From: Gemmatimonadetes bacterium 2013_60CM_65_52
GTDB taxonomy: Bacteria; Gemmatimonadota; Gemmatimonadetes; Gemmatimonadales; Gemmatimonadaceae
Direction of reading: 5' to 3'
NCBI GenBank assembly: GCA_002215645.1
Contig: NGFI01000005.1
Location: forward strand, 798,678 to 862,677
DNA length: 64,000 nt
Below are positions 1 to 64,000 of the stretch, in pieces. Under the pieces are notes generated by a model. That model ran no database searches and was not told the DNA's origin. It saw nothing but the letters and a program-made list of their open reading frames with translations. Made by a program: the position numbers and the translations under genes. Positions within the stretch are counted from its first letter, which is position 1. Every line of letters begins with the position of its first letter.

Positions 1-512
1 AGCTCCCGTGCGACGGACTTGGTCAATCCGATCAATCCGGCCTTGCTGGCGGCGTAGTTGGCCTGCCCCTTGTTGCCGATGAGACCCACGATGCTGGCGA
101 TGTTGATGATCCGCCCCCACCGCCGCTTCATCATACCGCGCGACGCCGCCCGCATGGCGATGAACGCGCCTCGAAGGTTCGCGTCCAACACCGTGTCCCA
201 GTCCTCGTCCCGGATGCGGAACAGGATGTTGTCGCGCGTGAGCCCGGCGTTGTTGACCAGGATGTCGACCTTTCCGAAGGCCCGCTCCACCTGCTCGACG
301 AGCGCTGTGACGGAAGCCGGGTCACCCACGTCGGCCGCAAATCCCGCCGCTGACGCGCCAAGCGACTCCGCGACCTCCGCGGCGCGCACCTGATCGCGTC
401 CCACGACCGCCACGCGAGCGCCAGCTTTCGCGAGCATCTGGGCGATGCCGAGTCCGATGCCGCGCGTGCTGCCGGTGACGAGCGCCGTGCGCTCCGAGAG
501 ATCGATGTTCAT
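1..512 (-). CDS. fabG: 3-oxoacyl-[ACP] reductase FabG (partial, C-terminus beyond left edge)
   Basis: NADPH-dependent reductase of the fatty acid elongation cycle (cytoplasmic short-chain dehydrogenase). About 170 N-terminal residues are visible. They include the cofactor glycine motif TGSTRGIG (13-20), NNAG (87-90) and the complete catalytic set Ser140, Tyr153 and Lys157 (YAASK). The ATG at 512 overlaps the fabD stop as ATGA, so translation is probably coupled. The remaining C-terminal part lies outside the window. Family assignment is very secure; FabG rather than another SDR is supported by its place directly behind fabH-fabD. Confidence 0.95.
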   Translation of the reverse strand, partial: MNIDLSERTALVTGSTRGIGLGIAQMLAKAGARVAVVGRDQVRAAEVAESLGASAAGFAADVGDPASVTALVEQVERAFGKVDILVNNAGLTRDNILFRIRDEDWDTVLDANLRGAFIAMRAASRGMMKRRWGRIINIASIVGLIGNKGQANYAASKAGLIGLTKSVARE

Positions 513-1450
513 TCGGCGAGAGTCGAAAGGAGAGCGTCCACGTCGGCGGCGGTTCCGCACGTGACCACGCTTGCAGCAGGCGCGATCTTCTTGACCAGTC
601 CCTTGAGGACGGATCCGGGTCCCATCTCGACGCAGAGTGCCTCGGGATGCAGTGCGGTGATGGCCTGGATTTCCCGCATCCACTGGACCGGCGCAGTCAA
701 TTGCTCCACGAGCGCTCGACGCGCAAGTGCAGCATCACCAATAGGTTGCGCGCTTACGTTCGAGTATACTGGGAACTTCGGGTCGGCGAAAGGGGCAAGG
801 TCCAGCGCTTCCTCGAGACCACGTGCCGCCTCCGCCATGAGCGGCGAGTGAAATGCCCCGCTGACGTTGAGACGCATGGCGCGTTTTGCGCCCGCCTCCT
901 TCGCCAGCGCCATCGCACGCTCCACTCCCGCCGCCTCGCCGCTGATGACGACCTGGCCCGGACTGTTGAAGTTCGCGGGGACGACCACGCCCGCGTCCGC
1001 CGCCGCGGTGCAGATCTCCTCGATCGGCGAGGTGAGCTCGCCGAGAATGGCCGCCATGGCTCCGGGGCGGCGCTCGCCCGCCTGGTACATCAACTCCCCG
1101 CGACGGCGCACGAGACGCACGGCATCGGACAGCGACAGCGCATCGCCGGCGTGGTACGCCGTAAACTCGCCGAGCGAGTGGCCGGCAGCCGCAACGACGC
1201 GCGGTCCCATCGCATCGCGCACCACCGCCCACACGGCGGCACCGTGCGCGAGCAGCGCCGGCTGTGCGTTGTGTGTCCTGGTGAGCTCCTCCGCCGGTCC
1301 GTCGAAGCAGAGCGCGCTGAGCGGCGCGCCCACCGCGGCGTCGGCCGCCTCAAAAACCTCCCGTGCGACGGAAAACGTTCCCGCGAGATCCTTGCCCATG
1401 CCCGGCACTTGCGACCCCTGTCCGGGGAACAGCAGGATGACGTTCCGCAC
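509..1450 (-). CDS. fabD: Malonyl-CoA:ACP transacylase FabD
   Basis: Transfers malonyl from CoA to acyl carrier protein for fatty acid elongation. The 313-residue product matches the usual FabD length. It shows the N-terminal GQGSQ loop (10-14), the nucleophile elbow GHSLGE with Ser92, and catalytic His201 in GAFHSP. The start is taken as GTG at 1450, two bases after the fabH stop. It puts the first beta strand (VILLFPGQG) at the N-terminus as in homologues; a longer in-frame extension into fabH is not credible. The stop overlaps fabG as ATGA. Confidence 0.95.
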   Translation of the reverse strand: MRNVILLFPGQGSQVPGMGKDLAGTFSVAREVFEAADAAVGAPLSALCFDGPAEELTRTHNAQPALLAHGAAVWAVVRDAMGPRVVAAAGHSLGEFTAYHAGDALSLSDAVRLVRRRGELMYQAGERRPGAMAAILGELTSPIEEICTAAADAGVVVPANFNSPGQVVISGEAAGVERAMALAKEAGAKRAMRLNVSGAFHSPLMAEAARGLEEALDLAPFADPKFPVYSNVSAQPIGDAALARRALVEQLTAPVQWMREIQAITALHPEALCVEMGPGSVLKGLVKKIAPAASVVTCGTAADVDALLSTLAE

Positions 1451-1452
1451 GA

Positions 1453-2448
1453 TCAAAAGCGAACGATCATGGAGCCCCAGGTGAAGCCCGCGCCGAAGGC
1501 AACCATGAGCGCCGTGGTTCCCTCCTTCACGCGTCCCGTCTCGACCGCCTCGTCCAGCGCGATCGGAATGGAGGCGGACGACGTGTTGCCGTACCGGTCC
1601 ACGTTCACGTAGACCTTGTTCATGGGAATGTTCGCGTGCTTTGCGGTCGCCTCGATGATGCGGACGTTCGCCTGGTGCGGGATGAGGATGTCGATGTCGT
1701 CGCCGCGGAGCTTGGCGCCGTCGAGCGCACGGTCGCACGCGTCGCTCATCGAGCGCACGGCGTGCTTGAAGACCTCCCGCCCCGCCATTCTCACGTAGCT
1801 CGACCGATCGCCCAACACCGTCTCGCTGAAGGGAATCTTCGCGCCGCCACTCGGGCGCCACAGCAGCTCGGCGAGCGTGCCGTCGCTCCGCATGTACGCG
1901 CTGAGAATGCCTTCGCGCGCGTGTGGCTTGCTCCGCTTCAGAACGGCCGCGCCAGCGCCGTCGCCAAAAAGGACGCACGTGGAACGATCCTTCCAGTCCA
2001 CGATGGCACTCATCTTCTCCGAGCCCACCACGAGGACCGTCTCGGCGACGCCGGTGTGCATGAGTCCTTCTGCGACGGTCATGCCGTAAATCCATCCGGT
2101 GCATGCGGCCGAGATGTCGAACGCCGCGGCGCGCCTCGCGCCGAGCTCCGCCTGGAGATCCACGGCGGTCGCGGGAAGGAGGCGGTCCGCGGTGGCCGTG
2201 CTGAGGATGATCGCGTCGATCTCGCCGGGTGCCACGTTGGCGCGCGCCATGGCGTGACGGGCTGCATCAGCCGCCATGTAACATGTGGTTTCGGTGTCGC
2301 TCGCGATGTGCCGCTCGACGATGCCGGTGCGCTCCACGATCCATTCGTGTGACGTCTCGAGGCCGAGCGCCGCGAAATCGTGGTTGGTCATCACGCGTTT
2401 TGGCACGCCGCGACCCGTACCGGCGACGTACGCAATCGGACGCTTCAC
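1453..2448 (-). CDS. fabH: 3-oxoacyl-[ACP] synthase III FabH
   Basis: Condenses an acyl-CoA primer with malonyl-ACP to start fatty acid synthesis. The 331-residue protein carries the full ketoacyl synthase III triad: Cys116 (AACTGW), His258 (PHQAN) and Asn288 (GNTSSASIP). The GTG start at 2448 overlaps the plsX stop as GTGA, and fabD follows after two bases. The plsX-fabH-fabD-fabG order is the classic arrangement. Primer preference (acetyl versus branched acyl-CoA) cannot be read from the sequence. Confidence 0.96.
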   Translation of the reverse strand: MKRPIAYVAGTGRGVPKRVMTNHDFAALGLETSHEWIVERTGIVERHIASDTETTCYMAADAARHAMARANVAPGEIDAIILSTATADRLLPATAVDLQAELGARRAAAFDISAACTGWIYGMTVAEGLMHTGVAETVLVVGSEKMSAIVDWKDRSTCVLFGDGAGAAVLKRSKPHAREGILSAYMRSDGTLAELLWRPSGGAKIPFSETVLGDRSSYVRMAGREVFKHAVRSMSDACDRALDGAKLRGDDIDILIPHQANVRIIEATAKHANIPMNKVYVNVDRYGNTSSASIPIALDEAVETGRVKEGTTALMVAFGAGFTWGSMIVRF

Positions 2449-3461
2449 GCCACGGGCTCCGTGGCGCTGAGCCGCTGCCCGATGACGTCGTTCATGCCGC
2501 TGTCCACGGCCTGCGCCGCCACCTTGAGCGCGTTCTTGATGGCGCGCGGCGATGACTTGCCGTGCGCGATGATGCTCACGCCTCTGACGCCAAGGAGCGG
2601 AGCGCCGCCATGCTCCGAGTAATCGAGATGCTTGAGTCCCTGCCCCAGCATCTGATCCGGCACGCCCGCGTTGCGCAGCGTGTCGATCATGAAGGGCGCG
2701 ATGGCCTCGTAGAACTTGAGGAGCACGTTGCCGACGAAGCCGTCGCACACGACGACGTCCACCGCCTGCTGGTCGGTGCCGCCGGCCGGAAGATCGCGGC
2801 CTTCTACGTTGCCAATGAAGTTCAGTCCCGACTTCGCGAGGAGCACATGCGTCTCCTTCGTGACGGCATTGCCCTTTTCCGCCTCTTCGCCGATGCTGAG
2901 CAGTCCGATGGCCGGCTCGTCGCGTCCGAGTACGCACTCCGCATACACGGAGCCCAGCCGCGCAAATTGCACGAGCTCGTCGGGCGAGCAGTCCACGTTC
3001 GCCCCCGAATCCAGTACGGCGACGGGCCGCCGGGCGGATGGAAACAGCGTGACGATGGCCGGCCGCTTGAGGCCGGCGTGCAGGCGCAGGAGTACCATCG
3101 ACGCGGCCATCTGTGCACCGGTGCTGCCGGCGGAGACGAACGCGTCGGATTCCCCGTCGGCCTGGAGCCGCAGACCGACCGCCATGGAACTGTTCGGCCG
3201 GCTTCGCACCACGGCGCTGGGCTTGTCCGTCATCTCCACGACGTCGGGGGCTTCGACGATGGAGCAGCGCGGCCGATGCGGTGCCATCGCGGACAGTTCG
3301 CCGGCGAGCAGCGCGTCGAGCTGCTGCTGGATCGCGGCGGTCCGTCCAACGAGCTGAATGCTGTGTGCGGGATCGAGATCGGCGAGCGCCATGAGCGCGC
3401 CGGCTACGGTCGCCTTGGGAGCAAAGTCGCCCCCCATGGCGTCCAACGCGATCCTCGCCAA
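2445..3461 (-). CDS. plsX: Phosphate acyltransferase PlsX
   Basis: Makes acyl-phosphate from acyl-ACP, the acyl donor for PlsY in phospholipid synthesis; a peripheral cytoplasmic enzyme. The 338 residues begin with the family signature ALDAMGGDFAP and contain DSGANVD and GDRDxVxxNI-like central motifs typical of PlsX. The start must be a TTG at 3461, because the conserved N-terminus begins there and the next ATG falls inside the signature. It lies two bases after rpmF, with a purine-rich GGGAAG just upstream inside rpmF. The 3' end overlaps fabH by four bases. Confidence 0.95.
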   Translation of the reverse strand: MARIALDAMGGDFAPKATVAGALMALADLDPAHSIQLVGRTAAIQQQLDALLAGELSAMAPHRPRCSIVEAPDVVEMTDKPSAVVRSRPNSSMAVGLRLQADGESDAFVSAGSTGAQMAASMVLLRLHAGLKRPAIVTLFPSARRPVAVLDSGANVDCSPDELVQFARLGSVYAECVLGRDEPAIGLLSIGEEAEKGNAVTKETHVLLAKSGLNFIGNVEGRDLPAGGTDQQAVDVVVCDGFVGNVLLKFYEAIAPFMIDTLRNAGVPDQMLGQGLKHLDYSEHGGAPLLGVRGVSIIAHGKSSPRAIKNALKVAAQAVDSGMNDVIGQRLSATEPVA

Positions 3462-3463
3462 GG

Positions 3464-3646
3464 TCAGGCTTCCCTGGCTGCTACTCGCTGCTCACCGGCA
3501 TAGTATCCGCACTCCGCGCACACGTGATGCGGACGCTTCATGGCCTGACACCGCGGACACTTCTGAATCGCGACGACGGCCGCAGCCTTGTGGGTATTGC
3601 GGGCTCGCTTCTTACGCTTGCTGGTTCTGCGCTTCGGGACGGCCAT
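3464..3646 (-). CDS. rpmF: 50S ribosomal protein L32
   Basis: Small zinc-type L32 of 60 residues. It begins MAVPKRRTSK, the hallmark of bacterial L32, and contains two CxxC pairs (CPRC and CAEC) that should bind zinc. This makes it the Cys-containing (C+) paralogue form. It sits between the yceD homologue (34 bp upstream) and plsX (2 bp downstream), the arrangement conserved across many phyla that ties ribosome supply to membrane lipid synthesis. Confidence 0.97.
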   Translation of the reverse strand: MAVPKRRTSKRKKRARNTHKAAAVVAIQKCPRCQAMKRPHHVCAECGYYAGEQRVAAREA

Positions 3647-3680
3647 TGTCTCGGACGGAAAAGGATAAACCGGGCACTGC

Positions 3681-4196
3681 TCAGCCCTGTTCCCGCTGCA
3701 GCTTGCGAAGCGCGTCCCAGCGGGAATCCGCCGCGGTGGAGGCGCAATCGCACGGGCCGAGGTTCAATTCGGCGCCGCAGGTCGGACAGAGGCCCTTACA
3801 ATCTTCCCGGCACAACGCGTAGCCTGGAACGTTCAACAACCACTGCTCGCGCAAGGCCGGACGCAGATCGAGATCGTCCGACCCCTCATCGAGCAGAAAG
3901 ACATCAGGATCATCCACGACGACGTCGCTTCCCGGCTCAGCGAAGATGAGCAGCGTGTCGTCCGTGACGTGCGCGCTGGCGTCGCCCAGACAGCGGCTGC
4001 ACTCCAGCGCAACGTCGCCTTCGATGGAACCGTGCCAGTAGAACCGGCCCGGCCCCGCCGGCGAAAGCCTGCCCCGAACACGCACTGGGGCCGACGGCCG
4101 CGAATCGCTCTCCTCCCACACCGGATCATTGGGCGACAACACGTCGTCCACGACCACGGCATGCTCGGTGAGCGACCGGATGTCAAAGGACAGCAT
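3681..4196 (-). CDS. YceD/DUF177 family protein
   Basis: DUF177 (YceD) protein of 171 residues. Members are widespread in front of rpmF and have been linked to 23S rRNA accumulation and ribosome assembly; the biochemical role is not settled. Visible features are the central ECSRCL motif, an acidic stretch, and a C-terminal Cys-rich segment (LCREDCKGLCPTCG and a final CDC) resembling a metal site. The ATG at 4196 is chosen because the domain begins MLSFDIRSL; upstream codons have no family similarity. It is probably the first gene of the rpmF-plsX-fab operon. Confidence 0.88.
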   Translation of the reverse strand: MLSFDIRSLTEHAVVVDDVLSPNDPVWEESDSRPSAPVRVRGRLSPAGPGRFYWHGSIEGDVALECSRCLGDASAHVTDDTLLIFAEPGSDVVVDDPDVFLLDEGSDDLDLRPALREQWLLNVPGYALCREDCKGLCPTCGAELNLGPCDCASTAADSRWDALRKLQREQG

Positions 4197-4202
4197 AGCC
4201 AA

Positions 4203-4260
4203 GAAAAATACCCACCCTGGCGCCTCTTCACAAGTCCGCGTGGGCTGAAGAGTTAGCCCG
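4203..4260 (-). terminator. Candidate terminator/attenuator-like leader between ndk and the yceD homologue
   Basis: On the minus strand, three short stems compete here. GGGCT pairs with AGCCC (4242-4246/4255-4259). CTCTTCA pairs with TGAAGAG (4224-4230/4246-4252). A CCCAC/GTGGG pair lies directly before a T-rich TATTTTTCTT at 4201-4210. The first and third share the CCC bases and so exclude each other. This could simply be the ndk terminator, or a leader attenuator for the downstream operon. Stems are only 5-7 bp, so confidence is low. Confidence 0.3.
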
Positions 4261-4293
4261 TGCCGCATCCCTCCCCGTCCGCCATGCGACTGG

Positions 4294-4716
4294 CTACCGA
4301 ACCCAATCGCTCTCGGCGAAGAAGAATCGAGCTTCGCGCGCGGCGTTCTCGTCGGAGTCCGACGCGTGAATCGCGTTCCGCCCCTTCGACTCGGCGTACA
4401 GCTGTCGCACTGTCCCAGCGGCGGCTTCCGCCGGGTCCGTGGCGCCGATCGCATCGCGCAGCGCCGCAACCGCATTCTCCTTCTGGAGCAGCATCGGCAT
4501 GCATGGGCCGGAGGTCATGAACTCGACGAGCTCCCCGTAGAATGGCCTGGCGCTGTGCACCTCATAAAAGGCACCCGCCTGCTCCTTCGTCAGTTGCATC
4601 GCCCGCGCGGCGCGCACGACGAAGCCCTTCGCCTCCAGCAACGCGAGGATCTTGCCGGTCTTGCCGCCGGTGAAGGCGTCCGGCTTGATGATCGTCAGCG
4701 TGTAGTTCCCTGCCAT
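4294..4716 (-). CDS. ndk: Nucleoside diphosphate kinase
   Basis: Transfers the gamma phosphate between nucleoside triphosphates and diphosphates through a phosphohistidine. The 140 residues match bacterial Ndk. They show the N-terminal TIIKPDA motif, RPFY and FMTSGP in the Kpn loop region, GATDP, and the active site NAIHASDS with His117. The ATG is at 4716. The gene follows the EIIA-CBS gene by 21 bp on the same strand and lies close to sucCD, where succinyl-CoA synthetase can supply ATP or GTP. Confidence 0.97.
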
Positions 4717-4737
4717 GGTTTTGCGCTCCGTGAGTAT

Positions 4738-5622
4738 TCAGGATCCAATCAGTTTGCGAACGATGTCTCCGCGGGTCAGGAAGCCGATCAACCGGCCCTC
4801 GCGCACCACGGGGACCTTGTCGACGTCCTTGTTGCTCATGAGAGAAGCTACTTCGGCCAGCGGCTGGTCCGAAGCCACACACAATACCTGACGTGTCATC
4901 GCCTCCCGCACCGTCTTCGGGGCCATGCCCGGCGCGAACGACGCCCGGACATCCGGACCCGTGAAGGCCTGCGTCGTGACGAGATGCCGAATGACTTCCC
5001 GCTCGGTGAGCATCCCGAGCACTCGCTCATCGTCGTCCACCACGGGAAGGGCGCCCAGTCCCGTGCGCGCGAGCAGGCGGGCGGCGTCGCGCAGCGATGC
5101 GTCGGCGCGAATGGTCCGCGGTTGATAGCTCATGACGTCGCGCACTGCGAGCTGCTCCGGCAACGCGATGTCCTGAATGCTGTCGAGCTCCAGCATGGAG
5201 GCCGCGTCCGGAGCCGCGTACACCGCGGCCAGCGCCTCGGGCTTTCGCAGCATTCTCGCGAACGCCCCAACGACCTGGAGGTATCGCGCGGCAAAGCGGG
5301 GCGGCGTCACCACCATCAGCACCACGCGGGCCGCGCGCTCGTCGTCATTCACCTGTTGCCGGATCGGCTCGGCGGCAACCCCTATCGCGACCAGGAGCTG
5401 GCCCACCGCATCCGTGCGGTAGTGCAGCAGAAAGGCGCGATCTCCCATGGCGGCGACGTCCTCGCGCCGCACTTCGCTGACGCGCCGTCGGAGCTTCGCC
5501 TCGTCGAGGACGCCACGCGCAACCGCGAGACGCTCGAGCAGGGCGGCCGCGGCACCCTCGAGCGTCGTCGCCGGCAGCGGTACGATGGTCCGCTCCGTTG
5601 CGAGCACGTCGCGCAGCTTCAT
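4738..5622 (-). CDS. PTS EIIA-like domain fused to a CBS pair
   Basis: The 294-residue soluble protein has two parts. Residues 1-150 resemble a PTS EIIA (type-2, PtsN-like) domain. His67 (FLLHYRTDAV) sits at the phosphorylatable position, followed by LLVAIGVAAEPI. Residues 160-294 form two CBS motifs, each built on an xDVM/xAMT-type start (VRDVMSYQP and VREAMTRQV), typical adenylate or metal-sensing modules. No other PTS protein is encoded nearby. It is probably a regulatory sensor rather than a sugar importer. It lies 11 bp behind sucD and 21 bp ahead of ndk, so a link to energy status is plausible but unproven. Confidence 0.75.
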   Translation of the reverse strand: MKLRDVLATERTIVPLPATTLEGAAAALLERLAVARGVLDEAKLRRRVSEVRREDVAAMGDRAFLLHYRTDAVGQLLVAIGVAAEPIRQQVNDDERAARVVLMVVTPPRFAARYLQVVGAFARMLRKPEALAAVYAAPDAASMLELDSIQDIALPEQLAVRDVMSYQPRTIRADASLRDAARLLARTGLGALPVVDDDERVLGMLTEREVIRHLVTTQAFTGPDVRASFAPGMAPKTVREAMTRQVLCVASDQPLAEVASLMSNKDVDKVPVVREGRLIGFLTRGDIVRKLIGS

Positions 5623-5633
5623 CGGGGCGATCC

Positions 5634-6503
5634 CTACATCCGGGCCTTCAGCAGCTCGACGAAGTCCATCGGACGTCGTGCGACGCCGATTCCGGCCTTC
5701 TCGAACGCTTCGATCTTTTCCGCCGCCGTCCCCGCGGATCCGGAGATGATGGCTCCCGCGTGTCCCATGCGCCGGCCTGGCGGCGCGGTCTGCCCTGCTA
5801 TGAAACCGACGACGGGCTTCGTCATGTGCTTCGCGACGAATTCTGCCGCCTCCTGTTCATCACTGCCGCCGATCTCACCCATCATCGCAACTGCGTGCGT
5901 GTCGGGATCTTTCTCGAACGCGGCGAGGCAGTCGATGAAACTGGTGCCGTTGATCGGGTCGCCGCCGATGCCGACGCACGTGCTCTGCCCCATGCCCGCG
6001 CGCGTGAGCTGGTAGACGACCTCGTACGTCAGCGTCCCGGAGCGGCTCACCACACCAATGTTGCCGGGCGCGCAGATACGGCCGGGAATGATGCCGACCT
6101 TGCTCTCTCCCGGCGTGATGAGACCGGGACAGTTCGGGCCCAGGAGGCGGGCGCCTTTCTCCCGCACGAAGGGATGCACTCGCGTCATGTCCAGCACGGG
6201 CACGCCCTCGGTGATGCAGACGATGAACCGGATGCCGGCGTCGGCGGCTTCCATCATCGCGTCCGCCGCGAACATCGGAGGCACGTAAATGACGGAGGTA
6301 TTCGCGTTGGTGGCGCGCACCGCGTCATGCACCGAGTTGAAGATCGGCACCGACCCGCCAAAGGTCTGACCGCCTTTCCCGGGCGTCACGCCGCCGACGA
6401 TCTTCGTGCCGTACTCGATCATCTGTTGCGTGTGAAAGCTGCCATCGCGGCCCGTGATGCCCTGCACGATGACCGTCGTGGACTTGTCGATGAAGATGCT
6501 CAC
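5634..6503 (-). CDS. sucD: Succinyl-CoA synthetase alpha subunit
   Basis: Alpha subunit of the TCA-cycle enzyme interconverting succinyl-CoA and succinate with nucleotide phosphorylation. The 289 residues show the CoA-binding Rossmann start ([13 protein letters not shown]), GPNCPG, and the phosphohistidine site GRRMGHAG with His248. The GTG start at 6503 overlaps the sucC stop as GTGA, giving coupled synthesis of the two subunits. Family assignment is secure; the ADP or GDP preference is set by the beta subunit and cannot be stated. Confidence 0.97.
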
Positions 6504-7645
6504 GCCGCCTTTCCTCCGTGCGCGAGCGCCACCGCCTGCTTCACGGCTTCGTCCATGTCGGACGATGCAGTGAATCCGTTGTCGTGCAGGATCTTCATGG
6601 CGAGCTCTTCGTTCGTTCCGGTGAGGCGGATGACGAGCGGGATGCGCAGCGGATTGGCTTTCGTCGCGGTCACGATGCCGTTGGCCACGTCGTCCGTGCG
6701 CGTGATGCCGCCGAAGATGTTGAAGAGAATGGCCTTCACGCTGGGATCTTCGGTGATGATGCGAAGGGCGCTGACCACCTTCTCGGGGTTCGACGAGCCG
6801 CCGATGTCGAGGAAGTTGGCCGGCTCGCCGCCGTAATACTTCACGAGGTCCATCGTGGCCATCGCGAGGCCCGCGCCATTCACGACGCAGCCGACGTCGC
6901 CCTCGAGCTTGATGAAGGTCAGGTGCGCGTTGCGCGCCTCCACCTCACTCGGCTCTTCGGCGGTTTCATCGCGCAGCGCCTCGAGCTCCGGGTGGCGGTC
7001 CAGCTCGTTGTCGTCGATCGAGATCTTCGCGTCCAGCGCCACGACGTCGCCGGCCGGCGTCACGACGAGTGGATTGATCTCCGCCAGCGACGCGCCGTTG
7101 CGCATGAATGCGGCATAGAGCTGCGTCATGATCTTCGCCGCGGCCCGCACCTTCTTGATGTCGTCGAACAGGAAGAATCCGAGCTCGTTGGCCTGGTATG
7201 CCTGCAAGCCGAAGCGCGTGTCGATGGGGAGCTTAAGGATCTTCTCGGGTGTGGTCGCCGCCACTTCCTCGATGTCGATGCCTCCCGCGCGGCTGACCAT
7301 GAAGACGGGCTTCCTGGTTGCGCGGTCGAGGATGATTCCGACGTACGCCTCGCTCGCGATGTCGGACGCCGCCGTGACGAGCACCTTGTGCACGGTGAGT
7401 CCCTTGATCTGCATCCCCAGGATCTTTGCCGCGAGCAATCGCGCTTCGGCCGGCGTCTTCGCGAGCTTCACGCCGCCGGCCTTGCCGCGTCCGCCGGCAT
7501 GCACCTGCGCCTTGACCACCACCATGCCGCCAAGTCGCTGCGCGATGGCCTCTGCCTGCTCGGGCGTGGTGGCCACGTCACCCGCGGGAATGGGCACGCC
7601 TTCGGCGCGCAGAAGGTCCTTCGCCTGATATTCGTGAATGTTCAC
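6500..7645 (-). CDS. sucC: Succinyl-CoA synthetase beta subunit
   Basis: Beta subunit with an ATP-grasp fold that binds nucleotide. The 381-residue protein starts [12 protein letters not shown], the exact family N-terminus. It carries [21 protein letters not shown] and the C-terminal NIFGGI phosphate loop. The start is GTG at 7645, overlapping the arcC stop as GTGA. The neighbour order arcC-sucC-sucD means a carbamate kinase and a TCA enzyme, both substrate-level ATP-forming enzymes, are translationally linked. Confidence 0.97.
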
Positions 7646-8607
7646 GTCGTCGACCGTTCCACTGTGATTGTCGTTCCTGCCTCGCCACGGACAGCGTCGC
7701 GTCCGTGACTCAACTTCGAGATGATTGCGCGCCCACCAGTGCGGCGCGCAAAGTCCACGGCCGCCCGCACCTTCGGCGCCATGCTGCCCTCGCCGAACGC
7801 TCCGGCGCGATCCATCGCCTCTGCTTCGTCCACCGACAGCCGGCGCAGCGCGCGCTGGTGACTCGTCCCCCAATCCGCGTAGACCGCGTCCACGTCGGTG
7901 ATGATCAGCAGCAGTTGCGCATTCAGGTCGCGGGCCAGCACCGCCGCCGCCAGGTCCTTGTCCACCACCGCGTCGATTCCCTCCCACCCTTTCACGGGAT
8001 CGTCGTAGATCGGTGCCCCACCTCCACCGCACGCAATGACCAGCGTACCGCGTTCGATCAACTGCTGGATGATGCGCAGCTCGTGGATCTTCTGCGGCGC
8101 CGGACTTCCAACGACGCGTCGCAGATTGCCGTTTCCATCCGTCTTCACAACATGTCCTTCCCCGCGGAGCTCCTCAGCCCGAGACGCGCTCAGCGCCTGC
8201 CCGATGAACTTCGTCGGATTGAACAGCGCGGGATCATCCGCGCGTACTTGCACCTGCGTGATGATCGTGGCGACGTCGCGCGGCGAGCTCACGCGGCGCA
8301 GCGCATTCTCCAACGACTGCTGAATCATGTATCCGATCCAGCCGGCCGTAGCGGCCACGAGCACGCCGAGCGGAAGTGGAGTGGCCTCGCGACGCGCGAT
8401 CTCGTTGCGAACCAGCTCGTCCCCGACCTGCGGTCCGTTGCCGTGCACCACACACACGTTCCAGCCGTCGTGCGCGAGATCCACGATGGGACCAAGGCTC
8501 TCACGCGTGTGACGGAACTGATCGTGAATGGTGCTTCGTTCGCCGGCCGGAGCGAGGGCATTGCCGCCCAGCGCGATGACCGCCGTGGGAATGGCCGCCG
8601 TGCTCAT
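7642..8607 (-). CDS. arcC: Carbamate kinase
   Basis: Amino-acid-kinase-fold enzyme that interconverts carbamoyl phosphate plus ADP with carbamate plus ATP. The 321 residues contain VIALGGNAL at the N-terminus, VVHGNGPQVG, IACGGGGAPI and DVDAVY, all matching ArcC. The ATG is at 8607. Arginine deiminase and ornithine carbamoyltransferase genes, its usual partners, are absent from the window. The gene instead overlaps sucC by four bases. The physiological direction is therefore uncertain; it may consume carbamoyl phosphate from another catabolic route. Confidence 0.93.
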   Translation of the reverse strand: MSTAAIPTAVIALGGNALAPAGERSTIHDQFRHTRESLGPIVDLAHDGWNVCVVHGNGPQVGDELVRNEIARREATPLPLGVLVAATAGWIGYMIQQSLENALRRVSSPRDVATIITQVQVRADDPALFNPTKFIGQALSASRAEELRGEGHVVKTDGNGNLRRVVGSPAPQKIHELRIIQQLIERGTLVIACGGGGAPIYDDPVKGWEGIDAVVDKDLAAAVLARDLNAQLLLIITDVDAVYADWGTSHQRALRRLSVDEAEAMDRAGAFGEGSMAPKVRAAVDFARRTGGRAIISKLSHGRDAVRGEAGTTITVERSTT

Positions 8608-8653
8608 CGGATTCGAACCCGCAAGCTAGACCGCCCTGCAATGCCGGGCAAGC

Positions 8654-11101
8654 TCACCGCGGCAGACTGCGCAGTACGGCGCCGAGTGCGTCAAACGCCC
8701 GGCCAAACGCGCTCCAGTCGCCGCGCGACAACGCATCCCGCATCGCCCGATACAGGCTGTCGGCTCGCCCACGGGCTGTCGGTGCCACGGCGTTCTCGTT
8801 TCCGCGCACCGGCGGCGAGGCGCCCACTGCCGTGGCCAGGGTGACGCCGACCCGCACCGTGTCCGACATGAGCGTGCTCACGTGCGACAGCGTCGGCACC
8901 GCACCCAAACGGTTCACGAATGACGGCTGCACGTACATCGGCCGTCCGCTCACAGGCACCACGCGCAGCGGTGCTCGCGCGGCGCCGGTCTCGTGAAGCA
9001 GCGTGTCGGCCGCATGCAGCCGATCGACGACGGCGCCCCACCGTTGGCCATCACTCGTCACCGGAATCCAGGATGTACCGCGCAACGAGCCTCCCGACGC
9101 CGCGATGACTCCACGGACGCGCTCGGTCGAATCGAGGAGCGTCCACAGTGCACTCACGCCAGTGAGCGACGGAATGACTGCCCGCGTGGGCTCGCGACTG
9201 GACGAGTCCGCCCCGTCCGACGAGGCGAGGTGCCGCGTCTCCACACTGTCGAACAGGAAGCCGGCCGCGGCGAACGCGAGCGCCTGGCTCCGGGCAAGAT
9301 CGGTCATCGGCGGCAGCGCGGCGATCACGGATCGTGTGGCGCCCTGCGACCGAAACATGCCTGGAAACTGCGACATCCAGCTCAGCGTGACGGGATCGGG
9401 TACGGCGTCGGGAACGAATCGCACGCGTCCCGATGCAGCGTGCACGAGCGCTGTCGCGGCGTGCTGAAGGTACCCGCGATCCTCGCCGAGAATCGTGAAG
9501 CGCTGCGATAGCGGATACGTTGCGGACGAGGCGTAGAGCTCGATGACCCAGTAAAGCGAGTCGTCGGCAATGAGCGGCACGACTTCGCCGCCCTGCACGA
9601 AGAATGGCGCGAGCGCCTGGACGCGCGCTCGAACGTCGCGATGTCGCACCATGATCGGCCGGTTCGCGGGAACCTCGCCGAACAACAGCCTGAAATTCTG
9701 GAGGCTCCACGCGTGCATCAGCCGCGAGCGCGTCGAGACCATTTCGACGCCGGCGATCTGCTGAAGGGAATCGGAGAGGACGCTGTAGGTCGGCGCGGAG
9801 TCGTACACGATCGGCTCCCCCGCGAGAAACTCGTCCGCGTTGCCTGTTGCGCCGACGTGCACCGGGTGACCTCGATCATCGACGGCCGCCACATCGTAAC
9901 GGCTCACCGCCCAGACGTCGCGCGGATCGCGTTCGCTTTCAGCGCCCCGTTCCACGATGGCCGCGGTGACTCCACCCGGCCCTTCGGTCCAGGCGGGACC
10001 GTCGCCGAATACGCGAACCCGTCTTGTGCGCTCTGCCGCACGTGTGAGCGCACCTCCGTCCCAGATTGCCAGCCGCGTTGCCACGTCGGCTCGCGTCGCG
10101 AACCCCGCGCCGACGGAGTCCGGATGGATCCGATCGACAGCGAAGGCTCGGCGCGTATAGGTAAGGCGCGTTCCGATGTACGGCAGCTCCTGCTTGCGCC
10201 GGTCCCGTGGGTCCACCGATCGCCTCACCACGAGTGGGGCGACCGTTCGCGCGAGAAACGACAGGAGGAGCACCGCGGTAACGGCCGAGAATGCGATCCG
10301 CATCTGTCCGGTCCACCCTGACCAGGCGACCACGAGCGCCGCGCACATCGTCACCACGGACAGCAACAACGTGGCTGGGACGCTGATCCGATGATCCACG
10401 TTCGTGAACAGTCCACCGGTTCCGCTGCCGCTTGACAGCAGGCGATACATCCCCAGGCGGTAGCTCCACGCCAGCATGAGCAGGAGCACTGCTCCGAGCA
10501 TTGTGAAGTGGCGCCGCACATACGCCGACACGTAGAGCGAGCCGCGGTCCCAGCGCAGACTCGGCGTGAGCGCATAGAGCGTCACCACGAGCGCGCACAC
10601 GACGGCGAGCACGATGACGGCCCACGCATGGAGCGCCGCTTCGAATGGCAGCCAGTACACGAAGAAGCCGAGATCGGCGTTGAAGTACGGATCCAGCTCG
10701 CCAAACGGCTTTCCGGTCTTAGCGAGGAGCGCTTCGTGCCAATGCTCCGCCGGAAGCGCGAGCACGATGCCCAGCACCACGGAGAGGGCTGCGACAACGG
10801 CAAGGAGATAGCGTCCGGGCACCTCCTCGCCGATCTCGATGTTCCCGATTCGCCGTGGAAGGACGAGCGAGACCACCGATTGTCTGACGGCGTAGAGATT
10901 TGCGAACGCAAATACCGCGGCAATGGCGAACGACCCGCCGACCAGCAGGACGGTCGCGAGCACCCGGGCGCGCCACACCTCGCCGGCGCCGAGCGCGACG
11001 TACCAGTGATAGTCGGCGTAGAGCGTCGCGCACCAGCGGCCGATCAGCAGAAAGAGAGCGGCTGCAATCACCGTCCCGCCGGTGATGCGACGCGCGCTCA
11101 C
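8654..11101 (-). CDS. UPF0182 family large membrane protein
   Basis: An 815-residue integral membrane protein of UPF0182 (COG1615), a family without known function. The N-terminal third has about seven hydrophobic segments (roughly residues 7-27, 46-70, 98-118, 160-180, 205-222, 240-262 and 270-290). A large, probably extracytoplasmic domain rich in beta strands follows, including the family-like RRKQELPYIGTRLTYTRRAF transition. The C-terminus is polar. The GTG start at 11101 lies one base after the phosphohexomutase stop, so the two are likely co-transcribed. Any link to surface polysaccharide is speculation from that neighbour. Confidence 0.82.
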   Translation of the reverse strand: MSARRITGGTVIAAALFLLIGRWCATLYADYHWYVALGAGEVWRARVLATVLLVGGSFAIAAVFAFANLYAVRQSVVSLVLPRRIGNIEIGEEVPGRYLLAVVAALSVVLGIVLALPAEHWHEALLAKTGKPFGELDPYFNADLGFFVYWLPFEAALHAWAVIVLAVVCALVVTLYALTPSLRWDRGSLYVSAYVRRHFTMLGAVLLLMLAWSYRLGMYRLLSSGSGTGGLFTNVDHRISVPATLLLSVVTMCAALVVAWSGWTGQMRIAFSAVTAVLLLSFLARTVAPLVVRRSVDPRDRRKQELPYIGTRLTYTRRAFAVDRIHPDSVGAGFATRADVATRLAIWDGGALTRAAERTRRVRVFGDGPAWTEGPGGVTAAIVERGAESERDPRDVWAVSRYDVAAVDDRGHPVHVGATGNADEFLAGEPIVYDSAPTYSVLSDSLQQIAGVEMVSTRSRLMHAWSLQNFRLLFGEVPANRPIMVRHRDVRARVQALAPFFVQGGEVVPLIADDSLYWVIELYASSATYPLSQRFTILGEDRGYLQHAATALVHAASGRVRFVPDAVPDPVTLSWMSQFPGMFRSQGATRSVIAALPPMTDLARSQALAFAAAGFLFDSVETRHLASSDGADSSSREPTRAVIPSLTGVSALWTLLDSTERVRGVIAASGGSLRGTSWIPVTSDGQRWGAVVDRLHAADTLLHETGAARAPLRVVPVSGRPMYVQPSFVNRLGAVPTLSHVSTLMSDTVRVGVTLATAVGASPPVRGNENAVAPTARGRADSLYRAMRDALSRGDWSAFGRAFDALGAVLRSLPR

Positions 11102-11102
11102 G

Positions 11103-12470
11103 TCAGACGCTCACGCCCTGCGCCCGAATCCAGCTCTCCATCTCGTCCCGGATCTGCGCGAGCCTTTCGGGCGTGCGCGCCTCGTAGCGGGTCACGAGAA
11201 TCGGCTGCGTGTTCGACGCGCGGATCAGCCCCCATCCATCGCCGAACAGGACGCGGACTCCGTCCACGTCGATCACGTCATAGCGGGCTCGGAAGTACTT
11301 CACGGCGCGGTCCACGAGCTCGAACTTGCGCTCGTCACCGCATTCGACGCGAATCTCGGGAGTCGAGTAGTACTCGGGCACGTCGCTCAGCAACTCACGC
11401 ACGGTCTTGCGGGACGACGACACGATGCGCAGCAGCCGGGCGGCGGCGTACAGCGCATCATCGTGCCCGTAGAAGCCCTCGCTGAAGAACATGTGCCCCG
11501 ACATCTCTCCCGCCAGCGGAGCGCCCTCCTCCTTCATCTTGTCCTTGATGAGGGAGTGGCCGGTCTTCCACATGACGGGCGTTCCGCCGGCGCGCGCGAT
11601 CTCGTCAGAGAGCGCCTGGCTGCATTTCACGTCGAAGATGATCGGTTGGCCGGTGCCCGTTCTCGCCAGCACGTCGCGGGCGTAGAGAATGAGAATGTGG
11701 TCTCCCCAGATGATGCGTCCGGTCTCGTCCACCAGGCCGATGCGATCGGCGTCACCGTCGAAGGCGAGGCCCAGCTCGGCGCCCTCTTTTCGGACGACGG
11801 TAATGAGATCCTCGAGGTTGGCGGGCACCGTCGGATCAGGATGGTGATTCGGAAACGTACCGTCGCTCTCGGTAAAGAGCCCAATTGCGTCGACGCCCAG
11901 CGCGCGCAGGAGGCGCGGCGCCACGAGCGCCCCAACGGCATTGCCGCAGTCATAGGCAATGCGCATCGGCCTGCCGAGTGGGCCGGCGCGCTGCACGAGG
12001 TCCGTGACATATCGGTCGATGACCGCTTCCTCGCGGACAGATCCCCGTCCCTTCGGCGCCGCCTCCGACGTGATTAGCGCGAGCAGATGCTGAAGGTCGT
12101 GGCCGTGAAGAGACTCGGTACCAAAGCACAGCTTGAAGCCGTTGTACTCCGCCGGATTGTGGGATCCGGTAATCTGGATCCCGCCGATGACGGGCAGGTG
12201 ATGCAGTGACCAGTACATCACCGGCGTCGGCACGATGCCGATGTCCACCACGTCCACACCGGCGCTCGTGAACCCCTCCACGAGAGCGTTGCGCAGCTTC
12301 TCGCCCGAGGGGCGGTTGTCCCGACCCACGGCGACGGCACCCGTAACACCGCGCTCTTTCATGAGCGCGGCGTAGGCTCCCCCGATGGCGTGTGCCGCCT
12401 CCTCGGTGAGATCCTTGTCCACGATGCCGCGGACGTCGTTCTGCCGGAAAATGCCTGCTGCGATCGTCAT
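11103..12470 (-). CDS. manB: Phosphomannomutase/phosphoglucomutase (AlgC/ManB type)
   Basis: Alpha-D-phosphohexomutase of 455 residues that moves phosphate between C6 and C1 of mannose or glucose, feeding nucleotide-sugar and surface glycan synthesis. All four domain signatures are present. ITGSHNP holds the phosphoserine loop, DGDADR is the metal loop, GEMSGH is the sugar-binding loop, and RASNTQP is the phosphate-binding site. GEMSGH with RASNTxP is characteristic of the AlgC-like dual-specificity group rather than GlmM. The ATG is at 12470, 43 bp downstream of nuoN and behind a hairpin. Confidence 0.93.
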   Translation of the reverse strand: MTIAAGIFRQNDVRGIVDKDLTEEAAHAIGGAYAALMKERGVTGAVAVGRDNRPSGEKLRNALVEGFTSAGVDVVDIGIVPTPVMYWSLHHLPVIGGIQITGSHNPAEYNGFKLCFGTESLHGHDLQHLLALITSEAAPKGRGSVREEAVIDRYVTDLVQRAGPLGRPMRIAYDCGNAVGALVAPRLLRALGVDAIGLFTESDGTFPNHHPDPTVPANLEDLITVVRKEGAELGLAFDGDADRIGLVDETGRIIWGDHILILYARDVLARTGTGQPIIFDVKCSQALSDEIARAGGTPVMWKTGHSLIKDKMKEEGAPLAGEMSGHMFFSEGFYGHDDALYAAARLLRIVSSSRKTVRELLSDVPEYYSTPEIRVECGDERKFELVDRAVKYFRARYDVIDVDGVRVLFGDGWGLIRASNTQPILVTRYEARTPERLAQIRDEMESWIRAQGVSV

Positions 12471-12485
12471 GGCGGGAAAGACAGA

Positions 12486-12506
12486 GGGGCCGCGGAGGGC
12501 GGCCCC
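12486..12506 (-). terminator. Likely rho-independent terminator behind nuoN
   Basis: An eight-base perfect stem (GGGGCCGC at 12486-12493 with GCGGCCCC at 12499-12506) encloses a five-base loop. On the minus strand it follows the nuoN stop by about 7 bases and is trailed by a T-rich TCTGTCTTT. It lies just before the phosphohexomutase ATG. It is the best terminator candidate for the 14-gene nuo operon. The U tract is interrupted, so some readthrough into the next gene is possible. Confidence 0.55.
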
Positions 12507-12513
12507 GCCAAGT

Positions 12514-14049
12514 CTAGTGTGTCAGGGCTGCCTGTCGGGCGGGAGCGGTCTTTACAGGAGGGACGTAAGCGCCCAGGCGCGGCGTGCCTCTGACGACGTA
12601 TCGAACCGTTTGATCCGGGAAGATGCCGAGAATGAGGATCGCGGCCGCCGTCGCCACCATGACGAATCGCGTCCAGCCGGGCGTCGGCGTGACGGCCTCG
12701 CTGTTCGCGGGGCGAGGGCGCATGAACATCACCATGATGACGTAGAGATAGTAACCCGCCGAGACGACCGTCGTGAGCACGAGCGTGACGGCCAGAGCAA
12801 TCTGCGGCTCCTCGGCTTGCAGGGCGGCCTTCAATACGTACCACTTTGCGAAAAAGCCGATGCCGCCGAACACCGGGAATCCCAGAAGCGCGAGCATGTA
12901 CACTGCCATGGCGACGGCGAGCCACGGGCGCTCGGTCCACAGTCCGCTCAGATCCTCGGTCGTGACCGGTGCGTCGCCGCGCGACAACACGACGATGACG
13001 GCAAATGCGCCGAACGTCGCGAGCGTGTAGGCCAGGAGATAGAAGAGCATTGCGGACGCGCCCTGCATGCTGCCGGCGGCCACCGCGACAAGCAGGAAGC
13101 CCGCATGCGCGATGGATGAATAGGCCAGCATGCGCTTCACGTTGCGTTGGAGCAACCCGATGGTGTTTCCCACCACCATCGTGGCGATGGCCAGCATCGC
13201 CACGGCGCGGTGCCAGGTTCCGATCTCGGCGTTGAATGCCTCCAGCCACACGCGCAGAAATGCAGCGAAGGCAGCAGTCTTCACCGTCGCCGCCATGTAC
13301 GCCGTCACGGGATTCGGCGACCCGTCGTACACGTCTGGCGCCCACATGTGAAACGGCACCGACGAGACCTTGAATCCGAATCCGACGAGCAGAAGAGCCA
13401 TGCCGATCAGCAGGAGGGGACTGCTGCCCAGCTGGAGCTCCACGACTCGCTGATGAATCTCGTAGAGGCCGGTCGTCCCCGTGGCGCCGTAGACGAGCGC
13501 AATGCCGTACAGGAGAATCGCCGTCGAGAACGCGCCAAGGAGAAAATATTTGAGCGCCCCCTCGGCTCCACGGACGCTGCGGCGATTCAGTCCCGCAAGC
13601 GCGTAGATCGACACCGACATCAACTCGATGCCGAGGAAGACGATCATCAGGTCGCGCGCAGCGGCCATCAGCATCATGCCGCTGGAGGCCAGCAGCATGA
13701 GGACGTGCGTCTCCGCCGTGGTCGTGCCCATCCGGTCGTTGTCGTCGATGCCCAGCGCAAGCGCTGCGATGGTGCCGAGCAGGACGATGACGTCCACCAT
13801 GAAGCGGAAGCTGTCGGCCGCGATGGGGCCGTCCGTCACATGCCCCTGATGGAAGAGCATGTACAGCACCGCTCCGAGCGTCGCGACGCAGAGCCAGATG
13901 GACGCCAGGCCGATAGTGCGCTGATGCGCGGCGGATTCACGGCGCCACACCGCCCACAGCAGCAGCACCATGGCGCCGCCCATCAAGAGCAGGTCCGGAA
14001 ACAAGGCCGCCGTGAGGTCGGCCGGATGCGACAGATCGAAGATCGGCAT
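12514..14049 (-). CDS. nuoN: NADH:quinone oxidoreductase subunit N
   Basis: Antiporter-like proton-pumping membrane subunit of complex I, 511 residues with about 14 transmembrane helices. Family landmarks are the conserved FKVSSVPFHMWAPDVYDGSP segment on the lysine helix, the discontinuous helix region after it, and KWYVLKAA near the C-terminus. The ATG at 14049 shares one base with the nuoM stop (TGATG), which excludes the upstream in-frame extension. It is the last gene of the operon. Confidence 0.96.
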   Translation of the reverse strand: MPIFDLSHPADLTAALFPDLLLMGGAMVLLLWAVWRRESAAHQRTIGLASIWLCVATLGAVLYMLFHQGHVTDGPIAADSFRFMVDVIVLLGTIAALALGIDDNDRMGTTTAETHVLMLLASSGMMLMAAARDLMIVFLGIELMSVSIYALAGLNRRSVRGAEGALKYFLLGAFSTAILLYGIALVYGATGTTGLYEIHQRVVELQLGSSPLLLIGMALLLVGFGFKVSSVPFHMWAPDVYDGSPNPVTAYMAATVKTAAFAAFLRVWLEAFNAEIGTWHRAVAMLAIATMVVGNTIGLLQRNVKRMLAYSSIAHAGFLLVAVAAGSMQGASAMLFYLLAYTLATFGAFAVIVVLSRGDAPVTTEDLSGLWTERPWLAVAMAVYMLALLGFPVFGGIGFFAKWYVLKAALQAEEPQIALAVTLVLTTVVSAGYYLYVIMVMFMRPRPANSEAVTPTPGWTRFVMVATAAAILILGIFPDQTVRYVVRGTPRLGAYVPPVKTAPARQAALTH

Positions 14050-15641
14050 CAGCGACCCCGCGCCGAGAGCGTCGCCGGCGGCGCCAAGCGCGTCTCCACG
14101 AGCCTCACGAACTGCTCCGCGGCGGGCTGCATCCTCCGCAGCACGGGCGCCGGGTACACGCCGAGCCACACGATGCAGGCCAGAATGGGCGCCAGCAGCG
14201 CGAGCTCACGCCGGTTCAGATCGGGCACGTGTTCGTTTTCCGGCTTGTCGAGCGGATTGAAGAGAATGCGCTGCACTGCCCACAGAAGGTATGCGGCCGC
14301 AATGATGACGCTGGTTGCGGAGATGACGGCGAGAATCGGGTACGTCCGGTACGAACCGAGCAGAACGAGGAACTCGCCCACGAACCCGTTGGTCCCGGGC
14401 ACGCCGATGGAGCTCAGGGAGACAAAGACCAGGATGGCGGAGAACATCGGGACCACCTTCGCAATGCCGCCATACGCCGCGATCATTCGCGTGTGGCGCC
14501 GCTCGTAGATCATGCCGATCAGGAAGAAGAGCGCGCCCGTGGAGAGGCCGTGATTGATCATGACCATGAGCGCGCCTTGCACGCTCTGGACAGTCAGCGC
14601 GAAGATGCCCAGCATCACGAAGCCCAGATGGCTGACCGAGCTATACGCCACCAGCTTCTTGAAGTCGGGTTGCACCAGCGAGACGAGCGCGCCGTAGACG
14701 ATGCCGATGACCGCGAGCGTCAGAATGGCGCCGCGAATACCGGGGCTCATGGCCGCGGTCGGGAAGAGCGGTACGGCGAGGCGCAGGAAGCCGAACGTCC
14801 CGAGCTTGAGCATGATCGCAGCAAGCACGACGGAGCCGGCAGTGGGTGCCTCGACGTGCGCGTCAGGAAGCCATGTGTGGAACGGAAACATGGGCACCTT
14901 CACCGCAAACGCGAGGAAGAAGGCGCCGAACAACCATGCCGCAACCGTCGGCTCCAGATGCACCGTGGAGAGGATGGCGTCGTAGGAGAAGTTGGGCACG
15001 CCGGCCGCAAGAGGATCGCGGGCGGCGAGGCCGAGATAGATGATGCCCACCAGCATGAGGAGCGAGCCGATCATCGTATAGATGAAGAACTTCAAGCTGG
15101 CGTAGATGCGCCGCTGCCCTCCCCAGATACCGACGATGAAGTACATCGGTACCAGCATGACCTCCCACATCACATAGAAGAGGAAGAGGTCGAGCGCCAT
15201 GAATACGCCGAGCATGCCAGCCGTCAGCACGAGCAGCAGCGCATAGTACGCGGCGGTCTTCTGCCGTACCGACGTCCAGCTCCCCAGAGAGGCGAGGAAC
15301 ATCATGAAGGTGGTGAGCAGCACCATCATGAGCGAAATGCCGTCGAGGCCGAGCGTGAAGCGCGCGCCCCACGATGGAATCCACGCGACGTCGAAGCGCT
15401 GCTGCCAGCCGCTCGTCCCAGGATCGAACGCCCACCAGAGGCCAACGGACAGCAGGAATTCGAGACCAAAGCACCACGTCGCCAGGCTGCGTGGCCGCGC
15501 CGCCGCACCGGTGGCGACCTCGTCTCCGCCCGACGCACCGCGGCCGCTCACCAGCACCGCGGCCGCACCGATCAATGGCAACGCGAGGAGGACCGGAAGA
15601 ATCCACCGGTCATATCCAACGGAGAGCAGAAACTCGCGCAT
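14049..15641 (-). CDS. nuoM: NADH:quinone oxidoreductase subunit M
   Basis: Antiporter-like subunit M of complex I, 530 residues. It shows LGLDGISLMMVLLTTF, the glutamate helix YVMWEVMLVPMYF, and the lysine helix VKVPMFPFHTWLPDAHVEAP that are diagnostic for NuoM. The ATG is at 15641, three bases behind the nuoL stop. Hydrophobicity is continuous, as expected for 14 membrane helices. It works with NuoL and NuoN as a proton-translocating channel in the inner membrane. Confidence 0.97.
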   Translation of the reverse strand: MREFLLSVGYDRWILPVLLALPLIGAAAVLVSGRGASGGDEVATGAAARPRSLATWCFGLEFLLSVGLWWAFDPGTSGWQQRFDVAWIPSWGARFTLGLDGISLMMVLLTTFMMFLASLGSWTSVRQKTAAYYALLLVLTAGMLGVFMALDLFLFYVMWEVMLVPMYFIVGIWGGQRRIYASLKFFIYTMIGSLLMLVGIIYLGLAARDPLAAGVPNFSYDAILSTVHLEPTVAAWLFGAFFLAFAVKVPMFPFHTWLPDAHVEAPTAGSVVLAAIMLKLGTFGFLRLAVPLFPTAAMSPGIRGAILTLAVIGIVYGALVSLVQPDFKKLVAYSSVSHLGFVMLGIFALTVQSVQGALMVMINHGLSTGALFFLIGMIYERRHTRMIAAYGGIAKVVPMFSAILVFVSLSSIGVPGTNGFVGEFLVLLGSYRTYPILAVISATSVIIAAAYLLWAVQRILFNPLDKPENEHVPDLNRRELALLAPILACIVWLGVYPAPVLRRMQPAAEQFVRLVETRLAPPATLSARGR

Positions 15642-15644
15642 GCG

Positions 15645-17882
15645 TTACCGGAAGGAGAAAGCGCCAAGAACGAACAGCATGCCGATCACGAGCACCCAGG
15701 CATAGGTGCCAACCTGCCCCGATTGGAGCTGAGAACCGAACCATCCCAAGGATCTCGGCAACAGCCCACCCATGCGCACGGCGCCGGGAGCGCTGTCGTC
15801 GTCCTTGCTCTGGAGAAACAGACGTGTGAGGCCGTCGATGAGACCGACGTCGATGCCGCGCCATAGCAGCGAACGTGACGTGGCGACGATGGGCTGCACG
15901 ATGGCCGCATCGTACAATTCGTCCACATAGTACTTGTTGAGCAATACTTCCTCGACGCCGTGCTCGGGCGGCGAGGCGCTTGCAGGGACAAGACGCTCGG
16001 GCTTGAGGCGCACAAAGGCGAGTGCGATGCCCGCCAGCGCAATCAGGACCGCCACGCCGATGAGCATGAGCTCCGTGGAGTGTGCGATCTCCGCTGGCGC
16101 CCCGTTGGTGAGACGCAGTGTGCTCTCACCCACGATCGGCTCGAGCCAATGCTCCAGCACTCCGACCGGTCCCGCCGGAATGATCCCCGGAAGATTGAAC
16201 CATCCGCCGACGACGCTCAGAATGCCGAGCGCAACGAGCGGCCCCGTCATCACCCACGGCGCCTCGGCCAGATGCTCGCGCTCGCGATCACCGGTGCGGT
16301 TCGGGCCGTGGAACGTGTAGAGCATCATGCGGGTCATGTATACGGCGGTCATGAACGCCGTCGCCAAGCCAAGCACGTAGCAGCTCAGAATGACGATGTT
16401 TCCAGGGATTCCGAGAAAGTGCGCCTGCGCGAGCGCCGATCCTTCATGCCGCGCGAACAGCGAGCCCAGAATCTCATCCTTGGAGAAGAACCCAGCGAAC
16501 GGAGGCACGCCCGCGATCGCGAGCGTCGCGGCCCACATCAGCGCCCATGTGATGGGCAGGTACGTGCGTAGCCCACCCATGTTACGCATGTCCTGCGCAT
16601 CATCGTGCTTTCCGGTGTGGTGATACGCGCGGTGCATCGCGTAGATCACCGAGCCCGAACCGAGGAATAGCAGGGCCTTGAAGAACGCGTGCGTCATCAG
16701 GTGAAACATTCCCGCGACGTACGCTCCCGAGCCCACGGCCACGAACATGTACCCCAACTGCGACACGGTGGAGTACGCGAGCACCTTCTTGATGTCCCAC
16801 TGCTTGAGCCCGATCGACGCGGCAAAAATGGCCGTGACCGAGCCGACGACCACCACGGTCAGGCTCGCGGAGGGCGCGAGCGAGAACAGCGCGTTGCTGC
16901 GCGCGATGAGATAGACACCCGCCGTCACCATCGTCGCCGCATGGATGAGCGCGGAGACGGGCGTCGGGCCCGCCATCGCGTCCGGCAGCCAGACGTACAG
17001 CGGAATCTGCGCGCTCTTGCCCGCGCAGCCGAGAAAGAGGAAGAGGCAGATCACGGTGACGAGCACGGAGCCCGCTCCGAGGCTGGACGCCGCCGCGTTC
17101 ACGCTGACGAAATCGAGCGTCCCGAGATTGGCGAACAGCATGAACATCGCCACGAGGAACCCGAAGTCGCCAATCCGATTGACGATGAACGCCTTCTTGC
17201 CCGCGTCGGCATTGGCCTTGTCGCTGAACCAGTAGCCGATGAGGAGATACGAGCAGAGCCCGACCCCCTCCCACCCGATGAACAGGATCGGATAGTTGGC
17301 GCCCAGCACGAGCACCAGCATGAAGAAGACGAACAGATTGAGGTACGCGAAGTAGCGCGGATACCCCGGGTCGTCCTGCATGTAGCCGACGCTGAAGACG
17401 TGGATCAGCATGCCGACGCCCGTGATCACGAGCACCATCACCATCGAGAGCTGATCGAGCTGGAACGCCGCGTTGATCTGGAGATCGCCGACCGGCATCC
17501 AGCTGAAGTACTGCTGCACGAAGGGCGCGTGCATCTCGCCCACACCGCGCATGGCGGCGAAAATGGCGAGCGCCAGGCCGAAGGCGAGCACCAGCACGCC
17601 AGGACCCACGAGGCTCACGAGCCCGGCGGAGCGGTGCCGCGCAATCGAATGGTGGTCGTCACCGGGCGCGCCATGCTCTTCCGATTCATGACTGACTGCG
17701 GCGTGTGCCTCATCATGCGCCGCGCTCGGATCCGACGGACCCGCCTTGTAGGCGGACGTCAGTGACAGCAGCCCGTTGATGACGAATCCAACGAACGGCA
17801 GGAGAGGAAGCAGCCAGACGAACCGCGCCACGGTATCGCTGAGGGGGTGTGCGCCCGTCGCTGCTGCGTGCTGGAGGAGCAT
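15645..17882 (-). CDS. nuoL: NADH:quinone oxidoreductase subunit L
   Basis: Distal proton-pumping subunit of complex I, 745 residues including the long C-terminal lateral helix region. Landmarks are FIGWEGVGLCSYLLIGYW and AQIPLYVWLPDAMAGPTPVSALIHAATMV-type motifs (lysine and histidine helices). An unusual feature is a hydrophilic insertion between the first two membrane helices (about residues 45-85) with seven histidines from position 56 to 83. The ATG at 17882 shares one base with the nuoK stop. Confidence 0.97.
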   Translation of the reverse strand: MLLQHAAATGAHPLSDTVARFVWLLPLLPFVGFVINGLLSLTSAYKAGPSDPSAAHDEAHAAVSHESEEHGAPGDDHHSIARHRSAGLVSLVGPGVLVLAFGLALAIFAAMRGVGEMHAPFVQQYFSWMPVGDLQINAAFQLDQLSMVMVLVITGVGMLIHVFSVGYMQDDPGYPRYFAYLNLFVFFMLVLVLGANYPILFIGWEGVGLCSYLLIGYWFSDKANADAGKKAFIVNRIGDFGFLVAMFMLFANLGTLDFVSVNAAASSLGAGSVLVTVICLFLFLGCAGKSAQIPLYVWLPDAMAGPTPVSALIHAATMVTAGVYLIARSNALFSLAPSASLTVVVVGSVTAIFAASIGLKQWDIKKVLAYSTVSQLGYMFVAVGSGAYVAGMFHLMTHAFFKALLFLGSGSVIYAMHRAYHHTGKHDDAQDMRNMGGLRTYLPITWALMWAATLAIAGVPPFAGFFSKDEILGSLFARHEGSALAQAHFLGIPGNIVILSCYVLGLATAFMTAVYMTRMMLYTFHGPNRTGDREREHLAEAPWVMTGPLVALGILSVVGGWFNLPGIIPAGPVGVLEHWLEPIVGESTLRLTNGAPAEIAHSTELMLIGVAVLIALAGIALAFVRLKPERLVPASASPPEHGVEEVLLNKYYVDELYDAAIVQPIVATSRSLLWRGIDVGLIDGLTRLFLQSKDDDSAPGAVRMGGLLPRSLGWFGSQLQSGQVGTYAWVLVIGMLFVLGAFSFR

Positions 17883-18175
17883 CAGCCCTTGAGAAGATTG
17901 ATGTTCGACAGATTGACCGTCTGCCGATGACGGTACAGCGCGATGATGATCGCGAGGCCAACGGCGGCTTCCGCAGCCGCAACCGTCATGACGAAGAACA
18001 CGAAGATCTGACCCGCGACGCCGTACACCTGCGCGAACGCCACGAAGGTGAGATTCACGGCGTTGAGCATGAGCTCCACGCACATGAACACGATGATCGC
18101 GTTACGGCGCGTGAGCACGCCGACGACGCCGATGACGAACAGCACCGCGCTGAAGAAGAGGGCTTCAGGCAGCAT
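17882..18175 (-). CDS. nuoK: NADH:quinone oxidoreductase subunit K
   Basis: Small three-helix membrane subunit of complex I, 97 residues. The two conserved membrane glutamates sit in [13 protein letters not shown] and [10 protein letters not shown], as expected for NuoK. I prefer the ATG at 18175 because GGAG lies eight bases upstream, while a GTG two codons earlier has poorer spacing. The start lies 11 bases inside the end of nuoJ. Its 3' end overlaps nuoL by one base. Confidence 0.96.
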
Positions 18176-18722
18176 GGCCACGCTCCTTGCGCTTGCCGAG
18201 CACGACCGCGCCGACGATGGCCGCCAGCAGCAGGACGCTCGTCACCTCGAAGGCAAGCAGATAGTCTCTGAACAGAGGGCCCGCCAACGGCGCGATGGCA
18301 CCTGACTTCGCGATCTGCTCCGCGATGGCCCCTTCCGGCAGCACCAGAGATTCGGGCAGGCGAGCCTTCGTCAGCACGAGGACCTGCGACAGCATTGCCA
18401 GACCGATCCCTCCCGCCGCGAGCTTCCACCAGATGCCGCGCGCATCATCCAGCTCTGAGGGATGTCCCAGGTTGAGCAACATGATGACGAAGAGAAACAC
18501 GACCATGATGGCGCCGGCGTACACGAGCACCTGCATGACGCCGATGAACTGCGCGTCGAGCAGCACGTAGAGCGCCGCCAGGCAGAACATCGTGTTCACC
18601 AGCCACAGTGCTGCGGCCACGGGACTCCGCCGGGTCACGAAACAGACCGCGGAGATCATGGCGACGAGGCCGAAGAAATAGACGTGAAAGACGTAGAAGA
18701 GGGGCAGCTCGTTGTGCGTCAT
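18165..18722 (-). CDS. nuoJ: NADH:quinone oxidoreductase subunit J
   Basis: Five-helix membrane subunit next to the quinone cavity of complex I, 185 residues. The segment [21 protein letters not shown] is the family core, containing the pi-bulge helix. The ATG at 18722 shares one base with the nuoI TAA stop (TAATG), in keeping with the tight packing of the operon. An in-frame upstream extension would run into nuoI and is rejected. Confidence 0.96.
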
Positions 18723-19216
18723 TACTCCCCCTTCGGGTCCGCCGGATCCCAGAGCTCGCACACGGGGTGCGTCTGCGCCATCAACCGCTCGAGATCATAG
18801 ACGAAGCCCTCGCGACTGTACTCCGCGTTCTCGTAGTGCCGACCGACGTGGATGGCCTCTTCGGGACACACTTCCTGGCAGTAGCCGCAGAAGATGCAGC
18901 GGAATTCATCGATCTCGAACACGAGCGGATAGCGGTTGCCCTGTTCGTCCTCGCCCGGCACCAGCTTGATGCAGTTTGCCGGACACACGGACGGGCACAG
19001 GCCGCACGCAACGCACTTGGCCTTGCCGTCTTCCGTCGTGAGCATGCGGTGCGTCCCGCGCCAGCGCTTGGAGATGGACTCCTTCTCCTCGGGGTACTGG
19101 GTGGTCACCTTCTGCTCGAACATGTGCTTGATCGTGCGCTTCATGCCGCCGAGCGTGGCACGCATGTAGCTGGTCTGCTCGACAGGCCGCTCCACCACCT
19201 TCACGCCGATCGGCAT
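18722..19216 (-). CDS. nuoI: NADH:quinone oxidoreductase subunit I
   Basis: Peripheral-arm ferredoxin-like subunit carrying clusters N6a and N6b, 164 residues. Both 4Fe-4S motifs are intact: CVACGLCPSVCP and CIFCGYCQEVCP. The N-terminal part (KRTIKHMFEQKVTTQYPEE) is the amphipathic segment that docks on the membrane arm. The ATG at 19216 shares one base with the nuoH stop. Confidence 0.97.
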   Translation of the reverse strand: MPIGVKVVERPVEQTSYMRATLGGMKRTIKHMFEQKVTTQYPEEKESISKRWRGTHRMLTTEDGKAKCVACGLCPSVCPANCIKLVPGEDEQGNRYPLVFEIDEFRCIFCGYCQEVCPEEAIHVGRHYENAEYSREGFVYDLERLMAQTHPVCELWDPADPKGE

Positions 19217-20499
19217 CAGTCTCCTGCCTGGGATACGGGTTGAGCGCGATGAGGCGAGCTGACCGCGCGAAGCTTCTCGAGATCGCGCCGGTCGAGACGC
19301 GAGTATGCCGGACTCACGAGACGGCCGCGGTCGACGATCATGAACAGAATGACCACCGCGGCGGTGTTCAACAGAACGAGACCGACGTGGAACGGCACCG
19401 ACCCGTGCTCGAAACCGAGGGCGTCGAGCGTCACGATGGTTGCCGCCACCGCCACGATGTACGCGAGCGCCAACGGCAGCATGAGCTTCCAGCCGAGCGA
19501 CATGAGCTGGTCGTAGCGGAAGCGCGGCAGCGTCCAGCGGATCCACATGTACAGGAACACGAAGAAGAGCGTCTTCGTGGCGAAGCAGCCGAGCGTCAGC
19601 AGCGTTTTCAGGGCGGTGTGGGGTGCAACGTTGTCCCACAGCGTGAAGGGAATGTCCCAGCCGCCGAAGAAGAGCGTCGCCATGAGCGCGCTTGCCGTCA
19701 CCATGTTCGCGTATTCGGCGATGAAGAACATGGAGAACTTCATCGAGCTGTACTCCGTGTGATACCCGGTGATCAGCTCCGACTCCGCTTCAGGCAGATC
19801 GAACGGCAGCCGATTCGTCTCGGCAAAGGCGGCGACGAGGAAGATGAGGAACGCCACCGTCAGGTTGAGGACGTTCCACGTCTCGAACGCCTGTTGATTC
19901 ACGATCTGGCTGAGCGACACGTTGCCGGCCAGCAGCAGCACCGGAATCGTACTCATGCCCATCGCGATCTCATACGAGATCATCTGCGCGCTCGAGCGAA
20001 GCCCGCCGAGCAGCGCATACTTGTTGTTCGACGACCAGCCCGCCAGCACGATGCCGTAAACGCCGAGTGACGAAATGGCGAGGATGAAAAGGAAGCCGAC
20101 CGGCAGGGGCGCGAGCACCATCTCGATGTTGCCGAACACGGAGCCCCACGGAGCTGCAAAGGGAATGACGCTCCAGGTGATCAGCGCCGGAACGAACGAA
20201 AGAATCGGCGCGAGAATGAACAGCGGCAGATTCGCCGCGTCCGGATAGGTCTCTTCCTTCACGAAGTTCTTCACGCCATCGGCCACTGGCTGGAGCCAGC
20301 CCTTGCCGACGCGATTGGGCCCGTGACGGTCCTGCATCCACGCCGAGATCTTTCGCTCGGCAAGTGTGAGCAACGCGACCCCAACCATGTACACCGTGAA
20401 GACGGCAATCATCTTCACGAGCGTTGCGACGATCCAGACGAGGAACGTCGGCTCCGCGTTGGGACCGACCATCCACGGCGCAAAGAAGGCACGCATCAT
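19216..20499 (-). CDS. nuoH: NADH:quinone oxidoreductase subunit H
   Basis: Membrane subunit forming the quinone tunnel, 427 residues. Diagnostic motifs are ERKISAWMQDRHGPNRVG near the N-terminus and AETNRLPFDLPEAESEL in the acidic loop. The C-terminal tail after the last helix is longer than usual (about 35 polar residues). Two adjacent ATG codons (20499 and 20496) are possible starts. The second would give the TGATG overlap seen elsewhere in this operon. Confidence 0.97.
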   Translation of the reverse strand: MMRAFFAPWMVGPNAEPTFLVWIVATLVKMIAVFTVYMVGVALLTLAERKISAWMQDRHGPNRVGKGWLQPVADGVKNFVKEETYPDAANLPLFILAPILSFVPALITWSVIPFAAPWGSVFGNIEMVLAPLPVGFLFILAISSLGVYGIVLAGWSSNNKYALLGGLRSSAQMISYEIAMGMSTIPVLLLAGNVSLSQIVNQQAFETWNVLNLTVAFLIFLVAAFAETNRLPFDLPEAESELITGYHTEYSSMKFSMFFIAEYANMVTASALMATLFFGGWDIPFTLWDNVAPHTALKTLLTLGCFATKTLFFVFLYMWIRWTLPRFRYDQLMSLGWKLMLPLALAYIVAVAATIVTLDALGFEHGSVPFHVGLVLLNTAAVVILFMIVDRGRLVSPAYSRLDRRDLEKLRAVSSPHRAQPVSQAGD

Positions 20500-22061
20500 C
20501 GAGCTCCCGCGGTCGCGCCAGCCGTCATCGTCCCCTTGAGGGCGAGAGTGTCGTAGGACATGCCCGCAAACTCCTCATGTGACGCCGCGAGCGCCGCGAA
20601 CGCCTCGGCCGCGGTCCAGTAGCCTTTCCCTTCTCCCATGGCAGCGAGCAGATCACCGACCGCGAAGAAGCTCGGACGCGCGAGACCGGGCGCCGCCTTC
20701 GCCTGCATGAACCGCTGCACGCGCCCGCGAAGGTTCGTGAACGTTCCCTCTTCCTCCACGCAATTGGCGATGGGCAGCACAACCGCTGCCGCGTGACGCG
20801 CCCAGGAAGGAAGTGTCGTCCCGATCACGATCACCGCGCCGGCATGCGCGACATCGGATGCGTCCACTCCCGCAAGCTCCTCGTCGGCGACAATGAGTAC
20901 GTCACCGGCCTGGAGGCCGGACAGCGGCGTGTCAGACCGGGTAAAGCCCGCCATCTCCGCTCCGCGCACGTTTGCCGCGCGATCCGCGCGCAACGCGAGA
21001 TCGTCGACGCCGGCCAGCGGCGCTTCCTCGCCCTGATTGACGCGGAACGTGCCGCGGCCGCCGGTCTTCTCCACAAGCGTCGCGAGCAGGAAGAGCGCTT
21101 CGTTCGACAGGTTGGGCGACGCGAGCACGTGCGCGCGCTTTCCCCTCAGCAGCGTCGCCGCCGCGCGGAGCGCGATGTCCCAGTCCGTCGCCGCCAGCGA
21201 ACCGCCGCTCATCACCATCGGCTGCTCGACGCGATCCCTTCGATTCATCCACCGATAGTCGAGCCGGCCGTGATCGCACATGAAGTACTGATTCACCGCG
21301 TCGTTAGGCCGCGGACGCAGGCGCATGACCTGGTTGTCGCGCGTCTCGACGATCATGTTGCAGCCTTGCGAGCAGCCCGGGCACACCGATGCCGAGCGAT
21401 CCAGCTCCCACGCCCGCGCCTTGTTCAACGAGTCCTTGGAGAGCAACGCACCAACCGGGCACAGGTCGATCACGTTGCCGGCCCACGGGTGCGTCAGGTC
21501 TTCGCCCTCGAACTTGCCGATGAGCGCACGGTCGCCGCGCTCGATGACGGCGAGCACCGGCTCCTTTGCCACGTCCTCCATGAAGCGGACGCAGCGCGTA
21601 CAGAGAATGCAGCGGTTGGCGACGTACATGACGTCACCGCCAAAATCCTCCACCGGGTTGAACCGCTTGGGATCGCGATATCGACCCTCGCCGCGACCTT
21701 CCTGGTACGTGTAGTCCTGCAACTCGCACTCGCCTGCCTGATCGCAGATGGGACAGTCGAGCGGATGATTGATCAGCAGCATCTCGAGCACGCCCTTGCG
21801 CGCCTCGATGGCCTTCTCGGAGTGCACGTGGACGACTTGCCCCTCTGCCACGGCGGTCGCACACGACGGCGCGAGCTTGTGAGACTTCTCCACTTCGACG
21901 AGGCACATCCGGCACACGCCCGCCACCGGAAGACCCGGATGGTAGCAGTAGTGTGGAACGAGGACGCCCGCGAGCTTTGCCGCCTCGAGAATCATCGTTC
22001 CCTCGGGCGCGCTCACCGCGCGTCCCTCGATCGTGAGGTTCACCATCTTTGCGTCCGCCAT
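20496..22061 (-). CDS. nuoG: NADH:quinone oxidoreductase subunit G (short form)
   Basis: Peripheral-arm iron-sulfur subunit of 521 residues, much shorter than the roughly 900-residue E. coli NuoG. It has the N-terminal 2Fe-2S domain (HYCYHPGL...CRMC), the His-Cys N5 motif (HPLDCPICDQAGEC), the N4 site CILCTRC, and an extra CPGCSQGCN plus FMCDHG set resembling the N7 cluster site. A molybdopterin-oxidoreductase-like domain follows but is truncated compared with long homologues. The ATG is at 22061 (TGATG with nuoF). Confidence 0.95.
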   Translation of the reverse strand: MADAKMVNLTIEGRAVSAPEGTMILEAAKLAGVLVPHYCYHPGLPVAGVCRMCLVEVEKSHKLAPSCATAVAEGQVVHVHSEKAIEARKGVLEMLLINHPLDCPICDQAGECELQDYTYQEGRGEGRYRDPKRFNPVEDFGGDVMYVANRCILCTRCVRFMEDVAKEPVLAVIERGDRALIGKFEGEDLTHPWAGNVIDLCPVGALLSKDSLNKARAWELDRSASVCPGCSQGCNMIVETRDNQVMRLRPRPNDAVNQYFMCDHGRLDYRWMNRRDRVEQPMVMSGGSLAATDWDIALRAAATLLRGKRAHVLASPNLSNEALFLLATLVEKTGGRGTFRVNQGEEAPLAGVDDLALRADRAANVRGAEMAGFTRSDTPLSGLQAGDVLIVADEELAGVDASDVAHAGAVIVIGTTLPSWARHAAAVVLPIANCVEEEGTFTNLRGRVQRFMQAKAAPGLARPSFFAVGDLLAAMGEGKGYWTAAEAFAALAASHEEFAGMSYDTLALKGTMTAGATAGAR

Positions 22062-23377
22062 CAGGCCACCTGCGCCGGCACCATGTGGACCTTCTTCTTC
22101 TTGATGAGCGCCTCGAAGTCGGCCCGGAACTTCGTGAGCCCCGAGATGACCGGCGTCGCGCATGAATCGCTCAGCACGCAAATCGTCTTGCCCGTCATGT
22201 TCTCGGCGATTTCCAGCAGGGTGTCGAAGTCCTCATGCGTGCCTTCGCCGGCGACGATGCGCTCGAGAATCTTGGTCGTCCACGCGGTGCCCTCGCGGCA
22301 CTGCGTGCACTGCGCGCAGCTCTCGTGCGCGAAGAAGCGTGCGGCACGTGCGATCTGCTTCACGAGATTCTGCGCGTCGTCGATGACGATGACGCCTCCG
22401 GAGCCGAGCATCGTGCCGTTCGCCACGAAGCCCTCGTAGTCCATCAGCGTGGCTTCCGCCTCGTCGCGCGTCTGGATGGGAACCGAGATGCCGCCGGGAA
22501 TGATGGCCTTGAACTGACGGCCGGAGAGCGGGCCTCCGCACAGGTCATACAGGAAGTCCTTGAACGGAAATCCCATCGGCACTTCGTAATTGCCCGGGCG
22601 CTGGATGTTGCCGCACACCGAGTAGAGCTTGGTGCCGGTGCTCTTCGGATTGTCCGCGCGCTTGAACGCCTGGTACCACGCCGCGCCGTTGTTGATGATG
22701 TGCGGGACCGCGGCGAGGGTCTCGACGTTGTTGATCGTGGTCGGCTGACCGAACACGCCGGACACCGCAGGAAACGGCGGCTTGATGCGCGGATTGCCGC
22801 GCTTTCCTTCCAGCGAGTTCATCATCGCGGTCTCTTCGCCGCAGATGTACGCGCCAGCGCCCTTGTGCACGTACACGTGCACCGTCTTTCCGGTACCCAT
22901 GGCGTTCTTGCCGAGGATTCCTGCGGCGTACGCGTCCTTGCATGCGGCGTTCATCTTCTCGAGCGCCTCGGTGTACTCGCCGCGGATGTACACGTACGCG
23001 ACCTCGGCGCCGATGGCATGCGCTCCGATCGCGCAGCCCTCGACCAGGGCATGCGGTGTCCACCGCATGATCTCACGATCCTTGAACGTGCCGGGCTCCG
23101 ACTCGTCCGCGTTGCAGACGAGATAGTGCGGCTTCCCGTCGCCGGGCTTCATGAAGCTCCACTTCACGCCGGTGGGGAACCCTGCACCACCGCGGCCGCG
23201 CAACCCCGAGTCTTTGACGAGCTGCACGATTTCAGCGGGCTGCATCGCGAGCGCCTTCTGGAGCGCAGTGTAGCCGCCGCGCGCGCGCCAGCCATCGAGG
23301 CCGATGGCCTCGCGCTCGCCGAAGTGCTTCGAGAGAACGAGCGACTCTCGCTCGTGCGGCTTGTGCGGAAAACCCAT
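22061..23377 (-). CDS. nuoF: NADH:quinone oxidoreductase subunit F
   Basis: NADH- and FMN-binding subunit where electrons enter complex I, 438 residues. It shows the NADH-binding GLRGRGGAGFPTGVKW motif, the FMN region NADESEPGTFKDR and GAGAYICGEETAM, and the N3 4Fe-4S motif ESCAQCTQCREGT. Its ATG is at 23377, one base after nuoE. Length and motif order match bacterial NuoF throughout. Confidence 0.98.
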   Translation of the reverse strand: MGFPHKPHERESLVLSKHFGEREAIGLDGWRARGGYTALQKALAMQPAEIVQLVKDSGLRGRGGAGFPTGVKWSFMKPGDGKPHYLVCNADESEPGTFKDREIMRWTPHALVEGCAIGAHAIGAEVAYVYIRGEYTEALEKMNAACKDAYAAGILGKNAMGTGKTVHVYVHKGAGAYICGEETAMMNSLEGKRGNPRIKPPFPAVSGVFGQPTTINNVETLAAVPHIINNGAAWYQAFKRADNPKSTGTKLYSVCGNIQRPGNYEVPMGFPFKDFLYDLCGGPLSGRQFKAIIPGGISVPIQTRDEAEATLMDYEGFVANGTMLGSGGVIVIDDAQNLVKQIARAARFFAHESCAQCTQCREGTAWTTKILERIVAGEGTHEDFDTLLEIAENMTGKTICVLSDSCATPVISGLTKFRADFEALIKKKKVHMVPAQVA

Positions 23378-23378
23378 G

Positions 23379-23882
23379 TCAGTCGAGTGAGGCGAGAAGC
23401 GCGGGCACCGAGTCGACGGTGACCGATTCGATGAACCGCTCGTTGACCATCAGCGGCGTGTTGAACCCGCAGGCACCGAGACACTCCACCTCGATCACCT
23501 GATACTTTCCGTCGGGCGACTGTACGCCGAGCTCCTCACAGCCGGTGTGCTTGAGCAGCGCGGTTACCACGTCTTCCGCCCCACACACGTTGCACGGCGA
23601 CGTCGTGCAGACCTGGATGAAATGCGTCGCGACCGGGTGCTGGTGATACATGGTATAGAACGTCACCACGCCCTTCACGTACGCCGGCGTCAGATCGAGC
23701 ACCTCGGCCACCTCGGCGATGCCTTCCTGCGACACCCAGCCGCGATCCTCCTGCACCATCCAGAGGGCCGGAAGCAGAGCAGCCATCTTCGTGGGATAGC
23801 GCGTCAGCAGCTCATTCAACTCCGTCTTTCGCGCACCCGTGAACACCGGCGCGTACGACGCGTCCGCGGCGTCTACACTCAT
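23379..23882 (-). CDS. nuoE: NADH:quinone oxidoreductase subunit E
   Basis: Thioredoxin-fold 2Fe-2S subunit (cluster N1a), 167 residues. The four cluster cysteines are visible as Cys92 and Cys97 (CTTSPC) and Cys134 and Cys138 (CLGAC). The N-terminal helical region (LLPALWMVQEDRGW) fits the family. The ATG at 23882 overlaps the nuoD stop by four bases. Confidence 0.97.
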   Translation of the reverse strand: MSVDAADASYAPVFTGARKTELNELLTRYPTKMAALLPALWMVQEDRGWVSQEGIAEVAEVLDLTPAYVKGVVTFYTMYHQHPVATHFIQVCTTSPCNVCGAEDVVTALLKHTGCEELGVQSPDGKYQVIEVECLGACGFNTPLMVNERFIESVTVDSVPALLASLD

Positions 23883-25192
23883 CGATCGATTTCCCCCATG
23901 ACGATGTCGATGGACGCGTTGATCGCGATGACGTCGGACAACAGGTGGCCTTCGACCATGCGCGGAATGGCCGACAGGTTCACGAACGAGGGGGGACGAA
24001 TGCGCCAGCGCACGGGCTTCGAGGTGCCGTCCGATACCATGTAGTAGCCCTTCTCTCCCTTGGGGCTCTCCACGGCCACGTAGGATTCTCCCACCGGCGG
24101 ACGCGGACCCTCCATCACCTGCTTGAAGTGGTGGATCATGCTTTCCATGTCGCTCGTCGCCTTCGACTTGGGCGGGAGGATGACGCGATGGTCGTCCACG
24201 TTGACCGGACCGTCCGGTAGCCGCTTCAGCGCCTGCTCGAGAATGCGCGTGGACTGGCGCAGCTCCTCCATGCGCACGAGGTAGCGGTCGTACACGTCGC
24301 CTGCCTGGCCCACGGGCACGTCGAAGTCGTACGTCTCGTAGTCGAGGTACGGAAAATCCTTGCGGACGTCGAACGCCACGCCCGAGGCGCGCAGCATCGG
24401 GCCCGAGAGTCCATAGTTCACGGCCTCTTCGGCGGACATGGCGCCAAGGCCGATCGTGCGGCCCACCCAGATGCCGTTCTTCGTGAGCATCGCGTCACAT
24501 TCGGCGACAACTTTCGGGAAAGTCCGCACGAAGTTCGCGAGGTCTTCCGTCCAGCCTTCGGGAATGTCCGCTCCCATACCGCCGACGCGCGTGAGCGACG
24601 TCGTGAGACGCGCGCCAATCCAGCTCTCGAGCATCGTGTAGACACGCTCGCGCTGCTGGAAGATCCACAGGAACGGCGTGAACGCGCCGATGTCGATGCA
24701 GAAGGTGCCGAGCCACACGCAGTGGGAGATGATACGCGACAGCTCCATCGCGATGACGCGCAGCACCTTGCACCGCTCGGTGATCTCGATGCCGAACAGG
24801 CGTTCGGCGCCGAGCGAGAAGGCGACGTTGTTACCCGGCGAGTTGAGGTAGTCCTCGCGGTCGGTCCAGGGGATGATCTGATTGTACTGCCGATATTCGC
24901 CCATCTTCTCGAAGCCGCAGTGCAGATATCCGATGTGCGGAATGCACCGGACGACCGTCTCACCGTCGAGCTCGAGCACGAGGCGGAGCACACCGTGCGT
25001 CGCCGGATGCTGCGGACCGAGGTTGAGGAGCATGTGCTCACCCTCGAGCTCCGGCTCGAGCGATGGCGGCGCGGTCAACGGAACGATGTTTCCCGCCTCG
25101 TCCGTTGCGAGTGGCACGCGCTGAGCACGGCCGCGCGAATCCAGTCCGGTGGTGGACAGCTTGACGTCGACCGTCCGCGTCTTGGTGGCCAT
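23879..25192 (-). CDS. nuoD: NADH:quinone oxidoreductase subunit D
   Basis: 49-kDa-type subunit lining the quinone site, 437 residues. Motifs include NLGPQHPATHGVLR, GYLHCGFEKMGE and the C-terminal GEIDR ending. NuoC and NuoD are separate genes here, not fused as in enterobacteria. The ATG at 25192 is preferred over upstream codons because a GGGAGAG ribosome-binding sequence lies just before it and nuoC ends two bases upstream. Confidence 0.97.
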   Translation of the reverse strand: MATKTRTVDVKLSTTGLDSRGRAQRVPLATDEAGNIVPLTAPPSLEPELEGEHMLLNLGPQHPATHGVLRLVLELDGETVVRCIPHIGYLHCGFEKMGEYRQYNQIIPWTDREDYLNSPGNNVAFSLGAERLFGIEITERCKVLRVIAMELSRIISHCVWLGTFCIDIGAFTPFLWIFQQRERVYTMLESWIGARLTTSLTRVGGMGADIPEGWTEDLANFVRTFPKVVAECDAMLTKNGIWVGRTIGLGAMSAEEAVNYGLSGPMLRASGVAFDVRKDFPYLDYETYDFDVPVGQAGDVYDRYLVRMEELRQSTRILEQALKRLPDGPVNVDDHRVILPPKSKATSDMESMIHHFKQVMEGPRPPVGESYVAVESPKGEKGYYMVSDGTSKPVRWRIRPPSFVNLSAIPRMVEGHLLSDVIAINASIDIVMGEIDR

Positions 25193-25194
25193 GG

Positions 25195-25896
25195 CTACTC
25201 TCCCACCTTTTCGCCGGTGCCGAGCCGGTCCTTCATGTCCGCAGGCAGATCCTCGAACGCCTCGGCGATCGAGAGCTCTTCCATGCTGTATTTGGCCTCG
25301 GGATTCTGCGCGAGCGCCTGGCGGAGCTGCTCGGACCGGCTGAAGCGGCCGCGCAGCGGAAAGTCCTTTCGCAGTGGAAATCCCTCGCGATACTGCTCCC
25401 ACATCAGGATGCGCCGCAGATCCGGATGGCCGATAAAGCGGATGCCGAACATGTCGTAGCATTCGCGCTCGAGCCAATCAGCGCCGCGATAGATGTCCCA
25501 GACGCTCGCGATCTCGAGCGGCTGCCCCTTGGGCAGCACGGCCTTGAGCCGGAGGAAGCGCCTGAACGGGATGGACCGAAGGTGCCACACCACTTCGATG
25601 GCGCGCTCCGCGTCACGAAACTCCACTGCGGTGATGTCCGAGCAATAGTCGTAACGCTGCGTCGCGTCGTCGTGCAGCCACTGCACGATGTCGTGCACGC
25701 GCGCCCGGTCCACCACCACTGTCGTTTCTCCCCACACCACGTCCACGTGCGTGACGGCATTCCCGAACGTCGCACGCAGGTCGCCCGCAGTCGGATTCGC
25801 CTGTCCGCCGCGATATGGAACCTTGGTTGGCGTGACGGGCGATGGCGCCTCTGGCGCTGCCTCTCCGGCCAGGACCGGCACGAACGGCGTGCTCAC
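25195..25896 (-). CDS. nuoC: NADH:quinone oxidoreductase subunit C
   Basis: 30-kDa-type subunit of the peripheral arm, 233 residues. The signature [20 protein letters not shown] lies near residues 145-165, followed by [10 protein letters not shown] proline-rich N-terminal extension of about 35 residues precedes the domain, and a C-terminal tail of about 40 residues follows it. The GTG start at 25896 overlaps the nuoB stop as GTGA. Confidence 0.96.
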
Positions 25897-26519
25897 AGCC
25901 CCGACCGGGTCTGATGGACGGAATTGCCGAACGGCTCCGAGAGCTCGTCGATGAGCGGTGGCGGGATGTACAGTTGGCTCGCCGGATCAGGCTCCATCTC
26001 GTTGCGCAGCCACCGGTCCGACATGCGCTCTCGCATGACTTTTTCCTGGAGCATCATGATGCCGTACAGCAGCCCCTCCGGGCGTGGGGGGCAACCGGGA
26101 ACGTAGACGTCCACCGGAATGATGGTATCGATGCCCTGCACCACCGCGTAGTTGTCGAACATACCGCCCGACGAGGCGCAGGCGCCCATCGAGATGCACC
26201 ATTTGGGCTGCGGCATCTGCTGCCAGATCCGCCGAATGACGGGAGCGAGCTTGAACGGTACGCGGCCGGCGCAGATGAGGACGTCCGCCTGACGCGGCGA
26301 GAAGCTCATGCGTTCCATGCCAAAGCGTGCGAGATCGAACTTGCTCGCGGCTGTTGCCATGAACTCGATGGCGCAGCAGGCGGTCCCGAAGGGCATGGGC
26401 CACAAGGAGTTCGCGCGTCCCCAATTGACCAGGAAGTCGAGCTTCGTCGTGACCCAGCTCTCCTGCGAGGCGGGATTGAACGAGACGCCGGTCGTGCCGG
26501 CGCGCGCCTCTAGTCCCAT
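25893..26519 (-). CDS. nuoB: NADH:quinone oxidoreductase subunit B
   Basis: Carries the terminal cluster N2 that reduces quinone, 208 residues. The ligands are visible: tandem Cys48-Cys49 (TACCAIE), Cys114 (GACASSGG) and Cys143 (PGCPPRPE). The ATG at 26519 is inside the last codons of nuoA, a ten-base overlap; upstream in-frame codons lie in nuoA and lack similarity. The C-terminal tail beyond residue 165 is longer than the minimal family length. Confidence 0.97.
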
Positions 26520-26914
26520 TGCAGCGCCCCCTTCTTCCAGACGTAAATGAAGCCCACCAGCAGAATCGCGATGAATACGAGCATCTCCCAGAGGCCGAAC
26601 AGCGACAACTGACCGGTGGGACAGACGCCCGCTACGAGATCCGTGCCGCAGGAGAGCTGCCGGAAGTGCGCGCCCCACGGAATCATGAACACGGTCTCGA
26701 TGTCGAAGATGATGAAGAGCACCGCCACCATATAGAACTTCACCGAGAAGCGCTCCCGCGCGTCCCCGAGGACGGGCATGCCCGATTCGTACGGTGTCTG
26801 CTTTTCCGCGGTCGGCCGCGGGCGGAGGGTCAGATGGGAGATGAGGATGATCGCCACCGCGTTGGTGACGACAAATCCGACGAGAAGCAGGATGGGGAGA
26901 TACGTCCGTTCCAT
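26510..26914 (-). CDS. nuoA: NADH:quinone oxidoreductase subunit A
   Basis: First gene of the nuo operon, 134 residues with three membrane helices. The conserved loop and helix [20 protein letters not shown] and [14 protein letters not shown] are diagnostic. The loop after helix 2 has a Cys-containing insertion ([12 protein letters not shown]), with two cysteines ten residues apart, absent from E. coli NuoA. The ATG at 26914 is preceded by a 210-bp divergent spacer with promoter and operator-like elements. Confidence 0.96.
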
Positions 26915-26923
26915 GGTCTCCGC

Positions 26924-26947
26924 ACTTCGTGAAATCTTTCACTAAGT
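26924..26947. promoter_or_regulatory. 24-bp imperfect palindrome in the nuo leader
   Basis: Arms ACTTcGTGAAA and TTTCACtAAGT are separated by two bases and match at ten of eleven positions. The element lies between the proposed nuo promoter and the nuoA ATG, directly after the expected transcription start. This is where a dimeric repressor would bind. The symmetry is seen in the sequence; the operator role is inference. Confidence 0.45.
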
Positions 26948-26958
26948 CGCAGCGCATG

Positions 26959-26988
26959 AAGTTACCCGGTGCCGCAAAGCAGTGTCAA
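26959..26988 (-). promoter_or_regulatory. Candidate sigma-70-type promoter of the nuo operon
   Basis: On the minus strand a perfect -35 hexamer TTGACA (26988-26983) is followed after 18 bases by TAACTT (26964-26959), a weak -10. Transcription would start near 26952, giving a leader of about 38 bases before nuoA. The -10 matches the consensus at only three positions, so activator help would be expected. Confidence 0.45.
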
Positions 26989-26994
26989 CGGCGC

Positions 26995-27042
26995 TGATGC
27001 GCGAAAATGCAGCGCGTCGCACGGATGATGCGCGCTCATGCA
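26995..27042. repeat. Phased direct repeats upstream of the nuo promoter
   Basis: Two 17-bp copies, 26995-27011 and 27026-27042, share TGATGCGCG and ATGCA and differ only at three central bases. They are 31 bp apart start to start, close to three helical turns. Both lie just upstream of the proposed nuo -35 and between nuo and dcd. This spacing is typical of cooperative regulator sites. Confidence 0.45.
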
Positions 27043-27060
27043 AAATGGCCGGTATTTCGT

Positions 27061-27078
27061 GGCGGCGTGTGTGCCGCC
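27061..27078. repeat. Perfect stem-loop upstream of dcd
   Basis: GGCGGC (27061-27066) pairs with GCCGCC (27073-27078) around a six-base GTGTGT loop, about 47 bp upstream of the dcd ATG. No T tract follows on either strand, so it is not a convincing terminator. It may be a leader structure or a protein site. Confidence 0.3.
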
Positions 27079-27124
27079 CGACTAGCTTTCGCGCCCACTC
27101 CCCCTTACCCCGCGCGGCCCCGCC

Positions 27125-27679
27125 ATGAGCATCATGTCCGACCGCTGGATCACCCGCATGGCGCGCGAACACGCCATGATCGAGCCGTTCGAGGACCGCC
27201 AGGTCCGCGAAGGCGTGGTCTCGTACGGGGTGAGCTCCTACGGCTATGACATGCGGGTGGCGCGCGAGTTCCGGATCTTCACGAACGTCATGACCTCCAT
27301 CGTGGACCCGAAAGCGTTCGACACGAACTGCTTCGTGGAGGTCGAGACCGACGTCTGCATCGTGCCACCGAACAGCTTCGCGCTGGCGCGGTCGGTCGAA
27401 TACTTCCGGATTCCGCGCAACATCCTCACGGTCACCGTAGGCAAGTCGACGTATGCGCGGTGCGGCATCATCACGAACGTCACGCCGTTCGAGCCGGAGT
27501 GGGAAGGCTATGTGACCCTCGAGATCTCGAACACCACGCCGTTGCCGGCGAAGATCTACGCCAACGAAGGAATCGCGCAGGTGCTCTTCTTCGAAGGGAA
27601 TGAGGAGCCCGACGTCTCGTATCGCGACAAGAAGGGGAAGTACCAGGGACAGCACGGAGTGACCCTGCCGAGGTTGTAG
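27125..27679 (+). CDS. dcd: dCTP deaminase
   Basis: Deaminates dCTP to dUTP for thymidylate synthesis; cytoplasmic trimer of the dUTPase fold. The 184 residues show [11 protein letters not shown], containing the conserved Ser and Arg, and [13 protein letters not shown] with the catalytic Glu. A final [13 protein letters not shown] closes the active site. The ATG at 27125 fits the usual MSI-x-SDxWI N-terminus, although no Shine-Dalgarno sequence is seen. It is one of two plus-strand genes. Whether it also hydrolyses dUTP cannot be decided here. Confidence 0.95.
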
Positions 27680-27692
27680 TCGGTCCCCGCTG

Positions 27693-28352
27693 TCAATCGA
27701 GGTGAACGATGCCTCGCTGGAGCGCCAGCGTCACCGCCTGCGTGCGATCGTCCGCCCCGAGCTTGGCCATGACGTGCTTGAGGTGGACCTTCACCGTGGC
27801 TTCCGTCCGGCCGATCACACGCGCAATGTCCCGATTCCGTAGCCCCTTCGCGGCGAGGAACAGGACCTCTTCCTCTCTGGCCGTCAGATCGCTTCGCGGA
27901 GTGAATTCGGCGAGACGCGCGGCCACCTCAGGTGGAATCACGCGCTTGCCAGCAGCCACGCTCCGTATTGCTCGAATGACCTCGGTGCCTAGCATGTCCT
28001 TCAGCAGGTAGCCCTGCGCGCCGGCCTCGAGCGCGCGATAGATGTCGGCATCGCCCTCGTAACTCGTGAGCGCGATGATCCGCGCCTCGGGATGGGCGGC
28101 CACGATGGCGCGCACAGCCTCGACACCCGTCATGCGGGGCATGCGCAGATCCATGAGGACCACATCGGGAACGTGCTCGGCGTAGAGGCGGATCGCTTCA
28201 GCGCCGTCGGTCGCCTCCGCGACCAGATCGATATCGGGTTCGTTCGCGATCATCGCGCGCACGCCAGCACGAACCACGGGATGGTCGTCCGCCGTGAGCA
28301 CACGGATCGTTGCGGGCGACGATGCCCCGTGATCGTCAGTTGGCGAAATCAC
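27693..28352 (-). CDS. NarL/FixJ-family response regulator
   Basis: The 219-residue regulator has a receiver domain (about 15-130) with acidic pair Asp22-Asp23 and phosphoacceptor Asp68 (VVLMDLRMP). A LuxR-type helix-turn-helix follows (about 150-215; LTAREEEVLFLAAKG ... TEATVKVHLKHVMAKL). The GTG start at 28352 overlaps the stop of the upstream histidine kinase gene as GTGA, so this is its cognate partner. Target genes are unknown. It ends 14 bp from the convergent dcd gene. Confidence 0.92.
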   Translation of the reverse strand: MISPTDDHGASSPATIRVLTADDHPVVRAGVRAMIANEPDIDLVAEATDGAEAIRLYAEHVPDVVLMDLRMPRMTGVEAVRAIVAAHPEARIIALTSYEGDADIYRALEAGAQGYLLKDMLGTEVIRAIRSVAAGKRVIPPEVAARLAEFTPRSDLTAREEEVLFLAAKGLRNRDIARVIGRTEATVKVHLKHVMAKLGADDRTQAVTLALQRGIVHLD

Positions 28353-30181
28353 GATGCCCGATGCAGGCGGCGAGTCGAGAGCTTCCCTCGATTCGATTGC
28401 CCTTGCTCGCTGCGCGCGCGCAACTCGACCGTGGTTCCCTTGCCCTCGGCGCTGCGAATGACGAGCGTCGCGCCGATTCGCTTTGCGCGCTCGCGCATGC
28501 CCAGAAGGCCCCACCGTCCACCCTGCGTTCCCCCCGCGGGGTCGGCACGAAAGCCACGACCATCATCGACGACAGTCATCCGAACGGATCGCGGCCGAAA
28601 TGCCAGAAGCACGGCGATGGTGTCAGCGCCGGAGTGCTTTGCCGCATTGACGACGGCTTCCTGCCCAATGCGGAACATCGTGTCTTCGAGCGGCGCCGAC
28701 AGCGCCCGCGGAGTCCCTTTGATCGTGAACGTGATGGCGGCGCCAGTCGCCGCACGGCGTAGCTCCTCCTCGAGAGCGACCAACAATCCCTTTTGAGTGA
28801 GTGCCGGTGCACGGATGTCCCACACGGCATGCCGCGCGTCGCGAACCGTGGAGTCGGCGAGTTCGACGATGGCACGGATGGACGCCACGGTCTCTCGCGG
28901 CGCGTCGCCGAGATGTGGCAGCGTCGCTCGGAGTTGGAGAGCGATGCCGGTCACGCCCTGCAACAGCGAGTCATGGATCTCTCGAGCAAGGCGGGTTCTC
29001 TCCTCGAGCGTGGCCGCGAATCGATGCTCGAGCGTGCGCTCCCGAGCCGTGCGCTTCGCCTTGGCGAGCCGCCCCGCGGCACGCTTGCGATCCGTGATGT
29101 CGATCATGCTCCCCACGACCTCTACGACGCGACCGGACTCGTCCATCACTGGATCCGAGTACACATGGACATATCTAACCTTTCCGTCCGGGCGAACGAT
29201 GCGGAACTCCGTGTCTGCGTGACGCCTCTCAGCAATCACAGCCGTTGTCAGCCTTCTGACGCGATCGCGATCCGCCGGATGGACGTGCTCGTACGTCTCT
29301 TCACGCGTGAGCGGACGCGCCCGTGGTTCCAAACCCAGGATCCGGAATATCTCTGGCGACCAGAACGTGAATTCGCGAATGGTCGGGTTCACCGCGTAAC
29401 TGCCAGTGTGGCTCAGCCGCTGTCCCTGCTCGAGATACGTTTCGCTGCGACGGAGCTCAGCTTCGACGCGTAGGCGCTCCTCGATCTCTCCGTGAAGCTC
29501 GTCGTTGGCTCGGCCGAGCTCACTCGTGCGCTGCGTTACTCGCTGCTCCAGCTCGTCGTTGAGCCGCTGGAGCTCGTCCTTGGTCTGCTTGAGCGCTGGC
29601 GATTCCAGCACCTCCCATTGGCCCCGCCGGCGTGCGATGACGTAGTGATGCGTCTGCGCCGAGTCGAGAAGGTCTGCTGCCGTCAGCGCCTCTGCAGCGT
29701 AGCTGCAGAGCACCCGCATACGGCGCCCGGCCATGAACTTGTGCAGCGCACCCTCGTACTCATTGAAGTTCTTCCAGCCTAGCTGATCGAGATAGATCGG
29801 GTTTCCGCTACCACGCAGGCCTGCATAGCCCCTTTCGCGCGCTTCGACCTCCCATTTGTCCCATTGCGCGATCGCCAGATCGATGTCGACGCTGCCCTCG
29901 GCGTCAAGAAAGCCATCATACCGTGAGAATTGGATGTCACCTCTCTCCATCCGGTGGTCGAAGTCCGGAACTCGCCGACGCATGCCTTCGATGGCCTCAC
30001 TTTCCGCAGAGGGATCGGTGGGCATCCAGACGCAGAGCTCATCGCCCTCGAGGCCGGCCGTCAGATAGGGAACGATCACGTCGAGCAGGTCGGCGCGCGT
30101 CTGGTAGAAGAGGGAGAAATGCAATCCCCACGGCATGTCGCCCACGATACTGATCCCGCTCCAGCTCAGTTCTGGCGTCAT
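28349..30181 (-). CDS. MEDS-PAS sensor histidine kinase (HisKA_3 type)
   Basis: A soluble 610-residue kinase. Residues 1-195 match a MEDS/DcmR-like sensory domain (SIVGDMPWGLHFSLFYQT start), and residues 198-250 are likely coiled coil. A PAS domain follows (251-365), then a NarL-family dimerisation domain with phosphoaccepting His403 (REIHDSLLQG), then an ATPase domain with EAVVNAAKHS, DDGRGF and GLLGMRERA. No membrane helix is seen, so it senses a cytoplasmic cue. The start at 30181 is chosen because MEDS proteins begin close to this point; an ATG at 30238 is an alternative. It is coupled to the downstream regulator. Confidence 0.88.
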   Translation of the reverse strand: MTPELSWSGISIVGDMPWGLHFSLFYQTRADLLDVIVPYLTAGLEGDELCVWMPTDPSAESEAIEGMRRRVPDFDHRMERGDIQFSRYDGFLDAEGSVDIDLAIAQWDKWEVEARERGYAGLRGSGNPIYLDQLGWKNFNEYEGALHKFMAGRRMRVLCSYAAEALTAADLLDSAQTHHYVIARRRGQWEVLESPALKQTKDELQRLNDELEQRVTQRTSELGRANDELHGEIEERLRVEAELRRSETYLEQGQRLSHTGSYAVNPTIREFTFWSPEIFRILGLEPRARPLTREETYEHVHPADRDRVRRLTTAVIAERRHADTEFRIVRPDGKVRYVHVYSDPVMDESGRVVEVVGSMIDITDRKRAAGRLAKAKRTARERTLEHRFAATLEERTRLAREIHDSLLQGVTGIALQLRATLPHLGDAPRETVASIRAIVELADSTVRDARHAVWDIRAPALTQKGLLVALEEELRRAATGAAITFTIKGTPRALSAPLEDTMFRIGQEAVVNAAKHSGADTIAVLLAFRPRSVRMTVVDDGRGFRADPAGGTQGGRWGLLGMRERAKRIGATLVIRSAEGKGTTVELRARSEQGQSNRGKLSTRRLHRAS

Positions 30182-30398
30182 AGCGGATGAACGCTCGAGT
30201 TCGTGTACTCCCCGAGAGGTAGGCGAAGAGTACGCCATCAGGGAATGCGCGGAAACGTCGGAATTTCTAGGATGATGTGTGCGCCTTCGAGCGCAAAGTC
30301 CAGCCGATGCGGCGGCATTTGAGAGCACGAGGGGCCGCCCGCCGCCCCTTCAGCTCGGCAATCGATCAACACACTAGAGACGCGCAGGTTGACCGCGC
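30182..30398. other. Divergent spacer between two histidine kinase genes
   Basis: This 217-bp spacer must hold the start signals of the MEDS kinase (minus) and the double-core kinase (plus). It contains a GGGGC/GCCCC stem near 30330-30350, but I see no promoter pair good enough to call on either strand and no coding potential of its own. Confidence 0.4.
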
Positions 30399-33032
30399 AT
30401 GAGGTCGCTTGGTGCCACCTCATTGCTCGCCCCAAAACCCCGAAGGATGAAGGACGGGATGCAGAACCCGAATCGCGTTTCGACGACGAGCGCAATCAAC
30501 GACAGCGCGGCGCAAGCTGCGGCGACGCTCGACCGCATTCCTGATGCCTGCCTGGTGCTCGCAGCCGATTGGACGATCGGCTACCTGAATCCCGCGGCTG
30601 AAGGGGTGCTCGAGCGCGCCAAGACGGATCTCCTCGGCCGAAACCTCTGGGATGCGTTTCCTGATGTGGCGGGAGGCAGCTTCGATGGCGCCCTTCACAA
30701 GGCGATGGAGGAGCGGACCGATGTCACCGTCGAGGGCTTCTATCATGGCCTGGAACGGTGGGTCAACGTTCAGGCGCGACCATGGGACAGCGGCCTGGCG
30801 ATCTTCTTTCGCGACATTGCGAGCGAGCATCGCATCGCGGAGCAAGTGCTCGAGAGTGAAGCGCAGCTGCGCGACTTCGTGGAATCGGCCACGGATCTCA
30901 TTCACATGCTCGCGCCGGACGGTCGCGTGCTCTACGCAAATCGCGCGTGGCGCGAGACGCTCGGGTACACCGACGAGGAGATCACTCAGCTCTCGATGCT
31001 CGACATCGTAGCGGCCGATTCGCACGACACCGCCCGCGCGGCGCTGCAGAGGCTGCTCTCCGGCGAATCGCCCGTCCCAATCGAGGTCGCCGTGATCGCC
31101 AAGGATGGCCGACGTATCATCGTGCGCGGCCACGCGAATTGCCGCTTCGTGGACGGTGTGGCAGTCGGCACGCGAGGCATCTACCGTGACGTGACGGCCG
31201 AGCTCGAGGCGGCCGAGCGCCTCCGGAAGGCGCAGCGCATCGAGGCGTCAGCGATGCGCGCCAAGACGGCATTCCTCGATCGCGTGAGCCACGAGCTTCG
31301 CACGCCGCTCGCGTCGGTCATCGGCTTTGCCGATATCCTGCTTCAGAATGTCGGCGGCCATCTGACTTCCCGGGAGCTGACGTTTGCGAATCGCATTGCG
31401 GCCCAGGGACGCCACTTGCTGACGCTCATCGAGGACGTGCTTGCGTACGCGGAGATCGAGGCGCGGAGTTTCGAGCTCGACCTCACGACGGTGGACGTCG
31501 CCGCGCTGGTGCGCGAAGTCGTCGATCATCAGACCGATGGCGCCCGGCACCCTTCCATCGGCGTGCAGGCGCCCCTGTCCGCCATGCTGGCAACGGATGC
31601 GGCGACGCTGCGGCGTGTCGTTCGTTACCTCCTCGAGGACGCCATCAAGCGAGGTGCTGGAAGCGCTGTGTCCGTGACTCTGGTTGCGGATGCCGAATCG
31701 GGCTCCGCACGAGCGATCGAGGTATGCGATGAGCCTTCTCGGAGCGTCGAGGACGCCGTTGGCGCCACCCTCACCGATCCCTCCATCGCGCTCGAGCTCG
31801 GACTCACCGTAGCGCGCTCGCTCTGCCGGCTACTCGGCTACCACTTCTTGACCGAGACAGACGAGCACGGGACCACGACGCGACGCATCGAGCTCTGCGA
31901 AGGGGCGCGCCGTGATCAGCGCGCTCAGGATGACATGGCGACCACGCTCCATGCATTTCTCGAGGGGTCGCCACTGCCGATCATCACCTTCGATCCCGAC
32001 TGGACTGTCCGTGTTTGGAACGAGGCCGCGTCGCGCATGTTCGGGTGGACGCCCGCCGACGTCGTGGGAAAGCGGCTGCCGGTCTTGCGTGCCGACGACG
32101 AGCCATCGTTCCGGGAGCTGCTCCGTCGCGCACTCGAGTCCGACGCGGGCATCGCCGACGTACCGGCGACGCACGTGCGCAGCGACGGCTCACCCGTGAA
32201 CGTGCACGCCTCCATCGCACCGCTGCGCTCGCAGGAGGGTCGGCTCCGCGGCTTCATCAGCATCCTTGCCGATGTGTCCGAGCGAAGGCGGCTCGAGAAT
32301 GAGCTGCGGCAGGCGCAGAAGATGGAAGTCGTGGGGCAGCTCGCCGGCGGCATCGTTCATGACTTCAACAACATCCTGACCATCATAACGGCCCACTCGG
32401 AATTCCTGATCGGCGATCTCGGTGTTGATGATGAACGGCGCGACGACGCCGTGGCGATTCGTGATGTGGCGAAGCGCGCGTCCGACCTCACGCGACACCT
32501 TCTGCTGTTTGCACGCAAGGACGCACCGGAGCACAAGCTGGTTGACCTCAACCACACGCTCGCGAGCGCGGAGCGCATGCTTCGCCGCACGCTCGGCTCA
32601 CGACTCGAGTTCATCACTGCGCCATCCGCTGATCCGCTGCTCATTCACGCCGATCCTGCGCAGATCGAACAGGTGATCATGAACCTCAGCCTCAACGCCC
32701 GCGACGCGATGCCGGAGGGCGGAGTTCTCACGCTGATGACCGCAAGAAGTTCCCACGAAGCGGGTGAACCGGGACGAGCCATCCTCACCGTGCGCGACAC
32801 CGGAGTCGGAATGGATGCCGCCACGCGGGACCGCATCTTCGAGCCCTTCTTCACAACAAAGGAGAAGGGCAAAGGGACCGGTCTTGGGCTGGCAACGGTT
32901 TACACGATCGTCAAAGAGGCCGGCGGATCAGTCTCACTCGACACCGAACAGGGGAAAGGAACGACCTTCCGCGTGCAGTTGCCGCTCGCCCCTGAAGCGT
33001 CCCCCTTGCCCTACGCCTCGACTGGCACTTGA
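30399..33032 (+). CDS. Multi-PAS histidine kinase with two kinase cores, the first degenerate
   Basis: An 877-residue soluble kinase. Order: PAS (about 40-140), PAS (155-270), dimerisation domain with His298 (SHELRTPL), a degenerate ATPase region (360-500), PAS (515-630), a second dimerisation domain with His654 (GGIVHDFNN), then a canonical ATPase domain ([36 protein letters not shown]). In the first ATPase the invariant Asn is Asp414 (YLLEDAIK) and no DxGxG or GxGL boxes exist. It has no receiver domain and no adjacent regulator of its own. The start is uncertain: the ATG at 30459, with AGGA just upstream, is equally possible. Confidence 0.85.
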
Positions 33033-34357
33033 AGCTGACTCCTCGCCCGACGTGACAGAAACACGCCGACCAGGCTCACCGCCGCCGCGGTCATCAGCCA
33101 CAGCGCCGGCGACGCCTTGTTGCCCGTGCGCTCGATGAGATAGGTGCAGATCGCCGGCGTGAAGCCACCAAAGACGGCGGTGGCCAGACTATATGCCAGC
33201 GAAAAGCCCGCCGTGCGCACCGCCGGAGGCATGACCTCCACGAGCAGCGGAACCATGGCGCCGTTGTAAAAGCCGAAGAGCGCCGAGAACCAGAGCTCGA
33301 CCGCAAGAAGATGTGAGAAGCTCGGCGCCGCAACGAGCCACGCCATCGCCGGATAGGCCGTCACCAGCGCCAGCACCGGCACGATCGTTACCAGCGGGCG
33401 CCGGCCGATGCGATCGGACAGGCTCCCCGCGATCGGCAGCCAGACAAAGTTCGACAGGCCGACGCACAGGGTCACGAGAAACGCGCTTCGCGCATCGAGG
33501 TGCAAGGCCTGTTTGCCGAACGTCGGCGTGTACGCGGTAATGAGGTAGAACGACGTCGTCGTGAAAACGACGAGCATCATGCCGCTCAGCACGATGCGCC
33601 AATGAGACGCCACGATGCGAAAGACATCCGAGGCGCGACGGGCGTGGTGCTTCATCTTCACGAAGGCTTCCGTCTCCTCGAGCGAGCGTCGCAGGAAGAG
33701 GATGACGGGGATGATGAAGCACCCGATCAGCAGCGGAATCCGCCAGCCCCACGCACTCAGCTGTTCCGTGGTGACAAGTCCCGTCAGTACGAGTGCGATC
33801 AACGCCGTAAAGACAACCGCCAACTGCTGGCTTGCCGACTGCCAGGAGCAGTAGAAGCCACGCGTGCGAGGCGTCGCGATCTCCGCCAGATAGACTGATA
33901 CGCCTCCGAGCTCGACGCCGGCGGACAATCCCTGCAACAGCCGGCCAATGACGACAGCGATCGGCGCCGCAAGACCGATCGCCGCGTAACTCGGCGTCAC
34001 GGCAATGGTGAGCGTCCCGATCGCCATCAACCCGAGTGTGACGATGAGGCCCTGCCGGCGCCCCCTTCTGTCGATGTACGCGCCGAGCACGATGGCGCCG
34101 ACGGGACGCATGAGATATCCCACACCGAACGTCATCAGAGACAACATCAGCGAGGCGAACTCGCTGCCCGCCGGAAAGAAGGTCTTTCCGATGTACACGG
34201 CGTAGTAGCCGTACACGATGAAGTCGTACATCTCGAGGAAGTTGCCGCTCGCCACGCGGAGCACTGCCCCGAACCTGGGCTTCTTCGTCACGGGGCCGCC
34301 CGAGTCTCGTGGCTCGTTACGAGAGGGCAACGCGTCGACCATCTCGGGCATGCTCAT
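33011..34357 (-). CDS. MFS citrate/tricarballylate-type proton symporter
   Basis: Inner-membrane major facilitator of 448 residues, metabolite:H+ symporter family. It closely resembles enterobacterial CitA/CitH and TcuC (recalled, not searched). Shared motifs are the N-terminal [39 protein letters not shown] with the loop 2-3 signature, [21 protein letters not shown], and SDRIGRRP in the second half. About twelve membrane helices are evident. The ATG at 34357 overlaps the stop of the TctC-like gene as ATGA. The 3' end overlaps the convergent kinase gene by 22 bases. The likely substrate is a citrate-like acid. Confidence 0.85.
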
Positions 34358-35403
34358 GGAACGATGGCGATCTCCTTCGACACCGTGCGGTACGCTGCGG
34401 TCTGCTGCGCCACGAACGTCTCGAAATCCTTGCCGCCAAGGAAGAACGGCGCGAGCCCATTCTTCTCCAGCACCCCCTTCCATTCGGGCGAGGCGCTCAT
34501 GGTGCGGAGTGTCTCCACCCACTCCCGATACTCGCTCTCGCTGAGACCCGGCGGTGCGTAGAATCCGCGCCAGACGACGAATACCACATCCAATCCCTGC
34601 TCGCGGGCCGTGGGCACATCCGCCAAGAGCGAAGGGGCACGACGCTCGCCGAGTACCGCGAGCACCCGCAGCTCCTTCCGCTGTACGGCCGGCAACATCT
34701 TCGAGAGCTCCGCCGGAAATACCTGGAGCGAGCCATCCTTCACTCTGGCAATTGCTTCGGCCGGCGTTGCCACCGGTTCGTAGCGAACCTTTCGAACATC
34801 GAGGCCCGCGGCTCGCGCGAGCAGCAGCATCTTCATGTGATCCTGGCCGCCGACCGCGCTCGTACCTCCGATGACGACCGAGTCAGGATGCGCGCGCCAT
34901 GCCGCGACGAACTCGCGCAGGTCATGCCACGGCGCCTTCGCGCTCACCGCGATGATGCTCGGTTCGGCGTCCACCGCCGCGATCCAACGCACGTCTCGCT
35001 CGGTGTGATCACCGTAATGATGCTGCGCCAGACCAAGGAGCGTGGATGGACTTGCGGCAATGATCACCGGGTCGTGCGCATGACCCGGCCTGAGGATGCT
35101 CTTGAAGGCCACTGCGCCACCTTCGCCCGGCATGTGCGTCACATGCAACGGCTGGCCGCCGGGCGCCCGAGCACCCAGTACCTGTGACACGGCGCGGCAA
35201 CTAAAATCCCATCCGCCGCCAGGATTCGCGGGCGCGATGCAGCCTGATGGCATCCTCGCCTCGGACACACATGCCGCCAGCACCAGGCACGCGACAACGC
35301 CTGGCGCCGATGTGAGTAAAAGAAAGAAGCGAGCTGCTGCCGAAGCGGTGCGATGCCGTCTCATGCGTTTGGCTGGGGATACGGGCGATGACCGGCACTT
35401 CAC
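34354..35403 (-). CDS. TctC/Bug-type solute-binding lipoprotein
   Basis: Periplasmic substrate receptor of the tripartite tricarboxylate transporter (Bug) family, about 349 residues. The signal peptide ends in a lipobox LAAC, so it should be membrane-anchored. Bug features include [36 protein letters not shown] and a C-terminal [18 protein letters not shown]. The GTG at 35403 is chosen because GAGGAG, overlapping the susD-like stop, lies six bases upstream; a later ATG (35364) is possible. No TctA or TctB gene is present. The downstream overlapping gene is an MFS symporter instead. Confidence 0.85.
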
Positions 35404-35413
35404 CAACCACTCC

Positions 35414-36664
35414 TCACGTTCGCCCGTTCGTCTCAGACGGCGGCAAAGGCAGACATGTCAGGTTTCCGTATGATACGCCCTTCTGGTTCTTGCCGGTAGC
35501 GAAGGGAATGCCATATCGCAGCATGTCACCGATCCGGTGCCCATCGAGAAACAGCGTGCGGCGGCGCTCCTCCTGAATGTCGGTCGAGGCTCCTGTGCCC
35601 ATGTACGCAGGAAGACTGTATTTCGCTCGCACCGCGCTGATCGCGGCCACGGCGCTCGCCGGCTCCGCTTCCGCGAGGATGAGCTGCGCTTCGTCCCACG
35701 TCGCAAGAGGCAAGGGGGAATCGAGCGCGACGTACTTCTTCTGAATCCACAACGGCGTGATGCCGTCCTGTCCGTTGGTGCGTGAGTCCTTGACGACTGG
35801 CACGCGGGTGTCGGCAGCGGTGCCAACGGTAAGCCCGCGGTACTCCGGCGCGATCGACTCGTGCGCGTTGATCGTGCCGGCGGCAACCGTCGTGTTGAAG
35901 CGCCGAACCGGCTGCGTCGAGTACGTCGCATTGAAGGCGAATGTGGAGGGCGCCACGAGCTTAGCGTCCGCAGCCGCACCGGCATTGTTCGCGAGATCGA
36001 GCCGCACCCGCGCTCGGCCCACTCGCGCCGCATTGAGCAGCGTCGCGTTGTTCAACGTGGCCGCCATCGTGATGGCGCGAGTGAACCGCGCCTCTGCAAG
36101 GGCGAGCGCCGCAGCCGGCGTGATGAGGGGCTCCGGGCCCGTGGCCACCTGGCAGTACGCTTCGCCGAGTAGTGCGTAGCTGAACCCTGCATACACGAGG
36201 GCCGTCGTGGTAAGCAATGCGCGTGTGGGAACGTCGGCATCCGTGAACCCATCGAGCACGGTAATGGCGGTCTCGGCCTGGACGCGTGCCGTTTGCAACG
36301 GGACGTAAAGGGCATAGTTGCCCAGCGTGGCGGCCGCGTTTTGGCACGGGAGGATGCCGTTGTCGTTGGTCGAGAGGCGGGCTCCCCAGCCGACGACTTC
36401 CCCGTTGGCGGAGCTGTTCAACAGCTCGTTCGACCACAATCCGGTGTCGTGAACGTATTCGCTGAACGCGCACTCGAAATCTGCCTGGACGCCGTTCACC
36501 ATCGTGGTGGAGAGTCCCGGGCTGGTGAGTGCCGATGCGGGCACTTTGCCCGGAAGCGAGACGTCGAGAATGCCCTTGCATGCCTGCAGCAGTTGAAGGC
36601 TGCCAAGCGCGAGCACGGCGGTCCACGCGCGCAGCCGGCGATGCCTGTGAGATCCGTTGAGCAT
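35414..36664 (-). CDS. SusD/RagB-like outer-membrane lipoprotein
   Basis: Surface ligand-binding partner of the upstream SusC porin, 416 residues, shorter than Bacteroides SusD. A signal peptide with lipobox LLQAC gives Cys29 as the lipid anchor. The helical TPR-like body shows ALLGEAYCQVA and a C-terminal EERRRTLFLDGHRIGDMLRYG, a pattern conserved near the end of SusD proteins. The ATG at 36664 has AAGGAT seven bases upstream. It lies 33 bp behind susC, and its stop overlaps the ribosome-binding site of the TctC-like gene. Confidence 0.88.
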   Translation of the reverse strand: MLNGSHRHRRLRAWTAVLALGSLQLLQACKGILDVSLPGKVPASALTSPGLSTTMVNGVQADFECAFSEYVHDTGLWSNELLNSSANGEVVGWGARLSTNDNGILPCQNAAATLGNYALYVPLQTARVQAETAITVLDGFTDADVPTRALLTTTALVYAGFSYALLGEAYCQVATGPEPLITPAAALALAEARFTRAITMAATLNNATLLNAARVGRARVRLDLANNAGAAADAKLVAPSTFAFNATYSTQPVRRFNTTVAAGTINAHESIAPEYRGLTVGTAADTRVPVVKDSRTNGQDGITPLWIQKKYVALDSPLPLATWDEAQLILAEAEPASAVAAISAVRAKYSLPAYMGTGASTDIQEERRRTLFLDGHRIGDMLRYGIPFATGKNQKGVSYGNLTCLPLPPSETNGRT

Positions 36665-36697
36665 GAGTTGATCCTTAGGTATGGAGGAGCCGGGCGC

Positions 36698-39600
36698 CTA
36701 GAAGCCGAGGCGTGCCGTGAGCACGATTTGCGAGGTGGGCGGCAGCGTCGTCTGGAATCGCGCCGCTGTTTCGGCACCTGGTGGACGCTGCTCCGGATCG
36801 AAGATCTTCGCGCCATAGATGGTCTTCTGCGCCTGATACAGCAGCGCCACGTTGCGCCACGCCGCCGTGATGGACGCGTTGGACGCTCCGCCCAACCGGG
36901 CCGCGAAGCGATCGGGAAGGTTGTAGCTCGCCGACAGCTCGCGCAGCTTCGCAAAGCTTGCGTCGAAGAATCCGAGCGGCGGGCGGCCCACGGATCCCTG
37001 GTACGCCGCGAACACCGGATCTACGGGACCGCTGAGCGGGTTTGCCATCGCCGTGTTCTGGAAGTTCTGGTGATCCGCCTCGATCGAGCCCTCTTCGTAC
37101 AACATGCCGGTCTGGTAATCGATGAGTGCGGACAACCGCCAATTTCTGAGCAGTGTGAGCGTGTTGGTCACGCTGCCCAGCTTCGTGGGCGTTGGCTGGC
37201 CGTAGTACACCAGCGGCGCGGACGCGCACGGCACTGTACCGCCCTTGTCGTCATCGCACATGACGTTCTGGAGCGTGCCTGCCGCGGAGTAACTGGCACT
37301 CACGACTCTCTTCCAGAAGAAGGAGCCGACGGAATATCCCTCGCGATTGTACTGGTCGATGGCATTGCCGCTGTTCGGGACGCCTACCGGCGGCAGACCG
37401 CCGAGGCTCTCGATGCGATTGTGCGCGGTGGCGAAGTTGACGATGAGATCCCACGCGAGCTTCGGGCGATCCACCATTCGCGCATTCACACCGATCTCGT
37501 TCCCCCACGCCGCCACGCGCCCCAGGTTCACGACGGTTGCGCCAGGAAAGCCTATGGACGGTTGGTTCGGTGCGCGCACGATGGCGTCCTTTGTCGTGCG
37601 GTTGTAATGCGTGAAAGTGGCCGTAATCCGGTCGTCGAGAAATCCGACGTCGACGCCGGCCTCGAGCTCCTCGCCGCGCTCCGGCTTCAACGCCGTGTTC
37701 CCGAGCGATCCGGGCGTGAGAACTGGCACGCCTCCAGGCCCGGTCGTTGGTGAGTAGAGCGTGACGGCGTCGAACGCGTCGGGTTGCTGTCCAGCCTGGC
37801 CCCACGCGGCGCGAAGCCGCAACGAGTTGACCCGCGGCGCATGCCAGAATGACTCCTCGCTCAACACCCAGGCGCCGCTGACCTTCGGGTAGTACGCCGC
37901 CTTGTAATCCTTACCGAACGCGGAGTTCGCGTCGCCACGAACGGCGACAGTAAGGAATCGGCGGTTCTTCCAGCCGAACGCCTCCTGCACGTACATGCCG
38001 AACGTCTTGTTTTCGATGAAGTCCTCGCCCGACGACGTCACCGCGGCGCCGCCGATGGTCGTTACGTCGGGCGTGGGGAAGTTCTGCCCGTACTCGCTGG
38101 CGAGGGTAAACTGCTTGCGATAGTACTGAGCGCCGAAGGACGTGGCGGTTGACCACAACGAGTTGTCCGTCTTGGCCGTGATCGAGTAATCGACCGTGGA
38201 GTAGTTCGTCGTGACGTTCTCGAGCGTCTTCTCACCCGTGCCCCTGCTGCCGAAGAAGTTCGTCTGACCATCCGGCACGCGCGGAAAGAGGATCTGATTC
38301 GTCGTATTGCCCGCGTCCACTCCCGCCTTGAGCTGCTGCGTGAGCCAGGCCAGGGGAGTGTTCTTGATGTCGATGCCACCGGTAAAGCGATTTACCTTCG
38401 ACCGCGAATCGATCAGGCCGGCCACGTCGGGATTCGCGTATCGAAACCCTTGCGTGGGGGTGCTGAACAACGTCGGCTTGCTGTAGATGATCATGTCCCA
38501 GATGCCGAAGCCCTCGGCGGCCTGGGCGAAGCGCGTCTCGTTCTGGATGAAGTCCAGGTGCGCGTCGACCTGCCACTTCGACGTCGGCAGCAACGACAGG
38601 TTCGCTCGACTGGCGGTTCCCTTCAGCCAGTTGTAGTCCACGATGCCGGTGTTGCTGATCTGGCCGGCGGAGACGAAATAGCGTGCCAGCTCGTTGCCGC
38701 CGCTCAGGCTGCCGTTCAGCTCGTGCAGGCGGCCGGTGCTGAAGATGTTCCGCCCCGTGAGCTCTCTCCAACGCGTGATCATGTTCACGCTGTCCAGGAG
38801 GCCCGTCGCGGGATTCTTCCCGTAACTGAGGTTGATGCGGCTCTCGGCGTTCGGCAGGAAGTTGCCGCCCTCCTTTGCCGTCACCTCGAAGCTGGCTTTT
38901 CCGTTTCGTCCACGCTTGGTAATGATCTGGATGACGCCATTGGAGGCTTCGGTGCCGTACAGCGTCGCCGCCGCTGGTCCCTTGATGATCTCCATGGACT
39001 CGATGTCTTCCGGATTGAAGTCGTTGAGTCGCGAGGCGTAGCGGCCGTTGCGGATGGCCGGACCGCCGGAGGGATTATTATCCACACGCACTCCGTCCAC
39101 GTATACAATCGGCTGGTTCGCCAGCGAGAGGCTCGCCGCGCCGCGAATGCGCACGGCGCTGCCCGAGCCGACCAACCCTGGCGTCGGAAGGATCAGCACG
39201 CCCGGACTCTTCTGCCCGAGCAGCTGCTGGACGTTCACCGCCGGAGAGCTCTGTGCCTCCTTCGCGATGTCCAGCTTGTCCACGGTGTTGCCGATCGCGC
39301 GCATCTGCGTGCCGCCGGCTGTCCCGGTCACAACCAACGCATCGAGCGCTGTCACTGCGGGGGTAAGTGCGAAGTCCAGGGTCGCCGCCTCACCATCGGT
39401 GAGCGTCACGGATCGATCGCCGCTCCCGTAACCAATTCGCCGTACGCGTACGACAGCGGTGCCCACGGGAACGCCGATGAGCCGATAACGGCCCTGTGCG
39501 TCTGACATCGCGCCAAGCGTGGTGCCAATGATCGTCACTTGAGCGGCGGCGACCGGTACCCGCGATGCGGCATCGACGATCGTGCCGCTGATCGTCCCAG

Positions 39601-39733
39601 CCGCCCCACGCGTGGGCAGTATCGGTGAGCGACTCCGATGCACCGTGGCCGCCTGCACCGAGGGGGGCACGCCCGCCACAGTGGCGAGGCCCGCCGCGGC
39701 CATCAGTGCGACCAGCGTGAAACGATTCGACAT
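36698..39733 (-). CDS. SusC/RagA-family TonB-linked outer membrane transporter
   Basis: A 1011-residue TonB-dependent porin. A signal peptide (about 1-28) is followed by a carboxypeptidase-regulatory-like beta domain (48-130; GTISGTIVDAASRVPVAAA). The plug comes next (about 135-270; VRIRGAASLSLANQPIVYVDGVR and MEIIKGPAAATLYGTEASNGV), then the barrel, ending in a terminal aromatic (RLGF) for Bam recognition. The ATG at 39733 has GGGAGA just upstream. It starts a likely four-gene operon with SusD, a TctC-like lipoprotein and an MFS symporter, implying active import of a small acidic solute. Confidence 0.93.
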   Translation of the reverse strand: MSNRFTLVALMAAAGLATVAGVPPSVQAATVHRSRSPILPTRGAAGTISGTIVDAASRVPVAAAQVTIIGTTLGAMSDAQGRYRLIGVPVGTAVVRVRRIGYGSGDRSVTLTDGEAATLDFALTPAVTALDALVVTGTAGGTQMRAIGNTVDKLDIAKEAQSSPAVNVQQLLGQKSPGVLILPTPGLVGSGSAVRIRGAASLSLANQPIVYVDGVRVDNNPSGGPAIRNGRYASRLNDFNPEDIESMEIIKGPAAATLYGTEASNGVIQIITKRGRNGKASFEVTAKEGGNFLPNAESRINLSYGKNPATGLLDSVNMITRWRELTGRNIFSTGRLHELNGSLSGGNELARYFVSAGQISNTGIVDYNWLKGTASRANLSLLPTSKWQVDAHLDFIQNETRFAQAAEGFGIWDMIIYSKPTLFSTPTQGFRYANPDVAGLIDSRSKVNRFTGGIDIKNTPLAWLTQQLKAGVDAGNTTNQILFPRVPDGQTNFFGSRGTGEKTLENVTTNYSTVDYSITAKTDNSLWSTATSFGAQYYRKQFTLASEYGQNFPTPDVTTIGGAAVTSSGEDFIENKTFGMYVQEAFGWKNRRFLTVAVRGDANSAFGKDYKAAYYPKVSGAWVLSEESFWHAPRVNSLRLRAAWGQAGQQPDAFDAVTLYSPTTGPGGVPVLTPGSLGNTALKPERGEELEAGVDVGFLDDRITATFTHYNRTTKDAIVRAPNQPSIGFPGATVVNLGRVAAWGNEIGVNARMVDRPKLAWDLIVNFATAHNRIESLGGLPPVGVPNSGNAIDQYNREGYSVGSFFWKRVVSASYSAAGTLQNVMCDDDKGGTVPCASAPLVYYGQPTPTKLGSVTNTLTLLRNWRLSALIDYQTGMLYEEGSIEADHQNFQNTAMANPLSGPVDPVFAAYQGSVGRPPLGFFDASFAKLRELSASYNLPDRFAARLGGASNASITAAWRNVALLYQAQKTIYGAKIFDPEQRPPGAETAARFQTTLPPTSQIVLTARLGF

Positions 39734-39770
39734 GGGATAGTCTCCCGATGGGGAGTTGTGATGTGGTGCA

Positions 39771-39786
39771 GGGCGGTTAAACGCCC
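39771..39786. repeat. Small stem-loop upstream of susC
   Basis: GGGCG (39771-39775) pairs with CGCCC (39782-39786) around GTTAAA, about 38 bp upstream of the susC-like ATG. It lies between the larger nested repeat and the ribosome-binding site, and could shape the mRNA leader. Confidence 0.3.
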
Positions 39787-39812
39787 CGCGACGGAGCTGC
39801 GTCGACTGCTCT

Positions 39813-39880
39813 CATCTGTGCCCGACGCGTTTGTCCGTTCATCCGACAAATGCCGAAGTCCCGACACGCGGGCACAGATG
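39813..39880. repeat. 68-bp nested inverted repeat in the susC upstream region
   Basis: Perfect 12-bp arms CATCTGTGCCCG (39813-39824) and CGGGCACAGATG (39869-39880) flank a 44-bp interior. That interior holds a second inverted repeat, TTTGTC (39830-39835) with GACAAA (39845-39850). The element lies 80-150 bp upstream of the susC-like ATG and about 105 bp beyond the kinase stop. It may be a paired operator, a structured leader or, less likely, a terminator of the kinase gene, as no T tract follows. Confidence 0.6.
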
Positions 39881-39984
39881 CAGGCGGCAACGTAGCGTCG
39901 GGCAACCTAGACGCACGATTAACGGGGATTGACTGCGACGGCGGCGCCGCCTCCGCCATTCGACTGCCTACGTCCGCAGCACCG

Positions 39985-41457
39985 TCACGCGACTGACGCG
40001 CTCGCAGCGGGAATTGCAGGAAGCGTGAGCGTAAACACCGTTCCCTTCTCTCCCGACGACGTCAGCGTCAGGTCGCCGCCATGGGCGCGGGCGATGCGCC
40101 ACGCGATGGACAATCCGAGTCCTGCGCCGCCCGTTGCAGCAGTTCTCGTCCGGGCCGCGTCGGCGCGAAAGAAGCGGTCAAATACACGTGCCTGCGCATC
40201 GGCGGGAATGCCGGTGCCGTCATCGGACACGCGCACGACGTGACAGCCTCTGGACGTCTCGAGCTCGACCAGCACCGCGTTGCCTGGTGACCCGTACTTG
40301 ATGGCGTTGTCGAGGAGATTGGTGACGATGCGATCGATGAGGAGCGGGTCGCCGCAGCATCGCGCCTCGACCGTCGGATGAAACGTCAGCGCGATGCCGC
40401 GGTCCGTCGCGAGCGGCCGAATGCGCGATACGCTCTCCAGGAGGAGTTCCTCGAGAAAGAACTCGTGTCGCTCGAGAGCGCCGTCTGCCGCGTCGAGGCG
40501 CGCGAGCGTGAAGAGATCGTCAACGATGGCACTCAGCCGTCGAGCCTCGTCACGCATGTGCACGAGCGAGCGCTCATACTCGGCGGTTGTGCGCGACTGC
40601 GACAGGGCGACGCTGGCCTCCGCCCGAAGGCTTGCAATGGGTGTTCGCAGCTCGTGCGAGGCGTCGGCCATGAATTGCCGCTGTTGAACGAACGATCGCT
40701 CCAGCCGCGACAACATGTCATTGAACACCGACGCCAGCTCGTCCATCTCATCGCCGGTATGGCGCACGGCGAGTCGTGCGTCGAGGCTCTCGGAGTCGAT
40801 CGACGATGCGCGCCGGCCCATGTCGACCACTGCCGCAAAGCTGCGGCGCGCCAGGAAATAGCCGCCCACACCCGCGAGCACGAGCGCCAGGGGGATGGCC
40901 ACGAGGACGGCTTGCATGAAATTACCGAGGACCGTCCGTTCGACCTGGCCAACCTGAAGTGCGACGATGGTGAACTCCTGGTCCGCGACCCGCACGCTGG
41001 TGGCGTACGAACGAATCAGATCGTGGCCGTTACGAATGGTGGCATACGCCGAGCGCCCCGGTGCAAGCGCGGCAAAGAGCGGATGGATCGGTGAGTCGTC
41101 CGCCCGATCGATCGCGGAGATGGCCTGCGTGAGATCGTCGCTCGACGAGTCGGACACCGCGACCAGACTGTGGTACGCGCCGTACACCAGCACGCGGCGG
41201 CCGCTGAAGCGAAACTCGCGAGCGGCGTCCTTCGCCGCCTCATCGGGGTTGCGGTTTGCGCGCGCCTCCGTGATCACCGCCTGATGAAAGGAGCGCACCG
41301 CTTCGGCGAGCGACCGGTCCACGCGGTCCTGCGTGAGTCGCTGAAGATACGCCCATGTGAACGCGGTGAACGCCACGAGAACCAGCGCGAGGACGCCGGT
41401 ATGCCAGAACGCGAGCCTCGTGCGAACCGAGCGGAGCAACCGCGTGCCTCGGCGCAC
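39985..41457 (-). CDS. Membrane sensor histidine kinase (OmpR-partner type)
   Basis: A 490-residue two-transmembrane kinase. A helix at about 17-38, a periplasmic domain (40-180), a second helix (182-203), HAMP (204-256) and a dimerisation domain with His268 (ASHELRTPI) are visible. The ATPase domain has TNLLDNAIKYGSPG, DDGTGIP, VFDRFFR and GGAGLGLSI. The GTG start at 41457 lies one base after the regulator stop. Architecture and gene order recall TctE/QseC-type systems. Proximity to the SusCD-TctC-MFS genes suggests, but does not prove, that it controls them. Confidence 0.9.
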   Translation of the reverse strand: MRRGTRLLRSVRTRLAFWHTGVLALVLVAFTAFTWAYLQRLTQDRVDRSLAEAVRSFHQAVITEARANRNPDEAAKDAAREFRFSGRRVLVYGAYHSLVAVSDSSSDDLTQAISAIDRADDSPIHPLFAALAPGRSAYATIRNGHDLIRSYATSVRVADQEFTIVALQVGQVERTVLGNFMQAVLVAIPLALVLAGVGGYFLARRSFAAVVDMGRRASSIDSESLDARLAVRHTGDEMDELASVFNDMLSRLERSFVQQRQFMADASHELRTPIASLRAEASVALSQSRTTAEYERSLVHMRDEARRLSAIVDDLFTLARLDAADGALERHEFFLEELLLESVSRIRPLATDRGIALTFHPTVEARCCGDPLLIDRIVTNLLDNAIKYGSPGNAVLVELETSRGCHVVRVSDDGTGIPADAQARVFDRFFRADAARTRTAATGGAGLGLSIAWRIARAHGGDLTLTSSGEKGTVFTLTLPAIPAASASVA

Positions 41458-41458
41458 C

Positions 41459-42154
41459 CTATCCGTCTCCCGATGTCGTGGAGGTCACGCCGAGGTAGTA
41501 TCCGGATCCGCGGCGCGTCTGTATGAGAGGAGTGAGGCCTGCGCGATCGATCTTCTTGCGCAGCCGATTGATGTAGACCTCGACCGCGTTTGTTGCCGGA
41601 TCGTGGTTCTCGTCCCAGACGTGCTCCGTGAGCTCCGAACGGCCGACGATTCTTCCCGCGTTGCGCGCGAGGTATGCCAGGAGTGTGTACTCCTTGGTGG
41701 TGAGCTCCACAGTCGCACCGACGCGACGAACGCGCTGCGCCGGAAAATCGATCTCGAGGTCCTCGAGCTGGTACCGGGCCTGATCGACCTGCTCGCCGCG
41801 ACGGCGCAGCAACGCACGCAATCGAGCGAGCAGCTCGTCGAATTCGAAGGGCTTCGCGAGATAATCGTCGGCGCCGCTGTCGAGCCCTTGAATGAGGTCT
41901 ACCGTGTTTCCTCGCGCCGTGAGCATGAGGATTCGCACAGCGGAGCCATTCTTTCGCAGCGTTCGACATACCGTGAGGCCGTCCACCTTCGGCAGGCTGA
42001 CGTCGAGAATGATTGCGTCATACGGACTGATGCTCGCCTGATACAGCGCCGCCTCTCCGTCCGCCGCGACGTCCACGGCGTACGCCTGTTCGCGAAGTCC
42101 GCGCGAGAGCGACGTAGCGAGTGCCACGTCGTCTTCGACCAGAAGGAATCGCAT
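41459..42154 (-). CDS. OmpR/PhoB-family response regulator
   Basis: A 231-residue regulator. The receiver domain (1-115) has the acidic cluster EDD (8-10), phosphoacceptor Asp51 (IILDVSLPKVDG) and the switch Lys in LAKPFEFDE. The winged-helix domain (about 130-225) shows LTTKEYTLLAYLARNAG and the recognition and wing segment NAVEVYINRLRKKID ... RRGSGYYL. The ATG at 42154 shares one base with the stop of the exported enzyme gene (TGATG). The kinase follows directly. TctD and QseB are the closest-looking described relatives. Confidence 0.92.
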   Translation of the reverse strand: MRFLLVEDDVALATSLSRGLREQAYAVDVAADGEAALYQASISPYDAIILDVSLPKVDGLTVCRTLRKNGSAVRILMLTARGNTVDLIQGLDSGADDYLAKPFEFDELLARLRALLRRRGEQVDQARYQLEDLEIDFPAQRVRRVGATVELTTKEYTLLAYLARNAGRIVGRSELTEHVWDENHDPATNAVEVYINRLRKKIDRAGLTPLIQTRRGSGYYLGVTSTTSGDG

Positions 42155-44145
42155 CAGTCGGCGGTCAGCGTAATGCGCGTCTCTCCACCAGGCGTCAGCG
42201 TCACCGCCAACGGAAGGCACTCGAAGCCGGGCACCAGGTTGAACGTTCGGTCCTTGTCCAAGGAGGCAAACCCGCCGAGGGCATCGGTGCGAACCAGCAG
42301 TCTTCCCTTCCCCTTCGAGATGCGGATCGCTCCCGGCTCCAGCCGTTCAACCGTCTCGGTATGCGCGGAGATCACCGGCAGTATGAACTTGCACCCCTCC
42401 TGGCCGCCAGAAGCACCGCTCACATTGATGCCGGCCACGATCTCGATGTCGGTCGGTGTCAACCGATATGCCAAACGATACCGCGCATCGCTGGCGGCCA
42501 GCGGCTGGTGTCCCGACGTCAACAGACGGCCGCCTGCCTCGAAGGCGATGTGCTCCGGTGTCGCATTCACGGTCAGCATTGCGTCGAAGTCGCTCAGGCT
42601 CGTATAGCTCTGTCCATTCACGATGCTCTCGATCCGCGGTGTGAGCGTCATGTGCGGATAGTCACCGTGCTCCTGCTGATTCGAGATTTCGATCCGCTGA
42701 TATCTCGTCATGCTGGCTACGAGTATGGGGCCGAGTCGCTGGTGGAACAGCATCGACAGCGTACCGCCACTCGCATGACCGCCACCCGACGCGCCTCCGC
42801 CGGTTTGCACCGTCTCCAGGTACTCGAAGTCGTACTCGGTCACGGTCGCGCGCCAATCGCCGATCGCCGCCAGATGCGTCCCGATCTCCGGATAGCTCTT
42901 CACGCCGTACGCGGCGTCTCGCGGAAGAGCCACTCGCGGTTGCTTTGCCCGCTCCGCACCGCCCCGATCGAGCACCGTGGCCAACGCCTTCGCGTGAGTG
43001 AAGGTGTGATGCACGCACGGTAGCTCTCCGTGCGAGTGGTAGTGTGGCCCGCCGTGGAGAAGACCGTCATGCGTGCAGGCCGCCATCTGCTCCAGATTGC
43101 GAAAGGCCACCTCACGGAATCTCGGATCGTGTTGCGCCAATAATGCAAATGCCGGCTGACACCCGTCACTCGTGCGGCTGCCCCACCAGGTCCACTTGTA
43201 GTTGCGGCTGCCCCAACTGTTGTCCCACCCCCCGTCGGGCATCATGAATTCCATGTGCGTTCGCAGCGAGGTGACGACACGCTCGAGCACCACTTCATCG
43301 TTGGTGGCCAATGCGTAGAGTGCGAGAGACGGCAGCGACTCCTCCACGTTGTAGCCGAGGTCGACGGGCCGGCACTTCTTCTTCGTGACCGCCGTCTGCG
43401 GATGACCTTCGCCGAAGAGCAACCCGTTCTGCGTGAAGTACTCGAGCGTCGCATGCGCCAGCTCACGAGCGCGTGCGAGGTAGCGTGAATTGTCGAGCAC
43501 CTGGCCGCAGATGGCAAAACAGTAAGCGCCGGTCACCGGATAGTTGATGTTGCCCGATTCGATGGTGAGGAAGCCATCGAGGAACTTTGTGGCCCGGACC
43601 AGACGCTCGGTCCACTGTCGGCGCGTTGACGCATCCAACAGGTCGCCATGGTGGTGGAGCGCTTCTGCCAACGCGATGCTGTGAAAGACGGTAATCCCCT
43701 TCCACGAGCTCAGCGTCACGTCATTGACCCAGCTCCCGTCCGGCCGGGAGACCTGCCGCTCGGACCAGTCGTGCACTAGGAGTGCGGCGCGCAAATACTT
43801 CGCGTCACCGGTGGCGCGCGCCATGTGCAGCAGCGGGTAGATGGCGTCACCACAGCGACCGTGAACCAATGCACACGCAGGACAGACGATGCCGCCGTGC
43901 AGCGCGGGATTACGGATCCCGGTGACCTGGAGCGACACCAATCCGTCGCACCAGCGTTTCAGGACACTGCCGTAGAGGTTCGACGCGTTTGCCAGCGGCG
44001 CATCGGGAGCAGGCGGCCCGCCAGGCGCCGACAACCAACCGGGCCACATCAACGGCACGCTCAGCGTCGTGGCGCCGACCACGGAGCGCAGCAACTCGCG
44101 GCGCGTCAGACCGTCCGGCGAATTACGCAACTCGTGCTCGTTCAT
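42154..44145 (-). CDS. TAT-exported protein with a predicted alpha/alpha-toroid plus beta-sandwich layout
   Basis: I do not recognise a named family. The 663 residues begin with a twin-arginine signal (TRRELLRSVVG at 14-24). A helical, hairpin-rich region of about 330 residues follows (about 60-400), then a beta-rich C-terminal half (about 420-663). This layout is seen in heparinase II/III-like and other polysaccharide lyases and six-hairpin glycosidases. Notable conserved-looking motifs are CPACALVHGRCGDA, GGWDNSWGSRNYKWTWWG, GGPHYHSHGE and HHTFTHAKAL, rich in His, Tyr and Trp suitable for sugar binding and acid-base chemistry. Its stop overlaps the regulator start, so it is co-expressed with the two-component system. 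Confidence 0.55.
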   Translation of the reverse strand: MNEHELRNSPDGLTRRELLRSVVGATTLSVPLMWPGWLSAPGGPPAPDAPLANASNLYGSVLKRWCDGLVSLQVTGIRNPALHGGIVCPACALVHGRCGDAIYPLLHMARATGDAKYLRAALLVHDWSERQVSRPDGSWVNDVTLSSWKGITVFHSIALAEALHHHGDLLDASTRRQWTERLVRATKFLDGFLTIESGNINYPVTGAYCFAICGQVLDNSRYLARARELAHATLEYFTQNGLLFGEGHPQTAVTKKKCRPVDLGYNVEESLPSLALYALATNDEVVLERVVTSLRTHMEFMMPDGGWDNSWGSRNYKWTWWGSRTSDGCQPAFALLAQHDPRFREVAFRNLEQMAACTHDGLLHGGPHYHSHGELPCVHHTFTHAKALATVLDRGGAERAKQPRVALPRDAAYGVKSYPEIGTHLAAIGDWRATVTEYDFEYLETVQTGGGASGGGHASGGTLSMLFHQRLGPILVASMTRYQRIEISNQQEHGDYPHMTLTPRIESIVNGQSYTSLSDFDAMLTVNATPEHIAFEAGGRLLTSGHQPLAASDARYRLAYRLTPTDIEIVAGINVSGASGGQEGCKFILPVISAHTETVERLEPGAIRISKGKGRLLVRTDALGGFASLDKDRTFNLVPGFECLPLAVTLTPGGETRITLTAD

Positions 44146-44188
44146 GTCGTGGCGGTTCGCGGTGCTGTCCGCAGCGGCGCGGCCGAGC

Positions 44189-44755
44189 TCAGGTCAATGC
44201 GTCTGCGAAGAACTCCGCAAGATCAAGAATGAGCGGCGCCGGCATCCCGTCGAGCGGAAAGTCGATCTCCTTGTTGAGCACCTCACCCGGATCATCGCGG
44301 TGTCGCCAGCGCGAAACGTTGCGCGCGTCCGGATTGATGACCCAGTACTCGCCGACGCCTTCCCGAAGATAGAGGTCGCGCTTGATCTGATAGTCGAGGA
44401 TTGCGTTGCTAGGCGACGCAACTTCGACGGCCAGGAGCAGATCATGCAACTCATACGGGTAGGCCGGTCGCTTGCCATCGACCACCCGAACGACGAAGAC
44501 ATCTGGCTGCACGCGATTCCGCGTCCGATCGCCGCGACGAACGTCCGCCGGCGAGATCATCGCTTTGCCGATGCCATGACCAACGAGATATTGGTGGAGA
44601 CGCCAGAACAATGCGCCAGCGATATCCTGATGGAATTCGCCGGGCCCGGGTGTCACGAACAGTTCGCCGTCGATGATCTCGTAGCGCTGCCCGTCGTCCG
44701 GCAGAGCATCGACCATGTCGACAGTCCAATCGAGATACGTGGCAGCCATGGACAT
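44189..44755 (-). CDS. Uma2 family (DUF820) endonuclease-like protein
   Basis: A 188-residue PD-(D/E)XK-fold protein of the Uma2 family, common in multiple copies in some phyla and of unclear role. Core elements are GELFVTPGPGEFHQDI, VQPDVFVVR, the catalytic-like LLAVEVASPSN segment and EYWVINPD. The ATG at 44755 is supported by GAGGTGA seven bases upstream. It is 43 bp ahead of the exported enzyme gene on the same strand, but functional linkage is doubtful because such genes often sit alone. Confidence 0.8.
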   Translation of the reverse strand: MSMAATYLDWTVDMVDALPDDGQRYEIIDGELFVTPGPGEFHQDIAGALFWRLHQYLVGHGIGKAMISPADVRRGDRTRNRVQPDVFVVRVVDGKRPAYPYELHDLLLAVEVASPSNAILDYQIKRDLYLREGVGEYWVINPDARNVSRWRHRDDPGEVLNKEIDFPLDGMPAPLILDLAEFFADALT

Positions 44756-44766
44756 ACGTTAGTCAC

Positions 44767-44800
44767 CTCGGCAAAGCGAAAGCAAGTAGGCATTGCCGAG
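44767..44800. repeat. Inverted repeat overlapping the Uma2 ribosome-binding site
   Basis: Eight-base perfect arms CTCGGCAA (44767-44774) and TTGCCGAG (44793-44800) enclose 18 bases. On the minus strand the distal arm includes the GAG of the GAGGTGA Shine-Dalgarno sequence, so folding would partly hide it. It could also be the 3' end structure of the sdh operon, though no T tract follows. Confidence 0.4.
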
Positions 44801-44903
44801 TTTCGCCGAGAGCAACTCGTCTGCCGTCACCGTGATGACGCAGTGTGGATCGATTTTATGCCGCGGTCTAAACCGTCCCGATCAAACACTCCCCACGTCC
44901 CGC

Positions 44904-45680
44904 TTATCCCTCGTCGCCCCCGGAACGCTCTTCGCTCGCTGCAACCGCGGCCACCAGGAAATCCCGATTCATCCGCGCGATCACATCGATGCTGATCTCC
45001 TTCGGACACGCTTCCTGACACTCGCCGAAGAGTGAGCACCCTCCGAAGCTCTCGAGATCCATCTGTGCCACCATCTTGAGCGCACGCCGGTACCGCTCCG
45101 GCTGTCCCTGCGGCAACAGCCCCAGGTGAGAGATCTTTGCACCAGTGAACAGGGACGCTGACGCGTTCGGACACGCGGCCACGCACGCGCCACACCCGAT
45201 GCATGCCGCCGCGTCCATGGCGGAGTCTGACGCCTGTCGAGCAATCGGCATCGTGTTCCCGTCGGGTGCGCCTCCCGTCGGCGTGCTGATGAAACCGCCC
45301 GCCTGGATGATGCGGTCGAGTGCACTCCGATTCACCACCAGATCCTTGATGACCGGAAACGCCCTGGCACGCCACGGCTCGATCACGACGATGTCCCCGT
45401 CGCGGAAGCTCCGCATGTGCAGCTGACACGTGGCCGTTCCCTTCATCGGCCCGTGCGCCACTCCATTGATCATCATGCCGCACGAACCGCAGATGCCCTC
45501 GCGGCAGTCATGATCGAAGGCAATGGGCACGTCTCCGGCGGAGATGAGACGCTCGTTGACGACGTCGAGCATCTCCAGAAACGACATGTCGGGATTGACG
45601 TCGATGGCCTGATACTCCACGAGCGCGCCGGCGACATCGGACTGCGCCTGCCGCCAGACACGCAGCGTGAGATTCATCAT
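44904..45680 (-). CDS. sdhB: Succinate dehydrogenase/fumarate reductase iron-sulfur subunit
   Basis: Electron-transfer subunit of complex II, 258 residues. It has the plant-type 2Fe-2S domain ([11 protein letters not shown] with a later CQLH) and two bacterial ferredoxin-like motifs, [12 protein letters not shown] and [12 protein letters not shown], for the remaining clusters. The start is one of two adjacent ATGs at 45680/45677, behind GAGCGGA and five bases after the sdhA stop. It is the last gene of mdh-sdhCAB. Subunit style is that of type-B enzymes. Confidence 0.95.
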
Positions 45681-45685
45681 TCCGC

Positions 45686-47608
45686 TCACTTGTAACTCCG
45701 CTGCGCGAGCCTCACGTTCTCGAAGACGAGCGGCTCCTTGTTGAGAATCGGGGGCTGCCCTTCTCCCGCATACTCCCATGCGGCGACGTAGGTGAACTCC
45801 GCGTCATTGCGGAGCGCCTCGCCGTCGGGTGTCTGGTGCTCGGTCCGGAAATGGCCGCCGCACGACTCCTCCCGATGCAACGCGTCGCGACACATCAGCT
45901 CGCCGAGCTCGAGAAAGTCCGCCACGCGCCCCGCGTGCTCGAGGGTCTGATTCAGCTCCTCGCCCGAGCCGGGAATGCTCACGTCCTGCCAGAACTCCTC
46001 GCGGAGGGACGGAATGAGCTCGAGCGCCTTCGTCAGTCCTGCTGCGTCGCGCGCCATGCCGCAGTGCTCCCACATGATGCGTCCGAGCTCACGGTGGAAC
46101 GACGTGACGGAACGCTTTCCTTTGACGCCAAGGAGCCGCGTCGTCCGCGCTGCGACGTCAGCGACGGCCGCCTTCACCTCGGATGCATCGGCTGCGAGAG
46201 ATTCCGGACGCGCCGTCGCGAGGTAGTCGCCAATGGTATAGGGAAGCACGAAGTACCCGTCCGCGAGGCCCTGCATGAGCGCACTCGCGCCCAGTCGGTT
46301 CGCACCGTGATCCGAGAAGTTTGCCTCGCCGGCCACGTGCAATCCGGGAATCGTGCTCATGAGATTGTAGTCCACCCAGAGCCCGCCCATGGTATAGTGC
46401 ACGGCGGGATAGATGCGCATCGGGACCGCGTACGGATTCTCGTCCGTGATGCGCTGATACATCTCGAACAGATTTCCGTATCGCTCGCGGATCTTGTCTT
46501 CACCGAGCCGCTTGATGGCGTCGGCGAAATCGAGATATACTCCGCGTCCCCCGGGCCCGACGCCGCGGCCGTCGTCGCACGCCTCCTTCGCCGCCCGCGA
46601 CGCGATGTCGCGCGGCGACAGGTTTCCATAGCTCGGATACTTCCGCTCCAGGTAGTAGTCGCGGTCGCTCTCGGGAATGTCGCCCGGCTTCTTGCCCACG
46701 TCCTCGCGACGCTTCGGCACCCATACTCGGCCATCATTCCGCAACGACTCCGACATGAGCGTCAGCTTGGATTGATACTCTCCGGCGACGGGAATGCACG
46801 TCGGGTGAATCTGCGTGTAGCATGGATTTGCGAACGCGGCGCCGCGCTTGTGCGCGCGCCAGATCGCCGTCGCGTTGCATCCCTTCGCGTTCGTCGAGAG
46901 ATAGAACACGTTTCCATACCCGCCCGTGGCCAATACCACGGCATCGGCGAGATGCGGTTCGATGGTGCCGCTCACCTCGTCGCGCACCACGATACCGCGC
47001 GCTCGGCCATTCACCACGATGAGGTCCAGCATCTCCGACCGTGGGAACATGGAGACGCCACCCTTCGCGATCTCCTTCTCGAGCGCCTGATAAGCGCCCA
47101 GCAGTAGTTGCTGCCCCGTCTGTCCGCGGGCATAGAACGTTCGCGACACCTGCGCCCCGCCGAATGAGCGGTTTGCCAGGAGGCCGCCGTACTCGCGCGC
47201 GAACGGCACGCCTTGCGCCACACACTGGTCGATGATGTTCACACTGATCTGCGCGAGCCGGTACACGTTGGCCTCGCGAGCGCGAAAGTCACCGCCCTTG
47301 ATGGTGTCGTAGAACAGGCGCTGGATGCTGTCGCCGTCGTTCTGGTAGTTCTTCGCGGCGTTGATTCCACCCTGCGCCGCAATGGAGTGCGCGCGACGCG
47401 GCGAATCCTGGTAGCAGTAGCAGCTGACGTTGTATCCCAGCTCGCTGAACGTCGCCGCGGCCGACGCACCGGCGAGCCCGGAGCCGACGACGATGATGTT
47501 GTATTTCCGCTTGTTCGCCGGATTGACGAGTTTGACGTCGAACCGATGCTTGTCCCACTTGTCAGCGAGGGCACCGCCGGGAACGCGTGCATTGAGCGTG
47601 AGCGACAT
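45686..47608 (-). CDS. sdhA: Succinate dehydrogenase/fumarate reductase flavoprotein subunit (type B)
   Basis: Catalytic FAD subunit, 640 residues. The FAD-binding [19 protein letters not shown] is followed by [21 protein letters not shown], containing the flavinylation His in HSIAAQGG. Catalytic motifs HPTCIP and the C-terminal [12 protein letters not shown] are also present. The sequence strongly resembles Bacteroidota and epsilon-type enzymes rather than the E. coli form. The ATG at 47608 abuts the sdhC stop with no gap. Confidence 0.96.
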
Positions 47609-48292
47609 CTAACGGACGACTCCCAGCAGAACGGCGACAGGCACCGCCGTGAATCCGAGCCACACCACGATCGCGACGACCGTGGCAATCCGACGGTGCA
47701 ACGGCTGTGGAGAGGGCTTGCTGAGCCCGAGCGTACGAACCGAGCTCCACGCGCCATGGAAGAGGTGCAGCAGCAGAAAGAGCATCGCCACCACATAGAC
47801 CGCGACGACCCACGGATTGTGGAACGCGCTCACGACGTTGCCGTAGACGTCGTGCTCGCTGAACGCCGGATACACGGCGTCCGGCCGGCTCGCGGTGGGA
47901 AACAGCGTGCCGGTGGTGAAATGCAGCAGATGGAACACGATGAAGGCGAGCAGCAGCACACCGCCCCACCGCATCGTGCGCGACGCAACCGTGCTCGCGC
48001 GCGCATCACGCCGCGCGTAGTCGTGCGGACGTGCGGCCGCCGCAACGCGCGTGAGCTGCCATGCCATCAGGACATGCAGCACCAGCGCGGTGAGCAAACC
48101 GAGGCGCACCAGCCAGAGCAGCTCGCCGGTGCTCTTCAGGAAGGCGGAATAGCCGTTCATCTTGGCGGGACCAAGGAAGACCTGGAGGTTGCCCGCCATG
48201 TGAACGATCACGAAGGCCACGAGCACGAGGCCTGTGACCGCCATGATGCTCTTTTTGCCTATCGTAGAGCGGTACAGCGTGACCAGCCACAT
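47609..48292 (-). CDS. sdhC: Succinate dehydrogenase cytochrome b subunit (type B, single anchor)
   Basis: A 227-residue, five-helix membrane anchor expected to hold two haems b and the quinone site. Candidate axial histidines are in VIVHMAGNLQVF, LVLHVLMAW, FHLLHFTTG and LLLHLFHGAW. A single large anchor in place of SdhC plus SdhD defines the type-B enzyme. The ATG at 48292 lies five bases after the mdh stop; upstream in-frame codons belong to mdh. It sits in the inner membrane, reducing menaquinone if the family rule holds. Confidence 0.9.
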   Translation of the reverse strand: MWLVTLYRSTIGKKSIMAVTGLVLVAFVIVHMAGNLQVFLGPAKMNGYSAFLKSTGELLWLVRLGLLTALVLHVLMAWQLTRVAAAARPHDYARRDARASTVASRTMRWGGVLLLAFIVFHLLHFTTGTLFPTASRPDAVYPAFSEHDVYGNVVSAFHNPWVVAVYVVAMLFLLLHLFHGAWSSVRTLGLSKPSPQPLHRRIATVVAIVVWLGFTAVPVAVLLGVVR

Positions 48293-48297
48293 GAGCG

Positions 48298-49227
48298 CTA
48301 CAGTTTCACGGCCGACATTGGCTCGCGAACCGCTTGCGCGCTCTTCTCGAGTGCCGTGCGCTCGTCGGCGGTGAGCTGCACTTCGATCACCTGCTCGAGG
48401 CCCTTCCGCCCGAGCTTGCACGGTACGCCGAGGAACAGGTCGCGCAACCCGTATTCGCCCTGAAGCCAGGCCGCACAGGGAAGAATGCGCTTCTGATCGT
48501 TCACGATGGCCTCGGCCATCTGCACTGCGCCTGCCGATGGCGCGTAGTACGCGGATCCGGTCTTGAGGTACTTCACGATTTCCGCGCCCCCGTTCCGCGT
48601 GCGGTCCACGATCGCGTTCAGCGTGGCCGCATCCATGAGCTGCGTGACGGGAATACCGCTCACGCTCGTGTACGAGATCAATGGGACCATCGTGTCGCCA
48701 TGGCCGCCCAGCACCATGGCCTGAATGTCACGCACGGAGACGTCGAGCGCCTCGGCGAGAAACGCACGATACCGCGCGGTGTCCAGCACGCCCGCCATGC
48801 CGATGACGCGCTCGCGCGGAAAGTGCGTCGCTTCCTTGGCCACGTAGCACATGACGTCGAGCGGATTGCTGACGACGATGACGATGGCGTCGGGCGACGT
48901 CTTTGCGATCTGCTCCGACACGGACTTCACGATGCCGGCATTGGTGTTCAGCAGATCGTCGCGCGACATGCCCGGCTTGCGCGCAATGCCGGCCGTGATG
49001 ATGACGATCTCCGAGCCGGCCGTCTCGTCGTAGCCGTTGGTGCCGATGATGCGCGAGTCGTACCCCTCGATGGGCGCGCTCTGCCACTGGTCCAGCCCCT
49101 TGCCCTGTGGAATGCCCTCGACGACGTCGACCAGAACGACGGTTCGCGCCAGCTCCTTTTCCGCGACGCGCTGAGCCGTCGTCGCACCGACATTGCCGGC
49201 GCCGACGACGGTGATCTTCTTGACCAT
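48298..49227 (-). CDS. mdh: Malate dehydrogenase (LDH-like)
   Basis: Oxidises malate to oxaloacetate with NAD+, 309 residues. It shows the dinucleotide fold [12 protein letters not shown], Asp34 region ([13 protein letters not shown]) favouring [14 protein letters not shown], and the catalytic [10 protein letters not shown] with the proton-relay His. Arg residues of the mobile loop ([11 protein letters not shown]) fit malate rather than lactate. It is the first gene of a compact mdh-sdhCAB unit covering succinate to oxaloacetate except fumarase. Confidence 0.95.
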
Positions 49228-49255
49228 GAGTGACTATCTGAAGGTGAAACGGATG

Positions 49256-49276
49256 CCTCGAACAAAACTATCGAGG
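49256..49276. repeat. Stem-loop between moaA and mdh
   Basis: CCTCGA (49256-49261) pairs with TCGAGG (49271-49276) around a nine-base A/T-rich loop, 14 bp after the moaA stop on the minus strand. It may end the mo operon or lie in the mdh leader. There is no T run after the stem, so termination is doubtful. Confidence 0.3.
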
Positions 49277-49289
49277 TCGCGTGCCGATG

Positions 49290-50270
49290 CTATCCCCCGA
49301 CCTGCGAGAGCGCGCGCAATCCGCCGTTGCGACGCGAGAGCAGCGCGTGCTGCTCCGGCTTGTCCGCGAGCGCGCGACGCACATGCGGCTCGAGCAGGTG
49401 GCCGGCGCGCAGCGGTCCGCGCAGATCCACCTCGTGATCGCCGAAGAGACACGTGCGCAGCCGTCCGTCGGCGGTGAGGCGAACACGATTGCACTGCCCG
49501 CAATACGTGTGCGTCATCGGCGTGATCACGCCAATCGTCCCGGCGGCGCCATCAACTGCGTAGTACGCAGCCGGTCCGTTTCCCCGCGACGGCCCCGTCG
49601 ATGCCGACAACGGACCGAGCACATCGGACACCCGCTCGAGCACCTCGTCGCTCGGCACCACGTGCTGGTCCGTCGACGCCTCGAGGGACCCGACGGGCAT
49701 CAGCTCGATGAAGCGCACGTGCCACGGATTCTCGAGCGTCAGACGCGCAAAATCCACCAACTCATCGTCATTGATGCCGCGCATGACGACCACGTTGAGC
49801 TTGATCGGCAAAAGTCCCGCCGCCTGCGCGGCTTGTGCGGCGCGAACAGGCTCGAACGAGAGATCCCGCCGCGCGATGTGTGCGATGCGCTCCGGCCGCA
49901 GACTATCCGCGGACATGTTCACGCGATCCAGGCCGGCACCGGCAAGGCGGGCCGCCAGCTCAGGAAGCTTCACGCCATTCGTCGAAAGCGCGATGTCCTC
50001 TATGGCGGGAACGTCCCGGAGCATGCGCACCAGTGTTTCGAGCTGCGGGCGGATCGTTGGCTCGCCTCCGGTGATGCGCACGCGCCGAAGCCCGAGCGGC
50101 GCGAGCTCGGCGACGATGTCACGAATTTCCTCGTAGCTCAGGATGTCGGCCTTCGGAAGCCACGGCAGCCCTTCTACGGGCATGCAATAGCTGCAGCGGA
50201 AGTTGCAGCGGTCGGTGATCGAGATGCGCAGGTACTCGATCGTACGCCCGAACTGGTCGATGAGGCTCAT
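49290..50270 (-). CDS. moaA: GTP 3',8-cyclase MoaA
   Basis: Radical SAM enzyme for the first step of molybdenum cofactor synthesis, 326 residues. The N-terminal cluster motif is CNFRCSYC (Cys22, Cys26, Cys29). The C-terminal cluster uses YCGQCNRVRL with a later RTCLFG. The protein ends in Gly-Gly, the catalytic C-terminal tail required in MoaA. The ATG at 50270 overlaps the moaE stop as ATGA. MoaC, the partner enzyme, is not in the window. Confidence 0.96.
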   Translation of the reverse strand: MSLIDQFGRTIEYLRISITDRCNFRCSYCMPVEGLPWLPKADILSYEEIRDIVAELAPLGLRRVRITGGEPTIRPQLETLVRMLRDVPAIEDIALSTNGVKLPELAARLAGAGLDRVNMSADSLRPERIAHIARRDLSFEPVRAAQAAQAAGLLPIKLNVVVMRGINDDELVDFARLTLENPWHVRFIELMPVGSLEASTDQHVVPSDEVLERVSDVLGPLSASTGPSRGNGPAAYYAVDGAAGTIGVITPMTHTYCGQCNRVRLTADGRLRTCLFGDHEVDLRGPLRAGHLLEPHVRRALADKPEQHALLSRRNGGLRALSQVGG

Positions 50271-50713
50271 TGAGCCAACTCCGCCGACACCGCGCCCGAG
50301 GGATCCACCCACTCGCGCGATCCATCCACATAGTGCTCGCGCTTCCAGATGGGCACCCTGCGCTTGATCTCCTCGATGATCCATCGTGAAGCGGCGTACG
50401 CCTCGTCACGATGGGCATGCGCGACGGCGATTCCGACGCTCACGTCCTCGAGCGTCAGGTACCCCAGGCGATGCTCGATGGCGACGTCCGCACCCACGAA
50501 CCGTACGACCGCCTCGTCTGCAATGGACTCCAGCTCGCGAGCCGCCATTCCCTCGTAAGCGCTGTACTCGATGCCAGTTACGCCGCGGCCATCGTTGACG
50601 TCGCGAACCACGCCGAGAAAGAGAATGAGCGCTCCGTGCGCCGGTCGAGCGACACGGGCCATCAATGCCGCTGGATCGATGGGATCGCGAACGAGCTGCA
50701 CCGCGCCGCTCAT
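50267..50713 (-). CDS. moaE: Molybdopterin synthase catalytic subunit MoaE
   Basis: Large subunit of molybdopterin synthase, 148 residues. Family landmarks are GALILFLGVVRDVN, IEYSAYEGMA, HRLGYLTLEDVSVGIAVAHAHR and PIWKREHYVDGS, which contains the catalytic Lys. The ATG at 50713 overlaps the moaD stop by four bases and the 3' end overlaps moaA by four, so all three are tightly coupled. Confidence 0.96.
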   Translation of the reverse strand: MSGAVQLVRDPIDPAALMARVARPAHGALILFLGVVRDVNDGRGVTGIEYSAYEGMAARELESIADEAVVRFVGADVAIEHRLGYLTLEDVSVGIAVAHAHRDEAYAASRWIIEEIKRRVPIWKREHYVDGSREWVDPSGAVSAELAQ

Positions 50714-50952
50714 CCGCCGGCCACAGGCGGAATCAACGCGACTTCATCGCCAGATCGAAGCCGCGCAGTCCTCGCGGCGTAGCGCTGGTTGACCGCGATC
50801 AGCGGCGCCGGCGGAAGGGACGCAGCGCCGGGCCGCCGCGACACCTCGGCGAGCACATCGGCGACCGTGGCATCCTCGGCGAGATCGAGCTCCAGGCTCG
50901 CCTCTCCAAGCGCGTCGGCGTAGGAGGCGAAGAGAAGGACGGTGACTGTCAT
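50710..50952 (-). CDS. moaD: Molybdopterin synthase sulfur carrier MoaD
   Basis: Ubiquitin-fold sulfur carrier of 80 residues ending in the essential Gly-Gly that is adenylated and thiocarboxylated. The N-terminal VTVLLFASYADALG and internal LIAVNQRYA are typical. The start is at 50952, 39 bp after the HU gene. It forms a complex with MoaE encoded immediately downstream. Confidence 0.93.
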   Translation of the reverse strand: MTVTVLLFASYADALGEASLELDLAEDATVADVLAEVSRRPGAASLPPAPLIAVNQRYAARTARLRSGDEVALIPPVAGG

Positions 50953-50991
50953 ACCGACTCGAGCGCTGCCAACTGCCGACTGCTGAACTGC

Positions 50992-51336
50992 TTACGCGTC
51001 CGTCTCCTCGTATTCGCTTTCGTGGTCCAGCTCTTCGATGGAAATGTTGGCCACCATCGCGCGCAACTCCTTGCTGGGCTTGAACACCGGCACGGGGCGC
51101 GCTGACACTTCGACAGGGGAGCCCGTACGCGGATTCCGCGCCATGCGCGTCTTCCGGTGACGAATCTTGAACGTCCCGAATCCCCGCACCTCGATGTTCT
51201 TCTGCTCCTGCAGCGCTTCCTTGATGGCATCCAGGAAGGAATCGACCACGCGAGCGCAGTCCTTCTTGGAAATCATCGGGCCGGCGGTGCGTGAAATCTG
51301 GGCGGTGACTCGCTCGACCAGATCAGCTTTCGTCAT
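50992..51336 (-). CDS. HU/IHF family DNA-binding protein
   Basis: Nucleoid-associated protein of 114 residues. It starts MTKADLVERV and contains VRGFGTFKIRHRK and the DNA-bending arm tip RNPRTGSP. After the fold, an acidic tail (about residues 98-114, rich in Glu and Asp) extends the C-terminus, which is unusual for plain HU of about 90 residues. HU and IHF cannot be separated from sequence alone. A good promoter lies upstream at 51384-51411. Confidence 0.92.
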   Translation of the reverse strand: MTKADLVERVTAQISRTAGPMISKKDCARVVDSFLDAIKEALQEQKNIEVRGFGTFKIRHRKTRMARNPRTGSPVEVSARPVPVFKPSKELRAMVANISIEELDHESEYEETDA

Positions 51337-51383
51337 GAGCAGTGCCTCGCAACGGGCAGCGGAGGGGGTGCAAGCTGATCGAA

Positions 51384-51411
51384 CTTATCCGCGTTAACTC
51401 TTGTGTGTCAA
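51384..51411 (-). promoter_or_regulatory. Promoter of the HU gene
   Basis: On the minus strand TTGACA (51411-51406) is followed after 16 bases by GATAAG (51389-51384). The -35 is perfect and the -10 matches the consensus at four of six. Transcription would start near 51377, about 40 bases before the ATG. It lies in the only sizeable spacer after carA and probably also serves moaD-moaE-moaA. Confidence 0.6.
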
Positions 51412-51425
51412 GAGCTTAAAGCCCC

Positions 51426-52541
51426 TCAGCCACGCGACTTGCGGACACTCTCCATGAACTGCTGGAACAGCGGGCGGGCGTCATGGGGGCCCGGCGCTGC
51501 CTCCGGATGGTACTGAACGGCAAAGATCGGCAGCTCCCGGTGGCGAAGCCCCTCGACCGTGCCGTCATTCAGGTTCACGTGGGTAACCTCCAGCGCCGGC
51601 GCGCCGGGAATCGATTCCGCAGAACCCTCCACGGCAAATCCGTGATTCTGGGACGTGATGAGAATTCGCCCCGTTTCGAGCTCACGGACGGGATGATTTC
51701 CCCCGCGATGGCCATAGGGCATCTTCGTCGTGGCGGCGCCGTAGGTGAGGCCCAGGAGCTGGTGCCCCAGGCAGATACCGAAGATTGGCACTTCCCGCTC
51801 CGCAATGCCCCGGATGGTGTCGGGGGCATACGCGATCGCGTCGGGATCACCAGGTCCGTTCGACAGAAATACGCCGTCGGGCGCCAGGTCCAACGCTTCC
51901 TCAGCCGACGTCTGCGCCGGCACCACCGTGACTCTGCAGCCTGCATCATCGAACAGCCGCAGGATGTTGCGCTTGATCCCGAAGTCGTAGGCGACGATGT
52001 GACGGTCGGCCTGCGGATTGCCCCACTGATACGAGGCTGAGGTCGTCACACGCGAGGCCAGGTCCAGCCCCTCCATGGACGGACACGCGCCGAGCGCCGC
52101 GAGCACCTCGGCGCTGGGCTCCTCGCCCGCCGCGCACACGCCGCGCATGACGCCGACTGTCCTCAGGTGACGCGTGAGGCGACGTGTGTCAATGCCTTCA
52201 AGTATCGGCACTTGCGCCGCTTCGAGATACGACACGAGATCGCCCTCGGCGCGCCAGTTCGAGTAGTGCCGCGACAGCTCGCGCACCACCACGCCCGCCA
52301 CCTGCGGCGCACCGGATTCCGGATCCGACGGATTGACGCCGTAGTTGCCGATCATCGGCGCCGTCATCACCACGATCTGGCCGCTGTAGGAGGGATCCGT
52401 GAAGACCTCCTGATAGCCGCTCATGTTCGTGGTGAACACAACTTCCGCGACCGTCGTGCTCGCAGCGCCGCGAAGCGTGCCACGAAACAGGGTTCCGTCC
52501 TCGAGGAGGAGGAACCCTGGCGTGTCTGCGCGATCAGCCAC
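51426..52541 (-). CDS. carA: Carbamoyl-phosphate synthase small subunit
   Basis: Glutamine amidotransferase subunit supplying ammonia for carbamoyl phosphate (pyrimidines and arginine), 371 residues. The N-terminal domain has EVVFTTNMSGYQEVFTDPSY and GNYGVN. The class-I glutaminase domain has the Cys nucleophile in GICLGHQLLG and the His-Glu pair in YHPEAAPGPHD. The start is GTG at 52541, three bases after secG. The large subunit carB is not in the window, so the subunits are unlinked. Confidence 0.96.
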   Translation of the reverse strand: MADRADTPGFLLLEDGTLFRGTLRGAASTTVAEVVFTTNMSGYQEVFTDPSYSGQIVVMTAPMIGNYGVNPSDPESGAPQVAGVVVRELSRHYSNWRAEGDLVSYLEAAQVPILEGIDTRRLTRHLRTVGVMRGVCAAGEEPSAEVLAALGACPSMEGLDLASRVTTSASYQWGNPQADRHIVAYDFGIKRNILRLFDDAGCRVTVVPAQTSAEEALDLAPDGVFLSNGPGDPDAIAYAPDTIRGIAEREVPIFGICLGHQLLGLTYGAATTKMPYGHRGGNHPVRELETGRILITSQNHGFAVEGSAESIPGAPALEVTHVNLNDGTVEGLRHRELPIFAVQYHPEAAPGPHDARPLFQQFMESVRKSRG

Positions 52542-52544
52542 CGG

Positions 52545-52997
52545 CTATGGCTTGCGCGGGGCCGGCGCTGCCGGCGTGGTGCCGGAAGGCGGAGTCGTTG
52601 TGACGGGTGTCGCGCCGGAGGGCGCGTTGGTCGGCGCGGGTGTGAGATTCACGCCGGGTACCGCGCTCTTCGTTCCGCCGGAGGGCGACGGTGGCGACGT
52701 GGCTGGGGGGGCGGGAGCCACCGGCTGCGCGAGCTGGTCCAGTACCGACTTCGGGGCACGCTGCCGGGTGGAGGCCAGCGACAGCACGAACGAGATGAAC
52801 AGGAAGATGCCGCCGCCCCACCAACTGGCCTTGGTCAGGAGGTTGCCGGCCTGACGCGTGCCGAGCAGCGAATCCGACGAGCTGCTCACGCCGCCAAAGC
52901 TGGCCGCGAGTCCGCCGCCCTTGCCTGCCTGGAGCAGGATGGCGGCGACGAGGACGATGCTGTCAATGACCAGAAGGACCAGCAGGAACGTGTACAT
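52545..52997 (-). CDS. secG: Protein translocase subunit SecG
   Basis: Small subunit of the SecYEG channel, 150 residues. Two membrane helices (about 2-22 and 55-75) flank the conserved LLQAGKGGGLAASFGG loop with the QRGK-like segment. Beyond the second helix, a Pro/Thr/Ser/Ala-rich low-complexity tail of about 70 residues roughly doubles the normal size. Its ATG is at 52997, preceded by a promoter at 53042-53070. Confidence 0.92.
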   Translation of the reverse strand: MYTFLLVLLVIDSIVLVAAILLQAGKGGGLAASFGGVSSSSDSLLGTRQAGNLLTKASWWGGGIFLFISFVLSLASTRQRAPKSVLDQLAQPVAPAPPATSPPSPSGGTKSAVPGVNLTPAPTNAPSGATPVTTTPPSGTTPAAPAPRKP

Positions 52998-53041
52998 TGC
53001 GGCGGCTGTGAGACGGCGGATCGTGGCGCGGGTAACCTTTG

Positions 53042-53070
53042 AATATCACACGGCTTAGCGAGTCGGTCAA
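53042..53070 (-). promoter_or_regulatory. Promoter of secG-carA
   Basis: On the minus strand TTGACC (53070-53065) and GATATT (53047-53042) are spaced by 17 bases, each matching the sigma-70 consensus well. The start point would be near 53035, about 38 bases before secG. The -35 overlaps the tpiA stop codon, so transcription of secG-carA is probably independent of the glycolytic genes. Confidence 0.6.
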
Positions 53071-53819
53071 GCGGAGCAGATCGTCGCCCAGCTCGTCGGG
53101 TCGAGACTCGCACCGCCCACCAGCAGCCCACCCACCTCGTCGGCCGAGAGAAGTGTGGCGGCGTTGGCCGGCGTCACACTGCCGCCGTACAGAATAGGAA
53201 TTGTCGACGCGCCCGCGCCCGCCTCGTCCAGCAGCGCGCCACGTAGGACGCGATGGACGGCTGCCGCATCGTCGGGCGTCGCGGTGCGTCCGGTGCCGAT
53301 GGCCCACACCGGTTCATAGGCCACGATACAACCCAACATGTCCGCATGTGCCAGCGCGGACAGCCCGGTGCGAAGCTGATGCAGCACGACGTGTTCGGTC
53401 GTTCCGCGCTCGCGCTGCTCGATCGTTTCTCCGACGCAGAGCACCGGTACCATGCCATGCTCGTGAACCTTCGCAACCTTCCGCGCCGACTCGGCGTCGG
53501 TTTCGCCGAAAACGTGACGTCGCTCGGAATGTCCGACCAGCACGTATTCGGCGCCGGCGTCGCGCGCGATTGCCGCGGAATTCTCGCCCGTGAACGCGCC
53601 CTTCTCTTCCGCGTGCACGTTCTGGACGCCCACATGGATGTCGGGCCGCTCGGTGAGGCGGAAGCGCACTTCACTCAGCGAGAGTGCGGGCGGAAACAGG
53701 ACGACCGTGCGGTCGCCGCGCGGCGCGAACGCGGCGACGAAGGTCTGCACGAACGCTGCCGCCGCACTCGGTCCTTGGTTCATCTTCCAGTTCGCGGCGA
53801 ACACAGGGCTCACTGGCAC
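53067..53819 (-). CDS. tpiA: Triosephosphate isomerase
   Basis: Interconverts dihydroxyacetone phosphate and glyceraldehyde 3-phosphate, 250 residues, TIM barrel. Active-site residues are Asn10 and Lys12 (ANWKM), His97 (VGHSERR) and Glu169 (AYEPVWAIGTG). The phosphate loop YGGSV is near the C-terminus. The start is a GTG; 53819 is chosen, four bases after pgk, with 53813 as the alternative. No ribosome-binding site is evident, so coupling to pgk is likely. Confidence 0.95.
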   Translation of the reverse strand: MPVSPVFAANWKMNQGPSAAAAFVQTFVAAFAPRGDRTVVLFPPALSLSEVRFRLTERPDIHVGVQNVHAEEKGAFTGENSAAIARDAGAEYVLVGHSERRHVFGETDAESARKVAKVHEHGMVPVLCVGETIEQRERGTTEHVVLHQLRTGLSALAHADMLGCIVAYEPVWAIGTGRTATPDDAAAVHRVLRGALLDEAGAGASTIPILYGGSVTPANAATLLSADEVGGLLVGGASLDPTSWATICSA

Positions 53820-53823
53820 GGCG

Positions 53824-55023
53824 CTACTTGTCGTCGAGAATGGCGACGCCCGGCAGCGTCTTGCCCTCGAGGAACTCGAGCGACGCACCGCCGCCGGTGG
53901 AAACGTGGCTCATTTTCGGTGCGAGTCCGGCCTGTTCCACCGCCGCCGCAGAATCGCCGCCACCCACGATGGTCGTCGCACCCTTGCCGGTTGCGGCGGC
54001 CATGGCGTCCGCGATGGCGCGCGTGCCCTTGTCGAAGGGTGGCGTCTCGAACACGCCCATGGGCCCATTCCACAGGATCGTCTTCGCGCTCGCGATGGCG
54101 CGCGCGTAGGACTCCGACGTACGTGGACCGATGTCGAGCATCGCCATCTCGGCGGGAATGTGCTCGCGGCCCACGACCTTGGCCGCCGCTCCCTCCGCGA
54201 TGGACGGTGCAACGGTGGCGTCGTGCGGAAGCGTGATGCGTGGACCACCACGCTCGAGCAGCGACCGCGCCATGTCGATGCGGTCCGGCTCGACGAGCGA
54301 CTTGCCTGTCTCGAGGTCCATGGCCTTGTAGAACGTGCATGCCATGGCGCCGCCGATGAGGAGTCCGTCCACCTTCGGCAGCAGCGCCTCGATGACGTCG
54401 ATCTTGCCCGAGATCTTCGAGCCGCCGAGAATCGCGACGAAGGGGCGCTCCGGATGCTCGAGTGCGCCGTGAAGGTAGTTCAGCTCCTTCTCCATCAGAA
54501 ATCCGGCGACGGCCGGCTTCAGATGACGTGCGATGCCCTCCGTGGACGCGTGCGCGCGGTGTGCTGCGCCGAACGCATCGTTTACGAAGAAGTCCCCGAG
54601 CTGCGCGAGGGCACGCGCGAGCCGCTCGTCGTTCTTCTCCTCGCCGCCGAGGAACCGCGTGTTCTCGAGGAGCAGGACCTGCCCCGGCTTGAGATCATAC
54701 GTGGCTTTCAGCGCCTCGTCGGTGTCCGTCGTCTCCACGAAGGAGATGGAACGCTTTGGCAGCAGTTCGCCGAGACGCCGGGCGACGGGTTGCAGCGAAT
54801 ACTTCGGCTCAGGCTTGCCCTTCGGACGTCCCAGGTGCGAGAGCAATACGACGCACGCGCCCGCGTCGAGGAGGGATTCGATGGATGGCAGAGCGGCGCG
54901 GATGCGCGTGTCGTCGCTGACGTGTCCGTGCTCGTCGAGCGGAACGTTGAAGTCGACGCGCACCAACGCCCGCTTCCCGCGGATCGATTCCGCGGGAAGG
55001 TCATGAATGGTCTTCTTCGCCAT
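53824..55023 (-). CDS. pgk: Phosphoglycerate kinase
   Basis: Transfers phosphate from 1,3-bisphosphoglycerate to ADP, 399 residues. It shows RVDFNVPLD at the N-terminus, [33 protein letters not shown] and the nucleotide-binding GGGDSAAAV with [14 protein letters not shown] near the C-terminus. The ATG at 55023 lies five bases after gap. The order gap-pgk-tpiA is a common glycolytic operon. Confidence 0.97.
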
Positions 55024-55028
55024 TGCGA

Positions 55029-56057
<1,029 letters not shown>

Positions 56058-56825
56058 TCACCACCGGTCGCCGAGGGCGGGCGCCCGGCCGAATGTCACA
56101 TAACTGAGAATGCGTGCTCCTCCGTCGTAGAGCGCGGTGGCGCACGCGTTGAGGGTGGCTGCCGTGGTCACGACGTCGTCGACGAGGACGAAATGCCGGC
56201 CGTGCAGCTCGGTGCGTCCGGCGATTGCACGGAACGCGCCCGAAACGTTGCGCTGACGCTCGCCCGGTGTCAACCGTGTTTGCGTCGAAGTTGCACGAGT
56301 TCTCGCGAGCACGTCCGTACGCACCGGCACTTTCCACTCGGCGGCGAGTGCTCGCGCCAGCAGCGCGCTCTGGTTGAATCCGCGCGCGCGCTCGCGATCT
56401 CGCGCGAGCGGCACCGGCACGAGTGCGGCTCGTTCCTCCTCGACGTCCCGGGGAAACGAGAGCTGCGCCATGCGCCGCGCCATCGGGCGCGCCGCCGCAT
56501 GCCATCCCTGATACTTGAGGGCGTACACAATTCGCTCTGTGGTGCCGCCTGGAATCGCATGGGCCGAGCGCACGGCGCGCACGTAGGGCGGCAGCAGCGT
56601 GCACCAGTCGCAGATCGCGCCGTGGCGCTGCGGATCGCGAGGATGGCCGCAGCGGTCGCACCTCGGATGCGGCAGCGCGAGCGCCCGCGCCCAGCAGGTG
56701 CCGCAGATGAGCTCGCGCTCCTGCGGAGTGCGCGCTTCGCCGCAAACGGCGCAGGCGGGTGGAAGGAGCAGGTCGAGCAGGGCGGCACCGCCGCCGCGCA
56801 GGACGGTCAGTGAATGGCCTGCCAC
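56058..56825 (-). CDS. ComF family phosphoribosyltransferase-like protein
   Basis: A 255-residue ComF/GntX protein, linked in other bacteria to DNA uptake or processing. The N-terminus carries two CxxC pairs that form a zinc ribbon (CAVCG, CGTCW) plus a second set (CDRCG, CDWC). The C-terminal half has the phosphoribosyl-pyrophosphate loop FVLVDDVVTTAATL and the family motif RGFNQSALLARALA. The GTG at 56825 lies inside the 3' end of aroE (19-base overlap); no later start retains the hydrophobic N-terminal LLDLLLPPAC. Confidence 0.88.
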   Translation of the reverse strand: MAGHSLTVLRGGGAALLDLLLPPACAVCGEARTPQERELICGTCWARALALPHPRCDRCGHPRDPQRHGAICDWCTLLPPYVRAVRSAHAIPGGTTERIVYALKYQGWHAAARPMARRMAQLSFPRDVEEERAALVPVPLARDRERARGFNQSALLARALAAEWKVPVRTDVLARTRATSTQTRLTPGERQRNVSGAFRAIAGRTELHGRHFVLVDDVVTTAATLNACATALYDGGARILSYVTFGRAPALGDRW

Positions 56826-57613
56826 ATTGCACGACGGTCGGGAGCGACGCCGAACCACCGCTCGAAGGCGATGGCGCCCTGTTCGATGAGCATGCCCTCG
56901 CCGTCGGCCGCACGGTGGCCGGCTTCCCGCGCTGCAGTGACCCATGCCGTTTCACCGCGCGTGTACACGAGGTCGAAGACGGCACATCCGTTCGGAAGCT
57001 GATGAATGGGCACCGGGTGGGCGCGGTCCTGGAGCCCGATGGGCGTGGCGTTGACGACAAGTGTTGCATCGCGCAACGCGCTCTCGGGCGTCGGTACCGC
57101 CCTGGCGAACGGCGCGAAACGATCGGCAAGCTGTTCGGCTCGGTCCATGTTGCGATTGTAAATGCGCGCCTCCGAAAAGCCGCATCGTTCCGCGGCGAGC
57201 AGTACCGATGCCGCGCTCCCCCCTGCCCCGATGAGCGCGAGTCGCCCGCTCCGCGCTTCGCCCTTGGTGAGTGCGCGAATCACGATTTCGGCGCCGCCGA
57301 CGTCGGAGTTGTCACCCACGAGGAACCCGTTCTCGTGCCAGAAGACGTTGGCCGCACCCACGCGTTCAGCGATGGCGGACAGCCGCGTACAGCGGCGCGC
57401 GACGGCGGCCTTATGCGGTATGGTGACGTTGCCCGCGGCATGATCGCGCGCGAGTGTGAGAAGCATCGCGTCCAGCTCGCCGGGAGCGACATCGATCAAC
57501 TCATAGGCGAGCGGAATGCCCGCGGCATGGAGCGCGGCATTTTGGAAGAGTGGAGAGATGGAATGTGCGACCGGATGCCCGAGAAGCACGAGCCGGCCTG
57601 GACGATCGATCAC
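56807..57613 (-). CDS. aroE: Shikimate dehydrogenase
   Basis: NADPH-dependent reduction of 3-dehydroshikimate in aromatic amino acid synthesis, 268 residues. Substrate-binding motifs are GHPVAHSISPLFQN, NVTIPHK (catalytic Lys) and GDNSDVGG (catalytic Asp). The cofactor domain has LIGAGGSAASV and YNRNMDRAE, the NRNxxRA pattern typical of AroE, and the C-terminal GEGMLIEQGAIAFERW. The GTG at 57613 overlaps the phosphatase stop as GTGA. Confidence 0.95.
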   Translation of the reverse strand: MIDRPGRLVLLGHPVAHSISPLFQNAALHAAGIPLAYELIDVAPGELDAMLLTLARDHAAGNVTIPHKAAVARRCTRLSAIAERVGAANVFWHENGFLVGDNSDVGGAEIVIRALTKGEARSGRLALIGAGGSAASVLLAAERCGFSEARIYNRNMDRAEQLADRFAPFARAVPTPESALRDATLVVNATPIGLQDRAHPVPIHQLPNGCAVFDLVYTRGETAWVTAAREAGHRAADGEGMLIEQGAIAFERWFGVAPDRRAMWQAIH

Positions 57614-58077
57614 GAGGCGCCGGGTACGCGCTCCGCGGCCAGCCGATCGAACACGCGGCGAATCTCGGCTTCCAGCTCGTCCGCCGTGGCGCGATATACC
57701 TCGAGGTCACCGCCCATGGGATCGTTGATTGCGCGTCCCCCTTCGTGCGCTGGATACGCTGTCAGCATGTAGCTCTTGCCCTCACCCCCCAACGCCTCGA
57801 CACGCTCGAGGTGGTGCGGGCCCATCGTGAAGATCAGATCCATGTCGCCGATGAGCGCGCGCGTGATCTGCCGCGAACGATGTCCACTGAGATCGAGGCG
57901 ACGCTCGATGCCGACGAGGAGCGCGCCATCCGACGCGGGCGCGCCGTCCCATGCGCTCGTGCCAGCGCTGCCGATGTCCATGTCCACGAGCCCGCGCTCG
58001 ATCGCGAACTTGCGCGCGATCGCCTCGGCGAGCGGGCTCCGACACGTATTGCCGGTACAGACGAAGAGCAGCTTCAT
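57610..58077 (-). CDS. Low-molecular-weight phosphatase, YwlE-like (possible protein-arginine phosphatase)
   Basis: A 155-residue LMW-PTP-fold enzyme. The P-loop is CTGNTCRS with nucleophile Cys7 and Arg13, and the general acid is Asp119 in NDP. Position 11 is Thr, as in Bacillus YwlE where this residue selects phospho-arginine. Ordinary tyrosine phosphatases have a bulkier aliphatic residue there. The gene follows tsaC directly, reminiscent of the ywlC-ywlE neighbourhood. The ATG at 58077 gives the same numbering as YwlE; an ATG at 58089 would overlap tsaC. Confidence 0.85.
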   Translation of the reverse strand: MKLLFVCTGNTCRSPLAEAIARKFAIERGLVDMDIGSAGTSAWDGAPASDGALLVGIERRLDLSGHRSRQITRALIGDMDLIFTMGPHHLERVEALGGEGKSYMLTAYPAHEGGRAINDPMGGDLEVYRATADELEAEIRRVFDRLAAERVPGAS

Positions 58078-58081
58078 GATC

Positions 58082-58753
58082 TCACGCATCTCCGATGAGA
58101 CGCGGCGCCGTTTCGCGAAGTACGGCCGCGGGAATGGATCCTGGACGGATGACGCGCGGTGCGCGTCCCGTACAGTCCACGACCGTGGACGGCGCGGACG
58201 GCTTCAAGGTTCCGCCGTCGAGCACGCGCAGCGTTCCCTTCGCGATCACGTGGCTCCACTGCTCGAGAATCTCGCGCGTGGACATGGCCGGCGGAACCCC
58301 GGGACGATTCGCGCTCGTCGAGGTGACGGCCTCCGCGTGCGCGCGTATGAGCCGCTGAAGCGCAGGGTGCGACGTCCATCGCACGGCAATTCCTCCCTCC
58401 GGACCGCGCAACGCCTCCGGCACGCGCTTCTCCCCGCCAGGCAGGACGAGGGTGAGCGGGCCCGGCCAATGGCGCGCGGCGAGATTCGTCGCGAAGCTCG
58501 GCAACCGGAGGTCCAGCTTTGCAAGCATTTCACTGCCGGCGATGAGCAGCAGAAACGGCTTCCCCTTTGGTCGCCCCTTCATGCGCACGAGCGTGTCCAC
58601 CGAGTCGCGATCGATACCGCCCCCGAATCCGTAGACGGTTTCGGTGGGATAGGCCAGCACACGCCGCAGCTCCATCTGCTCGAGCGCCGGACGGATTGCC
58701 GCCGAGACTTCGGCCTCCGACCAGAATGGAATCGCGAGCGGACCAGCGGTCAT
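58082..58753 (-). CDS. tsaC: L-threonylcarbamoyladenylate synthase (TsaC/Sua5 family)
   Basis: Forms threonylcarbamoyl-AMP for the t6A modification of tRNAs decoding ANN codons, 223 residues. YrdC-fold motifs are AYPTETVYGFG, KGRPKGKPFLLLI, WPGPLTLVLP and STSANRPGVPP. It is the short form without the extra Sua5 C-terminal domain. The ATG at 58753 overlaps the ispD stop by four bases. Confidence 0.94.
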   Translation of the reverse strand: MTAGPLAIPFWSEAEVSAAIRPALEQMELRRVLAYPTETVYGFGGGIDRDSVDTLVRMKGRPKGKPFLLLIAGSEMLAKLDLRLPSFATNLAARHWPGPLTLVLPGGEKRVPEALRGPEGGIAVRWTSHPALQRLIRAHAEAVTSTSANRPGVPPAMSTREILEQWSHVIAKGTLRVLDGGTLKPSAPSTVVDCTGRAPRVIRPGSIPAAVLRETAPRLIGDA

Positions 58754-59448
58754 TCGGTCAGCCCAAGCATTGCTTCGGCTCGTGCGAAGTCGGCCGACTC
58801 GGTCACCTTGAGGGCGCGCTCGCTGCCGCGCACCATGCGCACCGGCAGTCCCAGGCGCTCGACGAGCGCGGCATCATCGGTTGCGGAGATGTGCTCCGCT
58901 CGCGCACGGCGGTGCGCGTCTACCAGAACTTGCCGCGTGAACCCCTGCGGCGTCTGCGCACGCCAGAGGTGAAGGCGGGGCACAGTTGATTCGACGTCGC
59001 CATTGTCATTCACGCGCTTCAGCGTATCAACGACTCGAAGTCCGGCCACGGCGCTCGTGCCGGCGCGCACCGCATCCACCACGCGGCCGATCGTGGCGGC
59101 ATCGACGAGCGGCCGCGCCGCATCGTGGACGACGACGATCTGCGCTTCATCGGGAAGGTCGTCCAGTCCGTTGGCCACGCTCTCGCTGCGCGTGCGCCCG
59201 CCCACCGAGATGAGCAGCCGATCGACATCGCACTGAAATATCCACGGCGGCGGATCGCCAGCGTACCGCTGCGGCAGAACGCACACGACCGTGCCCACGT
59301 CGGGTTGCGCCATGAACGTCTGGAGGCTGTGAAGCAGCATGGGCTTTCCTGCGACCCAGCTGAACTGCTTCAGCTCGTCGCCAGCCACGCGCGAGCTCGC
59401 ACCCGCCGCGACAATGATGACGCCGACGTCCCGAGAGGGGCCCGTCAC
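58750..59448 (-). CDS. ispD: 2-C-methyl-D-erythritol 4-phosphate cytidylyltransferase
   Basis: Third step of the non-mevalonate isoprenoid pathway, 232 residues. The nucleotidyltransferase loop IIVAAGASSRV and Lys in LKQF are followed by GGRTRSESVANGL, VHDAARPLV, and TPQGFTRQVL, all conserved in IspD. The GTG at 59448 overlaps the radA stop as GTGA; upstream in-frame sequence lies inside radA. IspF is not adjacent. Confidence 0.95.
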   Translation of the reverse strand: MTGPSRDVGVIIVAAGASSRVAGDELKQFSWVAGKPMLLHSLQTFMAQPDVGTVVCVLPQRYAGDPPPWIFQCDVDRLLISVGGRTRSESVANGLDDLPDEAQIVVVHDAARPLVDAATIGRVVDAVRAGTSAVAGLRVVDTLKRVNDNGDVESTVPRLHLWRAQTPQGFTRQVLVDAHRRARAEHISATDDAALVERLGLPVRMVRGSERALKVTESADFARAEAMLGLTE

Positions 59449-60839
59449 TGAAACACCTGCTCGAAGAGTTGCGAGACGGTTCGCGTGCCACACACACGGA
59501 TACCGGCGGGCAGCTTCTTCGGCACTGCACGCTCCGCGAGATAGACCGTGTGCATTCCGAGGCTGGCCGCTTCGGCGAGCCGGCGCTCGACCTGGGACAC
59601 CGGCCGAATCTCGCCGCCCAGTCCGACCTCGCCAACGAACACGGCATCGTGCGGAAGCGCGCGGTCATACACGCTCGACGCCAGGGCAACGGCGACAGCC
59701 AGATCGCCGGCGGGCTCGTGGAGCTGCACGCCCCCCACCACGTTGAGAAAGACGTCGAGCTGAGCGAAAGAGAGTCCCGCGCGCTTGTCCAGCACGGCGA
59801 GCAGCAGGGCGAGACGTCGCGCGTCATATCCGGTTGCGACGCGCTGCGGCGTGCCGAAGCCCGCCTTTGCCGCCAGGCCCTGCACCTCGATGAGCACGGG
59901 CCGCGTTCCTTCCAATAGCGCCGTCACCGCGCTGCCCGATGCATGATTGGTCCGATCACCAAGAAAGAGCTCGGAGGGATTCGAGACGGGCGCGAGACCA
60001 TCCTGTCCCATGCGAAAGACGCCGATCTCGTCCACGCTGCCGAATCGGTTCTTCGTCGCACGCAGCACGCGGTGATCGAGCGAGCTCTCGCCCTCGAAGT
60101 ACAGAACCGTATCGACGATGTGCTCGAGCGTCCGCGGACCCGCGATGCTGCCGCCCTTCGTGACGTGGCCCACGACGAAGACGGCGGTGCCGCTCTCCTT
60201 CGCGAAGCGCATCAGGCGCGCGGCGCACTCGCGCACCTGCCCGACGTTGCCGGGCGCGCCCTCGAGATCACCGGTGTGAACAGTCTGGATGGAGTCGACG
60301 ATGAGCACCGAAGGCGCCGTCGCGGACGCCGTCGCAATGATCGTCTCGAGGTTTGTCTCGCTGAGGAGACTCACGTCACCGGCATCGTCGGTGAGACGAT
60401 CCGCCCGGAGTTTGATCTGGAGCGCGCTCTCCTCGCCCGAAGCGTAAAGCGCAGGGCGCCCCGCCAACTGGAATCGCGCCGCCACCTGAAGCAACAGCGT
60501 GGACTTGCCGATGCCGGGCTCACCGCCGAGCAGGATCATGGAACCCGGGACGACTCCGCCGCCGAGGACGAAGTCGAATTCCGCGAGATCGGTGGTCCAT
60601 CGCGCGGCCTCGGACCCGCTCACCGAGCGAAGCCGCGGCGTGGCAACGACGCTCCCGCCCTCACCCAGTGTACGTGCACCGCCCGCCCGCCGGCTCGATC
60701 CCGTGGCAGGAGCCGTGCGCGCGACGGTCTCCTCGACGAGCGAGTTCCATGCGCCGCACGTGTCGCAACGGCCGGCCCATTTGGGATGGTCGGCGCCGCA
60801 CTCGGTGCAGCGGTACGCGGTCTTTGCTTTGGCGCTCAT
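59445..60839 (-). CDS. radA: DNA repair protein RadA
   Basis: DnaB-like, RecA-fold helicase used in recombination branch migration, 464 residues. It has an N-terminal four-Cys zinc finger (CTEC and CDTC), Walker A GEPGIGKST, the RadA-specific KNRFG motif, and a C-terminal Lon-protease-like domain (VGGVQLHEPAGDLAVAVALAS). The ATG at 60839 places the zinc finger near the N-terminus as usual. A start at 60905 would add 22 residues of no evident similarity. Confidence 0.95.
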   Translation of the reverse strand: MSAKAKTAYRCTECGADHPKWAGRCDTCGAWNSLVEETVARTAPATGSSRRAGGARTLGEGGSVVATPRLRSVSGSEAARWTTDLAEFDFVLGGGVVPGSMILLGGEPGIGKSTLLLQVAARFQLAGRPALYASGEESALQIKLRADRLTDDAGDVSLLSETNLETIIATASATAPSVLIVDSIQTVHTGDLEGAPGNVGQVRECAARLMRFAKESGTAVFVVGHVTKGGSIAGPRTLEHIVDTVLYFEGESSLDHRVLRATKNRFGSVDEIGVFRMGQDGLAPVSNPSELFLGDRTNHASGSAVTALLEGTRPVLIEVQGLAAKAGFGTPQRVATGYDARRLALLLAVLDKRAGLSFAQLDVFLNVVGGVQLHEPAGDLAVAVALASSVYDRALPHDAVFVGEVGLGGEIRPVSQVERRLAEAASLGMHTVYLAERAVPKKLPAGIRVCGTRTVSQLFEQVFQ

Positions 60840-60937
60840 GCGGCGGAGTAGATCATTCCGCACGAAAGGTATTCGATGGCCCTGCTCGTCGGGCCGTTGC
60901 GGCACATCAAACGCCGCCGCACGGGTACCAAACTGCG

Positions 60938-62404
60938 CTAGCCGACGCGCCGCTCCGCGCCACCCGGTCCGATTCTGCCAGCCTCGGTACCGCCGCCCGG
61001 CGACGGATTCCGCTGCGAGAAATTCTCGAAGCGAGTGTAATTCTTCTGGAACAGCAGGTTCACAAAGCCGATCGGCCCGTTGCGCTGCTTGCCGACGATG
61101 ATCTCTGCGCGGCCCTCGAGCGAGTTGCCGTCCTTGTCCACCGGCCCCTCGTATACCTCGGGACGATAGATGAACATGATCAGGTCCGCGTCCTGCTCGA
61201 TGGCGCCCGATTCGCGAAGATCCGAGAGCTGCGGACGCTTGCTGTCTCCAGCACGCTGCTCCGGCGCACGCGAGAGCTGTGACAGCGCGACAACCGGGAC
61301 GGCGAGCTCCTTCGCGAGCGCCTTGAGCCCGCGCGAGATCTGCGACACCTCCTGCTGACGGCTCTCGGAATTGCTCGGCCCCTGCATGAGCTGGAGGTAG
61401 TCCACGATCACCATGTCGAGGCCCTGCTCCGCCTTCAAGCGGCGGGCCTTGGACCGCATCTCGAGCAGCGAGATGCCCGCGGTGTCGTCGATCCAGATGG
61501 GCGCATGCGTGAGAATGCCGGCCGCGCGTGCAAGACGGGGAAAGTCGTCGTCGCGCAGCATGCCCTTGCGAAGCTTCTGCGCGTCGATGCGCGCCTCGGC
61601 CGTCAGCATGCGCTGGACGAGCGACTCCTTGCTCATCTCGAGCGAGAAGAACGCCACCTTCTTGTCCTTCTCGATGGCGGCGTGCTGCGCGACGTTGAGC
61701 GTGAACGCCGTCTTGCCCATCGACGGGCGCGCCGCCACGATGATGAGATCCGACGGCTGAAAGCCGGAGGTCAGCTCATCGAGGTCACTGAAGCCGCTGG
61801 CGATGCCCGTGATGGCCTCTCCACCCGCATGAATGGCCTCGATGCGCTCCATCGTCGGCCACAGCAGCTCCTTGATGCGCGAGAACCCCTCGTTCGTGCG
61901 CTGCTGCGACACCTGGAAGATCTTCTGCTCGGCGATGTCGAGCAGCTCATCCGCCGTGGTGCCGCCGCCGAACGCCTCACCGACGATCTCGGTGGAAACT
62001 TCGATGAGGCGCCGGAGCAGCGCCTTTTCCTTCACGATCTTTGCGTGGTACTCGACGTTGGCGGCGGTGGGCACGGCGTCCACGAGGAAGCCGATGTAGT
62101 CCTTGCCGCCCGCTCCCTCGAGATCGCCGCGCCGCTGCAGCTCGTCCGAGAGCGTCAACGGGTCGATGACGCTGCCGCGCTCGGTGATCCCCACCATGGC
62201 GCGGAACAGGCGCCGGTGACGCTCGGCATAGAACATCGAGTCGTCAACGACCTCCACGGCGCGCATCACCGCATCCTGATCCATCAGCATGGCGGCGAGC
62301 ACGGCTTGCTCGGCGTCCTCCGAGTAGGGAGGACGCCGGTCGCGGTAGGGATCACGCCCCGGGGGCGACGGCGCTATCGAGTATTCGGCGGGCGAGCTGG
62401 ACAT
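60938..62404 (-). CDS. dnaB: Replicative DNA helicase DnaB
   Basis: Hexameric helicase at the replication fork, 488 residues. The N-terminal domain begins RRPPYSEDAEQAVLAAMLMD. The RecA-like domain has Walker A ARPSMGKTAF, Walker B MVIVDYLQLMQG, and SDLRESGAIEQDADLI. No intein interrupts the ATP site. The only usable start is the ATG at 62404, which places the first 53 bases inside the uracil-DNA glycosylase gene in another frame. A short glycine-rich C-terminal tail follows the core. Confidence 0.96.
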   Translation of the reverse strand: MSSSPAEYSIAPSPPGRDPYRDRRPPYSEDAEQAVLAAMLMDQDAVMRAVEVVDDSMFYAERHRRLFRAMVGITERGSVIDPLTLSDELQRRGDLEGAGGKDYIGFLVDAVPTAANVEYHAKIVKEKALLRRLIEVSTEIVGEAFGGGTTADELLDIAEQKIFQVSQQRTNEGFSRIKELLWPTMERIEAIHAGGEAITGIASGFSDLDELTSGFQPSDLIIVAARPSMGKTAFTLNVAQHAAIEKDKKVAFFSLEMSKESLVQRMLTAEARIDAQKLRKGMLRDDDFPRLARAAGILTHAPIWIDDTAGISLLEMRSKARRLKAEQGLDMVIVDYLQLMQGPSNSESRQQEVSQISRGLKALAKELAVPVVALSQLSRAPEQRAGDSKRPQLSDLRESGAIEQDADLIMFIYRPEVYEGPVDKDGNSLEGRAEIIVGKQRNGPIGFVNLLFQKNYTRFENFSQRNPSPGGGTEAGRIGPGGAERRVG

Positions 62405-63260
62405 CTTCCCACGCGGGACGTTTCCAGGAGGGGTTCCGCAGCAGCGCCGCGGGATGATAGGTCACGACGAGCGGAACACCGTAATAGCGATGTACCTGCC
62501 CGCGCAACCGGCCAATTGTAAGCTTCGTCTCGAGCAGCGTTTGAGCGGCGAACGTGCCAAGGGCCAGAATGACCTTCGGCTTCACCAGCTCGATCTGACG
62601 CACCAGGTATGGCGAGCAAGCGGTCACTTCGTCCGGAAGCGGGTTCCGGTTTCCCGGCGGACGGTGCTTCAGCACGTTCGCGATGAAGACGTCCTCCCGC
62701 TTCAGGTGAATGGCCTCGAGAATCTTTGTGAGGAGCTGTCCCGCCTGACCCACGAACGGGACACCCTGCGCGTCCTCGCTGGCACCAGGCGCCTCGCCCA
62801 CGCACATGAAATCCGCATTCGGATTCCCGGTGCCCGGCACCGGATTCGTCGCAGTCGCATACAGCTGACATTTCGTGCACGTCGCCACGGCGCGCGCGAT
62901 CACCTCGAGCGTGTCGAGCTTCGCGACGGAGTCATCGAATGGCACGCGTGCCGATGCACCGACCACCAGTCCCTGAGGCGCGGCGATGGGCACTACGGTC
63001 TCCGGCGGGCTCGTGACATTTGCAACATTCTCCGAAACAGCCGGCGTGCCCAGCGATGGCCGAGCCGGCGGGGCTCCGCCGGCGGCGCGTATTGCCGAGC
63101 GCCAGTCCGCTGACGGTTCGGCTTCTCGCGAGGACGACGTCATGGCCGCTCCGAGAATCCGCATGGCCTCCTCGACCGACAGTGTGTCGAGCACGAGCTC
63201 GGTTTCACCGAGCTCTTTTCGCTGCTCGAGATATCGTCGCAGGGCTTCCCTACCGTCCAT
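62352..63260 (-). CDS. Uracil-DNA glycosylase, family 4 (iron-sulfur)
   Basis: Base-excision repair enzyme removing uracil from DNA, 302 residues. The catalytic domain (about 125-302) has the Fe-S cysteines in CTKCQLY and later CSPYLVRQ, the active-site [36 protein letters not shown], and [10 protein letters not shown]. An N-terminal extension of about 120 low-complexity residues (Ala, Pro, Ser) precedes it. The start at 63260 overlaps the coaBC stop by 11 bases. Confidence 0.92.
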
Positions 63261-64000
63261 CGAGCAGCTCCGCCACGCGATCGAGGATGAGATCTGCCAC
63301 GGCCCTCTTGGAGAGCAAGGGCAACTCGTCGGGTGACGCGGAGCCCCTCCGCAGAATCGTCACGCGGTTCGTCTCGGCGCCGAATCCGGCGTCCGGCTCG
63401 CGGGCCGAGTTCAGCACCACCATGTCGACGTCCTTGGTCTCCAGCTTCCGCCGTGCGTTGGCCAGCTCGTCGTCGGTCTCGAGCGCAAAGCCGACGATGA
63501 CGCTACCGGCCCGCCGCGCGCTCTTCGTGGACAGTAAAATGTCCGGCGTCTCCACCAGCTGCACGTTACGACTCGCGCCGGTCTTCTTCATCTTTCTTTC
63601 CGCCGGCTCGGCAGCGCGGTAGTCAGAGGGAGCAGCGCACATCACCAGCACGTCCGCGGCCGCGATGTGCCTCTCCACCGCGTCGCGCATTTCCTGCGTG
63701 GTTTCGACATGCTCTTGATCGACACCGACGGGCACCGCGACGGCGAGCGGACCCGCGACGAGCGTGACGTCCGCTCCGCGACGCCAGGCGGATGCCGCAA
63801 GTGCGACACCCATCTTGCCCGTACTGCGATTCGAGAGGAAACGAACGGGATCGATCGATTCGCGCGTTGGACCGGCCGTGACGAGTACGCGGCGTCCCGC
63901 GAGCCGGCGATCGGTCTCGAGCAGGCGGCCGACGTAGGCAAAGATCGTCTCGGGCTCGGGCATGCGTCCCGGACCCGCTCCCTCGCCGGCCGCGAGCATG
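63250..64000 (-). CDS. coaBC: CoaBC phosphopantothenoylcysteine synthetase/decarboxylase (partial, N-terminus beyond right edge)
   Basis: The visible 249 residues are the CoaB (synthetase) part of the bifunctional coenzyme A enzyme, with the end of the CoaC decarboxylase. The first residues, AGEGAGPGRMPEP, match the substrate-clamp segment at the CoaC C-terminus. The CoaB domain shows VLVTAGPTRESIDPVRFLSN and RSTGKMG, then NDI-like and KMKKTG motifs and VGFALET. The true start lies outside the window. It is the first visible gene of the coaBC-udg-dnaB series. Confidence 0.93.
   Translation of the reverse strand, partial: MLAAGEGAGPGRMPEPETIFAYVGRLLETDRRLAGRRVLVTAGPTRESIDPVRFLSNRSTGKMGVALAASAWRRGADVTLVAGPLAVAVPVGVDQEHVETTQEMRDAVERHIAAADVLVMCAAPSDYRAAEPAERKMKKTGASRNVQLVETPDILLSTKSARRAGSVIVGFALETDDELANARRKLETKDVDMVVLNSAREPDAGFGAETNRVTILRRGSASPDELPLLSKRAVADLILDRVAELLDGR

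Follow-up and report, generated by a model that had tools for sequence, protein, structure and literature searches.

We analysed a window of 64,000 nucleotides from a Gemmatimonadota genome, in which the gene of an exported enzyme, a two-component pair and a set of transporter genes lie one after another on the same strand:

42154..44145, minus strand: predicted exported (TAT) uronosyl-oligosaccharide dehydratase-like protein, P29_PDnc/PL37-like, 663 aa, with putative catalytic residues D262, R314 and K317
41459..42154, minus strand: OmpR/CopR-like response regulator, 231 aa, with a 75% identical orthologue in the congeneric genome G195
39985..41457, minus strand: CopS-like membrane histidine kinase with a GTG start, orthologue in G195 69% identical
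36698..39733, minus strand: SusC/RagA-type TonB-dependent outer membrane receptor, 80% identical in G195
35414..36664, minus strand: SusD-like protein that pairs with SusC, 76% identical in G195, Pfam match below the cut-off
34354..35406, minus strand: Bug/TctC periplasmic carboxylate-binding protein, 61% identical in G195
33011..34522, minus strand: TcuC-type tricarballylate/citrate proton symporter (MFS), 73% identical in G195

The enzyme and regulator genes (42154-44145 and 41459-42154) meet in TGATG, where the TGA of the one and the ATG of the other have one base in common, and the GTG of the kinase at 41457 lies one base past the regulator stop codon; the first-pass annotation had described both junctions and had them right. 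The gene ends at the overlap are natural: the C-terminus of the enzyme coincides with the ends of its relatives, and the regulator start (MRFL..VEDD) is that of its orthologue. The N-terminus of the enzyme reads LTRRELLR..., with the twin arginines kept in 8/8 of the relatives aligned first. The regulator consists of a receiver and a Trans_reg_C (OmpR-type DNA-binding) domain, and the kinase has the domain order HAMP-HisKA-HATPase. Stop-start overlaps are frequent within operons, so the TGATG junction argues for co-translation and not for a common signal; the exported enzyme and the regulator and kinase are probably made together. Promoter and terminator scans gave no excess over shuffled sequences. 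Directly upstream of the enzyme and in the same direction, positions 44189-49227 hold mdh, sdhC, sdhA, sdhB and a Uma2-family gene.

A gap of 251 bp separates the kinase from SusC, after which SusC, SusD, Bug/TctC and the MFS gene continue on the same strand. The two-component genes are thus upstream of and collinear with a transporter operon that contains a Bug protein, as in the TctDE/BctDE type of arrangement. SusC scores under its family cut-off (366.9 vs 368.25), as does SusD in Pfam (18.3 vs 23.1), and TctAB genes are absent next to the Bug/TctC gene. The MFS protein matches the tricarballylate/proton symporter family TcuC at 668.7 bits (cut-off 445) and is not a generic MFS member; its listed reading frame overlaps Bug, so its true start is probably further downstream. 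A symporter of the tricarballylate/citrate type suggests carboxylate uptake. Other Bug proteins in the phylum (∼45% identity) have no comparable two-component system or close TcuC adjoining.

The NCBIfam models nearest to the kinase and regulator are the heavy-metal (CopRS) kinase and regulator subfamilies. With membership of the CopRS/CzcRS group defined as a score above the NCBIfam TIGR01386/TIGR01387 cut-offs, both proteins fall outside it, the kinase at 287.9 vs 292.55 bits and the regulator at 220.7 vs 279.2 bits. The regulator also misses the TctD family cut-off (173.9 vs 337 bits), and the pair scores closer to CopRS than to TctDE. CopRS-like pairs of similar kind are numerous in the genomes examined, which makes this likeness a poor guide to the signal. 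Elsewhere in the phylum we found regulators that are 56-63% identical, with kinases of only 32-45% identity, unrelated contexts and no transporter; they are therefore uninformative on the signal as well.

The order regulator-kinase-SusC-SusD-Bug-TcuC is kept in G195, at 75, 69, 80, 76, 61 and 73% identity. The G195 block has no enzyme: the regulator comes first, the divergent upstream ORF is aminotransferase-like (named by eye), and the enzyme was found nowhere else in this assembly, which is 92% complete. Since the flanks are unlike on both sides between the two genomes, this block of six genes behaves as a single unit, with the enzyme outside it. The comparison draws on one congeneric genome, so the enzyme may instead have been lost from G195. 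Judged by this synteny, regulator and kinase belong with the transporter genes, a pairing that the first-pass annotation had proposed. An extra ORF on the opposite strand lies between the kinase and susC in G195 (L076, 11764-12936) and has no match in the window; by eye it resembles a YncE-type beta-propeller, with Pfam matches below the cut-off only.

Two features were found in the susC leader:

39886..39910, minus strand: candidate regulator site CTAGGT-N9-CTASGTTGCC upstream of susC, a 25-base repeat also present in G195
39813..39880, minus strand: nested inverted repeat with 12-base perfect arms CATCTGTGCCCG/CGGGCACAGATG and an inner TTTGTC...GACAAA

The susC leaders of the two species are mostly dissimilar and share one block of 22/30 positions (local alignment score 19 vs a maximum of 18 among 300 shuffles). 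The pattern CTAGGT-N(8-12)-CTASGTTGCC occurs once in the window genome and once in G195, each time upstream of susC, and is missing from three other congeneric genomes; because the pattern was derived post hoc from the very two sequences that it matches, the candidate site is a lead only. It is also missing upstream of the enzyme and upstream of the G195 regulator. The inverted repeat folds better than shuffled sequences (z −2.55), and no matching repeat was seen in the G195 susC leader.

The enzyme has no sequence match in Pfam (even at E 10), in NCBIfam or in the PDB (phmmer and profile search). In a profile-based structure model (mean pLDDT 63) a beta-sandwich follows an alpha/alpha toroid, and a model built without an alignment is poor (pLDDT 44). 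Foldseek places PL35, PL33, PL15, PL17 and PL8 lyases at the top over both domains (9o3q, E 1.8e-10), with a two-domain structural alignment rmsd near 15; the toroid alone fits many families. The best single-domain matches by VIA-align, the transaldolase AprG, AGE-type epimerases and GH88/GH76 toroids, show fold and not function. The PL33/PL35 glycosaminoglycan lyases (8r71, 8khv, 9o3q) share the toroid and beta-sandwich architecture and differ in their low identity (∼12%) and in a beta-domain His that is not kept among the relatives of the window enzyme.

The residues point to a different activity. P29_PDnc of Formosa agariphila is an ulvan oligosaccharide dehydratase of the PL37 type in which D248, E254, E255, D269, D290, R300 and K303 were mutated; its activity needs D248, K303 and an arginine, printed once as R230 and given as R300 in the variant list (PMC8511951). 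The window enzyme has D262, E268, E269, D283, D304, R314 and K317 in the corresponding places, 7/7 at a constant offset of 14, as judged from the published residue positions; the best of 5000 shuffles reached 5/7 and other proteins of the window at most 4. D262, R314 and K317 correspond to the catalytic Asp, Arg and Lys and do not vary in 12/12 relatives, one of them only 28% identical. Toroid/beta-sandwich lyases use an Asn-Tyr-His catalytic set (PMC12088678). Its putative counterparts in the window enzyme are N201 and Y265, which are invariant, and H457 in the beta-sheet domain, which is R or Q in distant relatives. A lyase-type triad (N199/N201, Y265, H457) was considered and dropped, as neither H457 nor N199 is kept in distant relatives.

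A homologue that is 41-43% identical to the enzyme lies on plasmid 5 of Persicobacter sp. JZB09; a sulfatase and a GH2 protein flank it, and a sulfatase-GH78 hybrid, another GH2 protein and more sulfatases follow. The ulvan pathway of Formosa agariphila includes both a sulfatase-GH78 hybrid and P29_PDnc (PMC8511951), and the Persicobacter locus, which appears to be of the ulvan utilisation type, gives indirect support for kinship with the dehydratase. This locus is unannotated (L171, 15932-41729) and comprises several sulfatases, the sulfatase-GH78 fusion, two GH2 genes, a BNR_4 gene and the dehydratase homologue. The window enzyme itself differs from P29_PDnc in its setting: its relatives are of a non-marine type, GH105 and sulfatase neighbours and the ulvan context are absent, and the window enzyme is coupled to a two-component system.

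The complete enzyme occurs in 1/298 genomes of the window's phylum, and five further genomes have short, weak matches only (17-22 bits). Among Acidobacteriota the profile matched in 7/376 genomes, four of them over the full length. Most of the relatives found are from this phylum, and those from the genome scan, e.g. in Edaphobacter, are 53-73% identical to the enzyme. In the tree the window enzyme falls on a short branch inside an acidobacterial clade, several forks of which are weakly supported. Given this distribution and placement, transfer from Acidobacteriota is the simplest reading: the enzyme was probably gained horizontally from that source, a direction that rests on distribution and depth. 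GC content bears no sign of recent transfer, and no phage record searched carries the enzyme.

None of the relatives (0/11) adjoins this two-component system or a SusCD-Bug set, and their other neighbours vary, with no constant operon. In two acidobacterial genomes (L014 and L167) the enzyme is divergent from sucCD-like genes (named by eye), and in a third (L168) its neighbour is a PF05426 alginate-lyase-family protein. In the genome of the window, on contig C8 of G000 (L172, ∼78.6-79.2 kb), a PF05426 alginate-lyase-family gene overlaps a GH88-like gene whose match is just below the cut-off (25.9 vs 26.6 bits); this pair is a possible downstream partner of the dehydratase.

The fold by itself would fit an ordinary toroid/beta-sandwich polysaccharide lyase (PL33/PL35/PL15/PL17-like) that cuts uronate polymers. 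The Foldseek matches across both domains, the invariant N201 and Y265 and the alginate-lyase-family neighbour in L168 all favour this assignment, and P29_PDnc was itself initially reported as a lyase (PMC8511951), so the two activities are easily confused. We nevertheless regard it as unlikely: the D/R/K set is kept where H457 is replaced, and the enzyme has no Pfam heparinase II/III match, with an hhalign comparison to 30 heparinase II/III proteins at a probability of 2.9%, which is uninformative. Because D, R and K are invariant and the lyase-type His is not, we take the enzyme to be most likely a uronosyl-oligosaccharide dehydratase of the P29_PDnc/PL37 kind. From its residues, fold and relatives we infer that it removes water from a non-reducing-end uronate and leaves a 4,5-unsaturated end. 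Action on acidic glycans, as the first-pass annotation had expected, is thus probable from the dehydratase residues, the lyase-like fold and the sulfatase-rich Persicobacter locus.

That annotation had gone further, proposing that the enzyme generates a product from acidic glycans, that the kinase senses this product or the loss of the substrate, and that SusCD, Bug and the MFS protein import it, as in a polysaccharide utilisation locus. Bug proteins and MHS-type symporters could handle unsaturated uronates and keto-deoxyuronates, since both are carboxylates, and both this and the co-translation of a uronate-acting type of enzyme with the two-component pair speak for such a circuit. The two further claims, sensing through the enzyme and import of its product, are not supported. 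The G195 block is free of the enzyme, the relatives never adjoin the pair, the symporter is of the tricarballylate/citrate type, the susC repeat does not recur upstream of the enzyme, and no other CAZyme lies in the neighbouring genes scanned. We therefore keep the acidic-glycan enzyme and the link of the two-component system to the transporter, and consider the product-sensing circuit quite improbable. Still less probable is a CopRS-kind metal sensor whose SusCD-Bug-TcuC genes import metal-carboxylate complexes. The heavy-metal subfamilies are the nearest models, but kinase and regulator both score below the cut-offs, and the neighbours scanned include no gene for metal efflux or a metalloenzyme, save ordinary upstream iron-sulfur and molybdenum-cofactor genes.

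On balance we lean towards two units of different origin under one operon start. One would be a self-contained uptake-and-sensing module of the regulator-kinase pair and SusC-SusD-Bug-TcuC, whose ligand is most likely a di- or tricarboxylate. The ligand would cross the outer membrane by way of SusCD, Bug would bind it in the periplasm and TcuC would import it, and the two-component pair may switch on the susC operon through the site near 39886-39910. The families to which TcuC and Bug belong, and their linkage to the pair, make a carboxylate the probable ligand sensed. The other unit would be the exported dehydratase, through which acidic oligosaccharides would lose water at the non-reducing-end uronate, and the resulting 4,5-unsaturated ends could be removed by GH88/GH105-type hydrolases. 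Acquired probably from Acidobacteriota, the enzyme would have come to lie at the head of the two-component operon, and so would be co-translated with the regulator yet not be its ancestral input.

Bordetella offers a parallel for the first unit. There the genes of the BctDE two-component system precede a separate bctCBA operon in the same direction, and signalling depends on the Bug protein BctC in its citrate-bound form (PMC5812351). Bug may likewise present its ligand to the kinase here, as BctC does to BctE. Both loci have a co-directional two-component system upstream of a separate transporter operon with a Bug protein; the window differs in having SusCD and a TcuC-type MFS protein instead of TctAB, and a two-component system nearer CopRS than TctDE. 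As the scores stay below the cut-offs of TctD as well as of CopRS, the parallel is one of logic and not of family. With the polysaccharide utilisation loci of Bacteroidota the locus shares a SusC/SusD pair, an exported enzyme predicted to act on glycans and a local regulator; it departs from them in its classical OmpR-type two-component system, in place of a hybrid two-component system, ECF factor or SusR, and in its carboxylate-type binding protein and symporter. We do not class it with these loci: SusCD is present, and the enzyme is outside the block that is orthologous in G195. The parts are ordinary and the combination is unusual. A fuller picture, in which SusCD serves a carboxylate, Bug both feeds the MFS protein and co-senses with the CopRS-like kinase, and the horizontally gained dehydratase, translationally wired in, makes the processing of acid sugars rise with sensing of the carboxylate, is doubtful as a whole.

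The analysis assigns a likely function to a family of exported proteins for which Pfam and NCBIfam have no model. Uronate dehydratases of this kind would thereby reach beyond marine Bacteroidota and Planctomycetes into Acidobacteriota and the phylum of the window. The locus suggests that an exact overlap of stop and start codons can bring an unrelated enzyme into a regulator operon, and cautions that translational coupling need not mean a common signal. Should carboxylates prove to be the cargo of the SusCD-Bug-symporter block, SusCD would be linked to a nutrient that is not a glycan and that has a sensor of its own.
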